A DNA stretch of 64,000 nucleotides from Desulfotignum sp. (GTDB lineage: Bacteria; Desulfobacterota; Desulfobacteria; Desulfobacterales; Desulfobacteraceae). The DNA lies in assembly GCA_011390635.1 (NCBI GenBank), contig JAABSA010000005.1, forward strand, positions 62,001 to 126,000, in the 5' to 3' direction. The notes beneath the pieces were generated by a model that saw only the letters and a program-made list of their open reading frames with translations, had not been told where the DNA came from and made no database searches. Shown one piece after another: positions 1-64,000 of this stretch (positions are counted from its first letter, which is position 1; every line of letters starts with the position of its first letter). Position numbers and translations under genes: made by a program.

Positions 1-972
1 CTGACACTGCTTATGGTGCTGCTTTCCGGCGTGGTTCTGTATGGGCATCACCAGGCCATCGGGATTCACCTGGGCCGCCTGACAGACAGTATGACCCGCA
101 TAGCCGGAGGAGATCACAGGCACCGCTTTACATACAGCGGTCCCAAGGAGATTATCGCCCTGGGAAAAACATTCAACCATATGCTCAACAGCATGGATGA
201 TGCCCAAAAAACCATTCTGTCACACCGCAGGAAACAAGATGAATTAAAAAAACAGGTGCGCCAAAACGAAAAACTGGCCGCCCTTGGTCGGTTTGCCGCA
301 GGCACTGCCCATGAACTGGGCACACCCTTGAGTACCATCAGCGGCAGGGCGCAAAGAGCCCTTCGTGCAAAAGATCTGCACCATGACCTGAGACAGGGTC
401 TGAACACCATCCGCCGGGAAGTTGACCGGATGGAATATATCATCAAGCTGCTGCTGGATTTCAGCCGCAGAAATCCGCTTCGGTGCTCTGCCGTTGATGT
501 ATCATGGCTGGTAGAGTCCGCAGTGGCAACCATAGAAGAAGAGGCCCGGATGAACAAGGCGCATATCACCTGTATGACACCGGATGCCAAGACGGTTGTG
601 CCGCTGGACAGCATGCGTGTACAGCAGGCCCTGGTCAATTTGTTGAAAAATGCCGTTCAAAGCACCCCCGGCGCTACTGTCTGCATCACCTGCCACCATG
701 ATCACAACAAAATTTTGTTTTGTGTGGATGATGACGGTCCAGGGGTGAAGTCGGAAAACAGGGCCAAAATTTTTGATCCGTTTTTTACCACCAAATCCGC
801 AGGAAAGGGGACCGGTCTCGGGTTGTCCGTGGTACATGCCGCAGCACAGGAGCACGGGGGAACCGTTGAATTAAAAGACAGCAACCTGGGCGGGGCCTGT
901 TTTATACTGCACATCCCCTTACAGAAACCGGGAATACAAAAAGAAAAAGAGATCATCAATGAAAATGACTGA
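1..972 (+). CDS. sensor histidine kinase, 5' end outside the window
   Basis: The reading frame is open to the left edge, so the start and probably a sensor region are missing. What remains begins in the last part of a membrane segment, followed by a HAMP linker, a HisKA helix with the phosphoacceptor His in GTAHELGTPLS, and a HATPase domain with N box (LVNLLKNAVQ), G1 (DDDGPGV) and G2 (GKGTGLGLSV). All catalytic motifs are intact, so it should autophosphorylate at the inner membrane. It overlaps the response regulator by 14 bp, which makes the pair a translationally coupled two-component system. The signal cannot be deduced without the N-terminus. Confidence 0.93.
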   Translation: MTLLMVLLSGVVLYGHHQAIGIHLGRLTDSMTRIAGGDHRHRFTYSGPKEIIALGKTFNHMLNSMDDAQKTILSHRRKQDELKKQVRQNEKLAALGRFAAGTAHELGTPLSTISGRAQRALRAKDLHHDLRQGLNTIRREVDRMEYIIKLLLDFSRRNPLRCSAVDVSWLVESAVATIEEEARMNKAHITCMTPDAKTVVPLDSMRVQQALVNLLKNAVQSTPGATVCITCHHDHNKILFCVDDDGPGVKSENRAKIFDPFFTTKSAGKGTGLGLSVVHAAAQEHGGTVELKDSNLGGACFILHIPLQKPGIQKEKEIINEND

Positions 973-2368
973 AACCCGTCCGGGAAAAAATGTGTGGATC
1001 ATAGAAGATGACCAGGCCCTTGGAAATCTTCTGAGCGAAGAAATTCAGGACGCAGGACTGGATGTCTGCTGGATGCCCAGTGCTGAAAAAGCGATGCAGG
1101 CTATGGAAGAAGTCCTGCCCGATCTGATCGTTTGTGATTTAAGACTTCCGGGAATGGACGGCCTTGCCTTTCTAAAAAAGGTGCGGAACCAGGCCCTGGA
1201 ATTTCCCCCCGGGTTTCTTATCATCACGGCATTCGGTACGATTTCACGGGCAGTGGAAGCGTTGAAGGCCGGCGCGGATGATTTTCTCGCCAAGCCCCTG
1301 GACCTGGAACATTTTATTCTGGCGGTAAATCGTACCCTGGAAAGAAAGCATCTGTCAAAAACCATTGCACGGATGCAGGGATTTTTGTCTTCAGAAGGAT
1401 TTCACGGAATCTACGGGCAGAGCGCACCCATGCAATATCTGTTCGGGCAGATCCGCCAGGTGGCCAAGGCCCGGGGGCCGATACTGATACTGGGGGAAAG
1501 CGGAACAGGAAAAGAACTGGTGGCAGGTGCGGTTCACAAAGAAAGTGAGCGTGCTGGCGGACCTTTTCTGCCGGTAAATTGCGCCGGCATCCCTGAAAAC
1601 CTTATGGAAACCGAGCTGTTCGGTCATGCGCAAGGGGCGTTCACCGGTGCCGGCAAAAGCCGCCGGGGAATTTTCGTGGAAGCCGGGGGCGGATCTTTGC
1701 TTCTGGATGAAATTTCAGAAATGCCGCTGTTTCTCCAGGCCAAACTCCTGCGGGTTCTTCAGGATGGAAAACTCCGGCGTGTGGGTGAAAACGTAGAAGA
1801 CCAGGTGGATGTCCGCATCCTGGCAGCCACCCATCGGGACATTGAAGAAGAGGTCCGGTCCGGACATTTTCGAGAAGATCTTTTTTTCCGTCTGGAAACC
1901 TTCACACTCAGGATACCGCCGCTCCGGGAGCGCGGAGAGGACATTGAAATCCTTGCGGACCGGTTTTTACAGCAATTTTCCCTCGGGCTGGGCAAAACGG
2001 TGAAAGGGTTTTCTCCCAGAGCCCTGGATTTAATTCTACAATACCCATTTCCGGGAAATGTCAGGGAACTGCGAAATGCCGTGGAGCGGGCAGTAACATT
2101 TACCACCGGCCACCATGTCCGGGTGGCGCACCTGCCGGCACGCATCAGAAAGCATGCCGTCAATAACGAACCCTCTTTATCCAACGGATTTGAATTTCTA
2201 TCAGAAAATGAAACCATTGCGCCCCTGAATGAAATCGAACGCCGATATATACAATATGTGCTCAACCGTGTGGAGGGCAATAAACGCCGGGCAGCAGCCC
2301 TTCTGGGTATAGGACGCAGAACCCTTTACCGCCGGCTTGGAAATGACCCGCCCGGTCTCACAGACTGA
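959..2368 (+). CDS. sigma-54-dependent response regulator (NtrC family)
   Basis: 469 residues in three parts. The receiver has the phosphorylatable Asp60 (VCDLRLPGMDG). The AAA+ domain has a Walker A GESGTGKE, an intact sigma-54 contact loop GAFTGA, a Walker B ending LLLDE, and the FREDLFFRL region. The C-terminus is a Fis-type helix-turn-helix (KRRAAALLGIGRRTLYRRL). All motifs of a working enhancer-binding protein are present. The ATG lies inside the end of the upstream kinase gene, so the two form an operon. It should be phosphorylated by that kinase and activate sigma-54 promoters, probably of genes to the left of the window. No -24/-12 site is visible nearby. Confidence 0.95.
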   Translation: MKMTETRPGKNVWIIEDDQALGNLLSEEIQDAGLDVCWMPSAEKAMQAMEEVLPDLIVCDLRLPGMDGLAFLKKVRNQALEFPPGFLIITAFGTISRAVEALKAGADDFLAKPLDLEHFILAVNRTLERKHLSKTIARMQGFLSSEGFHGIYGQSAPMQYLFGQIRQVAKARGPILILGESGTGKELVAGAVHKESERAGGPFLPVNCAGIPENLMETELFGHAQGAFTGAGKSRRGIFVEAGGGSLLLDEISEMPLFLQAKLLRVLQDGKLRRVGENVEDQVDVRILAATHRDIEEEVRSGHFREDLFFRLETFTLRIPPLRERGEDIEILADRFLQQFSLGLGKTVKGFSPRALDLILQYPFPGNVRELRNAVERAVTFTTGHHVRVAHLPARIRKHAVNNEPSLSNGFEFLSENETIAPLNEIERRYIQYVLNRVEGNKRRAAALLGIGRRTLYRRLGNDPPGLTD

Positions 2369-2408
2369 TCCTGCCTCACATACGATGCCTCAAATGGAAA
2401 CACCATCC

Positions 2409-2438
2409 TTATCAGCTGTTTTTTTCCTGTGGTATAAA
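2409..2438 (+). promoter_or_regulatory. possible promoter for the DUF748 gene
   Basis: TTATCA and TATAAA are separated by 18 bp, in the decayed repeat copy upstream of the DUF748 gene. The equivalent part of the second copy also has promoter-like boxes. Weak evidence from sequence alone. Confidence 0.25.
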
Positions 2439-2553
2439 TTCTTGAACTGTGGCAAGATCAGGATATCCATGCCATAATCATATGAGAGGAATTGACAGGG
2501 GATCGTTAAAACAACTGAATGACCAAATCATCCGCCGTGTAAACGTGAATCTG
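2415..2553 (+). repeat. decayed copy of the 5' end of the beta-helix gene
   Basis: About 139 bp aligns with 6101-6239 at high identity with few indels. The match covers the presumed promoter, the leader and the first codons of the gene at 6183. Here the start codon is changed (GACAGGGG where the other copy has GACATGAG). The frame still reads SLKQLNDQIIRRVNVNL and then hits TAA at 2554. It is therefore a start-less pseudo-copy that now serves as the upstream region of the DUF748 gene. The pair looks like a partial duplication flanking the inserted or rearranged DUF748 gene. Confidence 0.8.
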
Positions 2554-2586
2554 TAACAATATCAGAAGCAACGCAAGGAAAACCTC

Positions 2587-5500
2587 ATGAAAAAACAGAT
2601 CAAAGAACGTTTGATTGGTGTTGTGAAGAGCAGGATTACAATTATCGCTGCCTTACTGCTTGTTATGTATACGCTGACCGGTTTTTTTTTGGTTCCTTTT
2701 CTCGCCGGGCATTTCCTTCCGGGAATGCTCAGTGAACGCTTACAGAGCGAGGTTACCCTGGAAAAAGTCTCTTTAAATCCTTACAGTCTGGCGATGGAGG
2801 TCCGGGAATTCAAGGTAAATGAACCTTCCGGGGAGCCATTGGCCGGTTTTGAGCGATTGCACGTCAATTTCCAGGTAAGCAGCCTGTTTCGCCGGGCTTT
2901 GACGTTCAGGGATGTGATCTTAGACAATGCTTTCTTGAATCTGGTCATCGCCAAAGAAGGCAGCCTCAATCTGCAACTTTTGGCAGGGAATGGGGCTGAC
3001 GAACCGGAGCCGGCTCATGATACGTCCAAAGATCCCCTGCGGATGATGCTGTACAACATAGAAATTAACGCGGCCAGCATCCATGTAACTGACAACCGCC
3101 AGCCGCAACCGGCGAAGTTGTCTTTCCATCCCGTTACGGTTCATTGTACCGATATTTCCACCATTCCTGAACAGGATGGCAATTATTCCCTGACAGCAGC
3201 CGGTGGTGACGGAACGGTCCTCAACTGGTCCGGCAATATGATCCTCCACCCTTTTCGTTCCCAGGGAGAGCTTGCTTTCAGGCATGTTCCGGTTGAGACG
3301 CCCTGGTCTTTTTTCCGATCCACACTGAACCTCCTTCCGCCACAAGGGAAGATGAATCTGGAAACCAGTTATTTGATCGATCTGGGGAGAGACACAACCA
3401 TCGCCAGCCTGAACGATCTTCGCTTGCGGTTGAAAGACCTGGATTTTGAGCTGGAAGAGGATGGAGAACCTTTTCTCGAACTGCCGGCGGTGGACGTGGG
3501 CGCAGAAAGCATTGATATGATTGGACGCAGGATCCAGGATTTGCGTCTGGCGCTTACTGATGGTCATCTGGATATAAACAGCGACAGAAACGGGGTTTTC
3601 AATCTTCAAAAGATTGTTCGCGCCGGAAACGGTGCCAACCCTGCAACAGCGCCGCAAGCATCAGCCCATCCCGGTGAACCGTGGACATTGGATATTTCCA
3701 ACGTCAACCTGGAAGGAATCGGCCTGGTCTTCAGTGATGAGACCCTGACACCGACACGAATCCTGTCCACACAAGATATCAATCTGAACTTCCGGGCCGC
3801 TGTCACCATGGATTTTCCACAACCAGCGGTAAGAATGGACGACCTTGCCCTTGCACTGCAGAAGATCACCCTGGGATTCGACGGGGTGCCGCATCCTGCT
3901 GTTCTGGTGGGGACCGTGGCGGTAAAGCAAGGTTCTGTAGACCTGGCTGGCAGGTCAGCGTCCGTATCTTATCTGGAAGTTTCCGACGGGATCATTGATG
4001 TGATTTACGACACAGATGAAACACTTAATCTTGCAAGCCTTTTTGATAATGGCGGTTTCGCTTCCAATGACCTTGAAAATGAAAGTTCCGCCGGGGAAAA
4101 CAGCCCCTGGAACATATTTATCGATACCTTTGAATTGAAACATTTTGCGGCCCGCATAACCGATGAAACAGTACAGCCGGGCAAGCCGTTAATGGATCTG
4201 AAAGATATCGGCCTCAGCCTTTCACAGTTTGACGGGACATCTTCCTTTCCCTTTGAGGCGGCCCTGCAGGTGAGCCAGGGCGGAGCAGTGCAGGCTTCTG
4301 GCCTGATAGATCCTTCCGCTGTTTCCCTTGGGTCGTCCATAGCCATTGAAAACCTTGCACTGCCAATTATCCAGCCGTACCTGTACCGGGCGGCGGATCT
4401 GACGCTCCAATCCGGTCTGCTGTCCACCAGCGGGACATTCAATCGAAACAACACAGGAGAAATGAGTTACCAGGGGCAGGCAAGCATAACCTATCTGGAC
4501 CTGATTGAAAACAGCACCAGTGCAACAATGCTCGGATGGACACTGCTCAAAACCCCTGCATTTACGCTTGGAATAAATCCCAACGACCTGAAAATGGACT
4601 CCTTGAACATTACCGGACTGAAAGGGGAACTGATCATATCTGATGACAAAACAGTGAATGTAATTGATGCATTCAAGACTGAAAAAGAATCCTCCCGCAA
4701 CCTTCAGCAGACAGAACAGGTACCGGATAAGGTCGTAGATTCCTTTCCGGTTACAATCGGCCGGATCAGACTGGACAAGGGAAGGTTACATTTCGCCGAC
4801 TTCAGTCTCCCAACAGAGTTTGACACCGTGATCCATGAACTCAACGGTTCTATTACGGGCGTATCGTCATCACCGGGAACCCGCACCAAGGTCAGCCTTG
4901 AAGGACGCGTTGATCAATACGGAACCAACAGGATAGAAGGAGAGATCAACTTTTTCGCCCCCAAAAAATTTACCGATATTTCCTTTATATTTGAAAACCT
5001 GGAAATGACGAACCTGGCGCCGTACTCGGCTAAGTTTGCCGGCCGCAAGATTGACAGCGGCAAACTTTCTCTTGACCTGGAATATTTCATTGAAGACAGC
5101 CGGCTGCAGAGCCACAACGCGTTTGTCATTGAGGCTCTGGTGCTGGGCGACAAAGTTGAAAGCCCGGATGCGGTCAGCCTTCCCCTGGATCTGGCCATCG
5201 CACTTCTCAAAGACTCCAGGGGTATCATTGACATAAGCCTTCCCATCACGGGCAGCCTTGAGGACCCTGAATTCAGCTATAGTCAGGTGTTATGGCAGGC
5301 AGTCACAAATCTGCTGGGCAAAATCATCACCTCACCTTTCCGCGCCCTTGCCTCGTTGTTTGGTGCAGAAGAAGAAATGCTCAATGAAATTCTTTTTGAG
5401 CCGGGATCGGGCGTTATTCCACCTGCAGAGGAGGAAAAACTGGATACACTGCTCAAAGCCCTCCAGCAGCGCCCTCTGTTAAAACTCATCATTACCGGGC

Positions 5501-5988
5501 GTTATGATGCAGATGCCGATGGACAAGCACTGAAAAAACGAAAATTCAGACGGAATTTCGCGCAAGCATCAGGTATTGAGCTGGAACCCGGTGAAGATCC
5601 CGGATCAATGGACTTTCGCAACACTGATACCCAGGCAAAACTGACCGAAATATTTGTGGCTCGGTACGGCAGGGAAGCGTATGAGCAGATCCATGCTGCT
5701 ATGGTGCCATCCAATGGAAACCAGGAAATTGAAGACAAAGAAGAAAAAACTGTCGATGCCCGGGAACTGGCACAAAAACTTTTTGCCCTCCTGGTTGACC
5801 GGGTAACCCTTGATCCAGGTACTCTGGGATCCCTGGCCGACAAAAGGGCGGCAGCCATTGTCACCTACATGACCCAAGCCGGGAAACTGGATATCGAACG
5901 GATCACCATACAGCCCTCCCAAAGCATCGGAGAAGATGATAATCTTTCAGTGCTCTTTGAACTGGACAGCATGGAGGATACATCCTGA
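2587..5988 (+). CDS. AsmA-like DUF748 envelope protein
   Basis: 1133 residues. An N-terminal membrane anchor (about residues 17-40) is followed by long beta-rich segments typical of the DUF748/AsmA-like group, including the recognisable opening of the family (LEKVSLNPYSLAMEVREFKV). The C-terminal 200 residues are more charged and resemble the ends of other DUF748 proteins. Family members are thought to be anchored in the inner membrane with a large periplasmic beta structure, and related AsmA proteins help lipid transport or outer-membrane homeostasis. That role is inferred here. It stands alone between the two-component pair and the beta-helix gene, with a decayed repeat as leader. Confidence 0.85.
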   Translation: MKKQIKERLIGVVKSRITIIAALLLVMYTLTGFFLVPFLAGHFLPGMLSERLQSEVTLEKVSLNPYSLAMEVREFKVNEPSGEPLAGFERLHVNFQVSSLFRRALTFRDVILDNAFLNLVIAKEGSLNLQLLAGNGADEPEPAHDTSKDPLRMMLYNIEINAASIHVTDNRQPQPAKLSFHPVTVHCTDISTIPEQDGNYSLTAAGGDGTVLNWSGNMILHPFRSQGELAFRHVPVETPWSFFRSTLNLLPPQGKMNLETSYLIDLGRDTTIASLNDLRLRLKDLDFELEEDGEPFLELPAVDVGAESIDMIGRRIQDLRLALTDGHLDINSDRNGVFNLQKIVRAGNGANPATAPQASAHPGEPWTLDISNVNLEGIGLVFSDETLTPTRILSTQDINLNFRAAVTMDFPQPAVRMDDLALALQKITLGFDGVPHPAVLVGTVAVKQGSVDLAGRSASVSYLEVSDGIIDVIYDTDETLNLASLFDNGGFASNDLENESSAGENSPWNIFIDTFELKHFAARITDETVQPGKPLMDLKDIGLSLSQFDGTSSFPFEAALQVSQGGAVQASGLIDPSAVSLGSSIAIENLALPIIQPYLYRAADLTLQSGLLSTSGTFNRNNTGEMSYQGQASITYLDLIENSTSATMLGWTLLKTPAFTLGINPNDLKMDSLNITGLKGELIISDDKTVNVIDAFKTEKESSRNLQQTEQVPDKVVDSFPVTIGRIRLDKGRLHFADFSLPTEFDTVIHELNGSITGVSSSPGTRTKVSLEGRVDQYGTNRIEGEINFFAPKKFTDISFIFENLEMTNLAPYSAKFAGRKIDSGKLSLDLEYFIEDSRLQSHNAFVIEALVLGDKVESPDAVSLPLDLAIALLKDSRGIIDISLPITGSLEDPEFSYSQVLWQAVTNLLGKIITSPFRALASLFGAEEEMLNEILFEPGSGVIPPAEEEKLDTLLKALQQRPLLKLIITGRYDADADGQALKKRKFRRNFAQASGIELEPGEDPGSMDFRNTDTQAKLTEIFVARYGREAYEQIHAAMVPSNGNQEIEDKEEKTVDARELAQKLFALLVDRVTLDPGTLGSLADKRAAAIVTYMTQAGKLDIERITIQPSQSIGEDDNLSVLFELDSMEDTS

Positions 5989-6094
5989 CAGCCCTGACAT
6001 TATAGAAACAGAAAGACCTTGATAGACTTCAGGTTGGCCAGCCTCCATGGTTTGCAGTTATTTTTTCAATCGATCGGCATGGTACGGATTATGC

Positions 6095-6125
6095 TTGCTG
6101 TCTGTTTTTTCCTGTGGTATACAAT
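6095..6125 (+). promoter_or_regulatory. probable sigma-70 promoter of the beta-helix gene
   Basis: TTGCTG and TATACA(AT) are spaced by 17 bp, about 60 bp before the start codon at 6183. The same region is conserved in the decayed copy near 2430. Confidence 0.4.
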
Positions 6126-6239
6126 CTTGAACTGTGACAAGACCAGGATATCCATGCCATAAACCATATGAGAGGGATTGACATGAGCCCGTTAAAGCAA
6201 CTGAATGACCGAATCATCAGCCGTGTAAACGTAAATCTC
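6101..6239 (+). repeat. intact copy of the 139-bp duplication
   Basis: This is the functional partner of the decayed copy at 2415-2553. It contains leader sequence, the SD-like GAGAGGG, the ATG at 6183 and the first 19 codons of the beta-helix gene. Confidence 0.8.
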
Positions 6240-7595
6240 GACGAATTTGAATTTGATACAGGACATTTTGTAATAAATGCCCTGGACCATGAAAAAATGC
6301 TCAAATTCTACGCATTTTACGGCATTACCTCCCACCACCCAATCTATTTTCATTTTAAGAATTCCAATATCGCCGGCAGTTATTTTCTGGGCAAATGCTT
6401 TGTGGGAAGATCTGCCATTTATAAGAGCGATATCCGGGGGGATGAACTCAAAAGAAAAGGGGATAATATCCGCTGTGCCAAGGATATCCCCCTGGTTGAG
6501 GATGAAATGATCTCCATCAGGGACAGCCTGTTATACAAAACCCTGGTACACAGCAATTCCCACAATCCGGAAAGCCCGGAGGAATTCGGGATCCGCAACA
6601 CCATTTCATGCCATTATGTCAATATCCACGGATCCACCCTGGAAGGGTGTTTTTTAGGTCCTTTTGCCACGGTTGACCTGATGAACCTGCATTCGTGCAT
6701 TGTGGGAGAATTTTCCTATGTCCAGGTGGGGGAATTATTCCACCGGAAAATCGATCCAGGCACCATCTGGCTGAAAAGTCCGAATTTTGAATTCAAATTC
6801 AAGTTTGATAAAGAGATTCTGGATTATTTTGTGGGGGTCAATGACGAACACCAGCCCCGGGGCATTATGTATGATTTTGTCAAGGAACGGGAAGCGGCAT
6901 ATGAAAGACTGTTTGATGTCATGAATCTGGAACCTATTGATGCGCCTGCCAGTTCAGCGGTTAACCGGTATGCTGTGATTCAGGGGGACACCGTCATCGG
7001 AAAAAATGTCCTGGTGGCACAGCGGGCGTTTCTGGAAAACGCCGTGATGGGAGATGGATCCAATGCCCAGGAAAACACCTATATCATCAACTCAAATCTG
7101 GCCGGACTGTGTATCACCGCCCACGGCGGCAAAATCATCCATGCAGATATCGGCCGGCAGACCTTTGTGGGCTTTAATGCATTTTTATACGGTACAAAAC
7201 AAGCCCGCATTGATATCGGTGATGGCTGTGTGGTAATGCCCCATACGATCATAGCGCCCCGGGAGCCTGTCCAGATTCCTGCTGAACACCTGGTATGGGG
7301 ACTGATCCGGTCCCAGGCAGATGTAAAAAACCATACCATTGCACTGGATGATCTGGCAGATGTGCGGGACAGCCTGAAAATCGGTAAAATGACATTTTCC
7401 GGCAAAGGATCGGTTTTCATTGAAACCTTTAAAAAACGGCTGCACAATATTCTTCTGCTCAACGGCGCGCTTTACAAAAATGGAGAAAAAAGGGGGCATG
7501 CCCAGGATGACCAGCATATTTCCTTTAATATCATCCAGCCCTACCGCACCGGTTCCCGCAGAGGTCTGTATCCATCCATCCGCATCAAGCCGTAA
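6183..7595 (+). CDS. left-handed beta-helix (hexapeptide-repeat) protein, transferase-like
   Basis: About 470 residues. Two stretches (roughly residues 75-210 and 255-375) have the short isoleucine/valine-spaced turns of hexapeptide repeats (for example YAVIQGDTVIGKNVLVAQRAFLENAVMGD), which suggests a trimeric left-handed beta-helix like sugar-nucleotide acyl- or nucleotidyltransferases. I see no nucleotidyltransferase domain and cannot name a substrate. The ATG at 6183 was preferred over 6168 because GAGAGGG sits just before it and because the duplicated pseudo-copy has lost exactly this ATG. It is probably cytoplasmic, as no signal peptide or membrane segment is visible. Confidence 0.75.
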   Translation: MSPLKQLNDRIISRVNVNLDEFEFDTGHFVINALDHEKMLKFYAFYGITSHHPIYFHFKNSNIAGSYFLGKCFVGRSAIYKSDIRGDELKRKGDNIRCAKDIPLVEDEMISIRDSLLYKTLVHSNSHNPESPEEFGIRNTISCHYVNIHGSTLEGCFLGPFATVDLMNLHSCIVGEFSYVQVGELFHRKIDPGTIWLKSPNFEFKFKFDKEILDYFVGVNDEHQPRGIMYDFVKEREAAYERLFDVMNLEPIDAPASSAVNRYAVIQGDTVIGKNVLVAQRAFLENAVMGDGSNAQENTYIINSNLAGLCITAHGGKIIHADIGRQTFVGFNAFLYGTKQARIDIGDGCVVMPHTIIAPREPVQIPAEHLVWGLIRSQADVKNHTIALDDLADVRDSLKIGKMTFSGKGSVFIETFKKRLHNILLLNGALYKNGEKRGHAQDDQHISFNIIQPYRTGSRRGLYPSIRIKP

Positions 7596-7612
7596 AAGGA
7601 TTATGCACCATA

Positions 7613-7652
7613 TTTCAATCCGGCCGCAGCAGTATTGACGGCCGGATTGAAA
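7613..7652 (+). terminator. 14-bp inverted repeat after the beta-helix gene
   Basis: TTTCAATCCGGCCG and CGGCCGGATTGAAA form a perfect 14-bp stem around a 12-nt loop, 17 bp after the stop codon. There is no T-run, so it may be a Rho-type or bidirectional stop, an mRNA-stabilising hairpin, or a palindromic repeat element. Confidence 0.5.
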
Positions 7653-7755
7653 CACCCTGTGCATGATCCGGTATCTGAAAATAGTTGCTTGTATAAGCCG
7701 AATCCGTTGTTACATTATGGTTAATACAAGGTACAAACCAGACAAAGGAGGGGAA

Positions 7756-8007
7756 ATGGATAAAAATCAATTATGCAATAAAATAAGAACGTTATATCCT
7801 GATATCGGGGAATGCGGTATTGACGTAGATGTGGACTATGATGATGCAAACGATCGCTGGACCGTCAATCTTAAAAAAGACAAAAAGCAGTTGAAAACGT
7901 TTCTGGAACCTGGTGATGCAGACTTGTGCATGGAGGGAAAGCAATGCGTAAGCCTGGGAATTGAAATCAACCAGCTCAGGGACAGCCTCGACAGAAGACC
8001 ATTATAA
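7756..8007 (+). CDS. small conserved-looking acidic protein, function unknown
   Basis: 83 residues. The ATG at 7756 has a very strong ribosome-binding site (AAAGGAGGGG), so the longer frame from 7663 is not the real start. The protein is soluble and charged. It has an acidic run (IDVDVDYDDANDRW) and two cysteines, and contains no membrane segment. I do not recognise a family. It is followed 12 bp later by another small acidic ORF, and the two probably form a short operon. Confidence 0.75.
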   Translation: MDKNQLCNKIRTLYPDIGECGIDVDVDYDDANDRWTVNLKKDKKQLKTFLEPGDADLCMEGKQCVSLGIEINQLRDSLDRRPL

Positions 8008-8019
8008 TGAGGTGTTGTG

Positions 8020-8178
8020 ATGACAAAAAAAGGCGATAAAAAAGATTTCGACCTGGATGTATGCACCCAGGCCCCTGAGTTTGCGGAACATGCACGGCCC
8101 AATGAACCGGCCCAGGATGCCTGTGATGACGGCAGGGGCGGTACAAATACAGACAAAAATAAGGATCAGGATACCTGA
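8020..8178 (+). CDS. 52-residue acidic hypothetical protein
   Basis: The ATG at 8020 follows a GAGG motif 7 bp upstream and lies 12 bp after the previous stop. The product is hydrophilic, with many Asp, Lys and Asn residues and two cysteines (DVCTQAPEFAEHARPNEP in the first half). It has no membrane segment and no recognisable motif. The spacing supports co-expression with the upstream small gene. The low-complexity acidic tail (TDKNKDQDT) suggests a disordered C-terminus. Confidence 0.5.
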   Translation: MTKKGDKKDFDLDVCTQAPEFAEHARPNEPAQDACDDGRGGTNTDKNKDQDT

Positions 8179-8230
8179 CGGACGAAGAGAAACGTGCTGC
8201 ATCCGGCCATAAAACGTGAAAGGTTTTTGG

Positions 8231-9661
8231 TTACTGCGGTGTTTTTTCGCGTTTTTCAACGGTGTATGCCACCTGCACTTTGATGTTTTTCTGGTCCGCA
8301 AGCCTTATGCTGGCCGGATTCAAAGCAATATCAGCAGTCAGGGTGCCTGATGCATGGATGTTTTCAAGCAAAAGGGGTTCCGTAAACAGGGTATGCATCT
8401 GCCTGAGAACCTGGTTCGGCCCGATGACACCGACCTTTTGTGGAACTGCGGAAGCATGTGTCATAATGAGATCCCGGGCAAGTTCTCCCACCCAGACAGG
8501 CTGAACGGCAAGTTCTTTTTGCATTGAGACATCAACCAGAACCTCAAGCTGGGCTGGTTCTATATTCTTGATAGATATGCCCGGTGGCAGCGTAATGGTA
8601 TTGCGGCTCACAGCCAGGGTGTTGATACCTGGTACGGCATTGGCCAGATTCAGCTTGACACTGATGCGGTCAGGCCCCAGGGATCTGATCAGGGGCCGGG
8701 AACCGCTGAGCAAAAGCCTGATGCTGCTTGCTGAAGAAGAAAAGATTTCCATTTTCTGACCAGGGTTGATGAATTCAACGGGGATATCATGGGTTGCAAG
8801 GGTTTCCATTCCCCTGGAAAAGCTCAGCCACAGCCCGGTTACACAGACCAGACATATGGCAGCTGCAACCGCAAGTTCACGGGTATGTTTTTTAAATCCT
8901 CTGGCAGGGGTATCATCTCCGGCATGCCTGACCAGCAGTTTTTCAAGCACACTGGCATCATTTATATCATAGATCTGGCTGTTCCGTACCAGGGTGATTT
9001 TACCCCGTTCCTCTGAAACAACTATCACCAGGGCATCTGTCTGCTCCGCAAGTCCAAGGGCTGCCCTGTGGCGGGTACCGAAATGGGAAGGGAGATCTGT
9101 GCGCTTTGAAAGCGGAAGAATCACACCGACATCAGTGATCCTGTCTCCCTGGATAACGGCTGCACCGTCATGGACCGGATTGTCATCCCAGAAAATACTC
9201 AACAGCATCTCTTTGGAAAGTTTCCCCTGCCATGGGATGCCCTCTTGAACAACACTTTCCAGACCCTTGTTCAAGGGCAGCACAATCAATGCCCCGGTTT
9301 TCTTTCTTGCCATTTCATACACGCTTTCAACAATGATACCCATGGGGGTTTTGAGCTGATACCGTGGAATACCCCAGAAAAACGATTTCAGATCTTTGGT
9401 TTGAAGCACGGAGGAGATTTCATTGCGGAACACAATAATAATCACCAGGGCTGCAACGGCAATGACACCCTGCAGCACCCAGGTGGTGATGATCAATCCC
9501 ATGGAAACAGCCACCTGCCTGAGAACCCCCAGCACAACCATGGCGAAAAGAACCCGCAGCACATTGGTGCCGCGAAAAAGCACATAAAGACGGAACAGAA
9601 TATAGGTGTTAAGTGCTATATCCAGAACATTCTGCCACCCGATACCCAATAACTGTCCCAT
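8231..9661 (-). CDS. membrane diadenylate cyclase fused to YbbR-like repeats (CdaA-CdaR fusion)
   Basis: 476 residues. Three N-terminal membrane segments (about 10-30, 37-57, 60-80) are followed by a DAC domain (about 95-240) with both catalytic motifs, DGA (NPVHDGAAV) and RHR (GTRHRAALG). Such domains condense two ATP to c-di-AMP. A further membrane segment (about 262-283) leads into extracytoplasmic YbbR-like repeats to the C-terminus. In Firmicutes the cyclase CdaA and its membrane regulator CdaR (YbbR) are separate neighbouring genes. Here both are in one chain, so the regulator is covalently attached. It ends next to the small acidic genes on the other strand and is followed upstream by a DUF2914 gene. 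Confidence 0.9.
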   Translation of the reverse strand: MGQLLGIGWQNVLDIALNTYILFRLYVLFRGTNVLRVLFAMVVLGVLRQVAVSMGLIITTWVLQGVIAVAALVIIIVFRNEISSVLQTKDLKSFFWGIPRYQLKTPMGIIVESVYEMARKKTGALIVLPLNKGLESVVQEGIPWQGKLSKEMLLSIFWDDNPVHDGAAVIQGDRITDVGVILPLSKRTDLPSHFGTRHRAALGLAEQTDALVIVVSEERGKITLVRNSQIYDINDASVLEKLLVRHAGDDTPARGFKKHTRELAVAAAICLVCVTGLWLSFSRGMETLATHDIPVEFINPGQKMEIFSSSASSIRLLLSGSRPLIRSLGPDRISVKLNLANAVPGINTLAVSRNTITLPPGISIKNIEPAQLEVLVDVSMQKELAVQPVWVGELARDLIMTHASAVPQKVGVIGPNQVLRQMHTLFTEPLLLENIHASGTLTADIALNPASIRLADQKNIKVQVAYTVEKREKTPQ

Positions 9662-9667
9662 GGCTGA

Positions 9668-10096
9668 TCAGTCGGAAATACTGAATCTAAGGGTTTTCAT
9701 AATCATTCCCTGACTGTCAACGATCTCAACCCGCCACGCCCCTTTATCCACATCCCGCAGCTGCATGCTGCTGAACGAAGACCATTTGGGAGGGTTAAGC
9801 GCCAGTTTTGCATTGGATATCAGACGATCCTGCCGGTACCACCGGTGATAAATATCGTTTTTTTCAGGCACCGGATCAAAAGCGGTAAAGCAGTAGACCC
9901 TGCCCAGAGAAATGGAAAACACGACTGCCTGGTTGACAGGTTTGAAGTTTTCAATGGTCTCGCACATTACCGCCAGGACCAGCACAGGCGGTGCTGCCGA
10001 CTTAGGCTGGTCCTGGGCAAGGGCATAGGAACCGGCAGCTGCCGCAGCACACAACAACAGCAAAACAGCAGCAGCCCTTATGAAAGTTGTATTCAT
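9668..10096 (-). CDS. exported DUF2914-type protein
   Basis: 142 residues from the ATG at 10096. That start places a signal peptide (leucine/alanine-rich, predicted cleavage near YALA-QDQ) at the N-terminus; a longer frame from 10201 would bury it. The mature part has the DUF2914 pattern (GRVYCFTAFD, HRWYRQDRLI, KGAWRVEIVD), a periplasmic beta-rich domain of unknown role often seen beside cytochrome or membrane genes. It lies 6 bp upstream of the diadenylate cyclase, so the two are probably co-transcribed. Confidence 0.75.
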   Translation of the reverse strand: MNTTFIRAAAVLLLLCAAAAAGSYALAQDQPKSAAPPVLVLAVMCETIENFKPVNQAVVFSISLGRVYCFTAFDPVPEKNDIYHRWYRQDRLISNAKLALNPPKWSSFSSMQLRDVDKGAWRVEIVDSQGMIMKTLRFSISD

Positions 10097-10173
10097 GGGC
10101 TTGATGATACCTGGGAATCCATCTGTTTTCAAGTCTGAAACCTGGACAGACAGCAATTTTTTTCCATTGATTC

Positions 10174-10196
10174 TTTTGTAACGGACTGGTACAAAA
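10174..10196. promoter_or_regulatory. inverted repeat in the divergent promoter region
   Basis: TTTTGTA and TACAAAA with a 9-bp spacer, between the divergent DUF2914 and asparaginase genes. It lies 7 bp from the palindrome at 10204, so it could be half of a regulator-binding region. Confidence 0.35.
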
Positions 10197-10203
10197 AACA
10201 AAT

Positions 10204-10217
10204 TTGTTACGTAACAA
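10204..10217. promoter_or_regulatory. perfect 14-bp palindrome, putative operator
   Basis: TTGTTACGTAACAA is a perfect palindrome located 47 bp before the asparaginase start and just upstream of promoter-like boxes at 10222-10250. The regulator is unknown. Confidence 0.4.
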
Positions 10218-10221
10218 GATG

Positions 10222-10250
10222 TTGACGTCCATATATTACCATCATATTAT
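10222..10250 (+). promoter_or_regulatory. possible sigma-70 promoter of the asparaginase gene
   Basis: TTGACG and TATTAT are exactly 17 bp apart. The -10 box ends only 13 bp before the ATG at 10264, which would give an almost leaderless mRNA, so the match may be fortuitous. Confidence 0.3.
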
Positions 10251-10263
10251 CAGGGACCATGAC

Positions 10264-11265
10264 ATGAAACCACATGTTGTCATACTCGCCACCGGAGGTA
10301 CCATTGCCGGAATCAGCCACGCACCTGCCACAGCCGGCTACAGTTCCGGCCAGGTAACCATCCAGCAGATGATTGCCTCCATACCGGATATTGATGCGCT
10401 AGCACGGTTGACAGGAGAGCAGATCAGCAACGTGGGATCCCAGGACATGTCCTTTGACATCCTGATCCGTCTGACCCGCCGCATCAACGACCTGCTGGGC
10501 CAAGACGATATTGACGGCATCGTGGTGACCCATGGCACCGATACCATGGAGGAAACCGCGTTTTTTTTACACCTTACCGTGAACAGCCCCAAACCCGTTG
10601 TGGTTACCGGCGCCATGCGGCCCGCCAATGCCATCTCCGCTGACGGTCCTCTCAATCTTTTCAATTCCGTGGCTGTGGCAGCTGATCCGGATGCCCGGGA
10701 ACGGGGCGTGCTGGTGGTAATGAATGACAGAATCCACGGTGCCCATTCCCTGACCAAAACCAACACCACCTCTGTTGAAACTTTTTTATCCCCGGTAAAC
10801 GGCCTGGTGGGAACTGTAAATTACGGCGACACCGTTTATTTCCGGTTTCCCTTCCGGCGACACACCTTTTTAAGCACTTTTTCCACCCTGTTCTGCCGCC
10901 AGGACCCGATCATCCTGCCCCGGGTGGATATTGTTTATGCCTGCCTTGACATGCCGCCGGATCTTATTGATTGTTCAGTGGCCGGTGGCGCTGCGGGCAT
11001 TGTCATCGCCGGTGACGGCAACGGCAACATGAACCAGGCCACCATGGAAAAAGCGGCGCAAATGGCCGGCCGGGGTGTTTTTATTGTCAGAAGTTCCCGG
11101 GTGCCCACGGGCAGTGTGGGCCGGAATATTGAAGTGGATGATGATGCCTGCGGATTTATCGTCTCAGATGAACTCAACCCTGCCAAAGCACGAATCCTGC
11201 TCATGCTGGCCCTGGCAGAAAAAAACAGTCCCCGGATGGTCCAGCAGTTGTTTTACACCTATTAA
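10264..11265 (+). CDS. L-asparaginase family amidohydrolase
   Basis: 333 residues from the ATG at 10264, preceded by AGGGA. The two catalytic signatures of the asparaginase/glutaminase family are present: the N-terminal threonine motif ATGGTIAG and the HGTDTMEETAFF motif. The first Met of the longer frame at 10204 falls in the palindrome and adds no signal peptide, so I place the enzyme in the cytoplasm. The expected reaction is L-asparagine to aspartate and ammonia. The stop overlaps the end of the convergent amidase gene by 4 bp. Confidence 0.9.
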   Translation: MKPHVVILATGGTIAGISHAPATAGYSSGQVTIQQMIASIPDIDALARLTGEQISNVGSQDMSFDILIRLTRRINDLLGQDDIDGIVVTHGTDTMEETAFFLHLTVNSPKPVVVTGAMRPANAISADGPLNLFNSVAVAADPDARERGVLVVMNDRIHGAHSLTKTNTTSVETFLSPVNGLVGTVNYGDTVYFRFPFRRHTFLSTFSTLFCRQDPIILPRVDIVYACLDMPPDLIDCSVAGGAAGIVIAGDGNGNMNQATMEKAAQMAGRGVFIVRSSRVPTGSVGRNIEVDDDACGFIVSDELNPAKARILLMLALAEKNSPRMVQQLFYTY

Positions 11266-12623
11266 CCGATATCATCCAGTGGCAGATAAATCCGGGTGCC
11301 TTTGGGCAGATTGGAAAAATCCATTATTGTATCGCCGGTTTTGACATGGCCCGGCGGCAGAAAATACACTGTTCCCGGGTCTTTGTATTTTTGCCCGGCA
11401 ATGCCGTAGGCAGTTCGTTCACCTGTTATTACAAACGGCCCACGGTACCCTACAATCAGCTGTGTGTTCTCTGGCAGGTCATCCCAGTCTGAAATACGGG
11501 ATCCGGGAAAAATTGTGCCTGACGGCAGAAAATAAATGGTGGAATCAAAACGGTAGGCAGGGCCGGCATGCGACCAGGCTGTCATCCGGTCGGTAATGAC
11601 TTTCACCGGGATTCCGGGATCATCTGGCTTTTCCGTTACGATTTCCTGGTTGAGCAGCACTTTGGTGTTGACCGGCAACAGGTGCCAGCCGATGGTATCT
11701 GTTATCTGATCTCCGGAAAGAATGCGGCCGCCTGGCAGAACATATGCTGTGGTCCGATTGTCGTAATCCTCCCCTGCAATGGACCAGGCGGTATTGTCTT
11801 TGGAAATAAGATTGGAAACCGGGGCCGTGGCCGCCACCTGGGCCACCACCGACTGTTTTCCATAAAACAGCTCGGCCAGATAGGGATCAGGCAGCAGCCG
11901 CCCCGTCCTGACATCCGGGTCAAATGCCAGGGTGGATCCCAGGCCGGCCCGGGACCGGTCAAAGTTTTTGGCACACCGTTTCCGCCCCCGATGGTCCTTT
12001 GGAAACCACGGATTGGGCCTGCCAAAGGCTATCTGGCTGTGGGTAAGGACGGCTGTATCATCCAGGCTGTAAACTTTCTGGAGGATATCGATGAGCAGGG
12101 CAGCAGACCGATACTGCTGGTCCGTCAAAGGGGCGGAATGATATCCCACCAGTTCAATGCCAATGGAAACAGATGATATATCCTGCCGGCCCTGCCACAT
12201 GGACAACCCGGCATGGTCTGCCCGGAAATGTTTGTCCAGGATCCGGTATGTGCGGCCGTTTCTGGCGATCACATAATGGGCATGCCCCCCCGGGGTAGTG
12301 TGGCCGCTTTTGAACCGTTTCCCCTTGGAAACCACCCGCAGAGTGGCGGACAGACCCAGTTCAGAGGTATGGACAATAATATGCCGGGTTGTTTTCCGCG
12401 CGACTTTTTTAAAACTATTATTGAGCTGATTTCTATGGTCTATGATGGCATTTTGAAACTGCTGATAATCAGAGCGGCTGTATTCGGAACAGGCACCAGT
12501 ACCGGAAAACCCGGTCACAAAAGATACAAGCGCAAAAGCTAAAATCAGCCATTTACAGCCTTTTTCTGTAAATTCGCTGACCTGTCTCTTGAAGATCTCT
12601 GTCTTTGTCCACACACATTTCAT
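11262..12623 (-). CDS. exported N-acetylmuramoyl-L-alanine amidase with three C-terminal repeats
   Basis: 453 residues. An N-terminal membrane or signal segment (about residues 24-45) precedes an Amidase_2 (PGRP/AmpD-like) zinc amidase domain (about 75-230) with the His motifs GGHAHYVIARNG, RADHAGLS, IGIELVG and LTHSQIAFGRPNP. Such enzymes cleave the amide between MurNAc and the stem peptide of peptidoglycan. The C-terminal third holds three related units of about 55 residues. Each has a TAW-AG motif, a Y-LPxG motif and an LP-T motif. They are unknown to me and may bind the cell wall. Confidence 0.85.
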   Translation of the reverse strand: MKCVWTKTEIFKRQVSEFTEKGCKWLILAFALVSFVTGFSGTGACSEYSRSDYQQFQNAIIDHRNQLNNSFKKVARKTTRHIIVHTSELGLSATLRVVSKGKRFKSGHTTPGGHAHYVIARNGRTYRILDKHFRADHAGLSMWQGRQDISSVSIGIELVGYHSAPLTDQQYRSAALLIDILQKVYSLDDTAVLTHSQIAFGRPNPWFPKDHRGRKRCAKNFDRSRAGLGSTLAFDPDVRTGRLLPDPYLAELFYGKQSVVAQVAATAPVSNLISKDNTAWSIAGEDYDNRTTAYVLPGGRILSGDQITDTIGWHLLPVNTKVLLNQEIVTEKPDDPGIPVKVITDRMTAWSHAGPAYRFDSTIYFLPSGTIFPGSRISDWDDLPENTQLIVGYRGPFVITGERTAYGIAGQKYKDPGTVYFLPPGHVKTGDTIMDFSNLPKGTRIYLPLDDIG

Positions 12624-12766
12624 TGGTTCAAGTATACCAGTGGTGACAAAAAAGGGAAAGCAGGATCTTTTTTATAACGGCCATGCCCTGCCTGACGGAA
12701 CAAAGCATGAAAAAATCCGCTGAGTTACCCGGTTCTGTAATAGATAAGTGTTCAGATCGTATTGCA

Positions 12767-14770
12767 TCAAACCTTAAACTGCCCCACCATCTCCCCAAGC
12801 CGGGCTGCCAGTTTGGAAAGATCTTCAGAGCTTTCATTAACCTGGGCGCTGCGATCTGCCATATCAGCGGCTGACTTATGGACGTCGGTAATATCCTTTG
12901 TGATTTCATCGGCAACTGCGGAACTCTGGCCGACATTCTGGTTTACCTCTTCAATGCCGGATGATGCCTGGCCGATGTTGGTTGCGATTTCCCGGGTAGC
13001 TGCGGATTGTTCCTCCACTGCCGTGGCAATGGTGGCCACGATCTCATTGACATCTTTTATCACCTGGGAAATTTCATTTATCCCGGACATGGTGCCGTCG
13101 GAACTTTCCTGGATATGATCAATTTTTGACTTGATATCCATGGATGCTTCCGAGGTCTGTTTAGCCAGCTCCTTGATTTCATTGGCCACCACCGCAAATC
13201 CTTTTCCGGCCTCTCCGGCCCGGGCAGCCTCAATGGTGGCGTTCAAAGAAAGCAGGTTGACCTGTTCGGAAATATCCGTAATGGTTTCCACCACCTTGCC
13301 GATGGACTGGGCTGCCTGGCTCAGCTGCAGCATTTTTTCTCTGGAATCGCCTGCCTTGATTACGGCATTGTCTGAAATCGTCCTGGCTTTTTCCGCATTC
13401 TGGGCAATCTCGCTGATGGTCGCATTCATCTCATCAGCCGCAGCAGCGACCGTGTTAAGATTGGTGCTGGATTCTTCCATGGCTGCTGACACCGAATTCA
13501 TGTTTGCAGTCATCTCTTCTGCCGCCGCTGCCACAGTACTGGCTTTTTCCGATGTGTTCCCGGCCCCCTCGGTCATCTGCTCCGATATGGATGACAACTG
13601 CGTGGCAGAAGCAGACAGGGTGTCCACTCCCTGGGTAATATCGGTGATCATGGCCTGGAGTTTGGCCATGAACGTATTGACCGCCTGTGATAAAATACCC
13701 ACTTCGTCCTGGCTGGCCACAGACAGCCGCTTGGTCAGATCCCCTTCTCCCTGGGAGATATCCGCAAGCCCGGCTACGGCCTCGTTGATTGGCCTGGTAA
13801 TACCGGCGGCAGCAAACCAGAGACATATGCCCACCACCACCATGGCGATCAGACCCACAATGATATTATACAGGGTCATTTCCCGTACATCAGCCATCAA
13901 TTCGGACTGGTCCTGGGTAACCCCGATGCTCCACCCGGTTAACGGAACGTGGGCAAACCCGGCTGTTTTATGGGTGCCTTTGAACACATATTCCGCCACC
14001 CCGGTTTCTTTTGCCATCATACGCCGGGTAATTTCTTCCATGCCTGGCAGGGTGTTGAGATCCAGCTCAAAAATAAATTCCTTGTTGGGGTGGGCTATGA
14101 CAATGCCATCGCTGTTGATCACATAGGGATAACCGGTTTGCCCGATTTTAATGGATGTAATCTTTTCAGACAGGGTGTCCAGCTTTACCACCGCAATAAA
14201 TACCCCGGCAAATTCTCCTGTGCTGGTTTTCAAGGGAGTACTTGCCACTACCACGGGATCGCCTGAAGATCTTGAGGCAACCGCTTCACCAATAATGGCG
14301 TTACCCTGCCTTGCAGCGATAAAATAATCCCGGTCTTTGATGTTGACCTTGTTTTCCCGCATGGCACCCCCCATGCTGTCGCTGATGGACAGCCCGGTGG
14401 CATCTGCCAGGACAAAGAGTTCATAACCCTGGCCCACTGATTCAAACGCGTTGACCAGGTGAGCATCCATGGCTTTGAGACTGTCCATGGATCCTTCAAC
14501 GCCCTCTTTTGCGACTTGCTCAACCGCTGCATGAACCAGGGGATTAAGGGCCATGCCCCGGACAAATTTCAATTCTGCTTCCATGACCGCCCCGGTCATG
14601 GAAGCCAGATCACTGGCCACTTGGAAGAGCTCACTTTGGGCGCGCTTGACAAGACCGTCGGCAGATTTTTGCAGGGAAATCGCCCCTACCACTATCAATG
14701 GCACCAGCACCAAAAACAGGCCCCCGACAATCAGTTTAAACCCCAGTGTAAGATCCCTGATCTTTTTCAT
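12767..14770 (-). CDS. methyl-accepting chemotaxis protein with a Cache sensor
   Basis: 667 residues. A first membrane segment (about 12-34), a periplasmic double-Cache-type ligand domain (about 35-280, with [19 protein letters not shown]), a second membrane segment (about 293-315), a HAMP domain, and a long cytoplasmic coiled coil. The conserved hairpin tip is complete ([31 protein letters not shown] region). It should signal to CheA/CheW at the cell pole. No che genes are present in the window. AGGTAAC precedes the ATG. The Cache domain suggests a small organic ligand, but none can be named. Confidence 0.95.
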
Positions 14771-14956
14771 GTTACCTGTCCCCTAACTTTAAATTGACCG
14801 TGTCTTACGACAGCAGTGATGCAGATTTTTTACCCCTTATTTTGGTTATCATACCCTATGCAGCTTTAATGTCAAGACCCACAAAGACCGCAGCGGGCAG
14901 AGATATGGCGATGTCCGAAGACCGCCCCTCTGGAACTTATCATCCTTGAAAAAATC

Positions 14957-16135
14957 CTACACCACATTCAGTTCCTTGTACAATTTGTTGGCGGCAAAAC
15001 GCTCAAAGGCAAAACATCCCAGGTCCAGTGTCTTATAGCGACCATATGTTACCAGTTCAGAAACCGCTCTGCCGACCCCCGGGGACTGCTGAAGCCCGTG
15101 ACCGCTGAATCCGTTGGCAAAAATAAAATTGGTTACCTCGGGATGGGCACCGATGATTGCATTCTGATCCTTTACATTATAGGCGTAATGACCTGCCCAG
15201 GATGATATCCGCTTGATGGCGTCAAAGGCCGGCACCCGTTCCGCCAGAATCGGCCACAATTCTTCTTCAAAAACCGCATAATCCATATAAAAATCATCAC
15301 AGTCTGGATCATTTTTTTCATCCGGGGATTTGCCGCAAATATAATTCTGCCCTTCCGGCCGGAAATAAGCGCCGGTAGGATCAACAACCAGCGGGCAATC
15401 GGGCAGCTGGGTATCGCATTTAAACAAAAACACAAACCGTTTGCGGGAATGGACCGGCAGGTCTGCAATGCCTGCCATTTGCGCTACATGTGCTGCCTTG
15501 GGACCGGCGGTATTTATAAAGATACCCCCGTTTATGGTCTCACCGGACTCCAATATAATTTGCCCAATTTTTTGTCCCGTGCGCTTTATCCCGACCACCT
15601 GGTCTTTACAATATGTTACCCCAAGACTTTTGGCTTTGTTCTTGAATGCCATGGTAAGGCAATGGGGATCAAACCAGCCTGCATCTGCAAATCCAAATGA
15701 ACCGGCAGAAAGGTCGTCTGTGTGCAGCCAATCAAATTTTTCTTTTAATTGGGCCTGGTCCAGAATCTGTACATTGGCACCGGCGGCGGTCTGTGTTTCA
15801 TGGTTTTTGAGCAACACCGGCATGCCTTTTTCGGTGGCCAGAAAAAGATACCCATTTTCCATGAAATCAACATTAACCGGGTCGTCATCAAATTGTAAAT
15901 ACGCATTGATGTTTTTGATAAATGAGGCACCAAATTGGGACAGCTGAATATTTTCTGTATTGGAAAACTGCTGACGAATACCGCCGGCAGAAAGGCTTGT
16001 GGAACATTGGGCATAGGTTGGATCTTTTTCGACAACCAGAATTTTTCCTGTAAAATCGGGATTGCTGGCCAGAAAATAAGCGGTTGAACTGCCCATGACC
16101 GCCCCACCAATAATGATTACATCATAGGTTTCCAT
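14957..16135 (-). CDS. FAD-dependent amine/amino-acid oxidoreductase (DAO family)
   Basis: 392 residues. The N-terminal dinucleotide-binding motif is DVIIIGGAVMGSSTAYFLAS, and the C-terminal FAD contact is GFSGHGLQQSPGVGRAVSEL, both characteristic of the DadA / sarcosine oxidase beta / glycine oxidase group. It probably oxidises a secondary amine or D-amino acid. The substrate cannot be inferred. It is transcribed away from a GntR-family regulator with a strong inverted repeat in the shared promoter region, so that regulator probably controls it. Confidence 0.88.
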   Translation of the reverse strand: METYDVIIIGGAVMGSSTAYFLASNPDFTGKILVVEKDPTYAQCSTSLSAGGIRQQFSNTENIQLSQFGASFIKNINAYLQFDDDPVNVDFMENGYLFLATEKGMPVLLKNHETQTAAGANVQILDQAQLKEKFDWLHTDDLSAGSFGFADAGWFDPHCLTMAFKNKAKSLGVTYCKDQVVGIKRTGQKIGQIILESGETINGGIFINTAGPKAAHVAQMAGIADLPVHSRKRFVFLFKCDTQLPDCPLVVDPTGAYFRPEGQNYICGKSPDEKNDPDCDDFYMDYAVFEEELWPILAERVPAFDAIKRISSWAGHYAYNVKDQNAIIGAHPEVTNFIFANGFSGHGLQQSPGVGRAVSELVTYGRYKTLDLGCFAFERFAANKLYKELNVV

Positions 16136-16244
16136 GTGTGATGACTCCTCTTTTTCACCGGCTGTGGTACCCCACAGACAATTAGGTTACATAGTTTATA
16201 AAATTGTGCTGCACCAAATTTTGTCTGCAACAGAATGTTTTTAT

Positions 16245-16274
16245 AATATTTTATTGGTATACCAAAAAAATATT
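16245..16274. promoter_or_regulatory. near-perfect 30-bp inverted repeat, putative GntR operator
   Basis: The centre is TTGGTATACCAA (16254-16265). The 15-nt arms at 16245-16259 and 16260-16274 pair with one mismatch. It lies in the divergent region between the FAD oxidoreductase and the GntR regulator, the usual place for an operator of such a pair. Confidence 0.65.
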
Positions 16275-16330
16275 TAAAGTCAATATCTATTTATTCCTGT
16301 TTTCAGTGGTAATATCTGGAAAAAGCAGAT

Positions 16331-17026
16331 ATGTATCATTATAGTATACCAAAAAAATATTATAAAAGGCCAATGAATCAGCAAATTTACCATACCCTGC
16401 GGAACCGAATTATTTTTTTAGAATATGCACCAGGGCATATTCTAAAAGAACAGGTTCTGGCGGAAGAATTCGGTGTCAGCCGCACCCCGCTTCGCACGGT
16501 GCTGTTCCGCCTGGAATGGGATCATCTGGTCAAAATACTGCCCCGCACCGGCATCCAGGTATCGGAGCTGGAACTGAACACCATCACCCATGTGTTCCAG
16601 GCCCGGCTGGAGCTGGAATCGGTCATCGGCACCATGGCGGCAGAACGCTTCACCCGGTCCCATTTCACCCGTCTGGACCAGTTTTCACACCAGTGCCGGT
16701 CCCTTTTGAATCACCAGGACATAAGATCTCTGGCCCGGCTGGATATGGACTTGAAACAGCTGTTTCATGATGCTGCAGCAAACCCGTTTTTAACGGAAAT
16801 GTCCGACCGGTTGTATGTGCTGACCTTTCGTCTGTGGTATTTTAATCTGGTAAAAATGGACAACCAGGCCCTGGCAAAAGAAGCCCTGTGCCTTCAAACA
16901 GATCTTGGGGCTCTGACACAGATTCTGGGCACAGGTCCTCCCGAGGCTGTGGGAAAAACCAGAAAAGAACAGCTTTTAGAGCATATACAACGCATCCGCA
17001 CCACTTTTTTAGGATTCACTATTTGA
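16331..17026 (+). CDS. GntR-family transcriptional regulator (FadR/FCD subgroup)
   Basis: 231 residues from 16331. A winged helix-turn-helix (QIYHTLRNRIIFLEYAPGHI, then LAEEFGVSRTPLRTVLFRLE) is followed by an all-helical FCD effector domain. The start is uncertain. The ATG at 16331 has a weak GGAAAA box 8 bp upstream. The ATG at 16373 has AAAAGG only 3 bp upstream but would leave the repeated operator sequence outside the gene. Because of the divergent arrangement and the shared operator copies, it probably represses the neighbouring FAD oxidoreductase and itself. Confidence 0.88.
   Translation: MYHYSIPKKYYKRPMNQQIYHTLRNRIIFLEYAPGHILKEQVLAEEFGVSRTPLRTVLFRLEWDHLVKILPRTGIQVSELELNTITHVFQARLELESVIGTMAAERFTRSHFTRLDQFSHQCRSLLNHQDIRSLARLDMDLKQLFHDAAANPFLTEMSDRLYVLTFRLWYFNLVKMDNQALAKEALCLQTDLGALTQILGTGPPEAVGKTRKEQLLEHIQRIRTTFLGFTI
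16344..16361 (+). promoter_or_regulatory. second copy of the operator half, GTATACCAAAAAAATATT
   Basis: This 18-nt sequence is identical to 16257-16274 and lies 12 bp before the alternative start of the GntR gene at 16373. If 16373 is the true start, it is placed for autoregulation. Confidence 0.5.
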
Positions 17027-17045
17027 GACTGGGACTACAGTCTCA
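17024..17045 (+). terminator. hairpin overlapping the GntR stop codon
   Basis: TGAGACTG and CAGTCTCA form a perfect 8-bp stem around a 6-nt loop that begins at the stop codon. There is no T-run, so terminator function is uncertain. Confidence 0.3.
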
Positions 17046-17135
17046 GTGCTTTGCCCAAGAAGCCCCCGCTGTATTCTAAAAACAGTGGAAAGAGTAGTCA
17101 CTGGAAAATACCGCAAGGGTTTCTGCCGGACAGGA

Positions 17136-17915
17136 TCAGGATACGGCTTTCTTATCCATGGCTGCCTGGACAAATGACAACGTGGCTTTGACATCCTTGT
17201 TCAACAGGGACCTGCACATTCTGTCCTGCCAGTTTTGCGCTGCCAGGGCCTGCTGTATTTTCCGGGCCGTATCAGTTTTAAGACTCTGTTTGAGCTGGAT
17301 AAACGGATGATTGGGGGTATCAAACCACTGGGTGATGATCTGCTTTGCCCGAAAAATCAGCTGGTCTTCCGCCACCAGTTCATCCACCAGCTCCTGTTCC
17401 AGGGCCTGGTTCACATCCTTCATCTCCCCGAAATACATGACATCCCGAAACCGTTTGTCAGAATCCAGCCCGAACCGCATGATGGCGGCCTGGGCGATGG
17501 AAAGTCCCAGCCCGATTTTTATCTCGCTCATCCCCAGTTTTATTTTGGGATGGTTTTTCACCAGCCGGTAATCCGAAGCCATGGCCAGAATAAGCCCCAT
17601 GGCGGCACAATGACCGTTTATGGCACAGATCACCGGTTTTTTGCAGATAAAATAATCCAGCAGCACCTGTTCTTCGGTGGTAAAAAAAGAGATTACCGCT
17701 TCTTTGTCTGCAAAGTCCACAAACATGGGCAGGCTGAAACCACTGGAAAAAAAACGGCCTTCACCGGTAAGAATCAGTCCTTTTATGCCGGGATCCCGGT
17801 TGACATCTGAGACAATATCTGCAAGCTGTCCCAGCGTCTGGTGGGTGACGGCATTGGTTTTTCCATCTGACAGGCAGGCAATAACAATCTGGTCTTCCAT
17901 CTGTTGTTTCAGCAT
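17136..17915 (-). CDS. enoyl-CoA hydratase/isomerase (crotonase) family protein
   Basis: 259 residues from the ATG at 17915, which has AAAGGGA 8 bp upstream; the longer frame from 17945 lacks such a site. The crotonase core is visible: IKGLILTGEGRFFSSGFSLP, and the oxyanion-hole segment AINGHCAAMGLILAMASDYR. In classic hydratases two Glu residues catalyse water addition. Here the second region reads SEIKIGLGLS, so an isomerase or other crotonase chemistry is possible. It is divergent from the alcohol dehydrogenase-AOR operon and may process CoA esters made from its products. Confidence 0.85.
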   Translation of the reverse strand: MLKQQMEDQIVIACLSDGKTNAVTHQTLGQLADIVSDVNRDPGIKGLILTGEGRFFSSGFSLPMFVDFADKEAVISFFTTEEQVLLDYFICKKPVICAINGHCAAMGLILAMASDYRLVKNHPKIKLGMSEIKIGLGLSIAQAAIMRFGLDSDKRFRDVMYFGEMKDVNQALEQELVDELVAEDQLIFRAKQIITQWFDTPNHPFIQLKQSLKTDTARKIQQALAAQNWQDRMCRSLLNKDVKATLSFVQAAMDKKAVS

Positions 17916-17993
17916 ATCATTTTTCCCTTTCCGTTTTTTGAACATTGTTTTATCCTATAATTCTTATGGAAACAAGGGATAAGAGGAATACCC

Positions 17994-18524
17994 ATGATGG
18001 ATTTTTTGGAAATAACGCCTGGCAGACAGACCTTGAAAAGATGGTACCTGGCAGTGATGTTCCGGTTTTTCGGCCGGGCCATCCAGGCGGCAGCCCGTGT
18101 GGACCAGCCGGTTACATCCGAATTTGCCGCCATGCCCGAAAACTACACCTTCTGTCTGGGGGCTTTTCCCGGAGGCCCCTATATGGTGGTGGGAAAAGAT
18201 GAAAACGGCCGGGTCAGATACATGGGATCATCCATTGCACACCGCACCATCCATCTGCACCTGACCTTTAAAAGCCCTGCCCTCTTGTTTCTGGTATTTA
18301 CTTTCCGGGAAAGCACACCAATTGCCAACGCCCGAAACAGGCTGTATGTGCGCGGGGATGTTGCCCAGGCATGCGCTGTGATGCGGGTCATGGACATGAT
18401 CCAGGTATTTTTACTGCCAAAATTTCTGGCAAAACGGGCTGTCAAACGTTATCCTGACTGGTCTGTAAAGCGGCGCACCCTTGTCCGGGCACAGGTATAT
18501 ATCCGGACCATTGCCGGATTGTAA
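17994..18524 (+). CDS. hypothetical protein, first gene of the ADH-AOR operon
   Basis: 176 residues, preceded by AAGAGGAA. It is basic and hydrophobic, with a strongly apolar central stretch (SPALLFLVFTFRE) flanked by charged residues. The fold may resemble small sterol/lipid-carrier (SCP2-like) domains (FKSPALLFLVFTFRESTP, LYVRGDVAQACAVMRVMDMI), but I cannot confirm this. It has no signal peptide. It is separated by 9 bp from the degenerate alcohol dehydrogenase gene and lies in one operon with it. Confidence 0.65.
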   Translation: MMDFLEITPGRQTLKRWYLAVMFRFFGRAIQAAARVDQPVTSEFAAMPENYTFCLGAFPGGPYMVVGKDENGRVRYMGSSIAHRTIHLHLTFKSPALLFLVFTFRESTPIANARNRLYVRGDVAQACAVMRVMDMIQVFLLPKFLAKRAVKRYPDWSVKRRTLVRAQVYIRTIAGL

Positions 18525-18533
18525 GGAGATGCC

Positions 18534-19664
18534 ATGAATTCTGCGTTTCAGTTTTTGTGCCGGACCAAAACCGCCTTTGGATCCCATGCCCTGTTTCACC
18601 TGTCCTTTGATCTGTCCTGCATGAATGCACACAAGCCATTTGTCATCACCGACCAGGCAGCCTGTGATGCAGGACTGGATCTGCAGCTGGCCCGTGCTTT
18701 CCAGGATGCACATGTGCCACTGGGGATCGCTGTCCTTGAAGATACCAGTGAGATGGAAAGCCTGTACCGCCTGTTTGTGGACAAAGGATATGACAGCATT
18801 ATCGTGTTGGGAACCGGGATGGTGGTTCAGACAGCCAAAGCTCTCAACCTGGCACTCTGCACAGGCCCGGAGACGCTCAGATCCTCTGCCGGACCCCGGC
18901 AGATAAACGCTTCCTTACTGCCCCTGGCGGTGATTCCCACCCACCCCGGGAGCGGACAGGAGACCACCGGTGAAACCACATTTTTGCACCATGTCTTTGC
19001 ATCCCCCTTTTTAATGCCCGATCTTTTGATCATCACTGCAGATACCATGCTTGGCACCCCTTGTGACGTTGTAATGGATTCCGGACTTACCAGCCTGGCC
19101 TTGTGCTGCGAAGCCTTTGTTTTTTCTGACAACCCGTTTGTCAGATCCTTTGCAGGCCCGGGGATCTGCATGGTCATGGAGAATCTGATTTTTCTGGTGC
19201 AGAACCCCGGTAAAGAGGAACTGTTGTGCCAGAAAGCCGGTAAAGACCGGCGGCAGCCCCTTGCACAACTGGCCCATGCCGCTGCCCTGTCCGGGTTCAT
19301 CCGATCCAATGTACCGGATCTGAAAACTCTGCAGGCCGGCCTGCACGCAGGGGAACCGGGCATTGCCCCGGAGGCCGGCCTGTCCCGGGGCCTGTGCATG
19401 GTGCTGGCACTTTTAGATATGTTTGAAAACAGCAAAGACACCTCTGCCTGGCTGGGAAAACTGCTGCTGCCCCTTACTGATGCACAGCATTATGCAACTG
19501 TTTGTGGAACCGGTCAGGCGGATGCGGCAATACAGACCATCCGGGATCTGCTCCAGAAACTGTCTCGAATCCTTTCGAAAGATTTTGGGACCCTGGAACA
19601 GGCAGGCCTGACAAACGGACAGGTATTGAAAATATCAGAACCACCATTTTTACGGCAATCATAA
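18534..19664 (+). CDS. degenerate iron-containing alcohol dehydrogenase paralogue, probable pseudoenzyme
   Basis: 376 residues with the outline of the type III (iron) alcohol dehydrogenase fold and a good AAGGAG site. The catalytic signatures are changed relative to the next gene. The NAD motif GGGSVMDTAKG reads GTGMVVQTAKA here. The metal-ligand segment MDALSHAVEA aligns with a stretch ending LTSLALCCEA, so the Asp and His ligands are lost. No equivalent of the His-rich metal segment (MVHMLGHSVG ... CHVAHG) is seen. The frame is intact and within the operon, so it is probably expressed. A structural or regulatory partner of the active dehydrogenase is the most economical guess. Confidence 0.75.
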   Translation: MNSAFQFLCRTKTAFGSHALFHLSFDLSCMNAHKPFVITDQAACDAGLDLQLARAFQDAHVPLGIAVLEDTSEMESLYRLFVDKGYDSIIVLGTGMVVQTAKALNLALCTGPETLRSSAGPRQINASLLPLAVIPTHPGSGQETTGETTFLHHVFASPFLMPDLLIITADTMLGTPCDVVMDSGLTSLALCCEAFVFSDNPFVRSFAGPGICMVMENLIFLVQNPGKEELLCQKAGKDRRQPLAQLAHAAALSGFIRSNVPDLKTLQAGLHAGEPGIAPEAGLSRGLCMVLALLDMFENSKDTSAWLGKLLLPLTDAQHYATVCGTGQADAAIQTIRDLLQKLSRILSKDFGTLEQAGLTNGQVLKISEPPFLRQS

Positions 19665-19673
19665 GGAGTCTCC

Positions 19674-20921
19674 ATGGGAATACCCGACTATTATGAATTT
19701 GGCTGCAACACCACCATTGTGGCCGGTCATGATGCCCTGGAACAGATATCCGGCCTTCTGGTATCCATGGAAGCCAAAAACCCCATGGTTATTACAGACC
19801 ATGGCGTGCGCCGGGCAAAACTTGTGGATATCCTGCTCCAGGCCCTGGACGGCCGGATAACCGTCAGAACCATCCAGGATGATGTGCCCCCGGACTCAGA
19901 TATAAAAACCGTCCAGACCCTTGCGGCAAAATACACAAAAAATCGTTGTAATGCCATCATCGCCCTGGGGGGCGGATCTGTCATGGATACAGCCAAAGGG
20001 GTCAATATCCTGGCATCACATGGTTCAGACAACCTGCTTGCTTTTGCCGGTGCCGGGGCATTACACCATACACTCAACCCCCTGGTGGCGGTTCCCACCA
20101 CTGCCGGCACCGGGTCGGAAGTGACCCGGGTCGCGGTTATTTCCGACCCGGATAATGACCGCAAATTATTGTTCACATCCGGGTTTCTCATGCCGGATGC
20201 AGCCATTATTGATGCAAGGATGACCCTGACCCTGCCTTCCGCCATCACGGCAGCAACTGCCATGGATGCCCTGTCCCATGCGGTTGAAGCCTGCCTGTGC
20301 CTGGGAAGAAATCCGTTGAGTACTGCCCATGCCCATGAAGCCATTGCACTGATCTCGCACCATCTTCTGCCGGTGATCCGGAACCCGGGCCATAAACCGG
20401 GCCGCCTGGCCCTGGCTGCAGCCGCCACCCTTGCAGGCATGGCGTTTTCCAATTCCATGGTGGGCATGGTCCATATGCTGGGTCATTCAGTGGGGTCTGT
20501 CTGTCATGTGGCCCACGGGACCTGCATGGCTATTCTTCTGCCCTATGGCATGGCATATAATTTTCACAGAACCAACTCCCAGCTGGCTGATCTGCTGCTG
20601 CCCATGGCCGGTGCAGATCTGTTTGCCAGAACCAGCCCCGCAGACCGGGCCCAAAAAGCCGTTGACTGGGTACACCAGATGAACCGCAGGCTGCATCAAG
20701 CCACCGCAGGTGCGCATACTGTCTGCCTCAGGGAGATAAAAGGCCCGGACGGCAGTACCCTGGTTCCCGGGCACCTGCTGCCAAAGATTGCACACACTGC
20801 CCTGGGGGACGGCAGTATTTTTTACAACCCGGAAGACCTGGATTATGACGATTGCCTCATGGTGCTGGAAGCTGCCCATGGGGGCACTCCCCTGGACCGG
20901 TCCCGGGTGAAAAAAGGATAA
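19674..20921 (+). CDS. iron-containing alcohol dehydrogenase
   Basis: 415 residues, with AAGGAG before the ATG. It has the NAD-binding motif ALGGGSVMDTAKG, the PTTAGTGSEVT motif, and metal ligands in MDALSHAVEA (Asp, His) and in MVHMLGHSVGSVCHVAHG (two His). This is an intact type III dehydrogenase that oxidises an alcohol to an aldehyde with NAD(P). It lies 9 bp after its degenerate paralogue and about 80 bp before the AOR gene, so the aldehyde could pass directly to AOR. The substrate alcohol is not evident. Confidence 0.9.
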   Translation: MGIPDYYEFGCNTTIVAGHDALEQISGLLVSMEAKNPMVITDHGVRRAKLVDILLQALDGRITVRTIQDDVPPDSDIKTVQTLAAKYTKNRCNAIIALGGGSVMDTAKGVNILASHGSDNLLAFAGAGALHHTLNPLVAVPTTAGTGSEVTRVAVISDPDNDRKLLFTSGFLMPDAAIIDARMTLTLPSAITAATAMDALSHAVEACLCLGRNPLSTAHAHEAIALISHHLLPVIRNPGHKPGRLALAAAATLAGMAFSNSMVGMVHMLGHSVGSVCHVAHGTCMAILLPYGMAYNFHRTNSQLADLLLPMAGADLFARTSPADRAQKAVDWVHQMNRRLHQATAGAHTVCLREIKGPDGSTLVPGHLLPKIAHTALGDGSIFYNPEDLDYDDCLMVLEAAHGGTPLDRSRVKKG

Positions 20922-21001
20922 CAGCCCCATTTTTATACAAGAATTATTGACACTACCTGCATCCGACTGTGGTGAAAACACTTTATTTGCGGAGATACCT
21001 T

Positions 21002-22966
21002 ATGAACACACCCCGACGTAACAGCGGTTTTATGGGGAAAATAATGGTTGTGGACCTGTCTGCACAGACCATTGACATCGAACCGGTTTCTCCCAGGGTA
21101 TACCGCCTGTTACTATCCGGCATGGGCCTGGCCGCCCATGTGCTGTATCACAGGATACCTGCATATGCCGATCCTTTGGGACCTGACAATATGCTGGGAT
21201 TTGTGTCCGGCCTGCTCACCGGCACAGGCTCCCTGTTCACCGGGCGGTGGATGGTCACAGGCCTCTCCCCGTTAACCGGTGGATGGGGGGAGGCCAACTG
21301 CGGCGGGCATTTTTCTCCTGCCATCAAGCGCTGCGGTGTGGACGGCATTTTTTTTACCGGTATCAGCTCCAAACCGGTATACCTGTATGTAGACGACACC
21401 ACAGCCCAATTGAAAGATGCCACTGACATCTGGGGGTTGGATACCGTGGAAACCGAAACCTTTCTTTGCAGCCGGACACCGGGCGCAAAAACAGCCTGTA
21501 TCGGACCGGCCGGAGAACGCTTGTCCCTGATGGCAGGGGTATCCACGGACAAGGGCCGCATGGCTGCCCGGTCAGGCCTTGGTGCGGTCATGGGATCCAA
21601 ACGCTTGAAAGCCCTGGTTCTGGCAGGCAACAAGCGGATAGGTGTCCACAACAAAGAAGCCATGAAACGCATTTCCCGGATCTGCAACAAATGGGTGCAG
21701 TTCCAGCCGCCTTTTCTGCCGGGTTTTCTTACAGCACCGGTGGGGGCACTTTTGCGAATCATGCCGTGGGTATTCACACAGGACGGCCTTTTGTATAAAA
21801 TGCTGCTCAGAAAATGGGGCACGGTTTCCATGAACCAGATATCAGTGGAAATGGGAGATTCTCCGATTCAAAACTGGAAAGGCAGCAACCGCAACTGGAG
21901 ATTTTTTAAAAGCCTGTCCGCCAACCCGGATGTGTTCACCAAAAAAGAAACCCGCAAATTTCACTGCTACTCATGCCCCCTGGGATGCGGGGGCATCTGC
22001 CAAACCAAAGGGAAATATGCACAGACCCACAAACCGGAATATGAAACCGTGCTTTCCTTTGGCGGGTTTGTATTGAACCGGGATGTGAACACCATCTTTG
22101 AGGTCAATGAAACCCTGAACCGGGCCGGCATGGACAGTATTTCCGCGGGTCATGCCGTGGCCTTTGCCATGGAATGCTTTGAAAAAAAAATCATCACAGT
22201 ACAGGATACTGGAGGCATGGCCCTGGAATGGGGCAGCCCCGATGCACTCACATGGCTGGTGGAGCAGATGATCTACCGGCAGGGCATCGGCCATATCCTT
22301 GCGGACGGGGTGGCCCGGGCCGCCAGGCACCTGGGCAGGGGAAGTGACGCTTTTGCATTCCATGCCGGGAACCAGGAACTGGCCATGCATGACGGGCGCA
22401 ATGATCCGGGGTTTGCACTGCACTACAGTGTGGAACCCGCACCGGGCAGGCACACCAATGGAGCCTGGCTCTATTATGAGATGTACCAGCTGTGGAAAAA
22501 AGTGAGCACAGCACCCCGAATGCCCCTGGTTTATTCCAAAGCCCGCAAATATGCAACCGGGCCTGACAAGGCTGCCATGGGCAGTGCCAACTCCAGGTTT
22601 TTGAATGTCATGAACGGGGCAGGGATGTGCCAGTTCGGTGCATTTATGGGAGCCAACCGGATCAGAATATTTGACTGGCTCAATGCCGCCACAGGCTGGC
22701 ACATGACACCGGATGAATACATGGAAGCAGGCACGCGGATCCAGACCTTGAAACAGGCTTTCAACCGCAAGCACGGCATCCAGCCAAAAAGTTTTATTGT
22801 CAAAGGCAGACCCGTAGGAGATCCGCCCATGACCCACGGGGCAAACAAGGACCGCAGTGTGGATATCGACACCCTGGCAGCAGATTACTGGGAGGCATTC
22901 GGCTGGGACAGAAACACCGGACACCCATCTGAACAGCAGATTGAAGCAGTCATCAGCATTTCATAA
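21002..22966 (+). CDS. tungsten-containing aldehyde:ferredoxin oxidoreductase
   Basis: 654 residues from the ATG at 21002, which has GGAG upstream; the track-length frame starts 11 codons earlier. The N-terminal AOR domain begins GFMGKIMVVDLSAQ. The [4Fe-4S] cysteines are in CYSCPLGCGGIC, with a late cysteine in NGAGMCQFG. AOR enzymes carry tungsten bis-pterin and oxidise aldehydes to carboxylates with ferredoxin as acceptor. It is directly followed by a ferredoxin gene, the probable electron partner. With the upstream alcohol dehydrogenase the route would be alcohol to aldehyde to acid. Confidence 0.93.
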   Translation: MNTPRRNSGFMGKIMVVDLSAQTIDIEPVSPRVYRLLLSGMGLAAHVLYHRIPAYADPLGPDNMLGFVSGLLTGTGSLFTGRWMVTGLSPLTGGWGEANCGGHFSPAIKRCGVDGIFFTGISSKPVYLYVDDTTAQLKDATDIWGLDTVETETFLCSRTPGAKTACIGPAGERLSLMAGVSTDKGRMAARSGLGAVMGSKRLKALVLAGNKRIGVHNKEAMKRISRICNKWVQFQPPFLPGFLTAPVGALLRIMPWVFTQDGLLYKMLLRKWGTVSMNQISVEMGDSPIQNWKGSNRNWRFFKSLSANPDVFTKKETRKFHCYSCPLGCGGICQTKGKYAQTHKPEYETVLSFGGFVLNRDVNTIFEVNETLNRAGMDSISAGHAVAFAMECFEKKIITVQDTGGMALEWGSPDALTWLVEQMIYRQGIGHILADGVARAARHLGRGSDAFAFHAGNQELAMHDGRNDPGFALHYSVEPAPGRHTNGAWLYYEMYQLWKKVSTAPRMPLVYSKARKYATGPDKAAMGSANSRFLNVMNGAGMCQFGAFMGANRIRIFDWLNAATGWHMTPDEYMEAGTRIQTLKQAFNRKHGIQPKSFIVKGRPVGDPPMTHGANKDRSVDIDTLAADYWEAFGWDRNTGHPSEQQIEAVISIS

Positions 22967-22982
22967 TCCAGGAGAAATTTTT

Positions 22983-23402
22983 ATGTCTTTTTTCATTACC
23001 ACAGACTGCACCGGATGCACCGCCTGCCGGGTCATCTGCCCCACCCATGCCATCGTTGGCAAAAAAAAACACCGGCATCGTATTATAGATTCAGCCTGTA
23101 TCAACTGCGGGACCTGCGGGCGGGTCTGCCCTGCCAAAGCTGTGGCAAATCCCTTTGGCAGAATTGTTGCAAAGATCCCCAGAAAAGAATGGGTCCGTCC
23201 CCTGTTTGATCTGGAGCTGTGCATGGCCTGCCATATCTGTATAGATGCCTGTCCGGTCAATGCCCTGGATGCGGTCCTGCAAAAGATACAAGACCTGCAT
23301 CCCTATCCTGTGCTGGCCCGGGAAAAAGACTGCATGGCCTGCGGATTCTGTGCTGCAGAATGCCCGGTGGATGCCGTGACCCTGGAAAAAAGGCAGGGAT
23401 GA
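22983..23402 (+). CDS. ferredoxin-like protein with four 4Fe-4S cysteine clusters
   Basis: 139 residues from the ATG at 22983 (GGAG 9 bp upstream). Four CxxCxxCxxxCP groups are visible: CTGCTACRVICP, CINCGTCGRVCP, CMACHICIDACP and CMACGFCAAECP. This makes it a polyferredoxin of up to four [4Fe-4S] clusters, soluble, and probably the electron acceptor of the AOR encoded 16 bp upstream. Such small multi-cluster proteins next to AOR genes are known electron shuttles, so the pairing is an inference from position and motif. Confidence 0.92.
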   Translation: MSFFITTDCTGCTACRVICPTHAIVGKKKHRHRIIDSACINCGTCGRVCPAKAVANPFGRIVAKIPRKEWVRPLFDLELCMACHICIDACPVNALDAVLQKIQDLHPYPVLAREKDCMACGFCAAECPVDAVTLEKRQG

Positions 23403-23478
23403 TCGGCCAGGACCGCCGGAACAAACGGTGCCGACAACCCAAAAAAACGTCAGCTGTTGCCATGGATGTATCCGCGCT

Positions 23479-24144
23479 TCAGTGAATTTTCAGATCCGCC
23501 TTTATGGCATCCAGCCCGATGCGTTCAACCATCCTGCCCATGCGTTCCCGCTTTGAATTTTTCCGGTAATAGTCCACAACCGCTGCAACCATTTCCAGGG
23601 CATCATTCTTGGACAGATCTTCCATCAGCACATCGGCAAGCCTGGGGTTTGCAGAGCCGTTACCGCCGATCAGAAGGGTCCAGCCATTGGCAGTCCCGTA
23701 TAGGGAAATGTCCTTGATGCAGTTTTCAGCGCACTGGATCTTGCAGCCGCTGACAGCCATTTTCATTTTACTGGGCAGCACCATCCCGTGATACATCTCA
23801 TCCAGCTTCATTCCCATTTCAATGCTGTCCTGCTTGCCCAGGCGGCAGAACGTGGTCCCGGGACAGACCTTGACACTTCTGACACATAGGCCGACGGCAT
23901 GGCCGGGATCCATTCCCAGATCCTTCCAGACATCATCCACCTGCTCTTCTGTAATGCCCACAAGAGCGATCCTGGCCGCACTGGTGATTTTCAGGGCCTG
24001 CACGTCATATTTTTCAGCGACCCCGGCAAGGGTTCTTAATTGATCAGGGGTGACAATACCACAGGGGATATGGGGTGCAATGGCATAAGTTGCATTCTCT
24101 TTGCCTTTCTGGCGGATAACGCCTTTTTCACCATCTTTCAACAT
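23479..24144 (-). CDS. short siroheme nitrite/sulfite reductase (low-spin assimilatory type)
   Basis: 221 residues from the ATG at 24144, which has AGGAGG 10 bp upstream. A ferredoxin-like half domain is followed by the [4Fe-4S]/siroheme cysteines as VCPGTTFCRLG and SGCKIQCAE. The small size and motif spacing match the monomeric low-spin sulfite reductases of sulfate reducers rather than DsrAB. It is expected to reduce sulfite or nitrite by six electrons. No donor gene is adjacent. It follows the atypical NtrC-like gene on the same strand with a 190-bp gap, so it may have its own promoter. Confidence 0.88.
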   Translation of the reverse strand: MLKDGEKGVIRQKGKENATYAIAPHIPCGIVTPDQLRTLAGVAEKYDVQALKITSAARIALVGITEEQVDDVWKDLGMDPGHAVGLCVRSVKVCPGTTFCRLGKQDSIEMGMKLDEMYHGMVLPSKMKMAVSGCKIQCAENCIKDISLYGTANGWTLLIGGNGSANPRLADVLMEDLSKNDALEMVAAVVDYYRKNSKRERMGRMVERIGLDAIKADLKIH

Positions 24145-24332
24145 ATAATTCAAGCCTCCTTTTTGCTTTCCTCTCTCATCGTTGGTGTCTGCGTGCCAAA
24201 AATATTCACCGTGTATGGTGTTTTATGATGCAAAATGCTTTGTGTCAAGGAAATCAGTAAATTACCAAGTGCAGTCAAATGCATAAGGATACACAAAAAT
24301 ATCCGGCATTTTTTCTGATGACAATAGTGATC

Positions 24333-25709
24333 TTACCCGTTTGATTTTTTTTGAGAAATGATCCGCAGCTTGCGCCACAGGGCGGCACGGCTGATCCCCA
24401 GAATTTCAGCAGCCTTTGTTTTGTTGTTCTGCGTCACCTCAAGGGCGGTGAGAATATGATTTTGCTCCAGTTCATGCAGTGTGAGAAATGACTTGTCCGT
24501 GCCCACATGACCTGTTGATATCTGGTTTCTAACGGGCTGTTTTTCTGCCATCTGTTTCAGGCGCCTGGGAAGGTGTTGCGGCCCCAGAACATCCCTGTCC
24601 GACAAGATCACGGCGCTTTCAATGATGTGCCGCAGTTCCCTGATATTTCCGGGAAACGTGTATGCCTCAAAAATGGCATACACGTCATCGGAAATGGTGG
24701 TGATCTGTTTTTGAAAGGCCCGGTTGAACTGATCCAGAAAATACCGGCACAACATGGGAATATCTTCTGTGCGGTCCCGCAGGGCAGGCATTTCAAGTTC
24801 AATGGCCCCGATGCGCTGGTACAATTCTCTGCTGAAACTACCCTGGGTGACTTTTGTTTCAAGATCTTTCTGGGTTGACACGATAAACCGGACATCCATA
24901 TCGGCCGTTTTGTGATCCAGTATCTGCAGCATATTCTGCTGGGTGGCAAGGGGCATGTTTTCCATATGATCCAGCAGGATGGTACCACTGAATATCAGTT
25001 TATTTTTTGTGTATTGTTCCGGCTGCGGGGTGACAGATGCCACCAGTTCCGTAAAGCAGAAATCCCTGCTGAAACATCCGCAGTCAAAAGCCAAAAACCG
25101 CTGGTTTTTGCGGTGGCCCAGCCAATGGATGGTCCTGGCAGCAAGTTCCTTGCCGGTGCCGGTTTCTCCGTTAATAATAACAGGACAATCCAGCGCGGAA
25201 AACCGGTGCACATTTTTTCTCAGACGCTGCATACCCGGACTTTCTCCGATAATCCGGGGTAACCCGGTGTCTTCGTCTGCAAGATCATGCCGGTCCCGTG
25301 CCACACTGACGCCAGATGATGGCGGATTGATGACAAATACGTTGCCGTCACTGCCTGCTGTTTTGATCACATCCCACAGACCTGCCATGGCATCTTTTTC
25401 AAAATACATGGCCCCCAGCGCTTCTGTCGCCTGTTTTGTTTTTTCACTGCCATAGCCTGTGAGCAGTACGGTTCTCAGATCCGGGGCAATCTCCTTTAGC
25501 TTTGTGATGGTCACCAGGCCGTCCATATCCGGCATTTTCAAATCCACAATGGCCAGGTCGATCCGGGTCTTTTTGGCGATATCAAGGGCTTTGATACCCG
25601 AAGATGCTTTTATGGCTTCAAAACCCAGCAAGGATATCCGCTGGGCCATGGAATTGAGCAGCCGTTCTTCATCATCCACAAGCAGAATATATTTTTTGTT
25701 GGCACTCAT
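24333..25709 (-). CDS. atypical NtrC-like response regulator lacking the GAFTGA loop
   Basis: 458 residues: a receiver with Asp56 (IVDLKMPDMDG), a AAA+ domain with Walker A GETGTGKE, and a Fis-type helix-turn-helix (KTKAAEILGISRAALWRKL). The segment that normally carries GAFTGA is replaced by ELVASVTPQPEQYTKNK. The Walker B reads GTILLDHMENM, with His in place of the usual Glu. The canonical AATNRDL becomes VSTQKDL. It therefore probably cannot remodel sigma-54 holoenzyme and may act as a plain DNA-binding regulator. Its receiver resembles that of the UspA-receiver protein upstream (shared AL-x-YFEK-x-MG segment). Confidence 0.88.
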   Translation of the reverse strand: MSANKKYILLVDDEERLLNSMAQRISLLGFEAIKASSGIKALDIAKKTRIDLAIVDLKMPDMDGLVTITKLKEIAPDLRTVLLTGYGSEKTKQATEALGAMYFEKDAMAGLWDVIKTAGSDGNVFVINPPSSGVSVARDRHDLADEDTGLPRIIGESPGMQRLRKNVHRFSALDCPVIINGETGTGKELAARTIHWLGHRKNQRFLAFDCGCFSRDFCFTELVASVTPQPEQYTKNKLIFSGTILLDHMENMPLATQQNMLQILDHKTADMDVRFIVSTQKDLETKVTQGSFSRELYQRIGAIELEMPALRDRTEDIPMLCRYFLDQFNRAFQKQITTISDDVYAIFEAYTFPGNIRELRHIIESAVILSDRDVLGPQHLPRRLKQMAEKQPVRNQISTGHVGTDKSFLTLHELEQNHILTALEVTQNNKTKAAEILGISRAALWRKLRIISQKKSNG

Positions 25710-25748
25710 CTTTTTTTACCTGGGGTCTTTCATGACAATGACATTCTC

Positions 25749-25815
25749 CGGGTTACGGCACTTCAGGCCACGCCCGCCTACCCCAGCCGGGGAAGTTGAC
25801 AGGCTGCCCGTGACC
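25749..25815 (-). ncRNA. candidate structured RNA between the permease and the regulator
   Basis: A GC-rich stretch in an otherwise AT-richer gap. Stem 1: CGGG 25749-25752 with CCCG 25773-25776, enclosing a GGC/GCC hairpin. Stem 2: GCCT 25776-25779 with AGGC 25801-25804, enclosing CCCC/GGGG at 25781-25792. It lies about 40-105 bp before the regulator start. It could be a leader element, an attenuator or an intergenic processing site. No known riboswitch class is recognised. Confidence 0.3.
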
Positions 25816-25864
25816 TTATGTTTTTATCATATCCGGCCTATACATCAAAATGAAAAATCCGATA

Positions 25865-27673
25865 TTACACACCATAGAACAGATAAATCATCAACAGTTC
25901 CACAGTGAGGAAAATAAATGTCATGACAATGCCTGCTTTTGCATAGTCCACGGTTCGGTAGCCTCCGGGCCGCATCACCAGGGCGTTCACCTGGTGTGTG
26001 GGCAGAATAAAGCTGTTGGAAGCGGAAATGCCGACAACCAGTGCCGCCATTCTGGGATCCGCACCGGCCATCATCGCCATGTTCATGCAAAGAGGGACCA
26101 GAAGAACCGTTGCACCGACATTGGAAATGACCAGCGTAAAAAAAGTGGTCATGATACCGATCACCGCCAGCAGAACAATCGGTACCGGTGTTCCCACAAA
26201 ACCCAGGACCCCCTGGGCGATAAAGGCAGCAGTGCCGCTTTTTTCAAATGCAATACCCAGCGGAATCAGCCCGGCAAGAAGAAACACCGTCATCCAGTCC
26301 ACGGCGCCGTATGCCTCATCGATTGTCAGAACCCCTGTGATGATCATGCCCAGGGCCCCTGACATCAATGCCACGGCCAGGGCGGTATCAAAGAAAATGA
26401 CCTGAAAAAGAGCAATGGCAAGCCAGAAAACTGCAAATACGGCTTTCTGGGGACGTAGAATTTCTCCTTCAAGCGGGGATGCAAAAACCAGTGACCGTGG
26501 TTTTGGTTTATTGTTCAGAATATGAAATTTGTCCCATGGTCCCTGGAGAAGCAGGGTATCTCCCTTGCTCAGCGGAATATAGGTCAGGCCGCTGTAAAAT
26601 TTTTTATTGTCTTTGAACAGAACCAGTGGATTGAGTTGATAATGCTCTTTAAAACTCACTTCATTCAATGTCTTGCCGATCAAATCCGATCTGGGGGAAA
26701 CAACCGCTTCCGCTACCCCTGCATTTGTATTGGCGAGGGTGTCTGCAAAGGTTTCCAGGGTGTCTTTTATCTGCCAGCCGTATTCTTCTGCCAGTTTTTC
26801 AATATTTTCCCATTTGCCGGCAACGGCAACATCACAGTTGGCAGAAACGGTTTCGTGGCTCCGGGGAACATGATTGACCGTCTTGACCGAAGGATAACTG
26901 ATCCCGATAACCGTGACCAGAAATTTCGCCCTGACCGTAAGTTCCTCCAGCGTTCCCGTGACACCGGTCTCCGGCACATGCAGTTCCACAATACTGTTGA
27001 CCCCCTGGTATTCTCTGGTCAGCATTTCAGATGCCCCTTTACTGAACTTTCCGGTCTGGGCAGGCAGAACAAATTTACCGAAAACCACAAAATACAGCAG
27101 CGCGGCGGCAACCAGTGCCAGTCCGATGGGCGTCTGGGTAAAAAGCCCGAAAGGTGCCAGTTTTTCTCCGCCGACCACCATCAGGTCATTCAACAAAATG
27201 GTGGGACTTGCGCCGACCAGGGTGATGGTACCACCGATAATGGCACAGAACGCCATGGGCATCAGCACTCTGGATGTGGGGATTCCCATGCGTTTGGATA
27301 TTCTCTGGGTGACGGGCAGAAACAATGCCGCAGCCCCGATATTCTGCATCAAACTGGAAATCACGGCGACGGAACCGGCAATAAACAGAATGATCCTGTT
27401 TTCACTTTTGCCGGCCAGGGCCATGATCGGCTTTGCCACCTTGTTCATCACCCCGGTTTTATCAAGGCCTGCGCCGATGATGATAACAGCGATAATGGAA
27501 CAGACCGCGTTGCTGGAAAGACCTGAAAAGGCTTCCTTTGGCGTAACCAGGCCGATAAGGGGAAGCAGCACCATCATCATGATTCCCACAACATCCACTC
27601 TGACCCATTCAAAAACAAATAAAAAAATAACAAAAACAAGGACTGTCATTGTCAATATCATATCAGGTGTCAT
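25865..27673 (-). CDS. SLC13-family permease with RCK_C-type cytoplasmic domains
   Basis: 602 residues. Two sets of membrane segments (roughly 5-200 and 405-600) carry the DASS/ArsB-NhaD-type signatures (SSLMQNIGAAALFLPV, and IGISASNSFILPTHQVNALV near the end). Between them lies a cytoplasmic part (about 210-390) with TrkA/RCK_C-like repeats that often sense ligands. SLC13 members move di- or tricarboxylates or sulfate with sodium or protons. In a sulfate reducer a sulfate role is possible but not shown by sequence. It sits in the middle of a set of receiver and UspA genes, which suggests its expression or activity is regulated by them. Confidence 0.9.
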   Translation of the reverse strand: MTPDMILTMTVLVFVIFLFVFEWVRVDVVGIMMMVLLPLIGLVTPKEAFSGLSSNAVCSIIAVIIIGAGLDKTGVMNKVAKPIMALAGKSENRIILFIAGSVAVISSLMQNIGAAALFLPVTQRISKRMGIPTSRVLMPMAFCAIIGGTITLVGASPTILLNDLMVVGGEKLAPFGLFTQTPIGLALVAAALLYFVVFGKFVLPAQTGKFSKGASEMLTREYQGVNSIVELHVPETGVTGTLEELTVRAKFLVTVIGISYPSVKTVNHVPRSHETVSANCDVAVAGKWENIEKLAEEYGWQIKDTLETFADTLANTNAGVAEAVVSPRSDLIGKTLNEVSFKEHYQLNPLVLFKDNKKFYSGLTYIPLSKGDTLLLQGPWDKFHILNNKPKPRSLVFASPLEGEILRPQKAVFAVFWLAIALFQVIFFDTALAVALMSGALGMIITGVLTIDEAYGAVDWMTVFLLAGLIPLGIAFEKSGTAAFIAQGVLGFVGTPVPIVLLAVIGIMTTFFTLVISNVGATVLLVPLCMNMAMMAGADPRMAALVVGISASNSFILPTHQVNALVMRPGGYRTVDYAKAGIVMTFIFLTVELLMIYLFYGV

Positions 27674-27748
27674 TCAATTTAGTCTCCGTTTAATAGTTGT
27701 CATATTAGAATTCTCGATGGTAAACGGGGTCAGCATGTGTTGTTGGCG

Positions 27749-27817
27749 TTATTCACCACAGCCGCAGTACCCCATGACGGCAGAAATAATGCCAATAACG
27801 CAAGCCTGGCCCCACAA
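27749..27817 (-). CDS. possible tiny hydrophobic ORF ending in a CGCG motif
   Basis: 22 codons from a TTG. The product is hydrophobic and ends YCGCGE. It continues in frame after the amber stop of the small ORF upstream, with only two codons between. The ribosome site is weak, so it may be untranslated or reached by read-through. Confidence 0.25.
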   Translation of the reverse strand: MWGQACVIGIISAVMGYCGCGE

Positions 27818-27823
27818 GTCCCG

Positions 27824-27904
27824 CTATTTTTTCTTGCGGAAAAAATAACAGAGGACTGATACCGAAAAAATCAATACCATTCCGAAAACAAACTGGGTAT
27901 CCAT
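27824..27904 (-). CDS. 26-residue single-membrane-segment peptide
   Basis: A very strong ribosome site (AAGGAGGAG) stands before the ATG. The product has one hydrophobic helix (VFGMVLIFSVSVLCYFF) and a basic tail (RKKK), the topology of a small inner-membrane protein with its C-terminus inside. It lies between the UspA-receiver gene (16 bp gap) and the SLC13 permease. Many solute carriers have tiny accessory membrane peptides encoded next to them, so an accessory role for the permease is a reasonable inference. It is not homologous to any family I know. Confidence 0.55.
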   Translation of the reverse strand: MDTQFVFGMVLIFSVSVLCYFFRKKK

Positions 27905-27920
27905 GATCTCCTCCTTATCC

Positions 27921-28844
27921 TTAGTCTATGGCATAGACACAAAAAGTCTGTGCAATTACCGGCTCTTTTTCTTCTGGTGATCCCAGGCTGTTCAAAATTT
28001 TTCTGAAAAATCCCCAGAAACTTCCCATATCCTCTTTTTCAAAATAAACCGATTCCAGTGCTTCGGTTGCTTCCTTGAGTTTTGCATCCCCGTGGCCGGT
28101 GAGCAGGGAACTGGGGATGGTGCTGTCAATTTCTTTTACCCTGGCAATCAGATCAAGACCGTCCATATCCGGCAGCCGCTGGTCGATAATTGCCAGATGG
28201 ACCGTTTTTGTCTGCAGGATATCAAGCGCTTCTTTCCCATCTAAAGCAGTGAGCGGTTCATGGCCCTGGAGCCTGATTCTGTCAGCCAAAGCATTCAGAA
28301 ATCTGGGGTTGTCATCCACCAGCAATATGTGAATATCTTCCTTGGATCGGGTTGCATGAGGGCTTCTTGTTTTGGCCTTCGCTTTTGCCATGCCGGCCGG
28401 ATTTTCCGTGATGATATATTCAGGCTTACCGTAATCCTTTATGACAGCGTCAATGGCGGTATCAATGTCTGAATAATGCACCATATGGGTGAATGCAAGG
28501 CCCTTGTCCCCTGCTTTGGTGTGGAAACTTTCCGCATTCCGGTCAGCATTTTTTTTAAATTCTTCAAAAGCCACATCATGGGCATTTGAAAAAAATTCGG
28601 TGACATCATGGGTAAGATTGGCACAATTCACAGCGATGATGCCGCAGCCCATCCGCTTTGCCATCTCAAGGGTATAGGAAACCATGGTTTCGGGAAAAAG
28701 GCTTTCATATGTGGCAACCGCGATCTTCCGGCGGGCATTATCCTCAGATGCCGCACCCTTCGTCTCATGGGTCTGGTCCCGGCTGCCGACCGCCTGATCA
28801 TCCACCTTTCCTGATTTTGTTTTTGATTTATTAAACAATGTCAT
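27921..28844 (-). CDS. UspA-like domain fused to a response-regulator receiver
   Basis: 307 residues. After a polar N-terminal tail comes a universal-stress-like alpha/beta domain (about 40-150, starting RKIAVATYESLFPETMVSYT). A receiver domain (about 172-300) follows with the Asp in AIIDQRLPDMDG. The two-part arrangement joins a small-molecule or stress-sensing fold to a phosphoacceptor in one chain, with no output domain. It probably receives phosphate from the kinase encoded divergently at 29361. A tiny membrane ORF and the SLC13 permease follow on the same strand. Confidence 0.85.
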   Translation of the reverse strand: MTLFNKSKTKSGKVDDQAVGSRDQTHETKGAASEDNARRKIAVATYESLFPETMVSYTLEMAKRMGCGIIAVNCANLTHDVTEFFSNAHDVAFEEFKKNADRNAESFHTKAGDKGLAFTHMVHYSDIDTAIDAVIKDYGKPEYIITENPAGMAKAKAKTRSPHATRSKEDIHILLVDDNPRFLNALADRIRLQGHEPLTALDGKEALDILQTKTVHLAIIDQRLPDMDGLDLIARVKEIDSTIPSSLLTGHGDAKLKEATEALESVYFEKEDMGSFWGFFRKILNSLGSPEEKEPVIAQTFCVYAID

Positions 28845-28858
28845 AAATGGTCCTCTGA

Positions 28859-28916
28859 TTTAGTGTTTACATTTTAGTGTTTAAATTTTTCATTTTTTGT
28901 CATTTTAATGTTTACA
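28859..28916. promoter_or_regulatory. three 13-bp direct repeats in the divergent promoter
   Basis: TTTAGTGTTTACA (28859), TTTAGTGTTTAAA (28873) and TTTAATGTTTACA (28904) lie 14 and 31 bp apart in an AT-rich gap between the UspA-receiver gene and the first rightward receiver. They could be binding sites for a shared regulator. The regular 14-bp step is not a multiple of the helical turn, so they may lie on different faces. Confidence 0.5.
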
Positions 28917-28986
28917 AATGAAACAAATCAAATTATATTGAGATATAAATTAAAATTTTTAAACAGTCAACACAAAAGATTGATTT

Positions 28987-29364
28987 ATGAAACAGATTGA
29001 TATCCTGATTATTGATGATGAGGTCAAATTTGCCGATATGCTGTCCCGGCGACTCTCCCTCCGGGGCATCACCTGCCGGGCATGTTATGACGGACTTTCC
29101 GGTATCCAGTGGATCAAGGAAAATCCCGGCGCCGCCGTCCTGATCCTGCTTGACCTGAAACTGCCGGATCTGTATGGTACACAGGTACTGGCCCATATAA
29201 AGGAAATCGATCCGGCTGTCCCGGTTTTCATCATCACCGGTCACGGCACCAGAGAGGATGAAAAAGCGTGTCTCGATCTGGGTGCAGTCGAATTCATCCA
29301 CAAACCCGTGAGCATTGAAAAAATAACCACCCTGCTCACCCATGCCCGGGGGGAGGTGCAATGA
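28987..29364 (+). CDS. single-domain response regulator
   Basis: 125 residues, a receiver only, with acidic pocket IIDDEV and phosphoacceptor Asp in ILLDLKLPDLYG, and conserved Thr and Lys in FIITGHG and FIHKPVS. No output domain. It overlaps the start of the sensor kinase by 4 bp, so the two are co-translated. As a stand-alone receiver it probably serves as a phosphate relay or sink, like the two other receivers in this run. Confidence 0.9.
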   Translation: MKQIDILIIDDEVKFADMLSRRLSLRGITCRACYDGLSGIQWIKENPGAAVLILLDLKLPDLYGTQVLAHIKEIDPAVPVFIITGHGTREDEKACLDLGAVEFIHKPVSIEKITTLLTHARGEVQ

Positions 29365-31124
29365 TCCGAACACCGCAGATACTGCATAAACAGGAGTGGC
29401 TGGCGTTTTTGTTTCACCGGCACAACGTCCACCTGGCATCCTTTCACACTTTTTCCAATTACTGCCGTATCTGGATCATCAGCATCGCTATCCTGGCCGT
29501 CACCTCCCTGTCCCCCCTGGTGATGGCCACCTTCATCAACCACCGGCTGATCCAGCAGGCCGTGGATGCGGAACTGGTTCTCCAGACCGAGCGGGTTACC
29601 TCCAATGCCAAGCGGTCCATGCGGTTTTTCCTGGAAGAACGGTTGAACGCCCTGCGGTTCATCGTGAATGAACTGCCCTATTACGCTTTGATCGATAACG
29701 AACACCTGGAGGAAATTCTGGGCAACCTCAAGCTGGGATTCGGCGGATTCACGGACCTGAGCATCATCGATGCCGACGGCAGCCAGGTGGCCTATGCCGG
29801 CCCCTTCAACCTGGAGGGCAAAAACTACAAAACCCAGCCATGGTTCACCCGGAGCATTGAAAGTGATAATTTCATCAGCGAGGTGTTCACCGGATACCGG
29901 GATGTTCCCCACATCATCATTGCGGTCCGTTCCATAAACGCCCTGGGCAGGCTTTTCATACTCCGGGCCACCCTGGACACCCAGCGGCTCATGGACACCC
30001 TTCTTTCCTATAAAACCAATGTCCACACCGATATCTTTCTGATGAATCACACCGGCCAGCTTCAGACCCCTTCCAACACCCATGGAAAAATTTTCACCCC
30101 CACCCGTCTGGACATTCCGAAATTTTCTACCACGACAAACGTGATCATGCCGGAAAGTGAACGGGATCATGCCTTTATTATCGGATACTCCTACATTATC
30201 ACCGAGGCGGTGACCACCCCGTTCATACTCATGGTGTACAAAAAAAAATCCGGGGTCATGGGCACCTGGCTGAACCTGGGCAGGACCTTCAACTGGATCA
30301 TTTACATCAGTTGCCTGGTGATGATGATCATCATCACCCTGGTGTCCACCTTTATGGTGAACAAGCTGTACCTGGCGGACAAAACCAAAGCGGAAACCAT
30401 GATGAAAATGGAACAGAACCAGCAGCTGGCATGCATCGGTCAGCTGTCCGCCGGTATCGCCCATGAAATCAACAACCCGTTGGCGTTGATCAATGAAACC
30501 GCCGGATACCTCAAAGACCTGTACCATTTTGCTGATGAACATCAGAACGACCAGGAGATCATGGAACATCTGGATGACATTCTGGAGGCGGTTGCCCGGT
30601 GCGGCACCATCACCAGCCAGCTGCTGGGATTTGTCCGGCAGTTCGATGTCCAGACCTCCGCGGTGAATGTGGAAAAACTGATCACCGGCATATTGCGTTT
30701 TCACAAAAAGGAAACTGAGTACAAGGGTATCCATGTCACCACCGACATCGCACCTGATACCCCTGCCATCGAGACCGACCGGGGCAAACTCCAGCAGATC
30801 CTGCTCAACCTGATCAACAATGCGTTCCAGGCCATCGAAGCCAACGGATGCCTGGATATAACGGTATCGCACCTGGCCCCCGACCAGATCACCATAGAGA
30901 TCAAAGACACGGGATGCGGCATTCCCGAAGAAAACCTCAAACGAATACATGAACCGTTTTTCAGTACCAAAAAAGAAAAGATGGGAACCGGCCTGGGGCT
31001 TTCCATCACTTACGGACTGGTCAAAAAACTGCAGGGAAATATCCGGGTGGAAAGCAGTGAAGGTGTCGGGACCATATTTACCGTCACATTACCGGTCAAG
31101 ATGAAAAAAGAGGATACGGCATGA
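29361..31124 (+). CDS. membrane sensor histidine kinase with an extracytoplasmic sensor
   Basis: 587 residues. A first membrane segment (about 35-58), an extracytoplasmic Cache-like sensor (about 60-300), a second membrane segment (about 312-335), a HisKA helix with the His in GIAHEINNPLALINE, and a HATPase domain with QILLNLINNAFQ, IKDTGCGIPEENL and GTGLGLSITYG. All catalytic motifs are intact. It is the only complete kinase of this island and probably feeds phosphate to the surrounding receivers. It overlaps the receiver genes on both sides by 4 bp each. Confidence 0.93.
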   Translation: MIRTPQILHKQEWLAFLFHRHNVHLASFHTFSNYCRIWIISIAILAVTSLSPLVMATFINHRLIQQAVDAELVLQTERVTSNAKRSMRFFLEERLNALRFIVNELPYYALIDNEHLEEILGNLKLGFGGFTDLSIIDADGSQVAYAGPFNLEGKNYKTQPWFTRSIESDNFISEVFTGYRDVPHIIIAVRSINALGRLFILRATLDTQRLMDTLLSYKTNVHTDIFLMNHTGQLQTPSNTHGKIFTPTRLDIPKFSTTTNVIMPESERDHAFIIGYSYIITEAVTTPFILMVYKKKSGVMGTWLNLGRTFNWIIYISCLVMMIIITLVSTFMVNKLYLADKTKAETMMKMEQNQQLACIGQLSAGIAHEINNPLALINETAGYLKDLYHFADEHQNDQEIMEHLDDILEAVARCGTITSQLLGFVRQFDVQTSAVNVEKLITGILRFHKKETEYKGIHVTTDIAPDTPAIETDRGKLQQILLNLINNAFQAIEANGCLDITVSHLAPDQITIEIKDTGCGIPEENLKRIHEPFFSTKKEKMGTGLGLSITYGLVKKLQGNIRVESSEGVGTIFTVTLPVKMKKEDTA

Positions 31125-31483
31125 AGATTATTCTTGTGGATGATGAAAAAAAATTCGTCAATATGCTGGCCAAAAGACTGTCACTTCGGGGGCTGAATGC
31201 GGATGTGGCCTATTCCGGTGAAGAGGCTGTTAAAAAAGCCGCCAAAACCCCTTACGACCTGGCTGTGCTGGACCTTAAAATGCCCGGTATCAGCGGATTT
31301 GCATTAAAACGAAAACTGCTGGAATTGCAGCCGGAAATCAAGCTGATTTTTGTCACCGGACACGGCGTCATTGATAAAAACGGGAACCATGATCATTCAG
31401 ATGATATATTTCTGGCCAAACCATTGAATATTGATACTTTGATTGAAATCATCCATCAAATCATCCATCCGGATAAACCATAA
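31121..31483 (+). CDS. single-domain response regulator
   Basis: 120 residues. The receiver has the acidic DDE near the start, the Asp in AVLDLKMPGISG and Lys in FLAKPLN. It has no output domain. It overlaps the kinase end by 4 bp and precedes the kinase-like gene by 17 bp. It shares the opening KIILVDDEKKFVNMLAKRLS pattern with its neighbours, which suggests tandem duplication of a receiver module. Confidence 0.9.
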   Translation: MKIILVDDEKKFVNMLAKRLSLRGLNADVAYSGEEAVKKAAKTPYDLAVLDLKMPGISGFALKRKLLELQPEIKLIFVTGHGVIDKNGNHDHSDDIFLAKPLNIDTLIEIIHQIIHPDKP

Positions 31484-31500
31484 CATGGGGAGACATAACA

Positions 31501-32187
31501 ATGAATCAACACACTATTGACCTTGTGAACAAGCAGGGACTGCAGTTTTTCGGATCGGTGAATGCCAGCATTTCCCATGAACTGAAAAATATCTTTGCCA
31601 TCATTTCCGAAACCGCCGGATTTTTAAACGACCTGACCCAGTTGTCAAAACAGGGCAAAAAACTGGAACTGTCTGTTCTTGAAAACTGCAGCAACAGTAT
31701 TTCAGAAGAGATTGAGCGGGGTTTTGACACCATCCGTCAGATGAACCAGTTTGCCCACAGCGTGGATGATCCTGTAAAGGAAACCAGTATTGCCGACACC
31801 CTGGCTTTGGCCGTCAAACTGACCGGTTTTCTAAGTTATGCCGGAAAGGCACATATCCAGGACGGCCCTGCCAATGACATCACGGTCTTCACCAGTCCGT
31901 TTCTGTTCCAGACACTGGTATACAAAACATTGTGCGCCCTTTACAAGGCAATGGATATCAAAGACGAACTGACCATTGCATACCGGCAAGATGATCCATC
32001 CGGCATCACCCTGGTATTTTCCTATGACCGCTCCGGGGATCTCAAAGACTTTCCCGACCCCAAAACCGCTGATGTGGCAGATGCCCTCAAGGCAACATTC
32101 ACGATCAAAGAGAGTGCCCTTGAACTGACCATTCCCAGGGATAATGACGGCCTGCAAGCCGCACTGGCAGATGGACAAACCCCCTGA
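31501..32187 (+). CDS. kinase-like protein with a phosphoacceptor His but no ATPase motifs
   Basis: 228 residues. The first part has a dimerisation helix with the H box SISHELKNIFAIISETAGFL. The second part has a HATPase-like size and beta pattern but none of the N, G1 or G2 boxes is visible. Such an arrangement recalls ChpT and Spo0B, which carry phosphate between receivers without using ATP. That function is inferred. It is encoded between two single-domain receivers, exactly where a histidine phosphotransferase would be useful. Confidence 0.75.
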   Translation: MNQHTIDLVNKQGLQFFGSVNASISHELKNIFAIISETAGFLNDLTQLSKQGKKLELSVLENCSNSISEEIERGFDTIRQMNQFAHSVDDPVKETSIADTLALAVKLTGFLSYAGKAHIQDGPANDITVFTSPFLFQTLVYKTLCALYKAMDIKDELTIAYRQDDPSGITLVFSYDRSGDLKDFPDPKTADVADALKATFTIKESALELTIPRDNDGLQAALADGQTP

Positions 32188-32263
32188 AAGCCTGTATTCC
32201 CATATTGGCAGACAGGCACGCATAAACCGATAATACAAAACATACCAAATTATGGAGGCAGCC

Positions 32264-32758
32264 ATGACCGACACTGAAAAAATCCATCTGTTACTGGTGG
32301 ATGACGAGGAAAAATTCCTAAACGCCCTTACTGATCGTTTAAAACTCAAATTCTTTGATATCACACCGGTGACCAATGGTGAGGATGCCATTGATGTGAC
32401 AGGGAAAGCAAAATTTGATGTGGCGGTGGTTGACCTGCAGATGCCCGGCATCGACGGGGTGCAACTTCTCAAAGCCCTGAAAAAAAGCCACCGGTTTCTG
32501 GAAATCATTATCCTCTCAGGCCATGCCACCATTGATGTGGCAGTTGAATGCACCAAACTGGGTGCATTCAAAGTTCTTGAAAAACCCTGCGGATTTGACA
32601 AGCTGGTTGAAACCATCAAAGAAGCCTATGAATCCCGTTTGAAAAAGAAATTTGAAAATGATGCCCAGCGCATGCAAAAAATCCAGTCCCTTGCGTTTGG
32701 TCAGTCTCCTCTGGGAATATTACGGGAATTGTCCAAAATGGACGACAATAAAAAATAG
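32264..32758 (+). CDS. response regulator with a charged C-terminal tail
   Basis: 164 residues from the ATG at 32264, chosen because GGAGG lies 5 bp upstream of it and overlaps the earlier Met. The receiver has DDEEKF and the Asp in AVVDLQMPGIDG and a Lys in VLEKPCG. The last 45 residues are a basic, helical extension (ESRLKKKFENDAQRMQKIQ) without a recognisable DNA-binding fold. It could interact with a partner or act as a phosphate acceptor of the phosphotransferase-like protein just upstream. Confidence 0.88.
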   Translation: MTDTEKIHLLLVDDEEKFLNALTDRLKLKFFDITPVTNGEDAIDVTGKAKFDVAVVDLQMPGIDGVQLLKALKKSHRFLEIIILSGHATIDVAVECTKLGAFKVLEKPCGFDKLVETIKEAYESRLKKKFENDAQRMQKIQSLAFGQSPLGILRELSKMDDNKK

Positions 32759-33039
32759 ACCGCCGCATTTCCTGCCAAAGGCTTCATGCAGTACCCACCG
32801 GTGCCCGGATAACGATTCCCATGAAGTCTTTGGCTGTTCCACGCCTGCCATTGTCTCATGCCGCCTGTGGTGGTGTCTTGTGATGCCCCTGTATTGGTGT
32901 CTTTTGAATCATTGACTTTGTTACGAACCCTGGTTTATAACCCTGGCTGTAAGATATTTTGCATTGGCCCGGCCCGTGCATCCCGGGAAGGCATCATACC
33001 ACGACCGCAAGGACCTTGAATAATGAAAGACCGGAACCC
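32759..33039. other. 281-bp gap without a supported gene
   Basis: I see no convincing ORF, hairpin terminator or promoter pair here. A 6-codon frame (MKDRNP) ends in the overlapping ATGA at the start of the next gene and could be a leader, but nothing else supports it. Confidence 0.4.
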
Positions 33040-34161
33040 ATGAAAGAATTGACACCGTTTTACCAGGCCATTAATGATCCTGCGGCCCTGGGCCGCAGGA
33101 TCACCCATAAAAAAATCATCGGCACCCTGTGTTCCTATGCACCCGAAGAATTGATTTACGCGGCCGGTTACCATCCCATGCGCCTGTTTTCATCCAAAGC
33201 GGACACCCAACTGGCCCAGAACCATCTCCAGACCTATTGTTGCTCTGTGGTGCGGGGTGTGCTGGAGGACAGCCTGGCCGGCCGCCTGGATTTTCTGCAT
33301 GGCACGGTATTTGTCCATACCTGTGATTCCATGCAGCGTTTGTCCGACATCTGGCGCCTCAAGGGACAATACCCGTTTTTTGCAGACGTGATCCTGCCGG
33401 CCAAAATGCATACCCCCAGTGCAAAAAAGTACATGGCAGCGGTGCTGGAAAGATGTAAAACCGATCTGGAGACTGACACGGGCAGACCTGTTACCAGCCA
33501 GTCCCTGGCCGATGCCATCCGGATGTACAACCGGATACGGAAAAATCTTTCTCGGATATATGCACTGAAAAGCCGGTATCCCGCTGTTTTACAGAACAAG
33601 GACCTGTTGGCCCTTGTCAAGGGATCCATGATCATGGACCGGCAGGAAGCTGCGGATCACCTGGACAACGTCATTCTCAGGCTGGCAGCCGCAGTTCCGG
33701 ACGTGAAAGATTCACCGATTGCCCCGGACAAACGCCTGATCCTGTCCGGATCGGTTTGTGACATGCCAGGGCTCTACGATCTTTTCCAGGATACCGGTGC
33801 TGCTGTGGTGGGCGATGATCTGTGCACCGGCCGCCGCTGGTTTGACGGTCTGATACCCGAAGATATGGAACCCATGGCCGCCATCACCCAGCGCTATGCC
33901 CAGCGGCTGGTCTGCCCGGCCAAACACCGGGGCCTTCATGAGAGAGCCGACAGTCTGGTTGACCAGGCCAAAAATCTTGGCGCGGACGGTGTGGTGTTTG
34001 CCCTTCTCAAATTCTGTGATCCCCATGCCTTTGACTATCCCTATCTCAAAGCCCGCCTGGATGATGCCGGCATAAAATCGCTGGTACTGGAACTGGATGA
34101 CGGCCAGGACAGCCAGGGCCAGCTGGCCACCAGGATCGAAACCTTTATTCACATGATATGA
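33040..34161 (+). CDS. 2-hydroxyacyl-CoA dehydratase / benzoyl-CoA reductase subunit (HgdB/BcrC-like)
   Basis: 373 residues from the ATG at 33040. It has the family opening RRITHKKIIGTLCSYAPEELIYAAGYHPMR, and conserved cysteines for a [4Fe-4S] cluster (LCSYAPEE, TCDSMQRLSDIWR, KFCDPHAFDYP). These proteins form one subunit of the heterodimer that passes a single electron to an aryl- or hydroxyacyl-CoA. The following gene gives the second subunit and the third gives the activator, so the set is a complete dehydratase/reductase module. The substrate (hydroxyacyl-CoA or aromatic) cannot be chosen from sequence alone. Confidence 0.88.
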   Translation: MKELTPFYQAINDPAALGRRITHKKIIGTLCSYAPEELIYAAGYHPMRLFSSKADTQLAQNHLQTYCCSVVRGVLEDSLAGRLDFLHGTVFVHTCDSMQRLSDIWRLKGQYPFFADVILPAKMHTPSAKKYMAAVLERCKTDLETDTGRPVTSQSLADAIRMYNRIRKNLSRIYALKSRYPAVLQNKDLLALVKGSMIMDRQEAADHLDNVILRLAAAVPDVKDSPIAPDKRLILSGSVCDMPGLYDLFQDTGAAVVGDDLCTGRRWFDGLIPEDMEPMAAITQRYAQRLVCPAKHRGLHERADSLVDQAKNLGADGVVFALLKFCDPHAFDYPYLKARLDDAGIKSLVLELDDGQDSQGQLATRIETFIHMI

Positions 34162-34180
34162 CCCAAAAAGAGACCCTCCC

Positions 34181-35467
34181 ATGACCCGGACCGATGACAA
34201 GGAAAACCGCAAAATTGCCGCCGCAAAAAAAATGCGGGATATCATGACCACCTATTACCTGGATGCATTGTCCGCCTCCCAGAACAACCGACAGGTGGCC
34301 TGGATCACCTCGGGTGGTCCGGTGGAACCTCTGGTGGCCATGGATATCATCCCGGTGTATCCGGAAAACCATGGCGCCATGATCGGCTCCTCCAAGATGG
34401 GGGAGGATCTTTGCAGCAAAGCGGAAGAGATGGGATATTCCACAGACCTGTGTTCCTATGCCAGGGCCGACATTGGCTGCGCCGTGGTACAGGGTGGCCC
34501 CATAGGCGGTCTGCCCAAACCCGACATGCTCATCTGCTGCAACAACATCTGCGGCACGGTGCTAAAATGGTACGAGGTCCAGGCCCGGTACTATGATGTG
34601 CCTTTGTTCATCCTTGACACCCCGGTGTGCCATACCGGCTATTTTCCGGAAACAGCAGCCTATGTCAAAGCCCAGATCACAGAATATATCGGTTTTCTGG
34701 AAAGTGTCACCGGAAAAAAAATGGACATGGACCGCATGAACCAGGTGGGACATCTGTCGTTAGAGGGACAAAAACTCTGGCAGCAGGTGCTCAAAACAAC
34801 CGCCCACAAGCCATCTCCCATGAGTGCCTTTGATGCATTCTTTTTTCTGGCCCTCATTGTCACCCTGCGGGGCACCCGTACGGCTGTCGATTTTTACAGG
34901 GAACTGCTCACGGAAATGGAGGACAGAATCACCCGAAACATCTCCATTGTGCCGGAAGAACAATACCGCCTGCTCTGGGACAACCTGCCGGTGTGGCACC
35001 GGCTCAAATGGCTGTCCCAAAAATTTTCGGACCACAAGGCATGCCTGGTGGCCGACACCTATACATCCGCCTGGTGCGGGGCCATCCAGTATATCGACCC
35101 GGAAAATTTTTTAGATTCCATTGCCCAGGCCTACACCCGCATCTACCTGAATATCGGCATCGACCAGATGGCGGACCAGATTCTGGACATGATAGCCTTC
35201 TATGATGTGCACGGACTGGTCATGCACTCCAACCGGTCCTGCAAACCTTATTCCTTCGGCCAGATGGACATCATGAACATTGTCCGAAAAAAGGCGGGCA
35301 TTCCCGTGCTGATGCTGGAGGCGGACATGGTGGATCCCAGAAGTTTTTCCCAGTCCCAGATTGACACCCGCATTGACGCATTCATGGAAATCATCCAGCA
35401 CAAAAACAGACCTCACACAAGGGTTGGCCCGCAAACAGACACTGGGCGAAAGGCAGGTGCCAGATGA
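34181..35467 (+). CDS. 2-hydroxyacyl-CoA dehydratase / benzoyl-CoA reductase subunit (HgdA/BcrB-like)
   Basis: 428 residues. The family features are the VAWITSGGPVEPLVAMDIIPVYPENH opening region, the cysteines of SYARADIGCAVV and ICCNNICGTVL, and the C-terminal HSNRSCKPYSFGQMD with its cluster cysteine. It is the larger partner of the preceding subunit and should bind the CoA substrate and another [4Fe-4S] cluster. It overlaps the activator gene by 4 bp. It is a BcrB/HgdA-type subunit, with no closer assignment. Confidence 0.88.
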   Translation: MTRTDDKENRKIAAAKKMRDIMTTYYLDALSASQNNRQVAWITSGGPVEPLVAMDIIPVYPENHGAMIGSSKMGEDLCSKAEEMGYSTDLCSYARADIGCAVVQGGPIGGLPKPDMLICCNNICGTVLKWYEVQARYYDVPLFILDTPVCHTGYFPETAAYVKAQITEYIGFLESVTGKKMDMDRMNQVGHLSLEGQKLWQQVLKTTAHKPSPMSAFDAFFFLALIVTLRGTRTAVDFYRELLTEMEDRITRNISIVPEEQYRLLWDNLPVWHRLKWLSQKFSDHKACLVADTYTSAWCGAIQYIDPENFLDSIAQAYTRIYLNIGIDQMADQILDMIAFYDVHGLVMHSNRSCKPYSFGQMDIMNIVRKKAGIPVLMLEADMVDPRSFSQSQIDTRIDAFMEIIQHKNRPHTRVGPQTDTGRKAGAR

Positions 35468-36231
35468 TTTCTGCCGGTATTGACATCGGCTCCATTACTG
35501 CCAAGGCGGCCCTGGTAGATGATGGGACACTTGTGGCCACCCGCATAATATTCACAGGATACAACCCTGCTGCCGCCGCCAGAGAGGTGTTTGCAGCACT
35601 GCTCAGCCAGACCGGCATCCCGGAAGCATCGGTCCGGCGCATTGTGGCCACGGGATACGGCAGGGCATCCGTGGATTTTGCCCACAAAACATTGACCGAA
35701 ATCATCTGCCACGGTGCCGGTGCCCATTTTCTCGATCCCGATGTCCGGGGTGTCATTGATGTGGGGGGCCAGGACAGCAAAGCCATTTTGCTGGATGCAA
35801 ACGGACAGGTGGAAAATTTTGCCATGAATGACAAATGTGCCGCCGGTACCGGCCGGTTCCTGGAGGTCATGGCCCAGGCTCTGCAGATTCCGTTGGATCA
35901 GATGGGAGAGATCAGTCTTGGGGCTGAAACACCTGTAAAAATATCATCCATCTGCACGGTATTTGCAGAATCAGAGGTCATTTCCATGATTGCCCGACAG
36001 AAAAACCGCCGGGACATTGCTGCCGGCATTCACATATCCACTGCGGCCCGGGTGGCATCCCTGGCCGGCAAGATACATCTTGGCCCGCCCGTGGTCATGA
36101 CCGGGGGGGTGGCAAAAAACAAGGGAATGGTCAAGGCCCTGGAAGACCGGCTGGGATACACCATCACAGTGGGGGCAATGCCCCAGGAAAACGGAGCAGT
36201 GGGCGCAGCGTTCCTGGCGGCCGGCATCTGA
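35464..36231 (+). CDS. ATP-dependent activator of the dehydratase (BadF/BcrA/HgdC family)
   Basis: 255 residues of an ASKHA-fold ATPase: phosphate motif GIDIGSITAKAAL, second motif VIDVGGQDSKAI, and MTGGVAKNKGMV. The two cysteines that hold the homodimer-bridging [4Fe-4S] cluster are in NDKCAAGTGRF and SSICTVFAESE. This type of activase hydrolyses ATP to inject a low-potential electron into the dehydratase. There is a single activator gene, as in 2-hydroxyacyl-CoA dehydratases, whereas class I benzoyl-CoA reductases have two ATPase subunits. That points to a homodimer and favours the dehydratase role. Confidence 0.92.
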   Translation: MISAGIDIGSITAKAALVDDGTLVATRIIFTGYNPAAAAREVFAALLSQTGIPEASVRRIVATGYGRASVDFAHKTLTEIICHGAGAHFLDPDVRGVIDVGGQDSKAILLDANGQVENFAMNDKCAAGTGRFLEVMAQALQIPLDQMGEISLGAETPVKISSICTVFAESEVISMIARQKNRRDIAAGIHISTAARVASLAGKIHLGPPVVMTGGVAKNKGMVKALEDRLGYTITVGAMPQENGAVGAAFLAAGI

Positions 36232-36332
36232 GGCCTGCTGAAATGTTTGTGAAAATCAAGGCAATCCCATGTAGATATGAGGTGCCCTCCCTGTGGGTGT
36301 CTTGCTGAAATAACAACATGCAGGAATCAAAT

Positions 36333-37112
36333 ATGGAAATCAGATGGCTGGGCACTGCGGGTTTTGATATCAAAACCCAAGACTCCCGGTTTCTTATTGA
36401 CCCTTATGTGAGCCGAAACCCTGCGGCTGAACCGGTTCAACATCTGGTACCAGCGGATCTGGCAGGAGCGGACAGGATTTTTATTTCCCACGGGCATTTT
36501 GATCATCTCATGGATGTGCCAAAAATACTGGCCGGAGATACTGAAAAATCGTGCCGGGTTTTTTGTTCCGCCAGGGCCGGCAGCACCCTTGAAAAGCTGG
36601 GTGTCGATAAAGACCGGGTATATCGGGTGAACCAGGACAACATTGAGGTAAGGTTCAGCCATGTAAAAGCCCGGGCCTTTTTCAGCCGCCACATTCGGTT
36701 CGACCTTCCCCTGGCGGCCGCCACCCTTGCCAGAATCCATCTTCGGTTTTTTCGTCTTCTGCCCCTGTTCACCCGATATCCCTGTGGCCAGGTTTTGAGC
36801 TGGCAGTTCTGCCTGGAGGGCAGGACCATCCAGCATTTCGGCAGTGCCGGTGCAGCACCTGTGCAACCCAAGACCCTGGCACCGGTGGATATTTTATTGT
36901 TCCCCCTGCAGGGACATACCGATATCTGCAAAATTGCCGCCGAACAGGTCCGCTACCTGGCACCCAACATTGTCATTGTCCACCACCATGACAATTTTTA
37001 CCCCCCGGTTTCCCAGGACATTGATACCAAAAGATTTGTGGAACAGGTGAACCGGGAAAACCCCCGGATCCGCGTCATAGTTCCCCGGATAAATGTGCCC
37101 ATTACCATATAA
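36333..37112 (+). CDS. metallo-beta-lactamase-fold hydrolase
   Basis: 259 residues from the ATG at 36333, chosen because AGGA lies about 8 bp upstream. The metal motif HGHFDHLMD is complete, and later His residues are in LQGHTDICK and VHHHDNFYPP. The fold matches UlaG-like or other MBL hydrolases. No signal peptide is visible, so it is probably cytoplasmic. It is about 100 bp after the activator gene and may be co-transcribed, but its substrate is unknown. Confidence 0.8.
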   Translation: MEIRWLGTAGFDIKTQDSRFLIDPYVSRNPAAEPVQHLVPADLAGADRIFISHGHFDHLMDVPKILAGDTEKSCRVFCSARAGSTLEKLGVDKDRVYRVNQDNIEVRFSHVKARAFFSRHIRFDLPLAAATLARIHLRFFRLLPLFTRYPCGQVLSWQFCLEGRTIQHFGSAGAAPVQPKTLAPVDILLFPLQGHTDICKIAAEQVRYLAPNIVIVHHHDNFYPPVSQDIDTKRFVEQVNRENPRIRVIVPRINVPITI

Positions 37113-37185
37113 GTATTTGAAATCCTTATGGCGGTGCAATAAAGAACATGGCACCTGCGATGCCTGATGCTTTTTTTGATCCGTA

Positions 37186-37986
37186 TTACCCCTTGTGAAC
37201 GGTCATTTGCGGGAAAGGGATCTCAATATCGTTTTCATCAAAAGCCTCTTTTATTTTCCGGTTCAAATCACATCTGACCGCCCAGTAATCCGAGCTTTTT
37301 ACCCAGGGCCGTACCACAAAATTAACACTTGAGTCTGCCAGTTCGGAAACAGCGATGTTGCAGGCCGGCTCATTAAGAATACGGTCATCAGATTTTATTA
37401 TGTCTTCCATTATCCGCCATGCTTTCTCAATACTTGAACTGTATCCGATACCCACCACCAGATCAATTCTCCGCGTATCATAACCGGAAATGTTTTTGAT
37501 CACATCACCGAATATCTTTCCATTGGGAACCAGAATCATGATATTGTCCGGGGTTGCCAGAATGGTGGTGAACAATTGTATTTCCTTTACAGTGCCGGCA
37601 ACACCGGCGGCATCAATATAATCTCCTGCTTTAAAGGGCCGGAGGGCAAGAATAAGCACGCCGGCGGCGAAATTGCCCAAAGATCCCTGGAGGGCAAAGC
37701 CGATAGCAAATCCGACAGCACCGATAACCGCCACAAAAGAAGCGGTCTGAATACCGAATTTTGCCAAAGCCGCCAGTATGGCAAAGGCAAGAATTGCAAA
37801 ATAAACAAGGCTTGCCACAAACGCTACAATAGCGGAATCCACATTGGACTTTATCAAAAGATTTCGTATGAATGTTCTTCCGATTCCAGCAACAATCCGG
37901 CCCACAATTAAAATTGTTATGGCACCGATGACCTTGAGTCCATATGTGGTCAGAAAAAACAACACCTGTTCAGCATAATTTTCCAT
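37186..37986 (-). CDS. small-conductance mechanosensitive channel (MscS family)
   Basis: 266 residues from the ATG at 37986 (AAAGGA 9 bp upstream; the earlier Met at 38004 lacks a site). There are three membrane segments; the pore-lining one is glycine/alanine-rich (IGAVGFAIGFALQGSLGNFAAGVLIL). A beta-domain (KAGDYIDAAGVAGTVKEI) and a C-terminal alpha/beta domain follow. Family members form heptamers that release solutes under hypo-osmotic tension. It is divergent from the 7TM kinase gene. Confidence 0.92.
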   Translation of the reverse strand: MENYAEQVLFFLTTYGLKVIGAITILIVGRIVAGIGRTFIRNLLIKSNVDSAIVAFVASLVYFAILAFAILAALAKFGIQTASFVAVIGAVGFAIGFALQGSLGNFAAGVLILALRPFKAGDYIDAAGVAGTVKEIQLFTTILATPDNIMILVPNGKIFGDVIKNISGYDTRRIDLVVGIGYSSSIEKAWRIMEDIIKSDDRILNEPACNIAVSELADSSVNFVVRPWVKSSDYWAVRCDLNRKIKEAFDENDIEIPFPQMTVHKG

Positions 37987-38108
37987 GGCTAGTATTCCTT
38001 TCATTCACTGTGATTAAAAAAACGGTACATTTACTGATACGGAAGCATTTCAATTCAATAGGTTCTATTGTATATTATTTTATTTTAAACCCAGATACAA
38101 TAATTACA

Positions 38109-40307
38109 ATGGAAATAAACGGGGCACTTACATACGGTATATTATCTCTGCTGTCAGGCATAATCAGCGCTGTCATTGCCGTGTATCTGGCCCCTTTCTG
38201 GCGTAAATTCGGGGCCCGGCAGCTCATGCTGCTGACAGCAGCAAGTGCTGTGTGGAGCATGGCCTATGCCATGGAATTGTTAAGCCCGGCATTCTCGGTC
38301 AAACTGTTCTGGGTCTGTATGGAATATGTGGGAAGTGCGTGGATCGCCATGCTGATCTTCAAATTCATCCTTTCCATTACCGGCAGAACCCGATGGCTGA
38401 CTCCTCCCGTCAATCTGCTGCTCTGCATGGTTCCTGCGGCCACCCTGGTGCTGGTTTTTACCAATGATCTGCATGGCCTCATGTGGCAGCATGCATGGAC
38501 ACAGAGAATGTCAGGTATTGAGGCACTTTTTTACCACAGGGGAATCGGATTCTGGATATTTCTTATTTTTTCTTACGCCCTTCTTTTCTGGGCCGCCCTT
38601 ATCCTGATACAGGCTGTCTTTGTTGCTTTTCGAGATCATTTTCGCAGACAATTGAAAATCATTCTGCTGGGCATCGTCATTCCCTGGGCCTGCAACGTTG
38701 TCTATATTTTTGATTTTGACGTTCTGCAGGGCATTGATCTGACACCCTTTGCCTTTATGATCACAGGGCTGATCTTTGCGTGGGCAATGGTGCGCTATCA
38801 ATTGCTGTACCTGATTCCCCTGGCACATGAAGCTGTGATGGACAGCATGGGTGATCCGGTGGTGGTGCTGGATATGGAGGACCGGGTGGTGGAACTTAAC
38901 CAGGCCAGTACCAGACTGTTTGAAGTTTCAAATTTTGTGCCGGGCATGTATAAAGCCCGGGAATTGTTTTTCGATCTTTCGGATCTTGTGGACCGGCACC
39001 GGGGCCATACCCCTGTTTTTTTTGAGGCGGAATTTGCGGCCAAAGGCAATCCATGTCACTGGCACATTTTTATATCCCCGCTTCTGGGTACAAAACGGAT
39101 ACAAAAAGGCTGGCTGATTGTATGCCGGGACATCACGGAACAAAAACTGACTGAAATTGCCCTGCGCCAGGCCCGGGACTATGTGAAAAGCATCATCAAT
39201 TCCATGCCCTCCATTCTCATTGGCGTCGATGACAAGGCCGTGGTAACCCAGTGGAACCTGGAAGCACAAAAAATGACCGGCATCAGTGCGGACAAGGCCA
39301 GGAAACGATTTCTTCCGGCCGTATTTCCCCAGGGCAGTGGCATTGTTCCCGACATTTTGGCTGCCATTGAAACCCGGAAAGTCCATAAAAAAGAAAAAAC
39401 CATCCTGGTTCTCAATGACCAGACCTGTGTTACGGACATCACTATTTATCCCATCCTGTCAGACAGTCCGCCAGGAGCGGTCATCCGGGTAGATGACATC
39501 AGTGAACGGGCCAAAATAGAAGAGATGATGGTTCATTCGGAAAAGATGATATCGGTTGGCGGCCTGGCCGCAGGCATGGCCCATGAAATCAACAATCCTC
39601 TGGCCGGCATGCTCCAGATAATTCAGGTCATCCAGAACCGTTTGTCCAAGCCACTGCCTGCCAATATTGCAGCGGCTGAACGGCATAACCTGGATCTGGA
39701 CCGCATCAATGCCTACATGACCGAACGGCAGATTTTTGATCTCATGGACCAGGCCATTGCCGTGGGAAAGCGTGCTGCCGCCATTGTTCAAAACATGCTG
39801 TCCTTCAGCCGCAGAAGCGAGAGCCGGCGGTCCAGCCATTTTCTTTCGGAAATGATGGATGCCACCCTGGATCTTGTTAAAAATGATTTTAACCTGAAAA
39901 AACGATATGATATTTTGTCTGTAGACATTGCAACCAGGGTGGAGGCTCAGCTGCCTCCGGTTCCCTGTGAGAAAACCAAAATCCAGCAGGTTTTTTTCAA
40001 TATCCTCAAAAACGGCGTGGAGGCCATGTCTGAAGCAAAAACCTGCCACCCCTCTTTTGTGATACGCTATTTCAGGGAACGGGACATGGCAGGGGTGGAG
40101 ATCCGGGACAACGGCCCAGGCATTCCCCAAGATATCCGAAAACGCATATTCGAACCATTTTTTACCACAAAGGAAGTGGGGATCGGCACTGGACTCGGGC
40201 TTTCGGTCTCATATTTCATCATCACGGAAAACCATGGCGGCCAACTGACTGTAACCTCTGCACCAGGCTCCGGCACAGCCTTTATTGTCAAACTCCCCCT
40301 GTCCTGA
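38109..40307 (+). CDS. 7TM sensor histidine kinase with PAS domains
   Basis: 732 residues from the ATG at 38109, placed because the N-terminal seven membrane segments (about 8-220) begin just after it and the frame upstream is only charged leader. A PAS-like region (about 235-350) and a second PAS (about 360-475) follow. The HisKA helix has the His in GMAHEINNPLAGML, and the HATPase domain has FFNILKNGVEAM, IRDNGPGIP and GIGTGLGLSVSY. The kinase is complete but has no receiver beside it. The N-terminal part resembles the 7TM sensor region of such kinases. No ribosome site is clear. Confidence 0.88.
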   Translation: MEINGALTYGILSLLSGIISAVIAVYLAPFWRKFGARQLMLLTAASAVWSMAYAMELLSPAFSVKLFWVCMEYVGSAWIAMLIFKFILSITGRTRWLTPPVNLLLCMVPAATLVLVFTNDLHGLMWQHAWTQRMSGIEALFYHRGIGFWIFLIFSYALLFWAALILIQAVFVAFRDHFRRQLKIILLGIVIPWACNVVYIFDFDVLQGIDLTPFAFMITGLIFAWAMVRYQLLYLIPLAHEAVMDSMGDPVVVLDMEDRVVELNQASTRLFEVSNFVPGMYKARELFFDLSDLVDRHRGHTPVFFEAEFAAKGNPCHWHIFISPLLGTKRIQKGWLIVCRDITEQKLTEIALRQARDYVKSIINSMPSILIGVDDKAVVTQWNLEAQKMTGISADKARKRFLPAVFPQGSGIVPDILAAIETRKVHKKEKTILVLNDQTCVTDITIYPILSDSPPGAVIRVDDISERAKIEEMMVHSEKMISVGGLAAGMAHEINNPLAGMLQIIQVIQNRLSKPLPANIAAAERHNLDLDRINAYMTERQIFDLMDQAIAVGKRAAAIVQNMLSFSRRSESRRSSHFLSEMMDATLDLVKNDFNLKKRYDILSVDIATRVEAQLPPVPCEKTKIQQVFFNILKNGVEAMSEAKTCHPSFVIRYFRERDMAGVEIRDNGPGIPQDIRKRIFEPFFTTKEVGIGTGLGLSVSYFIITENHGGQLTVTSAPGSGTAFIVKLPLS

Positions 40308-40322
40308 ACCCCCTGATTGGTC

Positions 40323-40781
40323 CTACCACACCTCGGGATAGGCCACATCCACAAATTTTTCTTCCATCACATGCTTGTGGCCCCTTTCCATGGCTGCCAG
40401 ATCCATAAACACGGATTTCAGACCGGGATCTGTGCAGTTTTCAGCCAGGCCGGTATATTTTTTCATGGCGATCTCCTCGTTTTTCATAGCCAGACCGATG
40501 GCGCTCTTAAGGTCCATGTTTTCAGTGACTTTGGGCATCTCGATGGTCTCGGACACATGAAAATCCTTTTCACAGTCAAAATTGGCGGCATCCACTTTTT
40601 TCTGGTTCAAAATGTCTGTAAGGATCTGTTCATGCCTGGCTTCTTCTTTGGCAAAACCCGCAAATACACCCCTGAGATAGTCATCTTTGATCCGCTGGGA
40701 AACCTGATCATAAAAGTTTTTGGCGTCAATTTCACTTTGAATGGCATCAGAAATTGCTGCGCGATATGCATCTAAATCCAT
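40323..40781 (-). CDS. ferritin-like (rubrerythrin-type) di-iron protein
   Basis: 152 residues, all helical. Di-iron ligands are present in FAKEEARHEQIL and in FMDLAAMERGHKHVM (ExxH pairs), with earlier Glu residues in QSEIDAKNFYDQV and KNEEIAMKKYTG. There is no C-terminal rubredoxin domain. Proteins of this kind handle peroxide or iron in anaerobes. It is convergent with the kinase gene, 15 bp apart, and probably transcribed alone. Confidence 0.9.
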   Translation of the reverse strand: MDLDAYRAAISDAIQSEIDAKNFYDQVSQRIKDDYLRGVFAGFAKEEARHEQILTDILNQKKVDAANFDCEKDFHVSETIEMPKVTENMDLKSAIGLAMKNEEIAMKKYTGLAENCTDPGLKSVFMDLAAMERGHKHVMEEKFVDVAYPEVW

Positions 40782-40904
40782 AAAATCCTCCCGGGTCTTT
40801 CAAGGTTATTTGTATAATAATTTCTTTTTTCCAGCACCCACAAACTCCCGCAGGGAGGCTGCATGGCTGACAAAACAGGTTCATCTGATACATGGATATC
40901 TGAA

Positions 40905-41972
40905 TCAGGGCAGAGGCGTTGCCGTATAAGCCACCCCGGCCTCTTCAGATCCATAGAGGGGCAGTTTCTGGTCTGCGGCAATATCTGATACCAGATTTGG
41001 GTTCAACAGCATGGATTTACCTGACAGCACCAGGTCCGCATCTGTCAGTGCATTTTTTGCACTATTGCGGTCATATATTTTGCCGCAGATCAACAGGGGC
41101 AGATCCGTTACCTCTCTGGTGACCTTTGCCATGGTTTTACCGGTACCAAAGGCATCTTGGGCAAAATCATAGGTGGAAACAGAAATCGCGTCAATAGGTT
41201 CTTTTGCAAACAATTGAATCATCTGCTGCCATTCTGATGCACCGGAAAACAAAGAAACCTCCGTATCGGCAATGCCCCAGTTTGAAACGCGCACCAGCAA
41301 GAGACGGTCTTCAGGCATCACCCGCCTTACCGCCTGGATCACCTCGTGGATGAACCGGTAACGGTTTTCCATGGACCCGCCATAGGCATCTGTCCTCCGG
41401 TTGGAATAGGTGGACAGAAACTGACTGAGCAGGTATCCGTGTGCACAGTGCAGTTCCAGGCCGTCGAATCCGGCTGCAACGACCCCTTTGGCGGTTTCCA
41501 CAAAACCGTTCAACACATGGTCCATATCAAACCGGGTCATCTGCTCGGGCACAGGATAGGGCGCGCCGGTCATGGGATTTTCCTGCATCGGCGCCACAGG
41601 GCTGGGAGCGATCACCCGGTTGGCCGGATTGATTCCTTCATAGGCCATGCGGCCGCAGTGAAAGATTTGGCAGACCGATACTGCCCCATGGCTGCGGATC
41701 TCATCGGTCACATCCTTCCACGCATCCACCTGGTTCTGGTTCAATATCCTGGCCTGGCCGGGATAACCCTGGGCACTTTCATAATCGGTCACAATGGCTT
41801 CGTTGTAAACCAGGCCGGCCCCGTTTCTTGCACGGGTGATTAAAAACTGCAGCACATCCTCCCTGGGGATGCTGTCTCCGGATGCCGACATCCGGGTCAT
41901 GGGTGCCACACCGATACGATTTTTAAGAGTGACCTGTTTGATGGTAACGGGTGAAAACAGCAAAGATGTCAT
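40905..41972 (-). CDS. Old Yellow Enzyme-type NADH:flavin oxidoreductase
   Basis: 355 residues of a TIM-barrel OYE fold: opening LLFSPVTIKQVTLKNRIGVAPM, the HCAHGYLLSQFLS and ENRYRFIHEV segments that hold FMN and substrate, and RVSNWG. It lacks the C-terminal FeS/FAD extension of 2,4-dienoyl-CoA reductases, so it is the short FMN-only type. It likely reduces an activated C=C bond with NAD(P)H; the natural substrate is unknown. Neighbours do not give a pathway. Confidence 0.9.
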   Translation of the reverse strand: MTSLLFSPVTIKQVTLKNRIGVAPMTRMSASGDSIPREDVLQFLITRARNGAGLVYNEAIVTDYESAQGYPGQARILNQNQVDAWKDVTDEIRSHGAVSVCQIFHCGRMAYEGINPANRVIAPSPVAPMQENPMTGAPYPVPEQMTRFDMDHVLNGFVETAKGVVAAGFDGLELHCAHGYLLSQFLSTYSNRRTDAYGGSMENRYRFIHEVIQAVRRVMPEDRLLLVRVSNWGIADTEVSLFSGASEWQQMIQLFAKEPIDAISVSTYDFAQDAFGTGKTMAKVTREVTDLPLLICGKIYDRNSAKNALTDADLVLSGKSMLLNPNLVSDIAADQKLPLYGSEEAGVAYTATPLP

Positions 41973-42019
41973 TTTGATCTCCCTGGTTAAAGATGGGAAC
42001 CAACGTTCTTTTGGATAAA

Positions 42020-42493
42020 CTAAGCCTGATTTCTGGTCATGTCAATGTGGGCAATCCCATCTTCCAGATAGGTGTCGGACACCGGTACAAACCCGTGGGA
42101 TTTATAAAAAGAGCGCAAATAGTTCTGGGCACTGATGGTCACATCCTTATTCGGCCAGGTCCGGGCTGTCACGGCCAGAATCTTTTTCACCAGCACATGT
42201 CCCAGACCGGTTTTCCGGAATGCAGGCGCCACCACCACCCGGCCGAAACTGACATTGGAAAACCTGACCCCCGGTGCCAGGATCCGGGCATAGGCAGCCA
42301 GGCTGCTATCCTGTGCCCTGCCGGTGATATGCAGGGTGTCTGAAAAAACATCTTTACCGTCCAGTTCCGGATATGCACAGGCCTGTTCCACCACAAACAC
42401 ATCCAACCGGAGTTTGAGCAGCTCATACAGCTGCTTTGCTCCCAGCCCATCAAAATGGTCTACCTGCCATGCAATCCTGTTGTCATCTGTCAT
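42020..42493 (-). CDS. ElaA-like GNAT N-acetyltransferase
   Basis: 157 residues from the ATG at 42493. The earlier Met in the frame adds about 48 residues with no homology. The ElaA pattern is clear: LYELLKLRLDVFVVEQACAYPELDGKD, then the acetyl-CoA loop VVVAPAFRKTGLGHVLV. It probably acetylates a small amine, but no substrate is known for the family. It is divergent from the molybdopterin-binding gene. Confidence 0.85.
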   Translation of the reverse strand: MTDDNRIAWQVDHFDGLGAKQLYELLKLRLDVFVVEQACAYPELDGKDVFSDTLHITGRAQDSSLAAYARILAPGVRFSNVSFGRVVVAPAFRKTGLGHVLVKKILAVTARTWPNKDVTISAQNYLRSFYKSHGFVPVSDTYLEDGIAHIDMTRNQA

Positions 42494-42728
42494 TTTTTCA
42501 TGCCCTTTTTTATCTTTTCCTTGATACCGCATCATCCAGACAAGTGCAAGACCTGAGATCAACGGCATCCTTCCCAGGCGGTGGAATACGATGGTATTGG
42601 TATGACCCTGACGAAACTGCTGAAAAGAGATTGACATTACCGTTAATGCCTGTGAAAATGATATTTTGTTAAGCAGGTTACATCACTGGCTGTCAGCCGG
42701 ACAGGGCGTTTTGCTGGATCCATGCCCG

Positions 42729-42753
42729 CATGCCGGATGTATCGGCCGGCATG
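42729..42753 (+). promoter_or_regulatory. hairpin just before the ribosome site of the molybdopterin-binding gene
   Basis: CATGCCGG and CCGGCATG form a perfect 8-bp stem with a 9-nt loop, ending 3 bp before the AAGGAG at 42757. It could modulate translation from the TTG start. It does not match the Moco-riboswitch consensus as I know it. Confidence 0.35.
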
Positions 42754-42770
42754 ATAAAGGAGAACCATCC

Positions 42771-43811
42771 TTGAAATTTTACGAAAAAGACCGTATGCAG
42801 TCCCTGCCTGTCAGAGATGCTGTGGGGAAAATGCTGCTCCATGATATTACCCGGATCGTTCCGGATCTGTTTAAAGGGCCGGCCTTCAGAAAAGGCCATA
42901 TCATTACTGAGGCGGATGTGGATCAGCTGCTGGATCTGGGCAAACAGCATGTATATGTGGCCTGCCTCAACGGCGAAATCCATGAGAACGATGCTGCGCA
43001 GCGCATTGCCCGGGCCGCTGCTGGAAAAAATATTTTGCTTTCCGATCCCAAAGAGGGCAAGGTGGGCTTTACCGCAAAAACCTTTGGCCTGCTCAAGATA
43101 GATGTGGAAGGCCTGGCACAGCTTAACAGCATACCCGAAGTCATCTGTGCGACCATGCACACCAACCAGACCGTGGAGCCGGGGCAGGAGCTGGCCGGCA
43201 CCCGGGTGATCCCGCTGTCCATCGATGAAACCCATGTTATTGCAGCGGAAAAAGTGTGTGAAAAATTTTTTCCCATCATTGATATCACACCCTTTGTCCA
43301 GATGGATGTGGGGCTGGTGGTCACCGGATCGGAAGTGTTTTCCGGCCGGATCAGGGACGGATTCGGTCCTGTTGTCCGGAAAAAATTTGAAGCCCTGGGC
43401 TCCCGGATCATGGACAAAAAGATTGTGTCCGATGACATGGACATGACCGTGGCAGCCATTAAAGATTTTGTGGACAGCGGGGCAAAGTTTATCGCTGTCA
43501 CCGGGGGCATGTCTGTGGATCCCGATGACCTGACCCCGGCCGCCATCAAAAAAGCCGGGGGTGAGGTGGTTTTCTACGGGGCACCGGTACTGCCCGGCGC
43601 CATGTTTCTGCTGGCCTATATCAACGATGTGCCGGTGATCGGCCTGCCCGGATGTGTCATGTATTACCGGGCCTCCATTTTCGATCTGGTGGTACCCCGA
43701 CTGCTGGCCGGGGAAACTGTCACCCACAAAGAGATTATCCGCATGGGCCACGGGGGATTCTGCAGCGCCTGCAAAACCTGCCGGTATCCCCAATGCAGTT
43801 TTGGAAAATAA
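42771..43811 (+). CDS. molybdopterin-binding (MoeA/MogA-like) domain protein
   Basis: 346 residues from a TTG at 42771 that has AAGGAG 8 bp upstream; an internal ATG lacks a site. The central part has a MoCF-biosynthesis fold (VGLVVTGSEVFSGRIRDG, IVSDDMDMTVAAIKD, AVTGGMSVDPDDLTPAAI). It is not a complete MoeA. The C-terminus carries an unusual cysteine group (GFCSACKTCRYPQCSFGK) that could bind a cluster or zinc. It is 2 bp before the XdhC gene, so the two probably work together in delivering or modifying molybdenum cofactor. Confidence 0.85.
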   Translation: MKFYEKDRMQSLPVRDAVGKMLLHDITRIVPDLFKGPAFRKGHIITEADVDQLLDLGKQHVYVACLNGEIHENDAAQRIARAAAGKNILLSDPKEGKVGFTAKTFGLLKIDVEGLAQLNSIPEVICATMHTNQTVEPGQELAGTRVIPLSIDETHVIAAEKVCEKFFPIIDITPFVQMDVGLVVTGSEVFSGRIRDGFGPVVRKKFEALGSRIMDKKIVSDDMDMTVAAIKDFVDSGAKFIAVTGGMSVDPDDLTPAAIKKAGGEVVFYGAPVLPGAMFLLAYINDVPVIGLPGCVMYYRASIFDLVVPRLLAGETVTHKEIIRMGHGGFCSACKTCRYPQCSFGK

Positions 43812-43813
43812 AC

Positions 43814-44857
43814 ATGGAACTTTCAAACCAGCAGATACTGGACTGTCTGAAAAAAGGCGCCCCCTTTGCCCTGGCCGCCATCATCAGCCATAAAGGCTCC
43901 ACCCCCAGAACATCGGGTTCCCGCATGATCGTTCTATCGGACCGCACCATTTTGGGTACCATCGGCGGAGGACTGATAGAAGCGCAGGTCATGGACACCT
44001 GCCTGGAGCTTATTTCCCAAAAAAACTGCAGGATCCAGTCATTTATTCTGAACCAGGAACTGAAAAGTGGTCTGGACATGGTCTGCGGCGGCAGCCTCAC
44101 GGTTCTCATGGAAACCCTTGTGCCCGGTCCTGAATTGACCGCCGTATACAAGACCCTGGTTGATTTGGAACAGGCCGGCAAAAATGGGGTGCTGGTATCG
44201 AAAATTGTTGGCACCAGCCAGCGAGATTTCACCGTACAAAAAAGCATGGTGACACCTGATGCCACCATGACAGGATCTTGTGTCATCCCCAAACCCCTGC
44301 TGGATGAGATCTGTGACAATCGGTTTTCCGGCAGTTTTCCCATCTTCCATTCTGCGGGCCTGGAAGAATTCATCATCCAGCCCATGATTCCGGCTGATAC
44401 CATTTTTATTTTCGGTGCTGGACATGTGGGGTTCCAGCTGGCACAAACGGCACATCTCACGGGCTTTTCCACGGTAGTGATCGATGACCGGGAGGAATTT
44501 GCCAACCCAAAACGCTTTCCCCATGCCCGGTCAATCAAAGTAGTAATGGATTTTGCCGCAGCCTTTGACGGCCTGACCATTGATGACCATTCCTATATTG
44601 TCATTCTCACCCGGGGCCACGTCCATGACCAGACAGTTCTGGAAGCTGCCTTGCGCACCCATCCCGCCTATATCGGCATGATAGGCTCCCGGACAAAGCG
44701 GGACAAGATCTATGCCAATCTTCAGGAAAAAGGGATCTCTTCGGATGCTTTGAACACGGTCTATTCCCCCGTAGGCCTGTCCATAGGCGCCCAGACCCCG
44801 GCTGAAATCAGCATCAGCATTATCGCCCAGATCATCCAGATCCGGGCAGGGGCATAA
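43814..44857 (+). CDS. XdhC/CoxF-family molybdenum-cofactor maturation protein
   Basis: 347 residues from the ATG at 43814, immediately after the previous stop. An N-terminal XdhC/CoxI domain (GGGLIEAQVMDTCLEL, DMVCGGSLTVLMET) and a C-terminal Rossmann domain (IFGAGHVGFQLAQTAHLTGF, IGSRTKRDKIYANL) are present. XdhC proteins sulfurate and insert the cofactor into xanthine dehydrogenase-type enzymes. No such hydroxylase is encoded in the window. The pairing with the molybdopterin-binding protein suggests a target elsewhere. Confidence 0.9.
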   Translation: MELSNQQILDCLKKGAPFALAAIISHKGSTPRTSGSRMIVLSDRTILGTIGGGLIEAQVMDTCLELISQKNCRIQSFILNQELKSGLDMVCGGSLTVLMETLVPGPELTAVYKTLVDLEQAGKNGVLVSKIVGTSQRDFTVQKSMVTPDATMTGSCVIPKPLLDEICDNRFSGSFPIFHSAGLEEFIIQPMIPADTIFIFGAGHVGFQLAQTAHLTGFSTVVIDDREEFANPKRFPHARSIKVVMDFAAAFDGLTIDDHSYIVILTRGHVHDQTVLEAALRTHPAYIGMIGSRTKRDKIYANLQEKGISSDALNTVYSPVGLSIGAQTPAEISISIIAQIIQIRAGA

Positions 44858-44959
44858 CTTCCTTTTATCCACCAGGGGTGGGTCTGCGGACAAGGTGCTG
44901 CAGGCAACATTCTGACACCCGGCCCGCATATGGCAACTATCCTTTGAATGATTTTTTTC

Positions 44960-45003
44960 TTGACAAGCCGCATATGACTATTTATCATATGAACAATTGT
45001 TCA
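44960..45003 (+). promoter_or_regulatory. sigma-70 promoter with an ArsR/SmtB-like palindromic operator
   Basis: TTGACA (44960) and TATCAT (44983) are exactly 17 bp apart. The perfect palindrome TGAACAATTGTTCA lies at 44990-45003, right over the expected transcription start. ArsR/SmtB family repressors bind such TGAACA-type repeats and release them on metal binding. The downstream gene is a Cu/Zn-efflux-type permease. Confidence 0.7.
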
Positions 45004-45030
45004 ATCGAAAACCTGTTACCTATGCAATAA

Positions 45031-46140
45031 ATGGCGTGTTTCTTTATGGAAAAAACATTTGGTATTATGTATAATATTCTGGCCGCATCCTGGGACCTTT
45101 ACCTGGATGTGGCCATTTTCATGCTGTTCGGCTTTCTGGTTGCCGGACTGTTGTATGTCTTTTTCAAGACAGACCAGATCAAACGCCATCTGGGCACCGG
45201 AAAAATTAAACCGGTGTTTCTGTCCGCCCTTTTCGGCATTCCCCTTCCCTTGTGTTCCTGCGGTGTGGTGCCGGTTGCGGCCGGCCTTAAAAAACAAGGA
45301 GCCAACAGCGGGGCTGCCTTGTCTTTCATGATCGCCACCCCGGAATCCGGTGTGGATTCCATTGCGGTTTCCTGGGCTATGCTGGATCCGATCATGACCA
45401 TCATCCGACCGGTGGCAGGTTTTGTCACTGCCGTATCCACAGGGATTGCCCAAAATTTTTTCGGCAGTGACAAACCATCCCGGCAGGAACCTGCCAAAAA
45501 ACCCGACGGATGAGGCTGCGCTGCAGACACCTGTGCAGTTGCACAGCAACATGTTACCATCCCGCTTTTACACCGCCTGGCAAAGGGATTGACATACGCA
45601 TTCGGGGAACTGCTGGGTGATATTTCCAGGCCCTTTGTCATCGGTATTTTTATTGCCGGGGCCATCACCCTGATTTTTCCGGATGATCTTACCGCCCTGG
45701 CCAATGAACACAGCTTTTTATCCATGCTGGTCATGCTGGCCGCCGGCATCCCCATGTATGTGTGTGCGACTTCCTCAACCCCCATTGCCGCAGCCTTGAT
45801 CATCAAGGGGCTCAATCCCGGTGCAGCCCTGGTATTTCTGCTGGCCGGCCCGGCCACCAATGCCGCCACTATCAATATCGTTAAAAATATTTTCAATACC
45901 CGGGCCCTGGTGATCTATCTGTCCATGATTGCTGTCTGTTCCCTGGCCATGGGATTTTTTGTGGACTGGATCTATGCATTCATGCACCTTTCACCCACAG
46001 CCCTGGTGGGCCAGGCATCAGAGGTCATTCCCCATGCCCTTCAACTGACAGGTGCAGTGGTTCTGACCATCCTGCTGGGGTGCAACGGTATAGTACGCCT
46101 CAGACGGATGATCCAGACCCGCCGCCAGGTCCACGCCTAA
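45031..46140 (+). CDS. SO_0444-like Cu/Zn efflux permease, probable selenoprotein with in-frame TGA
   Basis: One frame of 369 codons with a TGA at 45511 (codon 161). The first half is a membrane permease with LCSCGVVPVAAGLKKQGANS. The second half resumes in the same frame with GLTYAFGELLGDI and has CATSSTPIAAALIIKGLNPG. The TGA lies in a cytoplasmic loop where homologues that I recall have Cys-rich metal sites; here it is followed by GCAADTC. A SECIS-like hairpin follows the TGA at the proper distance. I read it as Sec161. The start could be 45031, 45046 or 45067. A nonsense mutation splitting the gene is the alternative. Confidence 0.75.
45511..45546 (+). promoter_or_regulatory. SECIS-like element: UGA plus downstream hairpin
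   Basis: After TGA (45511-45513), 23 nt separate the codon from the loop of a perfect hairpin: CTGTGC (45531-45536), loop AGTT, GCACAG (45541-45546). A G in the second loop position and a loop 16-37 nt after the UGA fit the rules for bacterial SECIS elements. Confidence 0.7.
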
Positions 46141-46196
46141 AAAAAACCTGGATGTGACACCGGGATTGACGTAGCCGGCTAAATTAGCATACTATG

Positions 46197-46232
46197 GGGC
46201 AGCGCTTTCTGATGATGGCGCTGCCCTTTTTT
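46197..46232 (+). terminator. strong intrinsic terminator
   Basis: GGGCAGCGC and GCGCTGCCC form a perfect 9-bp stem with a 12-nt loop, followed by six T residues. It lies about 60 bp after the permease stop and separates that transcript from the ABC operon. Confidence 0.9.
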
Positions 46233-46272
46233 ATTGGTGGCATAACTGCAACCGTATCCTATGGAGGGTTTT

Positions 46273-46962
46273 TTGGACATTCACCTGTCGGATATCGATA
46301 AATCCTTTGATGACAGCGGCAGCCCCAGAATTATATTTCAAAAGGCTTCCGCCCGGTTCCAATCAGGCAAATTCTGTGTGATTGTAGGAAAGAGCGGGGT
46401 GGGAAAAAGTTCTCTTCTCAACCTTATATCCGGCATTGATCTGCCGGACAAAGGAAGTATCCTGGTGGGAGGCCACCGCATTTGTACCATGACCGATACA
46501 GCCAGAACCCTTTTCAGGCGGCGGCACATCGGCTTTATCTACCAGTTTTTCAATTTGATCCCCGTATTGACTGTTCTGGAGAATGTCACCCTTATTGCCG
46601 AATTGGACAAGGCACCCAAAAAAACTTACATGAAACAAGCCCGGGCATTGCTGGAACAGGTAGGGCTCTGGGACCGGCGCCATGACTTTCCCGAGACCCT
46701 GTCCGGCGGCGAGCAGCAGCGGGTGGCCATTGTCAGAGCACTGGTCAATGATCCGGATCTGGTGCTGGCGGATGAGCCCACCGGTAATCTGGACCAGGAA
46801 ACCGGTACAAAGGTCATGGAAATGATATCAGACCTGACCCGCAAACAAAACAAGACCCTGGTCATGGTGACCCACAGCCCGGATGCCATGGCCTGGGCAG
46901 ACCAGATTTTTTCGGTGGGCAGCGGAACCCTGACACCCATGGACACGCACACCCATGGGTAA
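46273..46962 (+). CDS. ABC transporter ATP-binding protein (LolD/MacB type)
   Basis: 229 residues from a TTG at 46273, chosen because GGAGG (46263-46267) lies 5 bp upstream; an ATG at 46261 would have no ribosome site. Walker A GKSGVGKS, Q loop near YQFFNLIP, signature LSGGEQQRVAI, Walker B VLADEPTGNLD and His switch VTHSP are all intact. It overlaps the permease gene by 8 bp and should energise that protein at the inner membrane. The cluster with AttH and an FtsX permease matches Att-type ABC systems. Confidence 0.93.
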   Translation: MDIHLSDIDKSFDDSGSPRIIFQKASARFQSGKFCVIVGKSGVGKSSLLNLISGIDLPDKGSILVGGHRICTMTDTARTLFRRRHIGFIYQFFNLIPVLTVLENVTLIAELDKAPKKTYMKQARALLEQVGLWDRRHDFPETLSGGEQQRVAIVRALVNDPDLVLADEPTGNLDQETGTKVMEMISDLTRKQNKTLVMVTHSPDAMAWADQIFSVGSGTLTPMDTHTHG

Positions 46963-49483
46963 CCATCCCCTGATTCTGGCCTGTCTGCGATACAGCCGCC
47001 GGCACCTTATGCGGACCCTGCTTCTGATTTTCGGCATTGCCATGGGGGTGGCCGGAGTGGTAGCCATCGATATTGCGAAAACGTCGGTGGAAAAATCATT
47101 TGAACTGTCCACTCAGGCCCTGGTTTCCCGGTCCACCCACCAGATTGTGGGAACCGGTCTTGAGATCCCTCAGGATCTGTTTTCCGATATCCGGACAAAT
47201 CTGGGCATCCACCGGTCAGCTCCGGTAATTTCCCGCCATGTAAAAATCGCTGCATTTGATGACCGGATCGTCACTTTCATGGGGGTGGACCCATTTTCAG
47301 AAAACCATTTCAGGCAGATGACCCTCCAGACCCGAAACCTGGATCTGTCCGGGGTCATGACCGGTTCATCCGGGGTGTTTATCTCCAGAGATCTTGCACA
47401 GCAGTTCGGCCTGGACATCGGCGCCACCCTGGAAATCTCTTTTGGCAGCCGCACAGCAGCAGTTACCATTGCCGGATTTTTAGACAGCAGTGATGATACA
47501 GCAAGGCAGATGCTGAGCGGTGTGGTGGTCACCGATATTTCCCTGGCCCAGGAAATCCTTGACATGGGGGACACCATCACCCGCATCGATCTGATCCTGG
47601 ACCGGGAGACAACCGCAGAAAAGATCCGGGACCTTTTGGCAGAAGGCCTGTTCCTGGTTGAAACCAATCAACAGAACCTTGCGGTGCGCGGGCTGTCCCA
47701 CTCCTTTGAAACCAGTTTGACCGCCTTTTCCATGCTGGCCCTGTTCATGGGCATATTTCTCATCTACAACACCGTATCTTTTTCCGTTACCCGTCGGCAC
47801 AGGCTCCATGGCATTCTGCGGGCCATCGGTGCCACACGGTCCAATATCTTTTTCACGGTAATGTCAGAGGTCATGGTGTATGCCGTGATCGGATCCGTTT
47901 TCGGGGTCCTGCTGGGCATCCTGCTGGGCAAAGGAGCGGTTCAGGCGGTGGTCGCCACCGTATCAGAAATGTATTTCACCCTGACCGTCAGCCGGACCCA
48001 TATTTCCGGATTCACCCTTGCCAAGGGCTTGCTGGCCGGCATGCTGGCCGCTTTTGTATCCGGTTTTTTTCCGGCCCTTACCGCTGCCGGGACCCGGCCT
48101 GTCAGCCTCATGCACCGCACCGGATCTGAACAGGGATTCAACCGGGTGATTCCGGCACTGTTCATCTGGGGGCTGTTCCTCCTGGCGGCAGCCGGTCTGT
48201 TGATGCGGACTGTCACCCCGCATGCCGGATATGATTTTACAGGGCTGTTCATGATATTTTTCGGTGCCGCCCTGCTGACCCCCCTGCTCATCCGAATCAT
48301 GGTCCGAATGTTACTGGCGGCAGGTATGGGAACCTTAGGGATAATGGTCAAAATGGCCCTGCGAAACATCATCCGTTCTTTGCGCCAGACCAGCGTGCTC
48401 ATGGCCTCCCTCATGGTGGTCACATCAGTATACATCGGCATCGAGGTGATGACAGGCAGTTTTCGTCTCTCCATCATCCAGTGGGTGGATGACCATATCG
48501 GCGGCGATATCCACGTGTCATCCGCTGACCAGCTCAACCCGGGCCTGGACCCGGACTTTGTGGCAGATATCCAGGCCCTGCCCGGGATAAACGCCTTGTC
48601 CGCCTATAACATCCATCCGGTGTTTTCCCGCTCTTCCGGCAGGGTGCACCTGTTTTCCTACCGGTCGGACCAGTCGGTCAAGCGCTGGTCCTGGACAGCG
48701 GCACCGGAAGAGGAGCTGGGCGGCCTGCTGGAAAACGGATGGATCTTTGTATCGGAAATCTTTGCCCGGCAACATCATGTGCTGCCCCGGCAGGGGGCAG
48801 TGGCTGTTCTGGAAACAGACAAAGGCCCGGTTTCCTTTAAAGTGGCCGGCATTTTCAGGGATTTTTTCATGGGCGGCGGCCGGGCCGTGGTTTCCTCCCA
48901 AACCATGAAAAATTTCTGGGGCCACGATGACATTACGGCCCTGCAGCTGTTTCTGGCTTCCGGCACCCCGGCGGCACCGGTCATGGATACTATCCGTCAG
49001 CAGATTCCTTCCCAAGCCTTGATAGAGGTCAGATCCGGGGCTGACATCAAAAAAAGCATCCTGGCGGTGTTTGACAACACCTTTATCATCACTTCCGCAT
49101 TGCAGATACTCACCGCTATCGTGGCGCTTACCGGCATTTTGAATGCGGTAATGGCCCTGCTGCTGGAACGTAGTCGGGAAATAGGTATCCTCAGGGCTTG
49201 CGGCACCCGGACCGGCCAGGTGAAACGGCTTTTGCTCCATGAATGCTTCTTTTACGGTCTGATCTCCGGGATCATGGCTATCCCTCTGGGAACCGCCCTG
49301 TCCTGGGTGCTGATCCATATCATCAACCAGCGCTCCTTTGGCTGGACCTATGACATGGTTATCACACCCGGCGTATTTTTCCAGGCAATCCTGCTGTCAT
49401 CCGCAGCAGCCCTTGCTGCCGGGATATTTCCGGCCCTGGCCGCAGGCAGAACCCATATTCCCACCGCCCTGCACATGGAGTAA
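46955..49483 (+). CDS. ABC transporter permease with two FtsX domains
   Basis: 842 residues. There is an N-terminal membrane segment (RTLLLIFGIAMGVAGVVAIDIA), an extracytoplasmic MacB-like domain, and a first FtsX block of three membrane segments (about 255-400). A second half repeats a membrane anchor, a periplasmic domain (about 520-690) and a final FtsX block (about 700-842). The duplicated FtsX arrangement is that of large single-chain permeases that work with one ATPase and often export lipids or lipoproteins. It is followed 2 bp later by the AttH-like lipoprotein. Confidence 0.9.
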   Translation: MGNHPLILACLRYSRRHLMRTLLLIFGIAMGVAGVVAIDIAKTSVEKSFELSTQALVSRSTHQIVGTGLEIPQDLFSDIRTNLGIHRSAPVISRHVKIAAFDDRIVTFMGVDPFSENHFRQMTLQTRNLDLSGVMTGSSGVFISRDLAQQFGLDIGATLEISFGSRTAAVTIAGFLDSSDDTARQMLSGVVVTDISLAQEILDMGDTITRIDLILDRETTAEKIRDLLAEGLFLVETNQQNLAVRGLSHSFETSLTAFSMLALFMGIFLIYNTVSFSVTRRHRLHGILRAIGATRSNIFFTVMSEVMVYAVIGSVFGVLLGILLGKGAVQAVVATVSEMYFTLTVSRTHISGFTLAKGLLAGMLAAFVSGFFPALTAAGTRPVSLMHRTGSEQGFNRVIPALFIWGLFLLAAAGLLMRTVTPHAGYDFTGLFMIFFGAALLTPLLIRIMVRMLLAAGMGTLGIMVKMALRNIIRSLRQTSVLMASLMVVTSVYIGIEVMTGSFRLSIIQWVDDHIGGDIHVSSADQLNPGLDPDFVADIQALPGINALSAYNIHPVFSRSSGRVHLFSYRSDQSVKRWSWTAAPEEELGGLLENGWIFVSEIFARQHHVLPRQGAVAVLETDKGPVSFKVAGIFRDFFMGGGRAVVSSQTMKNFWGHDDITALQLFLASGTPAAPVMDTIRQQIPSQALIEVRSGADIKKSILAVFDNTFIITSALQILTAIVALTGILNAVMALLLERSREIGILRACGTRTGQVKRLLLHECFFYGLISGIMAIPLGTALSWVLIHIINQRSFGWTYDMVITPGVFFQAILLSSAAALAAGIFPALAAGRTHIPTALHME

Positions 49484-49485
49484 AC

Positions 49486-50598
49486 ATGCGATATTTATCT
49501 GTCATATCCGTTTGCCTGACCGTGATCCTCATGGGAATTTTCCTTCGGGGCTGTGCCCCACAGGAGGAGGACCGCATCGACATTGCACAGGCCCTGTCCG
49601 ATAACCAGGACATTGACTGTTTTGAAACGGTCACCAGTCCCAGATCCCTGATTTTCCCGGAAGATGCCGGTCCCCATGAAAATTTCCGTACCGAGTGGTG
49701 GTATTACACCGGCAACCTGACCACTGACCAGGGCCGGCATTTCGGGTATCAGCTCACCTTTTTCCGCCAGGCCCTGTCCTGTGAACCCGTGACAGGGAAT
49801 TCCCGATGGCGGACCCGGCAGCTGATTTTTGCCCACTTTGCCGTCACCGATACCCAAAACAAGACGTTTCATGCCTTTTCCCGCATGAACCGCCAAAGTT
49901 TAGGGATTGCCGGAAGCCAGGCGCAGCCTTTCGCGGTATGGATCGACAACTGGCAGGTCAAAGAAACCGGATCACACCTGGCCCTGGATGCCGTATCAGA
50001 TGATATCCGCCTGTCTTTAACCCTGACACAAAAAAAGCCCCCCATTCTCCAGGGGGACAGGGGATTCTCCCGAAAAGGACCCGGAGCCGGCAATGCCTCT
50101 TTCTACTTTTCCCTGCCCCGGCTGCACACACAGGGCTTCATCACCATCGGAGAAAACCGCTGCCAGGTGACCGGCAACTCCTGGTTTGATCATGAATGGA
50201 GCACCACATTGCTGGGAGAGGATGTCCGGGGATGGGACTGGTTTTCCGCCCACCTGGATGACGGCCGGGACCTGATGGTCTGCCGTATCAGAAAAGCGGA
50301 CGGCACATCCAACGGATTTGGATTCGGGAGCATCTCTTTTGCCGACGGCACCTATGTGATCCTGTCGGAAACCGATTTTGCCCTGACCCCCAAGGCCCGC
50401 TGGAAAAGCCCGGACACAGGTAAACGCTATCCAGTCCAATGGCAGATCCGCATCCCGGAACACGACCTGGACCTGTCAGTCACCCCGGTGATAGACAAAC
50501 AGGAACATACCCATGCCTTTGCATACTGGGAAGGGGCCATGCGCTTTTCCGGCACCGGTGTCCAGGGCATGGGATACCTGGAAATGACCGGTTATTGA
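49486..50598 (+). CDS. AttH/CrtC-like lipoprotein (lipocalin-like)
   Basis: 370 residues. A lipoprotein signal sequence with lipobox LRGC (cysteine about residue 23) is followed by two lipocalin-like beta domains with the AttH/CrtC signature (FRTEWWYYTGNL, GNSWFDHEWSTTLLGEDVRGWDWF). CrtC members hydrate carotenoids; the AttH branch accompanies an ABC transporter, as here. No carotenoid genes are in the window, so an AttH role with the ABC transporter is more likely. It is probably attached to a membrane facing the periplasm. Confidence 0.88.
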   Translation: MRYLSVISVCLTVILMGIFLRGCAPQEEDRIDIAQALSDNQDIDCFETVTSPRSLIFPEDAGPHENFRTEWWYYTGNLTTDQGRHFGYQLTFFRQALSCEPVTGNSRWRTRQLIFAHFAVTDTQNKTFHAFSRMNRQSLGIAGSQAQPFAVWIDNWQVKETGSHLALDAVSDDIRLSLTLTQKKPPILQGDRGFSRKGPGAGNASFYFSLPRLHTQGFITIGENRCQVTGNSWFDHEWSTTLLGEDVRGWDWFSAHLDDGRDLMVCRIRKADGTSNGFGFGSISFADGTYVILSETDFALTPKARWKSPDTGKRYPVQWQIRIPEHDLDLSVTPVIDKQEHTHAFAYWEGAMRFSGTGVQGMGYLEMTGY

Positions 50599-50614
50599 AA
50601 TACAACGCAAGCTT

Positions 50615-50863
50615 TCAAAAAAGGTCATTAATGTCATTCTTTTCTCCGAGGTTATGCTTGCCACTACTTAATACCATCTCAGCATGTTTTATGACTGCTT
50701 TTTTGTGACTTTCTTTACTTGTAAATTCATGTATGGTTGTCAATGCTTCCATCAACCTTATGATTACGGCAGGACTGTTTCCTGAAAACTGACGAATCTG
50801 ATTGAAGGCGACATCTAAAATACCCTCAAAGTCAAATGTGTCAGCAATAATTCTGAGATTTCC
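50615..50863 (-). pseudogene. AT-rich C-terminal gene remnant
   Basis: An 82-codon open stretch without a start, preceded in frame by a TAG at 50864 and closed by a TGA at 50615. It encodes a helical, plausible protein end (FDFEGILDVAFNQIRQFSGN, then PAVIIRLMEALTTIHEF). Another frame just upstream also looks coding (SFDREISELLL), so a frameshift is likely. It is more AT-rich than its neighbours. It faintly recalls the C-terminal part of DUF2254 membrane proteins, but I am not sure. The rest of the 371-bp gap holds nothing else. Confidence 0.5.
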
Positions 50864-50969
50864 CTATCAAAGCTTCACTATGTACAACCACTGTAAGTCT
50901 TAACTGCAAAGGTGTTCATTTCTTTTTCCAGTGCTTATGTGAATCAGATTTCAAAGGTTTTCAATACTG

Positions 50970-52100
50970 TTAATCAGACCCCTTTTTCTGGGTAACTTCT
51001 GGATCTATGGGAAGTATCTGGCCGATATCCATGATCTTGTACCGCTCTTTGTCCAGCTGGTTGTCTGTGATATACCGGGCCAGGTCCAGGCCGGGATATC
51101 CGGCAGGTTCATCCCCCAAGTGAAACGTCCCCCACTGGGTGGGGATGAAATACCGGGCATTCAGGTCCTCAAACCCCTTGACCGCCTCAGCAATGTTCAT
51201 GTGGTTATAGGCCATGAACCACCGGGGATGATAGGCGGTGGTGGCCATAAAGGCATAATCGATGCCGGGATATTTTCTGCCGATCTCCTCAAACCCCTTG
51301 AAATACCCGGAATCCCCGCCGAAATACACGGTGACATCCGGGGTGATCAGCAGCCAGGATGCCCACAAAGACCGGTTTCGGCCCTGGGTGATACGCAAAG
51401 ACCAGTGCTGGGCCGGCAGACAGATAAGCCGGGTGCCACTGCCAGCGTCATATTCTTCCCACCAGTCCATCTCATGCACCATTTGTTTGTTCATTTTCTC
51501 CACCATGTTTTTCAGGCCTAACGGCACAAACACCGGAGCGTCTTCCGGCAGTTTTTTCATGGTGGTCCGGTCCAGATGATCATAGTGATTATGGGAGATG
51601 ATGATGTTCACCTTCGGCACCAGACGGTTGAGATCATCCAGGGTCAGGGCCGGCGGGGTCAGCCTGGCCGGCACCAGGGCCCGTTTGGAAAAAATCGGAT
51701 CCGTGAGCCAGTATGTGTCATTGATGCGCACCAGAAAACTGTTATGCCCGATCCAGAGAATAAAATCCCCCCGGGTATCTGCCAGGCGCCGGGCCGTATC
51801 CGATAGAACCGCCGGCAAAAATGCACGCTCTTCACTGGTGTAGTCTGTTTTTGAAAACAGTTTCCACCACACAACATCCAGGAAGCTTTTATCCGGCATG
51901 GGCATCCAGGGAGCAACATACCGGCCGTCATCAACATTAGGGGCATACAGATCGGCAGTGAGGGTCTGGTTCACTTCGTTTTCCCAGGATTTTTCCGAAA
52001 AGGTCAATTTTTCTTTAGGAGTGCAGGCAAAGATCATGGCAGCCATCACAAATCCTGCAAAAACCAGAACCCCACAGCCGGAATATTTGAATTTCATCAA
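50970..52100 (-). CDS. MBL-fold lipoprotein hydrolase (NAPE-PLD/UlaG-like)
   Basis: 376 residues. A lipoprotein signal with lipobox IFAC (cysteine about residue 26) anchors the enzyme outside the inner membrane. The metal site SHNHYDHLD is complete, and further ligands are in FGGDSGYFKGF and ATTAYHPR. The region WIGHNSFLVRINDTYWLTDPIFS matches the NAPE-PLD-like phospholipase branch of the fold, so a phosphodiester or lipid substrate is possible. It reads towards the gene remnant. Confidence 0.85.
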   Translation of the reverse strand: MMKFKYSGCGVLVFAGFVMAAMIFACTPKEKLTFSEKSWENEVNQTLTADLYAPNVDDGRYVAPWMPMPDKSFLDVVWWKLFSKTDYTSEERAFLPAVLSDTARRLADTRGDFILWIGHNSFLVRINDTYWLTDPIFSKRALVPARLTPPALTLDDLNRLVPKVNIIISHNHYDHLDRTTMKKLPEDAPVFVPLGLKNMVEKMNKQMVHEMDWWEEYDAGSGTRLICLPAQHWSLRITQGRNRSLWASWLLITPDVTVYFGGDSGYFKGFEEIGRKYPGIDYAFMATTAYHPRWFMAYNHMNIAEAVKGFEDLNARYFIPTQWGTFHLGDEPAGYPGLDLARYITDNQLDKERYKIMDIGQILPIDPEVTQKKGSD

Positions 52101-52370
52101 AAAAATATCCTTTCTCCGTAAAAAATGGCTGTCAATCTGTCTCAGAACCTATATATTGAAACAGGCAAAGTCAACAGGATTTACCCAAAGCCCCGGAGCA
52201 GCTGAATGCTGATCCGGCATCCGCAATTTTGAACAAGCCCCCAGGGTGGTCTGGATCAGGACTGTCAGAGAGCCCCCATGGATCTCGGGTCTGCTGCAGG
52301 CCACCCCGGGGGGCGGGCATCGGTTAACCGAAAAGGATTGAACCGCTGCACTTTGAACCAGGAGGATTCC

Positions 52371-53321
52371 ATGTTAACACCCATCAAGATCGGTATCAGT
52401 TCCTGTCTGCTGGGCAACCTTGTCCGGTATGACGGCGGCCACAGCCATGACCGGTTCCTCACCCAGACCCTGGGATTGTTTACCCGATATGTTCCGGTGT
52501 GCCCGGAAGTGGAATGCGGCATGCCTACCCCCAGGGATTCTTTGCGGCTTGTGGGTGATCCGGAAGATCCCCGGCTTGTGACCCGCAAAACAGGGGAAGA
52601 TCACACCCAACAGATGCACCAATGGATCCAGAAAAAACTGCCGGCCCTGGAAAAGGAAAACCTGTGCGGATTTATCTTCAAGAGCAAATCCCCCAGCAGC
52701 GGTCTATACCGCATCAAGGTGTACGGGGATGACAACAAGGTAAAAAACAATGGAGTCGGGCTGTTCGCCCGGGCTTTTACCCGGCATTTTCCCAGAATCC
52801 CGGTGGAAGAGGCAGGGCGGCTCAATGATCCCAAGCTGCGGGAGCATTTCATTGAAAATATTTTTTCCTTCCAGCGGTGGCGCAATTTTCTGGAAGACCA
52901 CCCCACCCTTGGCAAGCTGGTGGCATTTCATACGGAAAACAAACTGTTGATACTCTCCCACAGCCAGGATATTTACCGGCAGATGGGCAAGCTGGTGGCC
53001 CGGGGAAAACAAATGCCTCCTTCTGACCTGTTTGATGCCTATGAAATCCTGCTGCTCAAGGCCCTGGATTTGAAAACCACCGGTAAAAAGAACATCAACG
53101 TGCTCCAGCATGCCATGGGGTTTTTTAAAACAGACCTCACAGGAGATGAGAAACAGGAACTGCTGTCCAGTTTTTCCCAGTACCGGGACGGGTATGTGCC
53201 CCTTATTGTGCCCTTGACCCTGATCAAGCATTATGTGCTGAAATATGACCAACCCTGGCTCAAATCCCAGACATGGCTCAATCCCCACCCCTTTGAGTTG
53301 AAACTGAGAAATTATTTTTGA
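52371..53321 (+). CDS. DUF523-DUF1722 protein (YbgA-like C-terminus)
   Basis: 316 residues from the ATG at 52371 with AGGAGG 7 bp upstream. The N-terminal DUF523 part (GISSCLLGNLVRYDGGHSHD, CPEVECGMPTPRDSLRL) has conserved cysteines. The C-terminal DUF1722 part (GKLVARGKQMPPSDLFDAY, PLIVPLTLIKHYVLKY) resembles YbgA. The combined protein is widespread; a role in DNA repair or thiouracil-type chemistry has been discussed for relatives. I cannot assign its reaction. No operon partner is evident. Confidence 0.85.
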   Translation: MLTPIKIGISSCLLGNLVRYDGGHSHDRFLTQTLGLFTRYVPVCPEVECGMPTPRDSLRLVGDPEDPRLVTRKTGEDHTQQMHQWIQKKLPALEKENLCGFIFKSKSPSSGLYRIKVYGDDNKVKNNGVGLFARAFTRHFPRIPVEEAGRLNDPKLREHFIENIFSFQRWRNFLEDHPTLGKLVAFHTENKLLILSHSQDIYRQMGKLVARGKQMPPSDLFDAYEILLLKALDLKTTGKKNINVLQHAMGFFKTDLTGDEKQELLSSFSQYRDGYVPLIVPLTLIKHYVLKYDQPWLKSQTWLNPHPFELKLRNYF

Positions 53322-53345
53322 TGTCCCGGGGAATACCAGATACCC

Positions 53346-53374
53346 TTGACATAGACGGAAAAAAGTATTTAATT
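53346..53374 (+). promoter_or_regulatory. probable promoter of the second ferritin-like gene
   Basis: TTGACA and TTAATT are 17 bp apart, about 45 bp before the ATG at 53418. The -35 box is perfect, the -10 box is weak. Confidence 0.45.
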
Positions 53375-53417
53375 GAATAAACCGGAACAACCATTGACTA
53401 TTACAAGGAGATAATTC

Positions 53418-53912
53418 ATGGCATATGATTTTAATTTGAACGAAGTGTTTGAAATGGCCATCCAGATTGAAGCAAACGGTGCCAATTTTTACAGAAAAGC
53501 CGCAGGGTTTCAGAACGATCCCGCAGATAAGGAGTTTCTGGAAAAACTGGCCCGTATGGAAGACAAACACAAAACAACCTTTGAAGCCATGCGCCAGCAG
53601 GTATCAGATGCGGAAAAAGAACAGACCGTATTTGATCCGGCAAATGAGCTGTCCATGTATCTCAAGGCCATGGCAGACTCCCACGGCGGCGAAGGCGACC
53701 CGGATATTGCCGATTCCTTTACCGGCAAGGAGACCATTGAAGAGATCATTACCACAGCCATCGGCCTGGAAAAAGAATCCATTCTCTTTTATCTGGGACT
53801 CAAGGATCTGGTCCCCCCCAAATACGGCCACGAAAAGCTGGACCATATCATCAAAGAAGAAAAACTGCACATTGCTCAGTTGAACGGGTTCTTAAAAAAA
53901 GCCAAAGCATGA
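53418..53912 (+). CDS. ferritin-like (rubrerythrin-type) di-iron protein
   Basis: 164 residues, with AAGGAG before the ATG. All-helical, with metal ligands in MAIQIEANGANFYRKA, KLARMEDKHKTTFEAM (ExxH), IGLEKESILFYLGL and IIKEEKLHIAQLNG (ExxxH). There is no rubredoxin domain. It is a second copy of this family in the window but only distantly similar to the one at 40323. Such proteins protect anaerobes from peroxide or store iron. It has its own promoter and appears monocistronic. Confidence 0.9.
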   Translation: MAYDFNLNEVFEMAIQIEANGANFYRKAAGFQNDPADKEFLEKLARMEDKHKTTFEAMRQQVSDAEKEQTVFDPANELSMYLKAMADSHGGEGDPDIADSFTGKETIEEIITTAIGLEKESILFYLGLKDLVPPKYGHEKLDHIIKEEKLHIAQLNGFLKKAKA

Positions 53913-54036
53913 TATGCAGGTGTCACCCGTCAGTGCCATATACCAGGACCCTGCCCTGGCGGGTGACAACTGAACCCTGGTCTTGCCTTTGGCCTGGAAA
54001 ATATTCACAGTTTAGAGATAAAATCATCCATTACAT

Positions 54037-55434
54037 ATGACCGGCACCCGCAAAAACCGTGTGGTATCCAAACTGTTTACGGAACCTTTCAATATTATTG
54101 TGCCAATATGGGCAGTCTTTCTGGTATTTGTCCTGAGCATTTTCTTTGTATTTATTCCTTCCCTTAAAACCAATCTGACAGACCAGAAAAAGGAGATGAT
54201 CCAGACGCTTACCGACAGCGCTGTCAGCCTGTTGGCCGAATACCACCAGCGGGTCCTGTCCAACAAACTGCCCCTGGCAGAAGCAAAATCAAGGGCCATG
54301 GATCAAATACGATACATGCGGTACGGTGCGGATGCCAAGGATTATTTCTGGATTATTGACATGCATCCTTTCATGGTCATGCATCCTTTCCGCACGGATC
54401 TGGAAGGACAGGATATGACGGTTTTCACAGACTCACAGGGCAATTACCCGTTTCTGGCCATGGTGGAAAAAGTGTTGGGCCATGGCAGCGGATATGTCGA
54501 TTATTACTGGCAGTGGAAAGATGCCCCCCACAAGATCGTTCCAAAACTTTCCTATGTAAAAGGATTCGAACCCTGGGGATGGATTGTGGGCACCGGCATA
54601 TACATGGCAGATGTGCACGCTGAAATCAGCGCCACTCTCAACAATTTACACAAAATCATGACCACCATTCTGATGTTTGTTCTCGGACTGTCTGCATATA
54701 TTACCTGGCAGACGATCAGGATAAGGAATAAAAAAATACGGGTCGAAAACACCCTGCAAAAAGAAAGAGAAACCCTTTCCACGATTCTGGAGAGCATCCC
54801 CCACGGTATTTCATTGATTGACAATAACGGCAGATGTCTTTATGTAAATTCCTATTTCACCAAAATCACCGGTTATACCCTTGACGACATCCCCACCAAA
54901 AAAGTGTGGTTTCAAAAAGCATACCCTGACAAAGCATACCGGAAAAAAGTGATGCAAGCCTGGGGCAAAGATATATCCAGTCAAGGAGGAAGCCATGTAC
55001 GGGAATTTCAGATCACCTGCAGAAACAAAAAAATCAAATACATTGAATTTCGGTCCTGTTTTTTGGAGGACAAAAAAATATCTGTATTAACGGATGTAAC
55101 CGATAGAAAAGAGACCGAAGAGATAAGCCGGGAAAAAGACCGGCTCCAGGCTGTACTGGAACTTTCCGGTGCGGTCTGCCACGAGATGAACCAGCCTTTG
55201 ATGAGCATATCCGGATATTTTGAAATTATCCTGATGGATATGTCTGAAGATGACCCCCATTATCCCAAAATCAAAAAAATCCAGGCCCAGTTGGAAAGAA
55301 TGGCCGGTATAACCAAAAAAATGATGCAAATTTCAAAATACCAGACCAAAGATTATTTGAACGGGAAAATACTGGATATAGCAGGAACAGCAGCTGGACC
55401 GGATAACGGCAGCAACGCCCCGAAAAAGCTATGA
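54037..55434 (+). CDS. sensor protein with Cache, PAS and HisKA parts but no ATPase domain
   Basis: 465 residues. Two membrane segments (about 22-45 and 205-225) flank a single-Cache sensor (about 50-200, with DYFWIIDMHPFMVMHPFRTDL). A PAS domain follows (about 245-370, ESIPHGISLIDNNGRCLYVN). A phosphoacceptor helix (AVCHEMNQPLMSISGYFEI) lies about 45 residues from where the ATPase should begin. The chain stops 90 residues after the His with no N or G boxes. It may be a truncated kinase, or a sensor that uses another kinase's catalytic domain. No frame continuing the ATPase domain is visible downstream. Confidence 0.8.
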   Translation: MTGTRKNRVVSKLFTEPFNIIVPIWAVFLVFVLSIFFVFIPSLKTNLTDQKKEMIQTLTDSAVSLLAEYHQRVLSNKLPLAEAKSRAMDQIRYMRYGADAKDYFWIIDMHPFMVMHPFRTDLEGQDMTVFTDSQGNYPFLAMVEKVLGHGSGYVDYYWQWKDAPHKIVPKLSYVKGFEPWGWIVGTGIYMADVHAEISATLNNLHKIMTTILMFVLGLSAYITWQTIRIRNKKIRVENTLQKERETLSTILESIPHGISLIDNNGRCLYVNSYFTKITGYTLDDIPTKKVWFQKAYPDKAYRKKVMQAWGKDISSQGGSHVREFQITCRNKKIKYIEFRSCFLEDKKISVLTDVTDRKETEEISREKDRLQAVLELSGAVCHEMNQPLMSISGYFEIILMDMSEDDPHYPKIKKIQAQLERMAGITKKMMQISKYQTKDYLNGKILDIAGTAAGPDNGSNAPKKL

Positions 55435-55476
55435 AGGGGTGATGTTTGAGCAATGAAATGAGAGGTGGGGTATATA

Positions 55477-55521
55477 ATGAGACATAAGAGTCGTGAAATT
55501 CCCGCAACTCTTATGTCTCAT
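55477..55521. repeat. perfect 15-bp inverted repeat
   Basis: ATGAGACATAAGAGT and ACTCTTATGTCTCAT are separated by 15 nt, about 43 bp after the truncated sensor gene. No T-run follows on either strand. It could be a bidirectional terminator or a small palindromic repeat element. Confidence 0.6.
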
Positions 55522-55632
55522 ATAAAAATTACCCGCCGGCGGTATATACAGCTCTTGTCGCGCTGCTTTTGAGGCAGGGTCCTGCGTAAGTGCCCATTGA
55601 CATGGGAAAACAGATGTCACCCATTACCAGGT

Positions 55633-55977
55633 CTATTGGGCCAGGGCATCCAGATCCGGATTTGTTTTAATGGTCTGCTTGTCTCCTGCCAGGTGGCGGC
55701 GTGCTTTTTCCTTGTGCTTTTTTATAAGGGTCTGCAATTTATCCGAAAGACCGTCTATGGCGGAATACATGGTTTCCGCTTCTTCTGTTGCATGAATTTT
55801 AAGCTTTTCACAACTCAAATTTATCTCGGCAATATGGCGTATTTTTTCAACAGACAAAACAAGATTTGCATCTGCCGGGGCATCAAGCATTTTATCGAGT
55901 TTTTCCAGTTTTTCCTGTACATAGGATTTGAGGGCATCTGAGGATTCTATCTTTTTGAAGGTGATGGATATCTGCAT
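55633..55977 (-). CDS. hpf: ribosome hibernation-promoting factor (short form)
   Basis: 114 residues from the ATG at 55977, which has AGGAGG 6 bp upstream; the longer frame to 56058 is not used. The fold is that of the HPF/YfiA N-terminal domain (MQISITFKKIESSDALKSYV, KLEKLDKML, AEINLSCEKLKIHATEEAE, MYSAIDGLSDKLQTLIKKHK). Residues that contact the ribosome are basic. The long-form C-terminal dimerisation domain is absent, so it is the short type, which works with a separate factor in some bacteria or makes 100S dimers by another route. Confidence 0.9.
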   Translation of the reverse strand: MQISITFKKIESSDALKSYVQEKLEKLDKMLDAPADANLVLSVEKIRHIAEINLSCEKLKIHATEEAETMYSAIDGLSDKLQTLIKKHKEKARRHLAGDKQTIKTNPDLDALAQ

Positions 55978-56151
55978 ACAAATTCCTCCTGTTAATGGGT
56001 TGGTGGACATATCAAAACCAGTGTAACAGAAAATGCGCACCAATGACAGCAAAGTCAATTTTTTTCAAGCCATTTTCTGTACTTGTTCCACATCATCAAT
56101 TCATGTATAGTAAAATCCATTGATTTCCCATTGTCTGAAAAGGAGGCCGTC

Positions 56152-56607
56152 ATGATCACAGCAAGCGATATCATGGAGACCAGCATCATCAGTGTAACAC
56201 CGGATACGGACATCCCCAGTGCAGTGGGGATACTGCTCAACAACCACATCAACGGGGTACCTGTGGTCAATGACCAGGAAGAGCTGGTGGGTATCCTGTG
56301 CCAGAGCGATTTGATCTTTGCGCAAAAAGAAATGCCCATCCCGCCGATATTCACCATCCTGGATTCCATCTTTCCCTTGTCTTCATCCAAAAAAATTGAT
56401 GAGGAATTTCGAAAAATAGCTGCCACCACGGTGGCCCAGGCCATGGTCAAGGATGTTATCTCCGTCGAACCGGACACGCCGGTGAGTGAAATCGCAAGCC
56501 TTATGGTGGAAAAGCACTTTCATACCATACCGGTGGTGAAACATAAAAAACTGGTGGGCATCATCGGCAAGGAAGATGTTCTCAAAACATTGACTTCCAA
56601 TACCTGA
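56152..56607 (+). CDS. protein with two CBS domains
   Basis: 151 residues from the ATG at 56152, with AAGGAGG 5 bp upstream. Two CBS domains, about residues 1-70 (ASDIMETSIISVTPDTDIPS, GVPVVNDQEELVGIL) and 90-150 (AQAMVKDVISVEPDTPVSEI, TIPVVKHKKLVGII), form the whole protein. Such pairs bind adenosine nucleotides and regulate partners. It is divergent from the hibernation factor and precedes the glycogen phosphorylase by 71 bp, so it may sense energy charge for glycogen metabolism. That link is inferred from position. Confidence 0.9.
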   Translation: MITASDIMETSIISVTPDTDIPSAVGILLNNHINGVPVVNDQEELVGILCQSDLIFAQKEMPIPPIFTILDSIFPLSSSKKIDEEFRKIAATTVAQAMVKDVISVEPDTPVSEIASLMVEKHFHTIPVVKHKKLVGIIGKEDVLKTLTSNT

Positions 56608-56678
56608 CCCCGCCACTTGTCTGCCTGCATCCGGCATAAAACCAAATTTTTCTTTACCCCAAACCATGGGAGGCCGTC

Positions 56679-59132
56679 ATGGCATATTTTGATTTCACAA
56701 GTTTTGAAGTATCGTTTCACCAATATGTAAAATATGTCCTGGGAAAGCCCCTGGCTGAGTCCACAAAAAAAGACCAGCTCAATGCGGTTTCCTATGCTGT
56801 GGGCAAATATCTGATGGACATCAATTTCGACACCCAGGAAAGGTATGTGAAAAATGATGCCAAAAAGGTGTATTATTTGTCCATGGAATTTCTCATCGGC
56901 CGGCTCTTGTCCAACAACCTGCTGAACCTGGGAATTTTTGATGCCTGCGCCCGGTTTTTAAAAAAACAGGGTATTGATCTGGAAAAACTGGTGGAGGAAG
57001 AACAGGACCCTGCCCTGGGAAACGGGGGTTTAGGAAGACTGGCAGCCTGTTTCCTGGATTCTCTGGCCAGCCTTGACATGCCCGGATTCGGGTATGGCAT
57101 CAACTATGATTACGGATTGTTCCGCCAGGTGATAATCAATGGGTATCAGCGGGAAAAACCCGACTACTGGCCCAACCGCTCTTCCCCCTGGCTGATCCGC
57201 CGTTCCGGTGAGCACTATATGCTGCCAATTTACGGAAAAATAGAAGACACCCTGGACATGAACGGGGACTACAACCCCATGTGGACCAACTGGAAGCTGT
57301 TCATCGGACGGCCCCACGATATTCTGGTGTCCGGACACGGCGGGCGCACCGTGAACCGGCTCAGGCTTTTTTCCGCCGCAGCCTCCGAAGACTTTGATAT
57401 CAATATCTTCAATGACGGAGATTATATCAAGGCAGTTCGACGAAAAATCAGATCTGAAAGTGTCACCAAAATCCTGTATCCATCCGATTCCAAAGATGTG
57501 GGCAAGGAATTGCGGCTGGTCCAGGAATATTTTCTGGTGGCCTGTGCCATACGCGATATCATCCTCAGTTATGAAACCCGGCACAAAAATTATGAAAGAT
57601 TCCATGAACGGGTAGCCATACAGCTCAATGACACCCACCCCTCCCTGGCTGTCCCTGAACTGATGCGCACGCTGGTGGATGAAAAAGGATTGGAATGGGA
57701 AAATGCCTGGAAGATTACAGTAAAAACACTGGCCTTCACCAACCATACCCTTTTGCCAGAAGCCCTGGAAACCTGGCCGGTATCCCTCCTGGGCAAGGTG
57801 GTGCCCCGGCATCTGCAGATTATCTTTGAGATCAACCAGCGCTTCCTTGAATCGGTGAAAACCAGGTTCGGCAGCGGCAGTGATGACATGATCGCCCGGA
57901 TGTCCATTATCCAGGAAGGAGGGGAACAGCATGTGCGCATGGCCAATCTGGCCATCATCGGCAGCCACTCGGTCAACGGGGTGGCCAAGGTGCATTCAGA
58001 TCTGGTCAAAACCCGCCTGGTGCCGGAGTTTTATTCTCTGTGGCCGGAAAAATTCAACAACAAAACCAATGGGGTCACCCCCAGACGGTGGGTGGTGGCC
58101 TGCAATCCGGAGCTGGCAAAACTGATCACCGATGCCATCGGCAGACGTTGGATTGCCGATCTGGACCTGGTATGGGAACTGGAAGCATTCCAGGATGATC
58201 CCGGGTTTCTGGACCGGTTCAGGGAGGTGAAGCAGACCAATAAAAAGCATCTGGCAGACTATATCAAAGACACGGTGTTTGAGACGGTGGATCCAGCGTC
58301 CATATTTGACATCCATGCCAAGCGCATCCATGAATACAAGCGGCAGCTGCTCAATGTGCTGCACATCATTCACCTGTATTTATCCATCAAAGAAGACAAA
58401 AAAAATATCGGAGCGCCCCGGACCTTCATCTTTGCCGGTAAGGCTGCACCGGGATACCATATTGCCAAGCTCATCATCAAACTGATTCACAATCTGGCCG
58501 CTGTGGTGAACAAAGACCCCGAGGTGAACCAGCAGCTGAAAATCATTTTTCTGCCGGATTACCGGGTCACCATGGCGGAACGTCTCATCCCGGCAGCAGA
58601 TGTCAGTGAACAGATTTCCACAGCCGGTATGGAAGCATCGGGCACGGGCAACATGAAATTTGCCATGAACGGGGCCTTGACCATCGGCACTATGGACGGT
58701 GCCAATATTGAAATATTCGAACAGGTGGGAAAACAAAATATCTATATTTTCGGATTGACCGTGGACGAGGTGGAGGACCTGCGCCCCCGATACCAGCCCA
58801 GGGAATATCTGGAAAAAGATGAGCGCCTCAAACGGATCATATATGCCATTCGGTCCGACCGGTTCAGCCAGTCTGAACCCGGCCTTTTCCGCCCCCTGTA
58901 TAACCTGCTTATGGCCCCGACAGACATGTATCTGCATTTTGCTGATTTCAGTGCCTATGCTGCTGCTCAGGAAGCCATCAGCAAAGATTTTATACAGCCC
59001 GCAAAATGGGCCACCAAAGCCCTTATGAACACGGCCCGCACCGGCATTTTTTCCAGTGACAGGACCATAAAGGCCTATGCCGGCGAAATATGGGGAATCA
59101 AATCCCAGCTCCAGGAGCAGGACCGCTGGTAA
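56679..59132 (+). CDS. glgP: glycogen phosphorylase
   Basis: 817 residues, the normal length of the family. GGGAGG precedes the ATG. The active-site signatures are intact: QEDPALGNGGLGRLAACFLD, NDTHPSLAVPELMR and the PLP-lysine region EASGTGNMKFAMNGALTIGT. It releases glucose-1-phosphate from glycogen chain ends. It converges with the branching-enzyme gene 7 bp away. Together with the second phosphorylase at the right edge, the window holds two enzymes of this reaction type. Confidence 0.96.
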   Translation: MAYFDFTSFEVSFHQYVKYVLGKPLAESTKKDQLNAVSYAVGKYLMDINFDTQERYVKNDAKKVYYLSMEFLIGRLLSNNLLNLGIFDACARFLKKQGIDLEKLVEEEQDPALGNGGLGRLAACFLDSLASLDMPGFGYGINYDYGLFRQVIINGYQREKPDYWPNRSSPWLIRRSGEHYMLPIYGKIEDTLDMNGDYNPMWTNWKLFIGRPHDILVSGHGGRTVNRLRLFSAAASEDFDINIFNDGDYIKAVRRKIRSESVTKILYPSDSKDVGKELRLVQEYFLVACAIRDIILSYETRHKNYERFHERVAIQLNDTHPSLAVPELMRTLVDEKGLEWENAWKITVKTLAFTNHTLLPEALETWPVSLLGKVVPRHLQIIFEINQRFLESVKTRFGSGSDDMIARMSIIQEGGEQHVRMANLAIIGSHSVNGVAKVHSDLVKTRLVPEFYSLWPEKFNNKTNGVTPRRWVVACNPELAKLITDAIGRRWIADLDLVWELEAFQDDPGFLDRFREVKQTNKKHLADYIKDTVFETVDPASIFDIHAKRIHEYKRQLLNVLHIIHLYLSIKEDKKNIGAPRTFIFAGKAAPGYHIAKLIIKLIHNLAAVVNKDPEVNQQLKIIFLPDYRVTMAERLIPAADVSEQISTAGMEASGTGNMKFAMNGALTIGTMDGANIEIFEQVGKQNIYIFGLTVDEVEDLRPRYQPREYLEKDERLKRIIYAIRSDRFSQSEPGLFRPLYNLLMAPTDMYLHFADFSAYAAAQEAISKDFIQPAKWATKALMNTARTGIFSSDRTIKAYAGEIWGIKSQLQEQDRW

Positions 59133-59139
59133 AAAAGGA

Positions 59140-61179
59140 TCAGCGCATCTGGTTCTCCAGCACCAGAGCGGTGCGGCTGGGCAGATACAAAGGCAGCAGC
59201 TGACGGACGACATCACCATGGGCCACGGCACTGGTGAAATGCTCCTGCCCCGGGGCAAGCCGGTTCTGTCCCCCGAAACGTGCCTCGTCCGTGTCCAGGA
59301 TCATCCGGTAACGCCCGGGGGGCGCATCCACCCGGTAATCAAAAAAAGACCGCTCCGGATGAAAATTAAAGACCAAAAAAAGATCTCCCCGGCAAAAGGC
59401 AATAATATTGTGGTCCTCATGCAGATAACACAGGCCGGGGCAGGTGGATGTGGACAGACCGTGTTCTCTTGCAAGCATGATCATCCGGCGGTCGAATGCA
59501 TATAAATCCTTATAATACAGATCCGGATCATATTTCAACGACCACTGGCGCCGGGCATAGTGATAGGAAAATTGATTCTGCCGGGAGGGAAAATCCACCC
59601 ATTCCGGATGGCCGAACTCATTGCCCATGAAATTGAGGTATCCGGCATTGGCCGTGGCCAGGGTGATCAGCCGGATCATCTTGTGCAGCGCCACTCCCCG
59701 AAAGGTTTCCATGCCGGCATGCTGCCTGTGCATGGCCGTATAAATACGGCTGCCCATAAGATGCATCATCAGGGTCTTATCCCCCACCAGGGCCTGGTCA
59801 TGGCATTCCGCATATGAGATGGTGGCTTCCTCGGCCCTGCGGTTGGTGAGCTCATGCCAGAGTGTTTCCAGGGGCCAGTCTTCATCCCGGTTTTCCTTGA
59901 GCAGTTTGATCCAGAAATCCGCAATGCCCATGGCAAATCGAAAATCAAACCCATATCCCCCCTGGTGAGTCCCGGCAGCCAGACCTGGATATCCTGAGAC
60001 ATCTTCGGCCACTGTAACAGCCCCGGGTTTTATTTCATGGACCAGGCGGTTGGCCAGATACAGGTAGCACAGGGCATCCGTGTCCACACCCGGTCCAAAG
60101 TAATCGGCATAACTCACAAAGGCCCGATTCAATCCATGGTCTTCAAACAGCATGGAGGTAATGCCGTCAAACCGGAAACCATCCACGTGAAATTCTTCTA
60201 TCCAGTACCGCAGATTGGACAACAAAAATTTTACCACCATGGGCTTTGCATAATCAAAACATCGGGAATCCCACAGCCTGTGCATCCCTCTGGGACCGTC
60301 GTGGAAAAACTGGTACAAGGTGCCGTCAAACCGGGAAAGCCCTTCCACCTCATTGCGCACACTGTGAGAATGAATGATGTCCATCAACACCTGTATGCCT
60401 TGTTCATGGGCCGCATCTATCAATTGTTTGAGTTCTTCAGGTGTGCCGAAACGGGATGAAGGGGCAAAAAATGAGGATACATGGTAACCGAAAGAGGCGT
60501 AATAAGGATGTTCCTGCACCGCCATCATTTGAATTGCATTATACCCGGCATCCACAATCTTGGGCAGGATATGGCGGCGAAAATCTGTCCAGGTGCCGAT
60601 CCGCCCTTCTTCCAGGGCCATGCCGGTATGGGTTTCATAAATCAGCATGGGACCGTCCCGGCGGACAGGTTCCGGTGCCTGCCATGCATAGGGTTTTGGC
60701 GGCTCCCACACCTGTGCATTGAAAATCAGGGTATGGGGGTCCTGGACCACCCGCAGGGCTGCCGTGGGAATCCGGTCTCCATCTCCCCCCGGCCAGATTA
60801 TTTTTAACCGGAACAGGTCCTGGTGAGAGAACCGGTCTGCAGGAAAGTGTGCCTGGAAAATTTCATTGTCCTGTTTGGGTACCCGGTATTCAGGCACACA
60901 CTGCCAGTTGTTTTTGTCACAGAGAATAAACATGTCCGCGGCATGGGGGGCCCATTCCGTAAACATCCACTGCTGCGTTTTCTTATCAAAATGCAGGCCG
61001 AACCGCTGGTGATAGTCGGCAAAGGTCTTCAAAGAACCGGCATTTTCCCGGCACAGTTTTTCTTCCAGGTCCAATGCCGCCCGGTACCGGGACCGGATGG
61101 TATCGGCATGGGCCAGCAGTCCCGGGTCATGAAAAATACCGGGATCAGACAAGGAAGGGTCTCTGGAGCATTTTTTCAT
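59140..61179 (-). CDS. glgB: 1,4-alpha-glucan branching enzyme of eukaryotic type (GH13)
   Basis: 679 residues from the ATG at 61179; an upstream TTG at 61236 has no ribosome site. The catalytic residues are visible: the nucleophile Asp in DGFRFDGITSML, the acid/base Glu in VAEDVSGYPGL, and the Asp of AECHDQALVGD. The whole sequence resembles the eukaryotic branching enzyme (YASFGYHVSSFFAPSSRFGT, LNFMGNEFGHPEWVDFPSRQ) far more than bacterial GlgB. It overlaps the glycogen synthase gene by 35 bp and follows it in an operon. Confidence 0.9.
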   Translation of the reverse strand: MKKCSRDPSLSDPGIFHDPGLLAHADTIRSRYRAALDLEEKLCRENAGSLKTFADYHQRFGLHFDKKTQQWMFTEWAPHAADMFILCDKNNWQCVPEYRVPKQDNEIFQAHFPADRFSHQDLFRLKIIWPGGDGDRIPTAALRVVQDPHTLIFNAQVWEPPKPYAWQAPEPVRRDGPMLIYETHTGMALEEGRIGTWTDFRRHILPKIVDAGYNAIQMMAVQEHPYYASFGYHVSSFFAPSSRFGTPEELKQLIDAAHEQGIQVLMDIIHSHSVRNEVEGLSRFDGTLYQFFHDGPRGMHRLWDSRCFDYAKPMVVKFLLSNLRYWIEEFHVDGFRFDGITSMLFEDHGLNRAFVSYADYFGPGVDTDALCYLYLANRLVHEIKPGAVTVAEDVSGYPGLAAGTHQGGYGFDFRFAMGIADFWIKLLKENRDEDWPLETLWHELTNRRAEEATISYAECHDQALVGDKTLMMHLMGSRIYTAMHRQHAGMETFRGVALHKMIRLITLATANAGYLNFMGNEFGHPEWVDFPSRQNQFSYHYARRQWSLKYDPDLYYKDLYAFDRRMIMLAREHGLSTSTCPGLCYLHEDHNIIAFCRGDLFLVFNFHPERSFFDYRVDAPPGRYRMILDTDEARFGGQNRLAPGQEHFTSAVAHGDVVRQLLPLYLPSRTALVLENQMR

Positions 61180-62644
61180 ATAGATTGATATAATCCTCTG
61201 CACATCGGGTGTGGTTAAATTCCAGAACACTTTCAATCATGATCCGGTGGATCTGTTTTTCTCTTGTCCGGTTATCTGCAGCATAAAAATCCATGGCCCG
61301 GTCAACAGCCCAGGAAAGGCCATTGGCATCATGGACAGTAAATAAGAATCCATTTCCGCTGTCATTGACCACATCCAGGGGACGTACCGTATCATGAAGC
61401 CCGCCGGTATCAAACACAATGGGCAGGGTGCCGTAAATGCCCCCCACCATCTGGGGCAGTCCGCAAGGCTCAAAAGCCGAGGGCATGAACAGAAAATCCG
61501 ATGCAGCAAAGGCCTGGTGTGAAAGCCCTTCATTGAATCCGCACACGGCCACACGCCGTCCCAACCCATGGAACCGCACGATATCATGGAAAGACTTTTC
61601 ATAGGCACCGGATGCCACAGATACGATCTGCAGCCCCTGATCCCAGTACCGATCCACAATATCGTACATGATCTGTGCCAGCAGCTGGCAGCCTTTCTGC
61701 ACTGGATCAAGGCGGGACGGCCAGAAAAATAACGGTGCATTTTCGTTTTCCTCCATATCCAAAATTTTTTGAAGGTACCGTTTGTTCGCCGCCTTAAGCC
61801 GTTTATGGTTCTTGGGGCCGTAGTTATACCGGATCAGTTCATCCACTGCCGGATTGAACTCGGGTTCTGGTGCATTGAGTATTCCTGTGGCACAACCGGC
61901 ATAATATTTACCGGTCAGTTCATTTTTCAGACAGGTTTCCACAAAGGGGTGTCGGTCTTCCACAATCTCCTTTAGAAAAGTGGGGCTTACGGTATTGACA
62001 TAATGGGCGGCAAACACGCCTGAGGTGAGAAAATCCACCCGGTTCCAGTCCCGGCTCTCTTCATAGTTTTCCGGAGGATTTTTAAAATACATCCACTGCC
62101 AGAAGGCTGCCGCATCAATGCCCCGGTCTTCGATCTCCGCCATGGTGGATGTCATGGTATGAATATTGTGGATGGTGAACAGGCATGGGATTTCCATCTT
62201 TCGGGACATGGCCGGAATCAGGCCCGTCATCCAGTCGTTGCAGTGGATGATATCCGGTTCCACCCGGGGAATGATGTTGTTGATGACCTCCCGCTGAAAT
62301 GCCAGAGACACCTTCAGGTCCATGTCGGAATACCCGGAATAGACATTGCTCAAATAATAAAATGCCCGGTCTGCTGCCAGGTGAATACGTTCTTCATCCA
62401 GGCGTTTGCGGATCTTTGCCAGTTCCTGGCTGTGGGTTTTGGTGGTATGGCCGTCAAAAATGGATCTGTAATCGGGCAGCGCCACATGCACATCACATCC
62501 CAGATCAAACAAAGCGGAAATCAATGCCGCAGACACATCTGCCAGCCCCCCGGCTTTTGCCGAATAATTGGACCGGTCCCCCATATCTTCGGGCAGATAG
62601 GTTACCTCAGGTGTCACAATAAGAATTCTGGGTTTTTGTGCCAT
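61145..62644 (-). CDS. glgA: glycogen synthase (GT5)
   Basis: 499 residues. GGAGAAGGGAC precedes the ATG. The ADP-glucose binding motif K-x-G-G-L is present in SAKAGGLADVSAAL. The C-terminal lobe has FMPSAFEPCGLPQMVGG and VFDTGGLHDTV. It elongates alpha-1,4-glucan from ADP-glucose (or UDP-glucose) and works with the branching enzyme encoded next. It lies 92 bp after the second phosphorylase gene. No ADP-glucose pyrophosphorylase gene is visible in the window. Confidence 0.94.
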   Translation of the reverse strand: MAQKPRILIVTPEVTYLPEDMGDRSNYSAKAGGLADVSAALISALFDLGCDVHVALPDYRSIFDGHTTKTHSQELAKIRKRLDEERIHLAADRAFYYLSNVYSGYSDMDLKVSLAFQREVINNIIPRVEPDIIHCNDWMTGLIPAMSRKMEIPCLFTIHNIHTMTSTMAEIEDRGIDAAAFWQWMYFKNPPENYEESRDWNRVDFLTSGVFAAHYVNTVSPTFLKEIVEDRHPFVETCLKNELTGKYYAGCATGILNAPEPEFNPAVDELIRYNYGPKNHKRLKAANKRYLQKILDMEENENAPLFFWPSRLDPVQKGCQLLAQIMYDIVDRYWDQGLQIVSVASGAYEKSFHDIVRFHGLGRRVAVCGFNEGLSHQAFAASDFLFMPSAFEPCGLPQMVGGIYGTLPIVFDTGGLHDTVRPLDVVNDSGNGFLFTVHDANGLSWAVDRAMDFYAADNRTREKQIHRIMIESVLEFNHTRCAEDYINLYEKMLQRPFLV

Positions 62645-62736
62645 GTCCCTTCTCCCGTAATGTATATAAAATTTTCATCCTCTGTTACTCCCTGCCGGGC
62701 AGGGATATTGCATGATCCGATTTTATAAATTTCAGG

Positions 62737-64000
62737 TCAACCCGCCTCAAACCAGGTAATCAATCCCGGTGTATTGCGCAGTACGTCATCGCCTTTGGGA
62801 ATCACCCGTGCGGTATACCCAAATCTGCCGGAATCCGAACAGGTAACCTGACATCCGTAAATATGGGTACCCGCAGTGCCGGTATTCTGCAGCTCCATGA
62901 TTTCAGCCCGGCTGCCTTCCATTTGCCCTGTGCCCCGCAGTTTACCATGATAAATCTGCACTTCCACCTCTTCCGGCGCAAGCTCCCCCAGAAACACTTC
63001 CAGGATGATGCTGAAAGTGTCCCCCACAGCAAAATCGGTTGACGGCGTAATCTGTGGTTTGGACAAACGGATATGGGACCACAGGGCATTGAGCCTGGAC
63101 TGTGTCAGGGCCAGCTCCTTGGCTTTTTTGGCGAAATTTAGGGTAAGCATTTTCAGGTTTATGACTGCCGGGATATAAAACCTGTAGGCATATTCTCTGA
63201 CCATGCGGTCGCTGGAAAAATCCGTAATGGCCATTTTCATGGCGGCTTTCATCATCTGTATCCACTTCACAGGCGGATTGCCGCGTTTACGGTCGTAGAA
63301 CACGGGGATCACATCATTTTCCAGGATATTGAACAATGCCTGGCTTTCCACTTCATCCTGGTAATCCGGATCTTGATAATCATCGCTGTTGCCGATGCGC
63401 CAGCCCCGGTTTTCTGAAAATCCCTCACACCACCACCCATCCAGAATGGACAGGTTAAGTCCCCCGTTGGCTGCGGCTTTCATCCCGGATGTACCGCAGG
63501 CTTCATAAGGCCTTCTAGGGGTATTCAGCCACACATCACATCCCTGGACCATATACCGGGCGATATTAATATCATAGTTTTCCAGAAACACCACCCGGTT
63601 TCGGACTTCCGGGCCCCGTGCAAATTCCACTATACGTTTGATAATGGCCTTGCCTTCATTGTCGTTGGGATGGGCCTTTCCGGCAAACACCAGCTGGATC
63701 GGATGCTCTTCATCGGTGATAAGCCGGATCAGACGCTGAGTATCCTTGAGCAGCAGCCCGGCCCGTTTATAGGTGGCAAACCGCCGGGCAAAGCAGATGG
63801 TCAGAACCCGGTGATCAAGGGCTGCAGACACTTCATCCAGCAGGTTCCGGGAAGCATTGCGCCGTTCATACTGTGACACCATCAGCTGCCGGCATTTTCT
63901 GATGAGATTGGACCGGTCCAGTTCATGAACGTGCCACAGGTCAGCATCCTCGATATTGTCAATACGGGCCACCAGATCAACATCTGACTGGCGGCCGGAC
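62737..64000 (-). CDS. alpha-glucan phosphorylase (GT35), 5' end outside the window
   Basis: The frame is open to the right edge, so about half of the protein is missing and only some 420 C-terminal residues are present. The phosphorylase features are FAGKAHPNDNEGKAIIKRIV, QGCDVWLNTPRRPYEACGTS (the PLP-lysine neighbourhood, with the GMKAAANG segment), and FENRGW-type residues in FSENRGWRIGN. This resembles the DUF3417-type phosphorylase branch rather than the classic GlgP at 56679. It ends 92 bp before the glycogen synthase gene on the same strand. Confidence 0.88.
   Translation of the reverse strand, partial: SGRQSDVDLVARIDNIEDADLWHVHELDRSNLIRKCRQLMVSQYERRNASRNLLDEVSAALDHRVLTICFARRFATYKRAGLLLKDTQRLIRLITDEEHPIQLVFAGKAHPNDNEGKAIIKRIVEFARGPEVRNRVVFLENYDINIARYMVQGCDVWLNTPRRPYEACGTSGMKAAANGGLNLSILDGWWCEGFSENRGWRIGNSDDYQDPDYQDEVESQALFNILENDVIPVFYDRKRGNPPVKWIQMMKAAMKMAITDFSSDRMVREYAYRFYIPAVINLKMLTLNFAKKAKELALTQSRLNALWSHIRLSKPQITPSTDFAVGDTFSIILEVFLGELAPEEVEVQIYHGKLRGTGQMEGSRAEIMELQNTGTAGTHIYGCQVTCSDSGRFGYTARVIPKGDDVLRNTPGLITWFEAG

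Follow-up and report, generated by a model that had tools for sequence, protein, structure and literature searches.

A DAC-YbbR fusion gene and its upstream DUF2914 neighbour in Desulfotignum and its order

In Firmicutes, c-di-AMP synthesis by CdaA is subject to control by CdaR, reported as activator and as repressor, and by GlmM, reported as inhibitor; how CdaR exerts its control is called unclear (PMC8573169). In Staphylococcus, the c-di-AMP level rose when ybbR was disrupted by an insertion (PMC11520302). This is opposite to the Gram-negative Chlamydia, where YbbR is described as needed for full c-di-AMP synthesis and dacA and ybbR as a bicistronic operon (PMC12422730). For Leptospira, a cdaA-cdaR operon without glmM is described (PMC12974146).

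Our literature searches, which included sulfate reducers, retrieved no paper describing a DAC-YbbR fusion, and we think an earlier description likely: as a domain layout, the combination has probably been catalogued already. To judge from its title and subject, the review 'All DACs in a row' (Galperin 2023, J Bacteriol) would be a likely place for it, as would that of He et al. 2020 (NAR). A figure of frequent DAC layouts forms part of PMC7288161.

Here we analyse such a fusion in a stretch of 64,000 nucleotides from a Desulfotignum sp. genome (in the following, the window). Our preferred reading, to which we assign a probability of about 0.6, is that of a single-chain transmembrane diadenylate cyclase which would be controlled in cis by its periplasmic YbbR part and would have a secreted DUF2914 protein as partner, the former place of cdaA being emptied.

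Domain layout of the fused gene

A preliminary description of this DNA had placed a fusion of CdaA and CdaR functions at 8231-9661. These coordinates are right; the strand, which had been left unstated, is the minus strand. On the plus strand the region holds stops, and the open frame runs from 9661 to 8231 on the minus strand. The gene and its parts are:

8231..9661, minus strand: fused diadenylate cyclase gene, 476 aa, ATG at 9661, with CdaA-like N-terminus, DAC domain, membrane helix and two YbbR domains
9407..9661, minus strand: N-terminal membrane region, aa 1-85, CdaA_N-like, sub-threshold in Pfam
8975..9328, minus strand: DAC catalytic domain, aa 112-229 (Pfam DAC, E 1.3e-38, 131.7 bits)
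8819..8875, minus strand: membrane helix (TM4) between DAC and YbbR, aa 263-281, from a Kyte-Doolittle scan
8270..8812, minus strand: two YbbR domains, about aa 284-375 and 376-464 (Pfam, two stretches)

The succession of DAC domain, membrane segment and YbbR repeats in one chain, as it had been claimed, is borne out by the Pfam matches, the hydrophobic stretch at 263-281 and the uninterrupted frame of 476 aa. The best stretch for Pfam YbbR (PF07949) is 390-464, with E 1.8e-8 and 35 bits at a cut-off of 22.3. CdaA_N scores 16.4 bits on the window protein, under the Pfam cut-off of 23.8, and lies above this cut-off in other fused proteins, for example L119, L144 and L151. The NCBIfam equivalog model for CdaA, TIGR00159, gives 176.4 bits and stays under its curated cut-off of 188.8. 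Diadenylate cyclase/CdaA entries are the top sequence matches of the fusion among solved structures (9g69, E 6e-36). At the N-terminus, hydrophobic segments are found near aa 27-52 and 60-78; three helices appear in the low-confidence structure model alone. Among 50 fused proteins of one class (class A), the mean column agreement over aa 1-85 amounts to 0.74, and each of the 50 has a hydrophobic segment behind the DAC domain.

All DAC motifs, named here as in PMC7288161, are present in the fusion: GALI at 123-126, DGA at 165-167, GTRHR at 195-199 and SEE at 216-218. Intact DGA and RHR had been noted before, and GALI and SEE are found in addition. Within class A, DGA is retained in all 50 proteins and GALI, G[TS]RHR and SEE in 49 each. 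By its sequence, the fusion would be a diadenylate cyclase.

An AlphaFold model of the whole fusion, built from five sequences, reached a pLDDT of 44. It is fair to good at about 379-473, which is the second YbbR domain (pLDDT 70-89 by block), and without confidence for the first. The second YbbR domain matches the solved YbbR structures 4qdy (Z 9.0, rmsd 4.9, 98 aligned) and 2kxy (Z 8.8, rmsd 4.0, 97 aligned). For residues 123-249, a low-confidence part of the model, the solved CdaA 8c4o was the best match (Z 8.9, rmsd 4.1, 99 aligned).

The same genome codes for a second DAC protein of 480 aa (L002, 1408-2847; C16:33859) with DACND and DACNH sensor domains. Its DAC domain retains DGA, RHR is changed to RYN and SEE is replaced, and because of these two replacements it is possibly not a cyclase. 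Many genomes of the order have weak DAC matches of 480-500 aa that resemble this protein. Four DAC-YbbR fusions (L135, L144, L146, L150) are without the RHR motif, DGA being retained. In the window, a 475-aa hexapeptide-repeat protein with Hexapep_loop is encoded at 6168-7595 (+), for which no NCBIfam family scored above cut-off.

As an addition to the preliminary description, a PgpH-type protein was found in 135 of 146 genomes of the order, including the window's own (on C8), so the pathway there is probably more than a bare synthase. As evidence of coupling, PgpH is of little use, since it is so widespread and the 135 include genomes without DAC match. The window's genome also has 19 TrkA_C matches, a type of domain which can bind c-di-AMP in other proteins; the PgpH-type protein and the TrkA_C proteins could represent c-di-AMP turnover and targets. 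A CitMHS-type transporter with a TrkA_C domain lies in the window at 25865-27673 (-). Under stricter filters and with scoring limited to 30 candidates in each genome, the c-di-AMP riboswitch RF00379 was detected in three of 96 order genomes and not in the window's own. The three (G030, G090 and G018; L178-L180) all have a fusion-sized DAC frame; none of them has a PgpH match, which is lacking in 11 of the 146 genomes, and G030 and G090 belong to the same genus.

Distribution of the fusion and the former place of cdaA

The window's genome is a draft of 98 contigs, which might speak for an error of assembly or gene calling that joined cdaA and cdaR, as had been considered in the preliminary description. 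This is ruled out by frames of equal size in many other draft genomes, in single-contig genomes and on named MAG contigs. Three named Desulfotignum MAGs contain orthologues of 476-478 aa and one Desulfobacteraceae MAG an orthologue of 419 aa with an in-frame deletion, all with 73-79% identity to the window protein, and the single-contig genomes G129, G440 and G480 have frames of 478-485 aa. Moreover, the window's genome has a separate ybbR at another locus. We therefore give this explanation practically no weight. The suspected Gram-negative sulfate-reducer affinity of the DNA fits with Desulfotignum and Desulfobacteraceae MAGs as closest named relatives. In one close relative (L006:4001-5257), an in-frame deletion of 57 residues has removed over half of the first YbbR domain.

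A DAC match was obtained in 107 of the 146 sampled genomes of the window's order. Counting was done on the 120 listed rows above 100 bits, from 99 genomes; rows below 100 bits, which are other DAC types, were left out. The frames are of at least 441 aa in 94 rows, of 350-440 aa in 20 and shorter in six, and for 114 of the 120 rows the open frame has 389 aa or more. YbbR was found in the same frame as DAC in at least 72 of the 120 rows, a lower bound with one row entered per gene. Among the order matches listed, no unfused cdaA was situated within 5 kb of a ybbR. The fusion is thus what sampled genomes of this order usually have, and not a peculiarity of one organism as it had first appeared.

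A search for the same fusion across Desulfobacterota, which had been suggested earlier, showed an order that is mostly fused and best phylum matches that are mostly separate genes, with some other members of the phylum fused as well. In the class sample (147 genomes, 111 with DAC), the listed rows above 100 bits lie in frames of at least 368 aa. The phylum sample comprises 297 genomes, of which 267 have DAC; its best matches are mostly in frames of about 250-325 aa, and 30 loci taken from these have at most 34 residues beyond the aligned DAC region. The other, fused members of the phylum are L148-L151 and L154, with YbbR matches, and L155, judged by its tail.

In a quick tree of 109 DAC regions, with long branches and a root that is not known, 53 fused rows including the window form one clade (SH-aLRT 99). 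Their tails are mostly of 231-247 residues; the exceptions are L006 (179), L142 (330) and two genes truncated where their contigs end (190). A single state change divides 73 fused from 34 unfused rows on a branch with SH-aLRT 80; L126, with a stop inside the frame, and the fragment L147 stand outside this count and inside the count of 75 fused loci given below. A second type of fusion (class B), of about 390 aa with a tail of about 150 residues, has its own branch. Like the window fusion, it combines CdaA_N, DAC and a post-DAC tail in one chain; it differs in the shorter tail, the separate branch and the upstream DUF2914 gene, which was seen in none of 11 loci, some of them with less than 600 bp of upstream DNA. 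In Pfam, YbbR lies above the cut-off in the class-B tails of L119 and L136, below it in L111, and gave no match in L106.

In other parts of the phylum, the gene order is folP-cdaA-ybbR-glmM: within the 30 best-scoring unfused loci (about 1.5 kb), folP was present in 26, ybbR in 26 and glmM in 24. The separate ybbR of the window's order is situated in folP-ybbR-coaX, with folP in 27, coaX in 23 and DAC in none of 28 loci; like the unfused loci, these are the best-scoring ones (30 loci per search) and not a random draw. Near 75 distinct fused loci (77 rows, as two of the loci are counted double there), with flanks of less than 1.5 to 6 kb, neither folP nor glmM nor coaX was found. In the window's genome, the fusion and the free ybbR occupy two separate loci, the former on C61 and the latter, as folP-ybbR-coaX, on C37. 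The glmM gene is on C17, which agrees with the earlier remark that it is missing next to the fusion.

A simple fusion in place within the ancestral operon is unsupported, because the old place persists as folP-ybbR-coaX and still holds ybbR, and because the fused loci are without folP, glmM and coaX in the flanks covered. By gene order, the simplest account would be a departure of cdaA from the operon, in which ybbR remained, with the fused gene situated elsewhere. One locus, L079, has folP-ybbR-glmM without cdaA and is a possible intermediate between the phylum operon and folP-ybbR-coaX. Our literature searches, sulfate reducers included, found no account of an emptied cdaA place with an orphan ybbR. 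Thirteen sampled genomes (G041, G046, G059, G065, G134 and eight others) have a separate ybbR and no strong listed DAC row, several of them being over 95% complete. Since ybbR occurs in such genomes, YbbR may also act apart from c-di-AMP synthesis.

The DUF2914 gene upstream of the fusion

The preliminary description of the locus missed a conserved gene, probably for a partner protein, which lies directly upstream of the fusion and ends with its stop codon 6 bp from the fusion ATG:

9668..10096, minus strand: DUF2914 gene, 142 aa (PF11141, E 4.2e-19), ATG at 10096
10104..10132, minus strand: weak candidate sigma-70-type promoter of the DUF2914-fusion unit, 10 of 12 consensus bases

PF11141 reaches 68.5 bits on the upstream protein, with a cut-off of 23.6. 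A longer reading from a TTG start at 10201 is an alternative. Between 8000 and 10300, six sigma-70-type promoter sites were counted, as against 2.6 expected in shuffles. Read from the ATG at 10096, the protein begins with a signal-peptide-like N-terminus ending in ALAQ, which would be the cleavage motif, and it would be exported. C45 and C69 are invariant in the five closest orthologues. The structure model is a seven-strand sandwich with pLDDT 66.5 overall; in the domain (59-140), pLDDT is 64-89 by block from residue 61. Its top solved match is 6oe6, an uncharacterised Leptospira protein (Z 10.7, rmsd 2.1, 85 aligned). Many Ig-like chains come next, with Z of about 8-9, and the modelled fold is probably Ig-like. 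Sequence searches of DUF2914 against solved structures gave nothing credible. In the searched literature DUF2914 is mentioned in two papers, by title unrelated to bacterial signalling.

Clustering of the neighbours of 65 DAC loci showed DUF2914 as the same-strand gene at position -1 in 32 of them; the runner-up was seen in 12 of 65 at scattered positions. DUF2914 is the only widely conserved neighbour of the fusion. Sorted by DAC frame size among the listed rows, a same-strand upstream DUF2914 accompanies 79 of the 94 frames of at least 441 aa, one of the 20 of 350-440 aa and none of the six shorter ones, and in 66 of these 80 pairs the distance to DAC falls into one common 350-bp bin. With a model built from the cluster, DUF2914 was detected as the next gene upstream in 43 of the 58 long fused loci and in none of 16 mid-length and 35 short ones. 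The mid-length group is made up of 11 loci of class B, the further fused loci L148, L149, L154 and L155, and one unfused locus with an overlong start (L153). At L114, L117, L127 and L129, an upstream DUF2914 is masked by an overlong start call and was revealed by the domain distances. Within class A, 47 of 50 loci have the gene upstream; the three without it (L020, L102, L107) are all of family f4.

Altogether, 15 of the 94 long DAC rows lack an upstream DUF2914. Outside the main clade these are L012, L015, L021, L135, L144 and L146, out of eight placed in the tree; the two inside the clade come from G003 and G143, of family f4. DUF2914 gave no match in seven of the 87 genomes that have a long DAC frame, so the fusion can dispense with it, and 67 of 147 DUF2914 rows, in 61 genomes, do not lie upstream of a strong DAC. 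Both observations would suit a reading in which the fused cyclase works and the neighbouring DUF2914 gene is merely co-transcribed with it, its product serving some unrelated purpose in the periplasm, with YbbR responding by itself or serving as an anchor only; that DUF2914 binds the fusion is, moreover, something we infer. However, in most of the sampled families the pair keeps a near-fixed spacing whereas its other neighbours vary, and the genome-level co-occurrence of DUF2914 and long DAC frames over 146 genomes, which are related and not independent, is 80/7/21/38 (Fisher p 4e-13). We regard a mere neighbourhood as rather doubtful, though to be reckoned with. No account of a DUF2914-cyclase pairing was found in our literature searches, which covered sulfate reducers as well.

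Proposed mechanism and comparison with known systems

In the single-chain cyclase that we prefer, the N-terminal helices and the cytoplasmic DAC domain would make c-di-AMP from ATP. TM4 would cross the membrane back, so that both YbbR domains come to lie in the periplasm, as a separate CdaR would. This placement is suggested by analogy, because DAC is cytoplasmic in CdaA, the post-DAC segment is present in 50 of 50 class-A proteins, and CdaR/YbbR is anchored by one helix elsewhere. YbbR would act in cis on the cyclase, probably by altering the pairing of DAC domains. DUF2914 and the fusion would be made as a two-gene unit, and the secreted, Ig-like DUF2914 protein would most likely bind either to the YbbR part or to some ligand in the envelope, and relay an envelope cue to YbbR. 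Such a cue could change the packing of YbbR and, via the helix, the pairing of DAC, whichever sign this control may have. The folP-cdaA-ybbR-glmM place would have been emptied of cdaA in the window's order, with an orphan ybbR left. A version that goes further is held more tentatively, at less than even odds: DUF2914 would be a direct periplasmic regulator of the fused cyclase that replaces control by CdaR and GlmM, and the orphan CdaR at folP-ybbR-coaX would have a c-di-AMP-independent task.

The YbbR tail could also be a passive relic, with control exerted via GlmM or by transcription. The deletion in L006 is in line with this, and so is the comparison at the GlmM-docking position, Arg126 of Bacillus CdaA, which corresponds to Lys120 of the window protein in the register of the structural match to 6huw. 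Arginine stands there in 9 of 50 class-A and 8 of 33 unfused proteins (p 0.58), and arginine or lysine in 31 of 50 and 26 of 33 (Fisher p 0.15), the 33 unfused rows including the short L100 and L108, which are not clear CdaA orthologues. A basic residue is thus not significantly rarer in the fused proteins, and the idea that the fused form has lost GlmM docking was dropped. Against a passive tail, seven of its residues are identical in 50 of 50 class-A proteins (W278, P359, G361, P369, Q387, G392 and T427), and the tail length in the main clade is kept within the narrow range given above, bar L006, the two contig-end genes and L142. A relic without function is improbable in our view, and we retain control in cis by YbbR.

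A natural single-chain cyclase sets the stoichiometry of YbbR to DAC at 1:1, shows which parts are sufficient and offers a single protein for structural work. The pairing with DUF2914 provides a clue to the function of a little-mentioned domain family, and a concrete candidate for the envelope input to Gram-negative c-di-AMP signalling. The emptied place of cdaA with its surviving ybbR gives a way to ask if YbbR proteins have a role independent of c-di-AMP.

CdaA (DacA) of Bacillus, Listeria and Staphylococcus resembles the fusion in its membrane region and cytoplasmic DAC domain with GALI, DGA, GxRHR and SEE. However, CdaA ends after DAC, whereas the fusion continues for about 235 residues, which comprise a membrane helix and two YbbR domains, scores below the curated cut-offs for CdaA and is without a following glmM or a separate cdaR. 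With CdaR/YbbR it shares YbbR domains behind one membrane helix, expected to be extracytoplasmic, the second of which matches solved YbbR; in contrast to CdaR, its YbbR part is covalently joined to the enzyme, and a free YbbR exists in the same genome. The dacA-ybbR operon of Chlamydia and the cdaA-cdaR operon of Leptospira are alike in the Gram-negative envelope. There, however, each operon codes for two proteins, whereas the window has one protein with DUF2914 upstream.

Follow-up and report, generated by a model that had tools for sequence, protein, structure and literature searches.

Is a lone TGA in the middle of a metal permease gene of the sulfate-reducing bacterium Desulfotignum the end of a broken reading frame or a codon for selenocysteine (Sec), and, in the latter case, what would Sec do in a transporter? 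The question is raised by the + strand frame 45031-46140 of the window, i.e. the whole 64,000-nt stretch of DNA that was analysed. A single internal TGA (45511-45513) splits this frame into 160 codons on its 5' side and 208 codons on its 3' side, and the peptide GCAADTC is encoded immediately 3' of it, where the original prediction of a selenoprotein had placed it. Frames joined by a TGA are common by chance, with dozens in the window. Annotation can also split such genes: without recoding of the TGA, this one reads as two truncated permeases.

The interrupted gene and its family

Read through the TGA, the whole protein matches the profile of the SO_0444 family Cu/Zn efflux transporters (NF033936) over positions 1-347 of 351 with 382.7 bits (E 1.6e-114). 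This score lies above the curated cut-off of 300 bits and bears out the proposed assignment to a metal-efflux permease family. The Pfam family ArsP_1 (PF03773) is matched with 154.8 bits when the TGA is read through. Taken alone, the first half (residues 20-153) scores 192 bits over NF033936 positions 1-134, and the second half 193 bits over positions 175-347. The two ORFs that had been joined in one frame across the TGA therefore match one profile in consecutive register and, on these matches, are parts of a single SO_0444 Cu/Zn efflux protein. The second-best profile is that of SaoE (NF040736), with 177.6 bits for a cut-off of 325. Under Cu and Zn stress SO_0444 itself is needed, as seen with complementation (PMC3219624), and Cd and Cu induce a homologue in Nitratiruptor (PMC10092412).

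Translation more likely starts at ATG 45046 than at ATG 45031, because in a comparison with Desulfotignum relatives the former is kept by the congeners and the latter is not. The putative selenoprotein gene would then cover 45046-46140 (+) and encode 364 residues with Sec at position 156. The 369-residue protein first proposed retains its single frame with the TGA and probably loses its start. Residue numbers given below (U161, C163, C168, C75, C77 and C245) are counted from 45031, the TGA being residue 161 of this long frame. Upstream of the permease gene, the region 42666-44857 (+) encodes a molybdopterin-binding protein and an XdhC/CoxI-like protein, in an order identical in the Desulfotignum relative L051. 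Downstream (46261-50598, +), genes for an ABC ATPase and an FtsX-type permease, both found at the same place in L051, are followed by one for a secreted hydrolase-like protein.

The gene is preceded by a promoter-like TTGACA - 17 nt - TATCAT (44960-44988, +; TATCAT at 44983). At the end of this -10 box, and overlapping the promoter, stands the palindrome ATATGAACAATTGTTCA (44987-45003, +), which is kept in all five Desulfotignum relatives (L051-L055) and in the distant L098. We take its form to be that of the operators of ArsR/SmtB metal sensors. In Desulfobacula (L062), a gene of the ArsR/SmtB family coding for a CVCD motif is located just upstream of the permease gene (NF033788, 97.2 bits, cut-off 55). 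As far as sequence can tell, the palindrome and this neighbour fit a metal-induced exporter.

Conservation of the TGA codon

Relatives were drawn from 194 genomes of the order, from a named-genome collection and from 395 genomes of the phylum; the window's own gene is L021 in these comparisons. The codon is likewise TGA in four Desulfotignum relatives (L051, L052, L054 and L055); L053, also from Desulfotignum, has TGC in its place. The loop TGA is found in addition in about 17 Desulfobacterales sequences of the same clade. Counted by rows, the surrounding clade (Desulfotignum, Desulfobacula and kin, starred in the tree) carries it in 22 out of 28, and a Cys codon stands in its place in five others (TGC in L053, L066 and L022, TGT in L070 and L073). 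Homologues with Cys at the Sec position, proposed as a check of the selenoprotein reading, thus exist in the immediate clade. Additional TGAs close to the C-terminal ends of L054, L111 and L114 were excluded as probable true stops. When L021 is compared with L051, codon positions 1/2/3 differ 19/9/47 times before the TGA and 25/13/66 times after it. Since third-position changes dominate on both sides, the part after the TGA appears to be under the same protein-level constraint as the part before it. A chance joining of two frames is ruled out by the conservation.

The SECIS hairpin

The candidate SECIS hairpin, CTGTGC-AGTT-GCACAG, is located at 45531-45546 (+), with its loop at 45537-45540. 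From the TGA it is 17 nt to the start of the hairpin and 23 nt to that of the loop, and the second loop base is a G, all as predicted. The evidential weight given to this one sequence was overstated: synonymous-codon shuffles of the same peptide equal its score in 8% of draws, and the single-sequence hairpin was dropped as a proof of Sec. A scan of the 64,000-nt window against Rfam returned no RNA family at gathering score.

Across 19 sequences in the same register, two-sided changes are observed in 6 of the 7 pairs of the hairpin, e.g. GGTGT-AGTT-ACACC in L056 and GATAC-AGTT-GTATC in L023 as compared with GTGC-AGTT-GCAC. Cells with a two-sided change number 12 for a shuffled mean of 5.0, and none of 500 shuffles was as high, although these figures overstate independence, since each cell stands for a sequence rather than an event. 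Pairing holds in 82% of the cells versus 9-62% for slid partners, and the true register beats all slid versions. Third positions hardly vary in the hairpin codons TGT-GCA-GTT-GCA, being kept in 19, 19, 18 and 17 of the 19 sequences, respectively. In Cys relatives the encoded peptide CAVA is replaced by CAAG, CALA, CTVI or CAAV, and no SECIS-like hairpin was found in the Cys relative L053, which argues that CAVA is probably kept by the RNA rather than by the protein. The Cys relatives L070 and L073 are still able to form a hairpin, in a different register. Because the TGA is conserved, relatives have Cys, the hairpin covaries and codon selection is equal on both sides, the case for a selenoprotein goes beyond chance. 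The TGA at 45511-45513 very probably encodes Sec, as had been proposed.

Selenium machinery of the genome

The genome assembly (4.09 Mb in 98 contigs, 96.4% complete) contains selA (601.4 bits), selB (341.7 bits) and selD (369.5 bits), all above cut-off in profile searches. Its selD has an internal TGA of its own (L196, contig C26). The formate dehydrogenase FdhA (L140, -, contig C26) carries DHCARLUHSST, the textbook motif of Sec formate dehydrogenases. Three of the four genes selA, selB, selC and selD, whose presence had been suggested as a check, are therefore in place; the tRNA-Sec was not found in this assembly. Its best Rfam score was 40 versus 47, a strict anticodon/T-arm pattern returned nothing in the assembly, and the candidates L013-L020 turned out to be ordinary tRNAs by ARAGORN. 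The tRNA-Sec was detected at 74-77 bits in 8 of the 12 other genomes of the genus. A locus beside it, which we read as an M20-type peptidase, is present in the seven tRNA-bearing congeners that were searched, whereas this genome and the four congeners without the tRNA lack the locus as well. An assembly or binning gap is the simplest explanation for this joint absence. At the tRNA-Sec locus (L134:1500-1600), some of the adjoining sequence recurs in G201, so that the site may be a mobile-DNA hot spot that breaks assemblies.

Two other readings of the TGA have to be considered at this point. It could be a true stop or an assembly error, the halves then being a broken gene or two subunits, and this would agree with the occurrence of only one TGA, with a TTG start candidate for the second half at 45589 and with the tRNA-Sec missing from the assembly. 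Many independent assemblies have TGA at the same codon, however, relatives have Cys there, the frame after the TGA is constrained and the SECIS covaries, all of which makes such an interruption very improbable. That the TGA is decoded as a different amino acid, through a code change or suppression, is less probable still in view of the Cys codons in relatives, the covarying SECIS and the Sec machinery of the genome.

Predicted structure of the permease

In the AlphaFold model (pLDDT 87.9, pTM 0.86), an unstructured linker joins two helical halves. As anticipated, the TGA falls in the Cys-rich loop between the halves (residues 145-178; 45463-45564, +), which includes U161, C163 and C168. This flexible loop is unstructured between helices 120-144 and 179-215 of the model, with pLDDT below 50 at residues 156-171. 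The membrane motif C-S-C (C75 and C77; 45253-45261, +) is invariant. The second half contains an invariant Cys as well (C245, in YVCATSSTP; 45763-45765, +; an invariant column in 73 sequences), pseudo-symmetric to PLCSCG. In the model, C75-S76-C77 and C245 are placed at equivalent helix breaks (H60-69/H76-88 and H228-239/H246-258, respectively), and the two motifs probably form the transport site of an inverted repeat.

By sequence, the protein matched no solved structure, and a Foldseek search with the model gave no match under E 0.001. VIA-align ranked ArsB first (Z 13.0, 282 residues, rmsd 5.8), its rows down to Z 7.6 coming mostly from the CNT family or the ion-transporter superfamily before a drop to 4.6, and helical models of unrelated proteins can reach such Z by chance.

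Two Sec sites across the family

A tree of 137 proteins was built without the two Sec sites. Of these homologues, 36 have Sec at the first Cys of the membrane motif PLCSCG (C75), where the protein of the window has Cys, and 30 have it in the loop. Both sites carry Sec in two of the 137, namely L023 (1501-2577, -), from a genome of the window's family, and L178 (1474-2436, +), from another family of the phylum. In both, TGA occurs at PLUSCG and in the loop, each time followed by a SECIS-like hairpin. Changes required by the tree number 16 for the membrane site and 10 for the loop, gains not being distinguishable from losses and fewer changes being forced by the starred branches. The loop Sec is found as GGUGC in the window's clade, SGGUGC in L105, TUxxxxCSCG in L096, L098 and L178, and CGUP in L159, L160, L173 and L174. 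A SECIS-like hairpin is present in each loop-Sec lineage, single hairpins being weak evidence. As aligned here, loop Sec is present in several separate lineages of the family. The four CGUP sequences form a separate lineage of the phylum, with the loop Sec as GCGUP and a different Cys spacing. Neither Cys nor Sec is found in the loop of 7 of the 137 homologues, and loop thiols therefore cannot be essential for transport family-wide.

Proposed function and alternatives

The best explanation, which we hold to be quite likely, is a soft-metal exporter of the SO_0444 family in which UGA is read as Sec, the loop Sec serves as a metal trap and expression is metal-induced. Metal would probably switch on expression by way of an ArsR/SmtB-type repressor bound at the promoter palindrome, and translation through the UGA, with the aid of the SECIS hairpin, would yield a soft-metal exporter in the inner membrane. 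The permease halves would make an ArsB-like fold, with C-S-C and C245 as the predicted transport site. Sec, C163 and C168 would constitute a high-affinity selenolate/thiolate trap for a soft ion (Cu(I), Cd, Zn or Hg), and the trapped ion would be handed from the loop to the transport site. The basic residues of the loop suggest that capture would take place on the cytoplasmic side. The Sec coding, the family, the loop position and the exchange of Cys and Sec are results of the computation; the role of the loop is likely the capture of soft metal for export.

The loop Sec could instead be a redox switch or a thiol protector and no metal ligand, a Sec-Cys pair with C163 or C168 sensing sulfide or oxidant and gating the exporter. 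The host is an anaerobe, and most of the clade has the U-x-C spacing (UGC), which resembles that of redox-active selenylsulfide pairs. We nevertheless consider such a switch unlikely, as the spacings of the loop Sec differ in other lineages (UADNHCSCG, CGUP), L061 and L065 keep Sec though the cysteine of UGC is lost, and the family is linked to metal stress (PMC3219624; PMC10092412). A different doubt concerns the substrate, which could be organomercurials or arsenicals, as for SaoE- or ArsP-like proteins, rather than Cu, Zn or Cd. SaoE is the second-best model, ArsB the closest solved fold, and other Sec transporters are tied to Hg and As (PMC13188914). Against this rather improbable substrate range, the SaoE cut-off is missed and that of NF033936 is passed, and in the reading frames flanking the gene in L051 no set of sao-like genes could be recognised.

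The metal-trap reading can be extended to the family as a whole, which would have gained Sec repeatedly at the membrane motif and at the metal-capturing loop, in some members at both, a selenolate relay passing soft metal from the cytoplasm across the membrane. This extension is tentative and somewhat doubtful. The well-studied roles of Sec lie mostly in redox catalysis; if the relay is true, Sec would have a role in transport instead. With Cys and Sec exchanged at putative ligand positions, in many lineages and at both sites, the natural series Cys/Cys, Sec/Cys, Cys/Sec and Sec/Sec could test selenium as a metal ligand in transport. As evidence for Sec in the family the protein is ordinary; as a hint of Sec as a transport ligand it is more interesting.

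Comparison with known systems

The original prediction stated that no Sec-containing member of this family had been described, which does not hold: a 2026 review already lists the SO_0444 family Cu/Zn efflux transporters (NF033936) among selenoproteins, with motif UxC, one Sec and GenBank annotation (PMC13188914). The family has a single entry there, exemplified by WP_014809615.1, and different Sec positions are counted as separate subfamilies (PMC13188914). The listed motif UxC is compatible with both PLUSC and the loop UGC. With its one entry and one Sec, the review's list lacks one of the two sites as well as the double-Sec proteins. Literature searches returned no description of the loop Sec position nor of this protein in Desulfotignum. 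A family with two Sec sites, at the membrane PL(U/C)SCG and in a disordered loop, appears to be new.

Among known transporters, SaoE (NF040736) is a homologous permease and the second-best profile, but at 177.6 bits versus a cut-off of 325 the protein is no member by that test. The predicted fold aligns with the arsenite exporter ArsB (ion-transporter superfamily) over 282 residues, at a Z near chance level for helical models; identity is 9%, and the CSC motif and the Cys/Sec loop differ. The closest likeness is to the Sec members of the SO_0444 family (PMC13188914), with which the protein shares a whole-length family match and the occurrence of Sec in the family. In contrast to the commonest Sec position in the sample (PLUSCG), Sec is located here in the loop that joins the two halves, and Cys occupies the membrane site.
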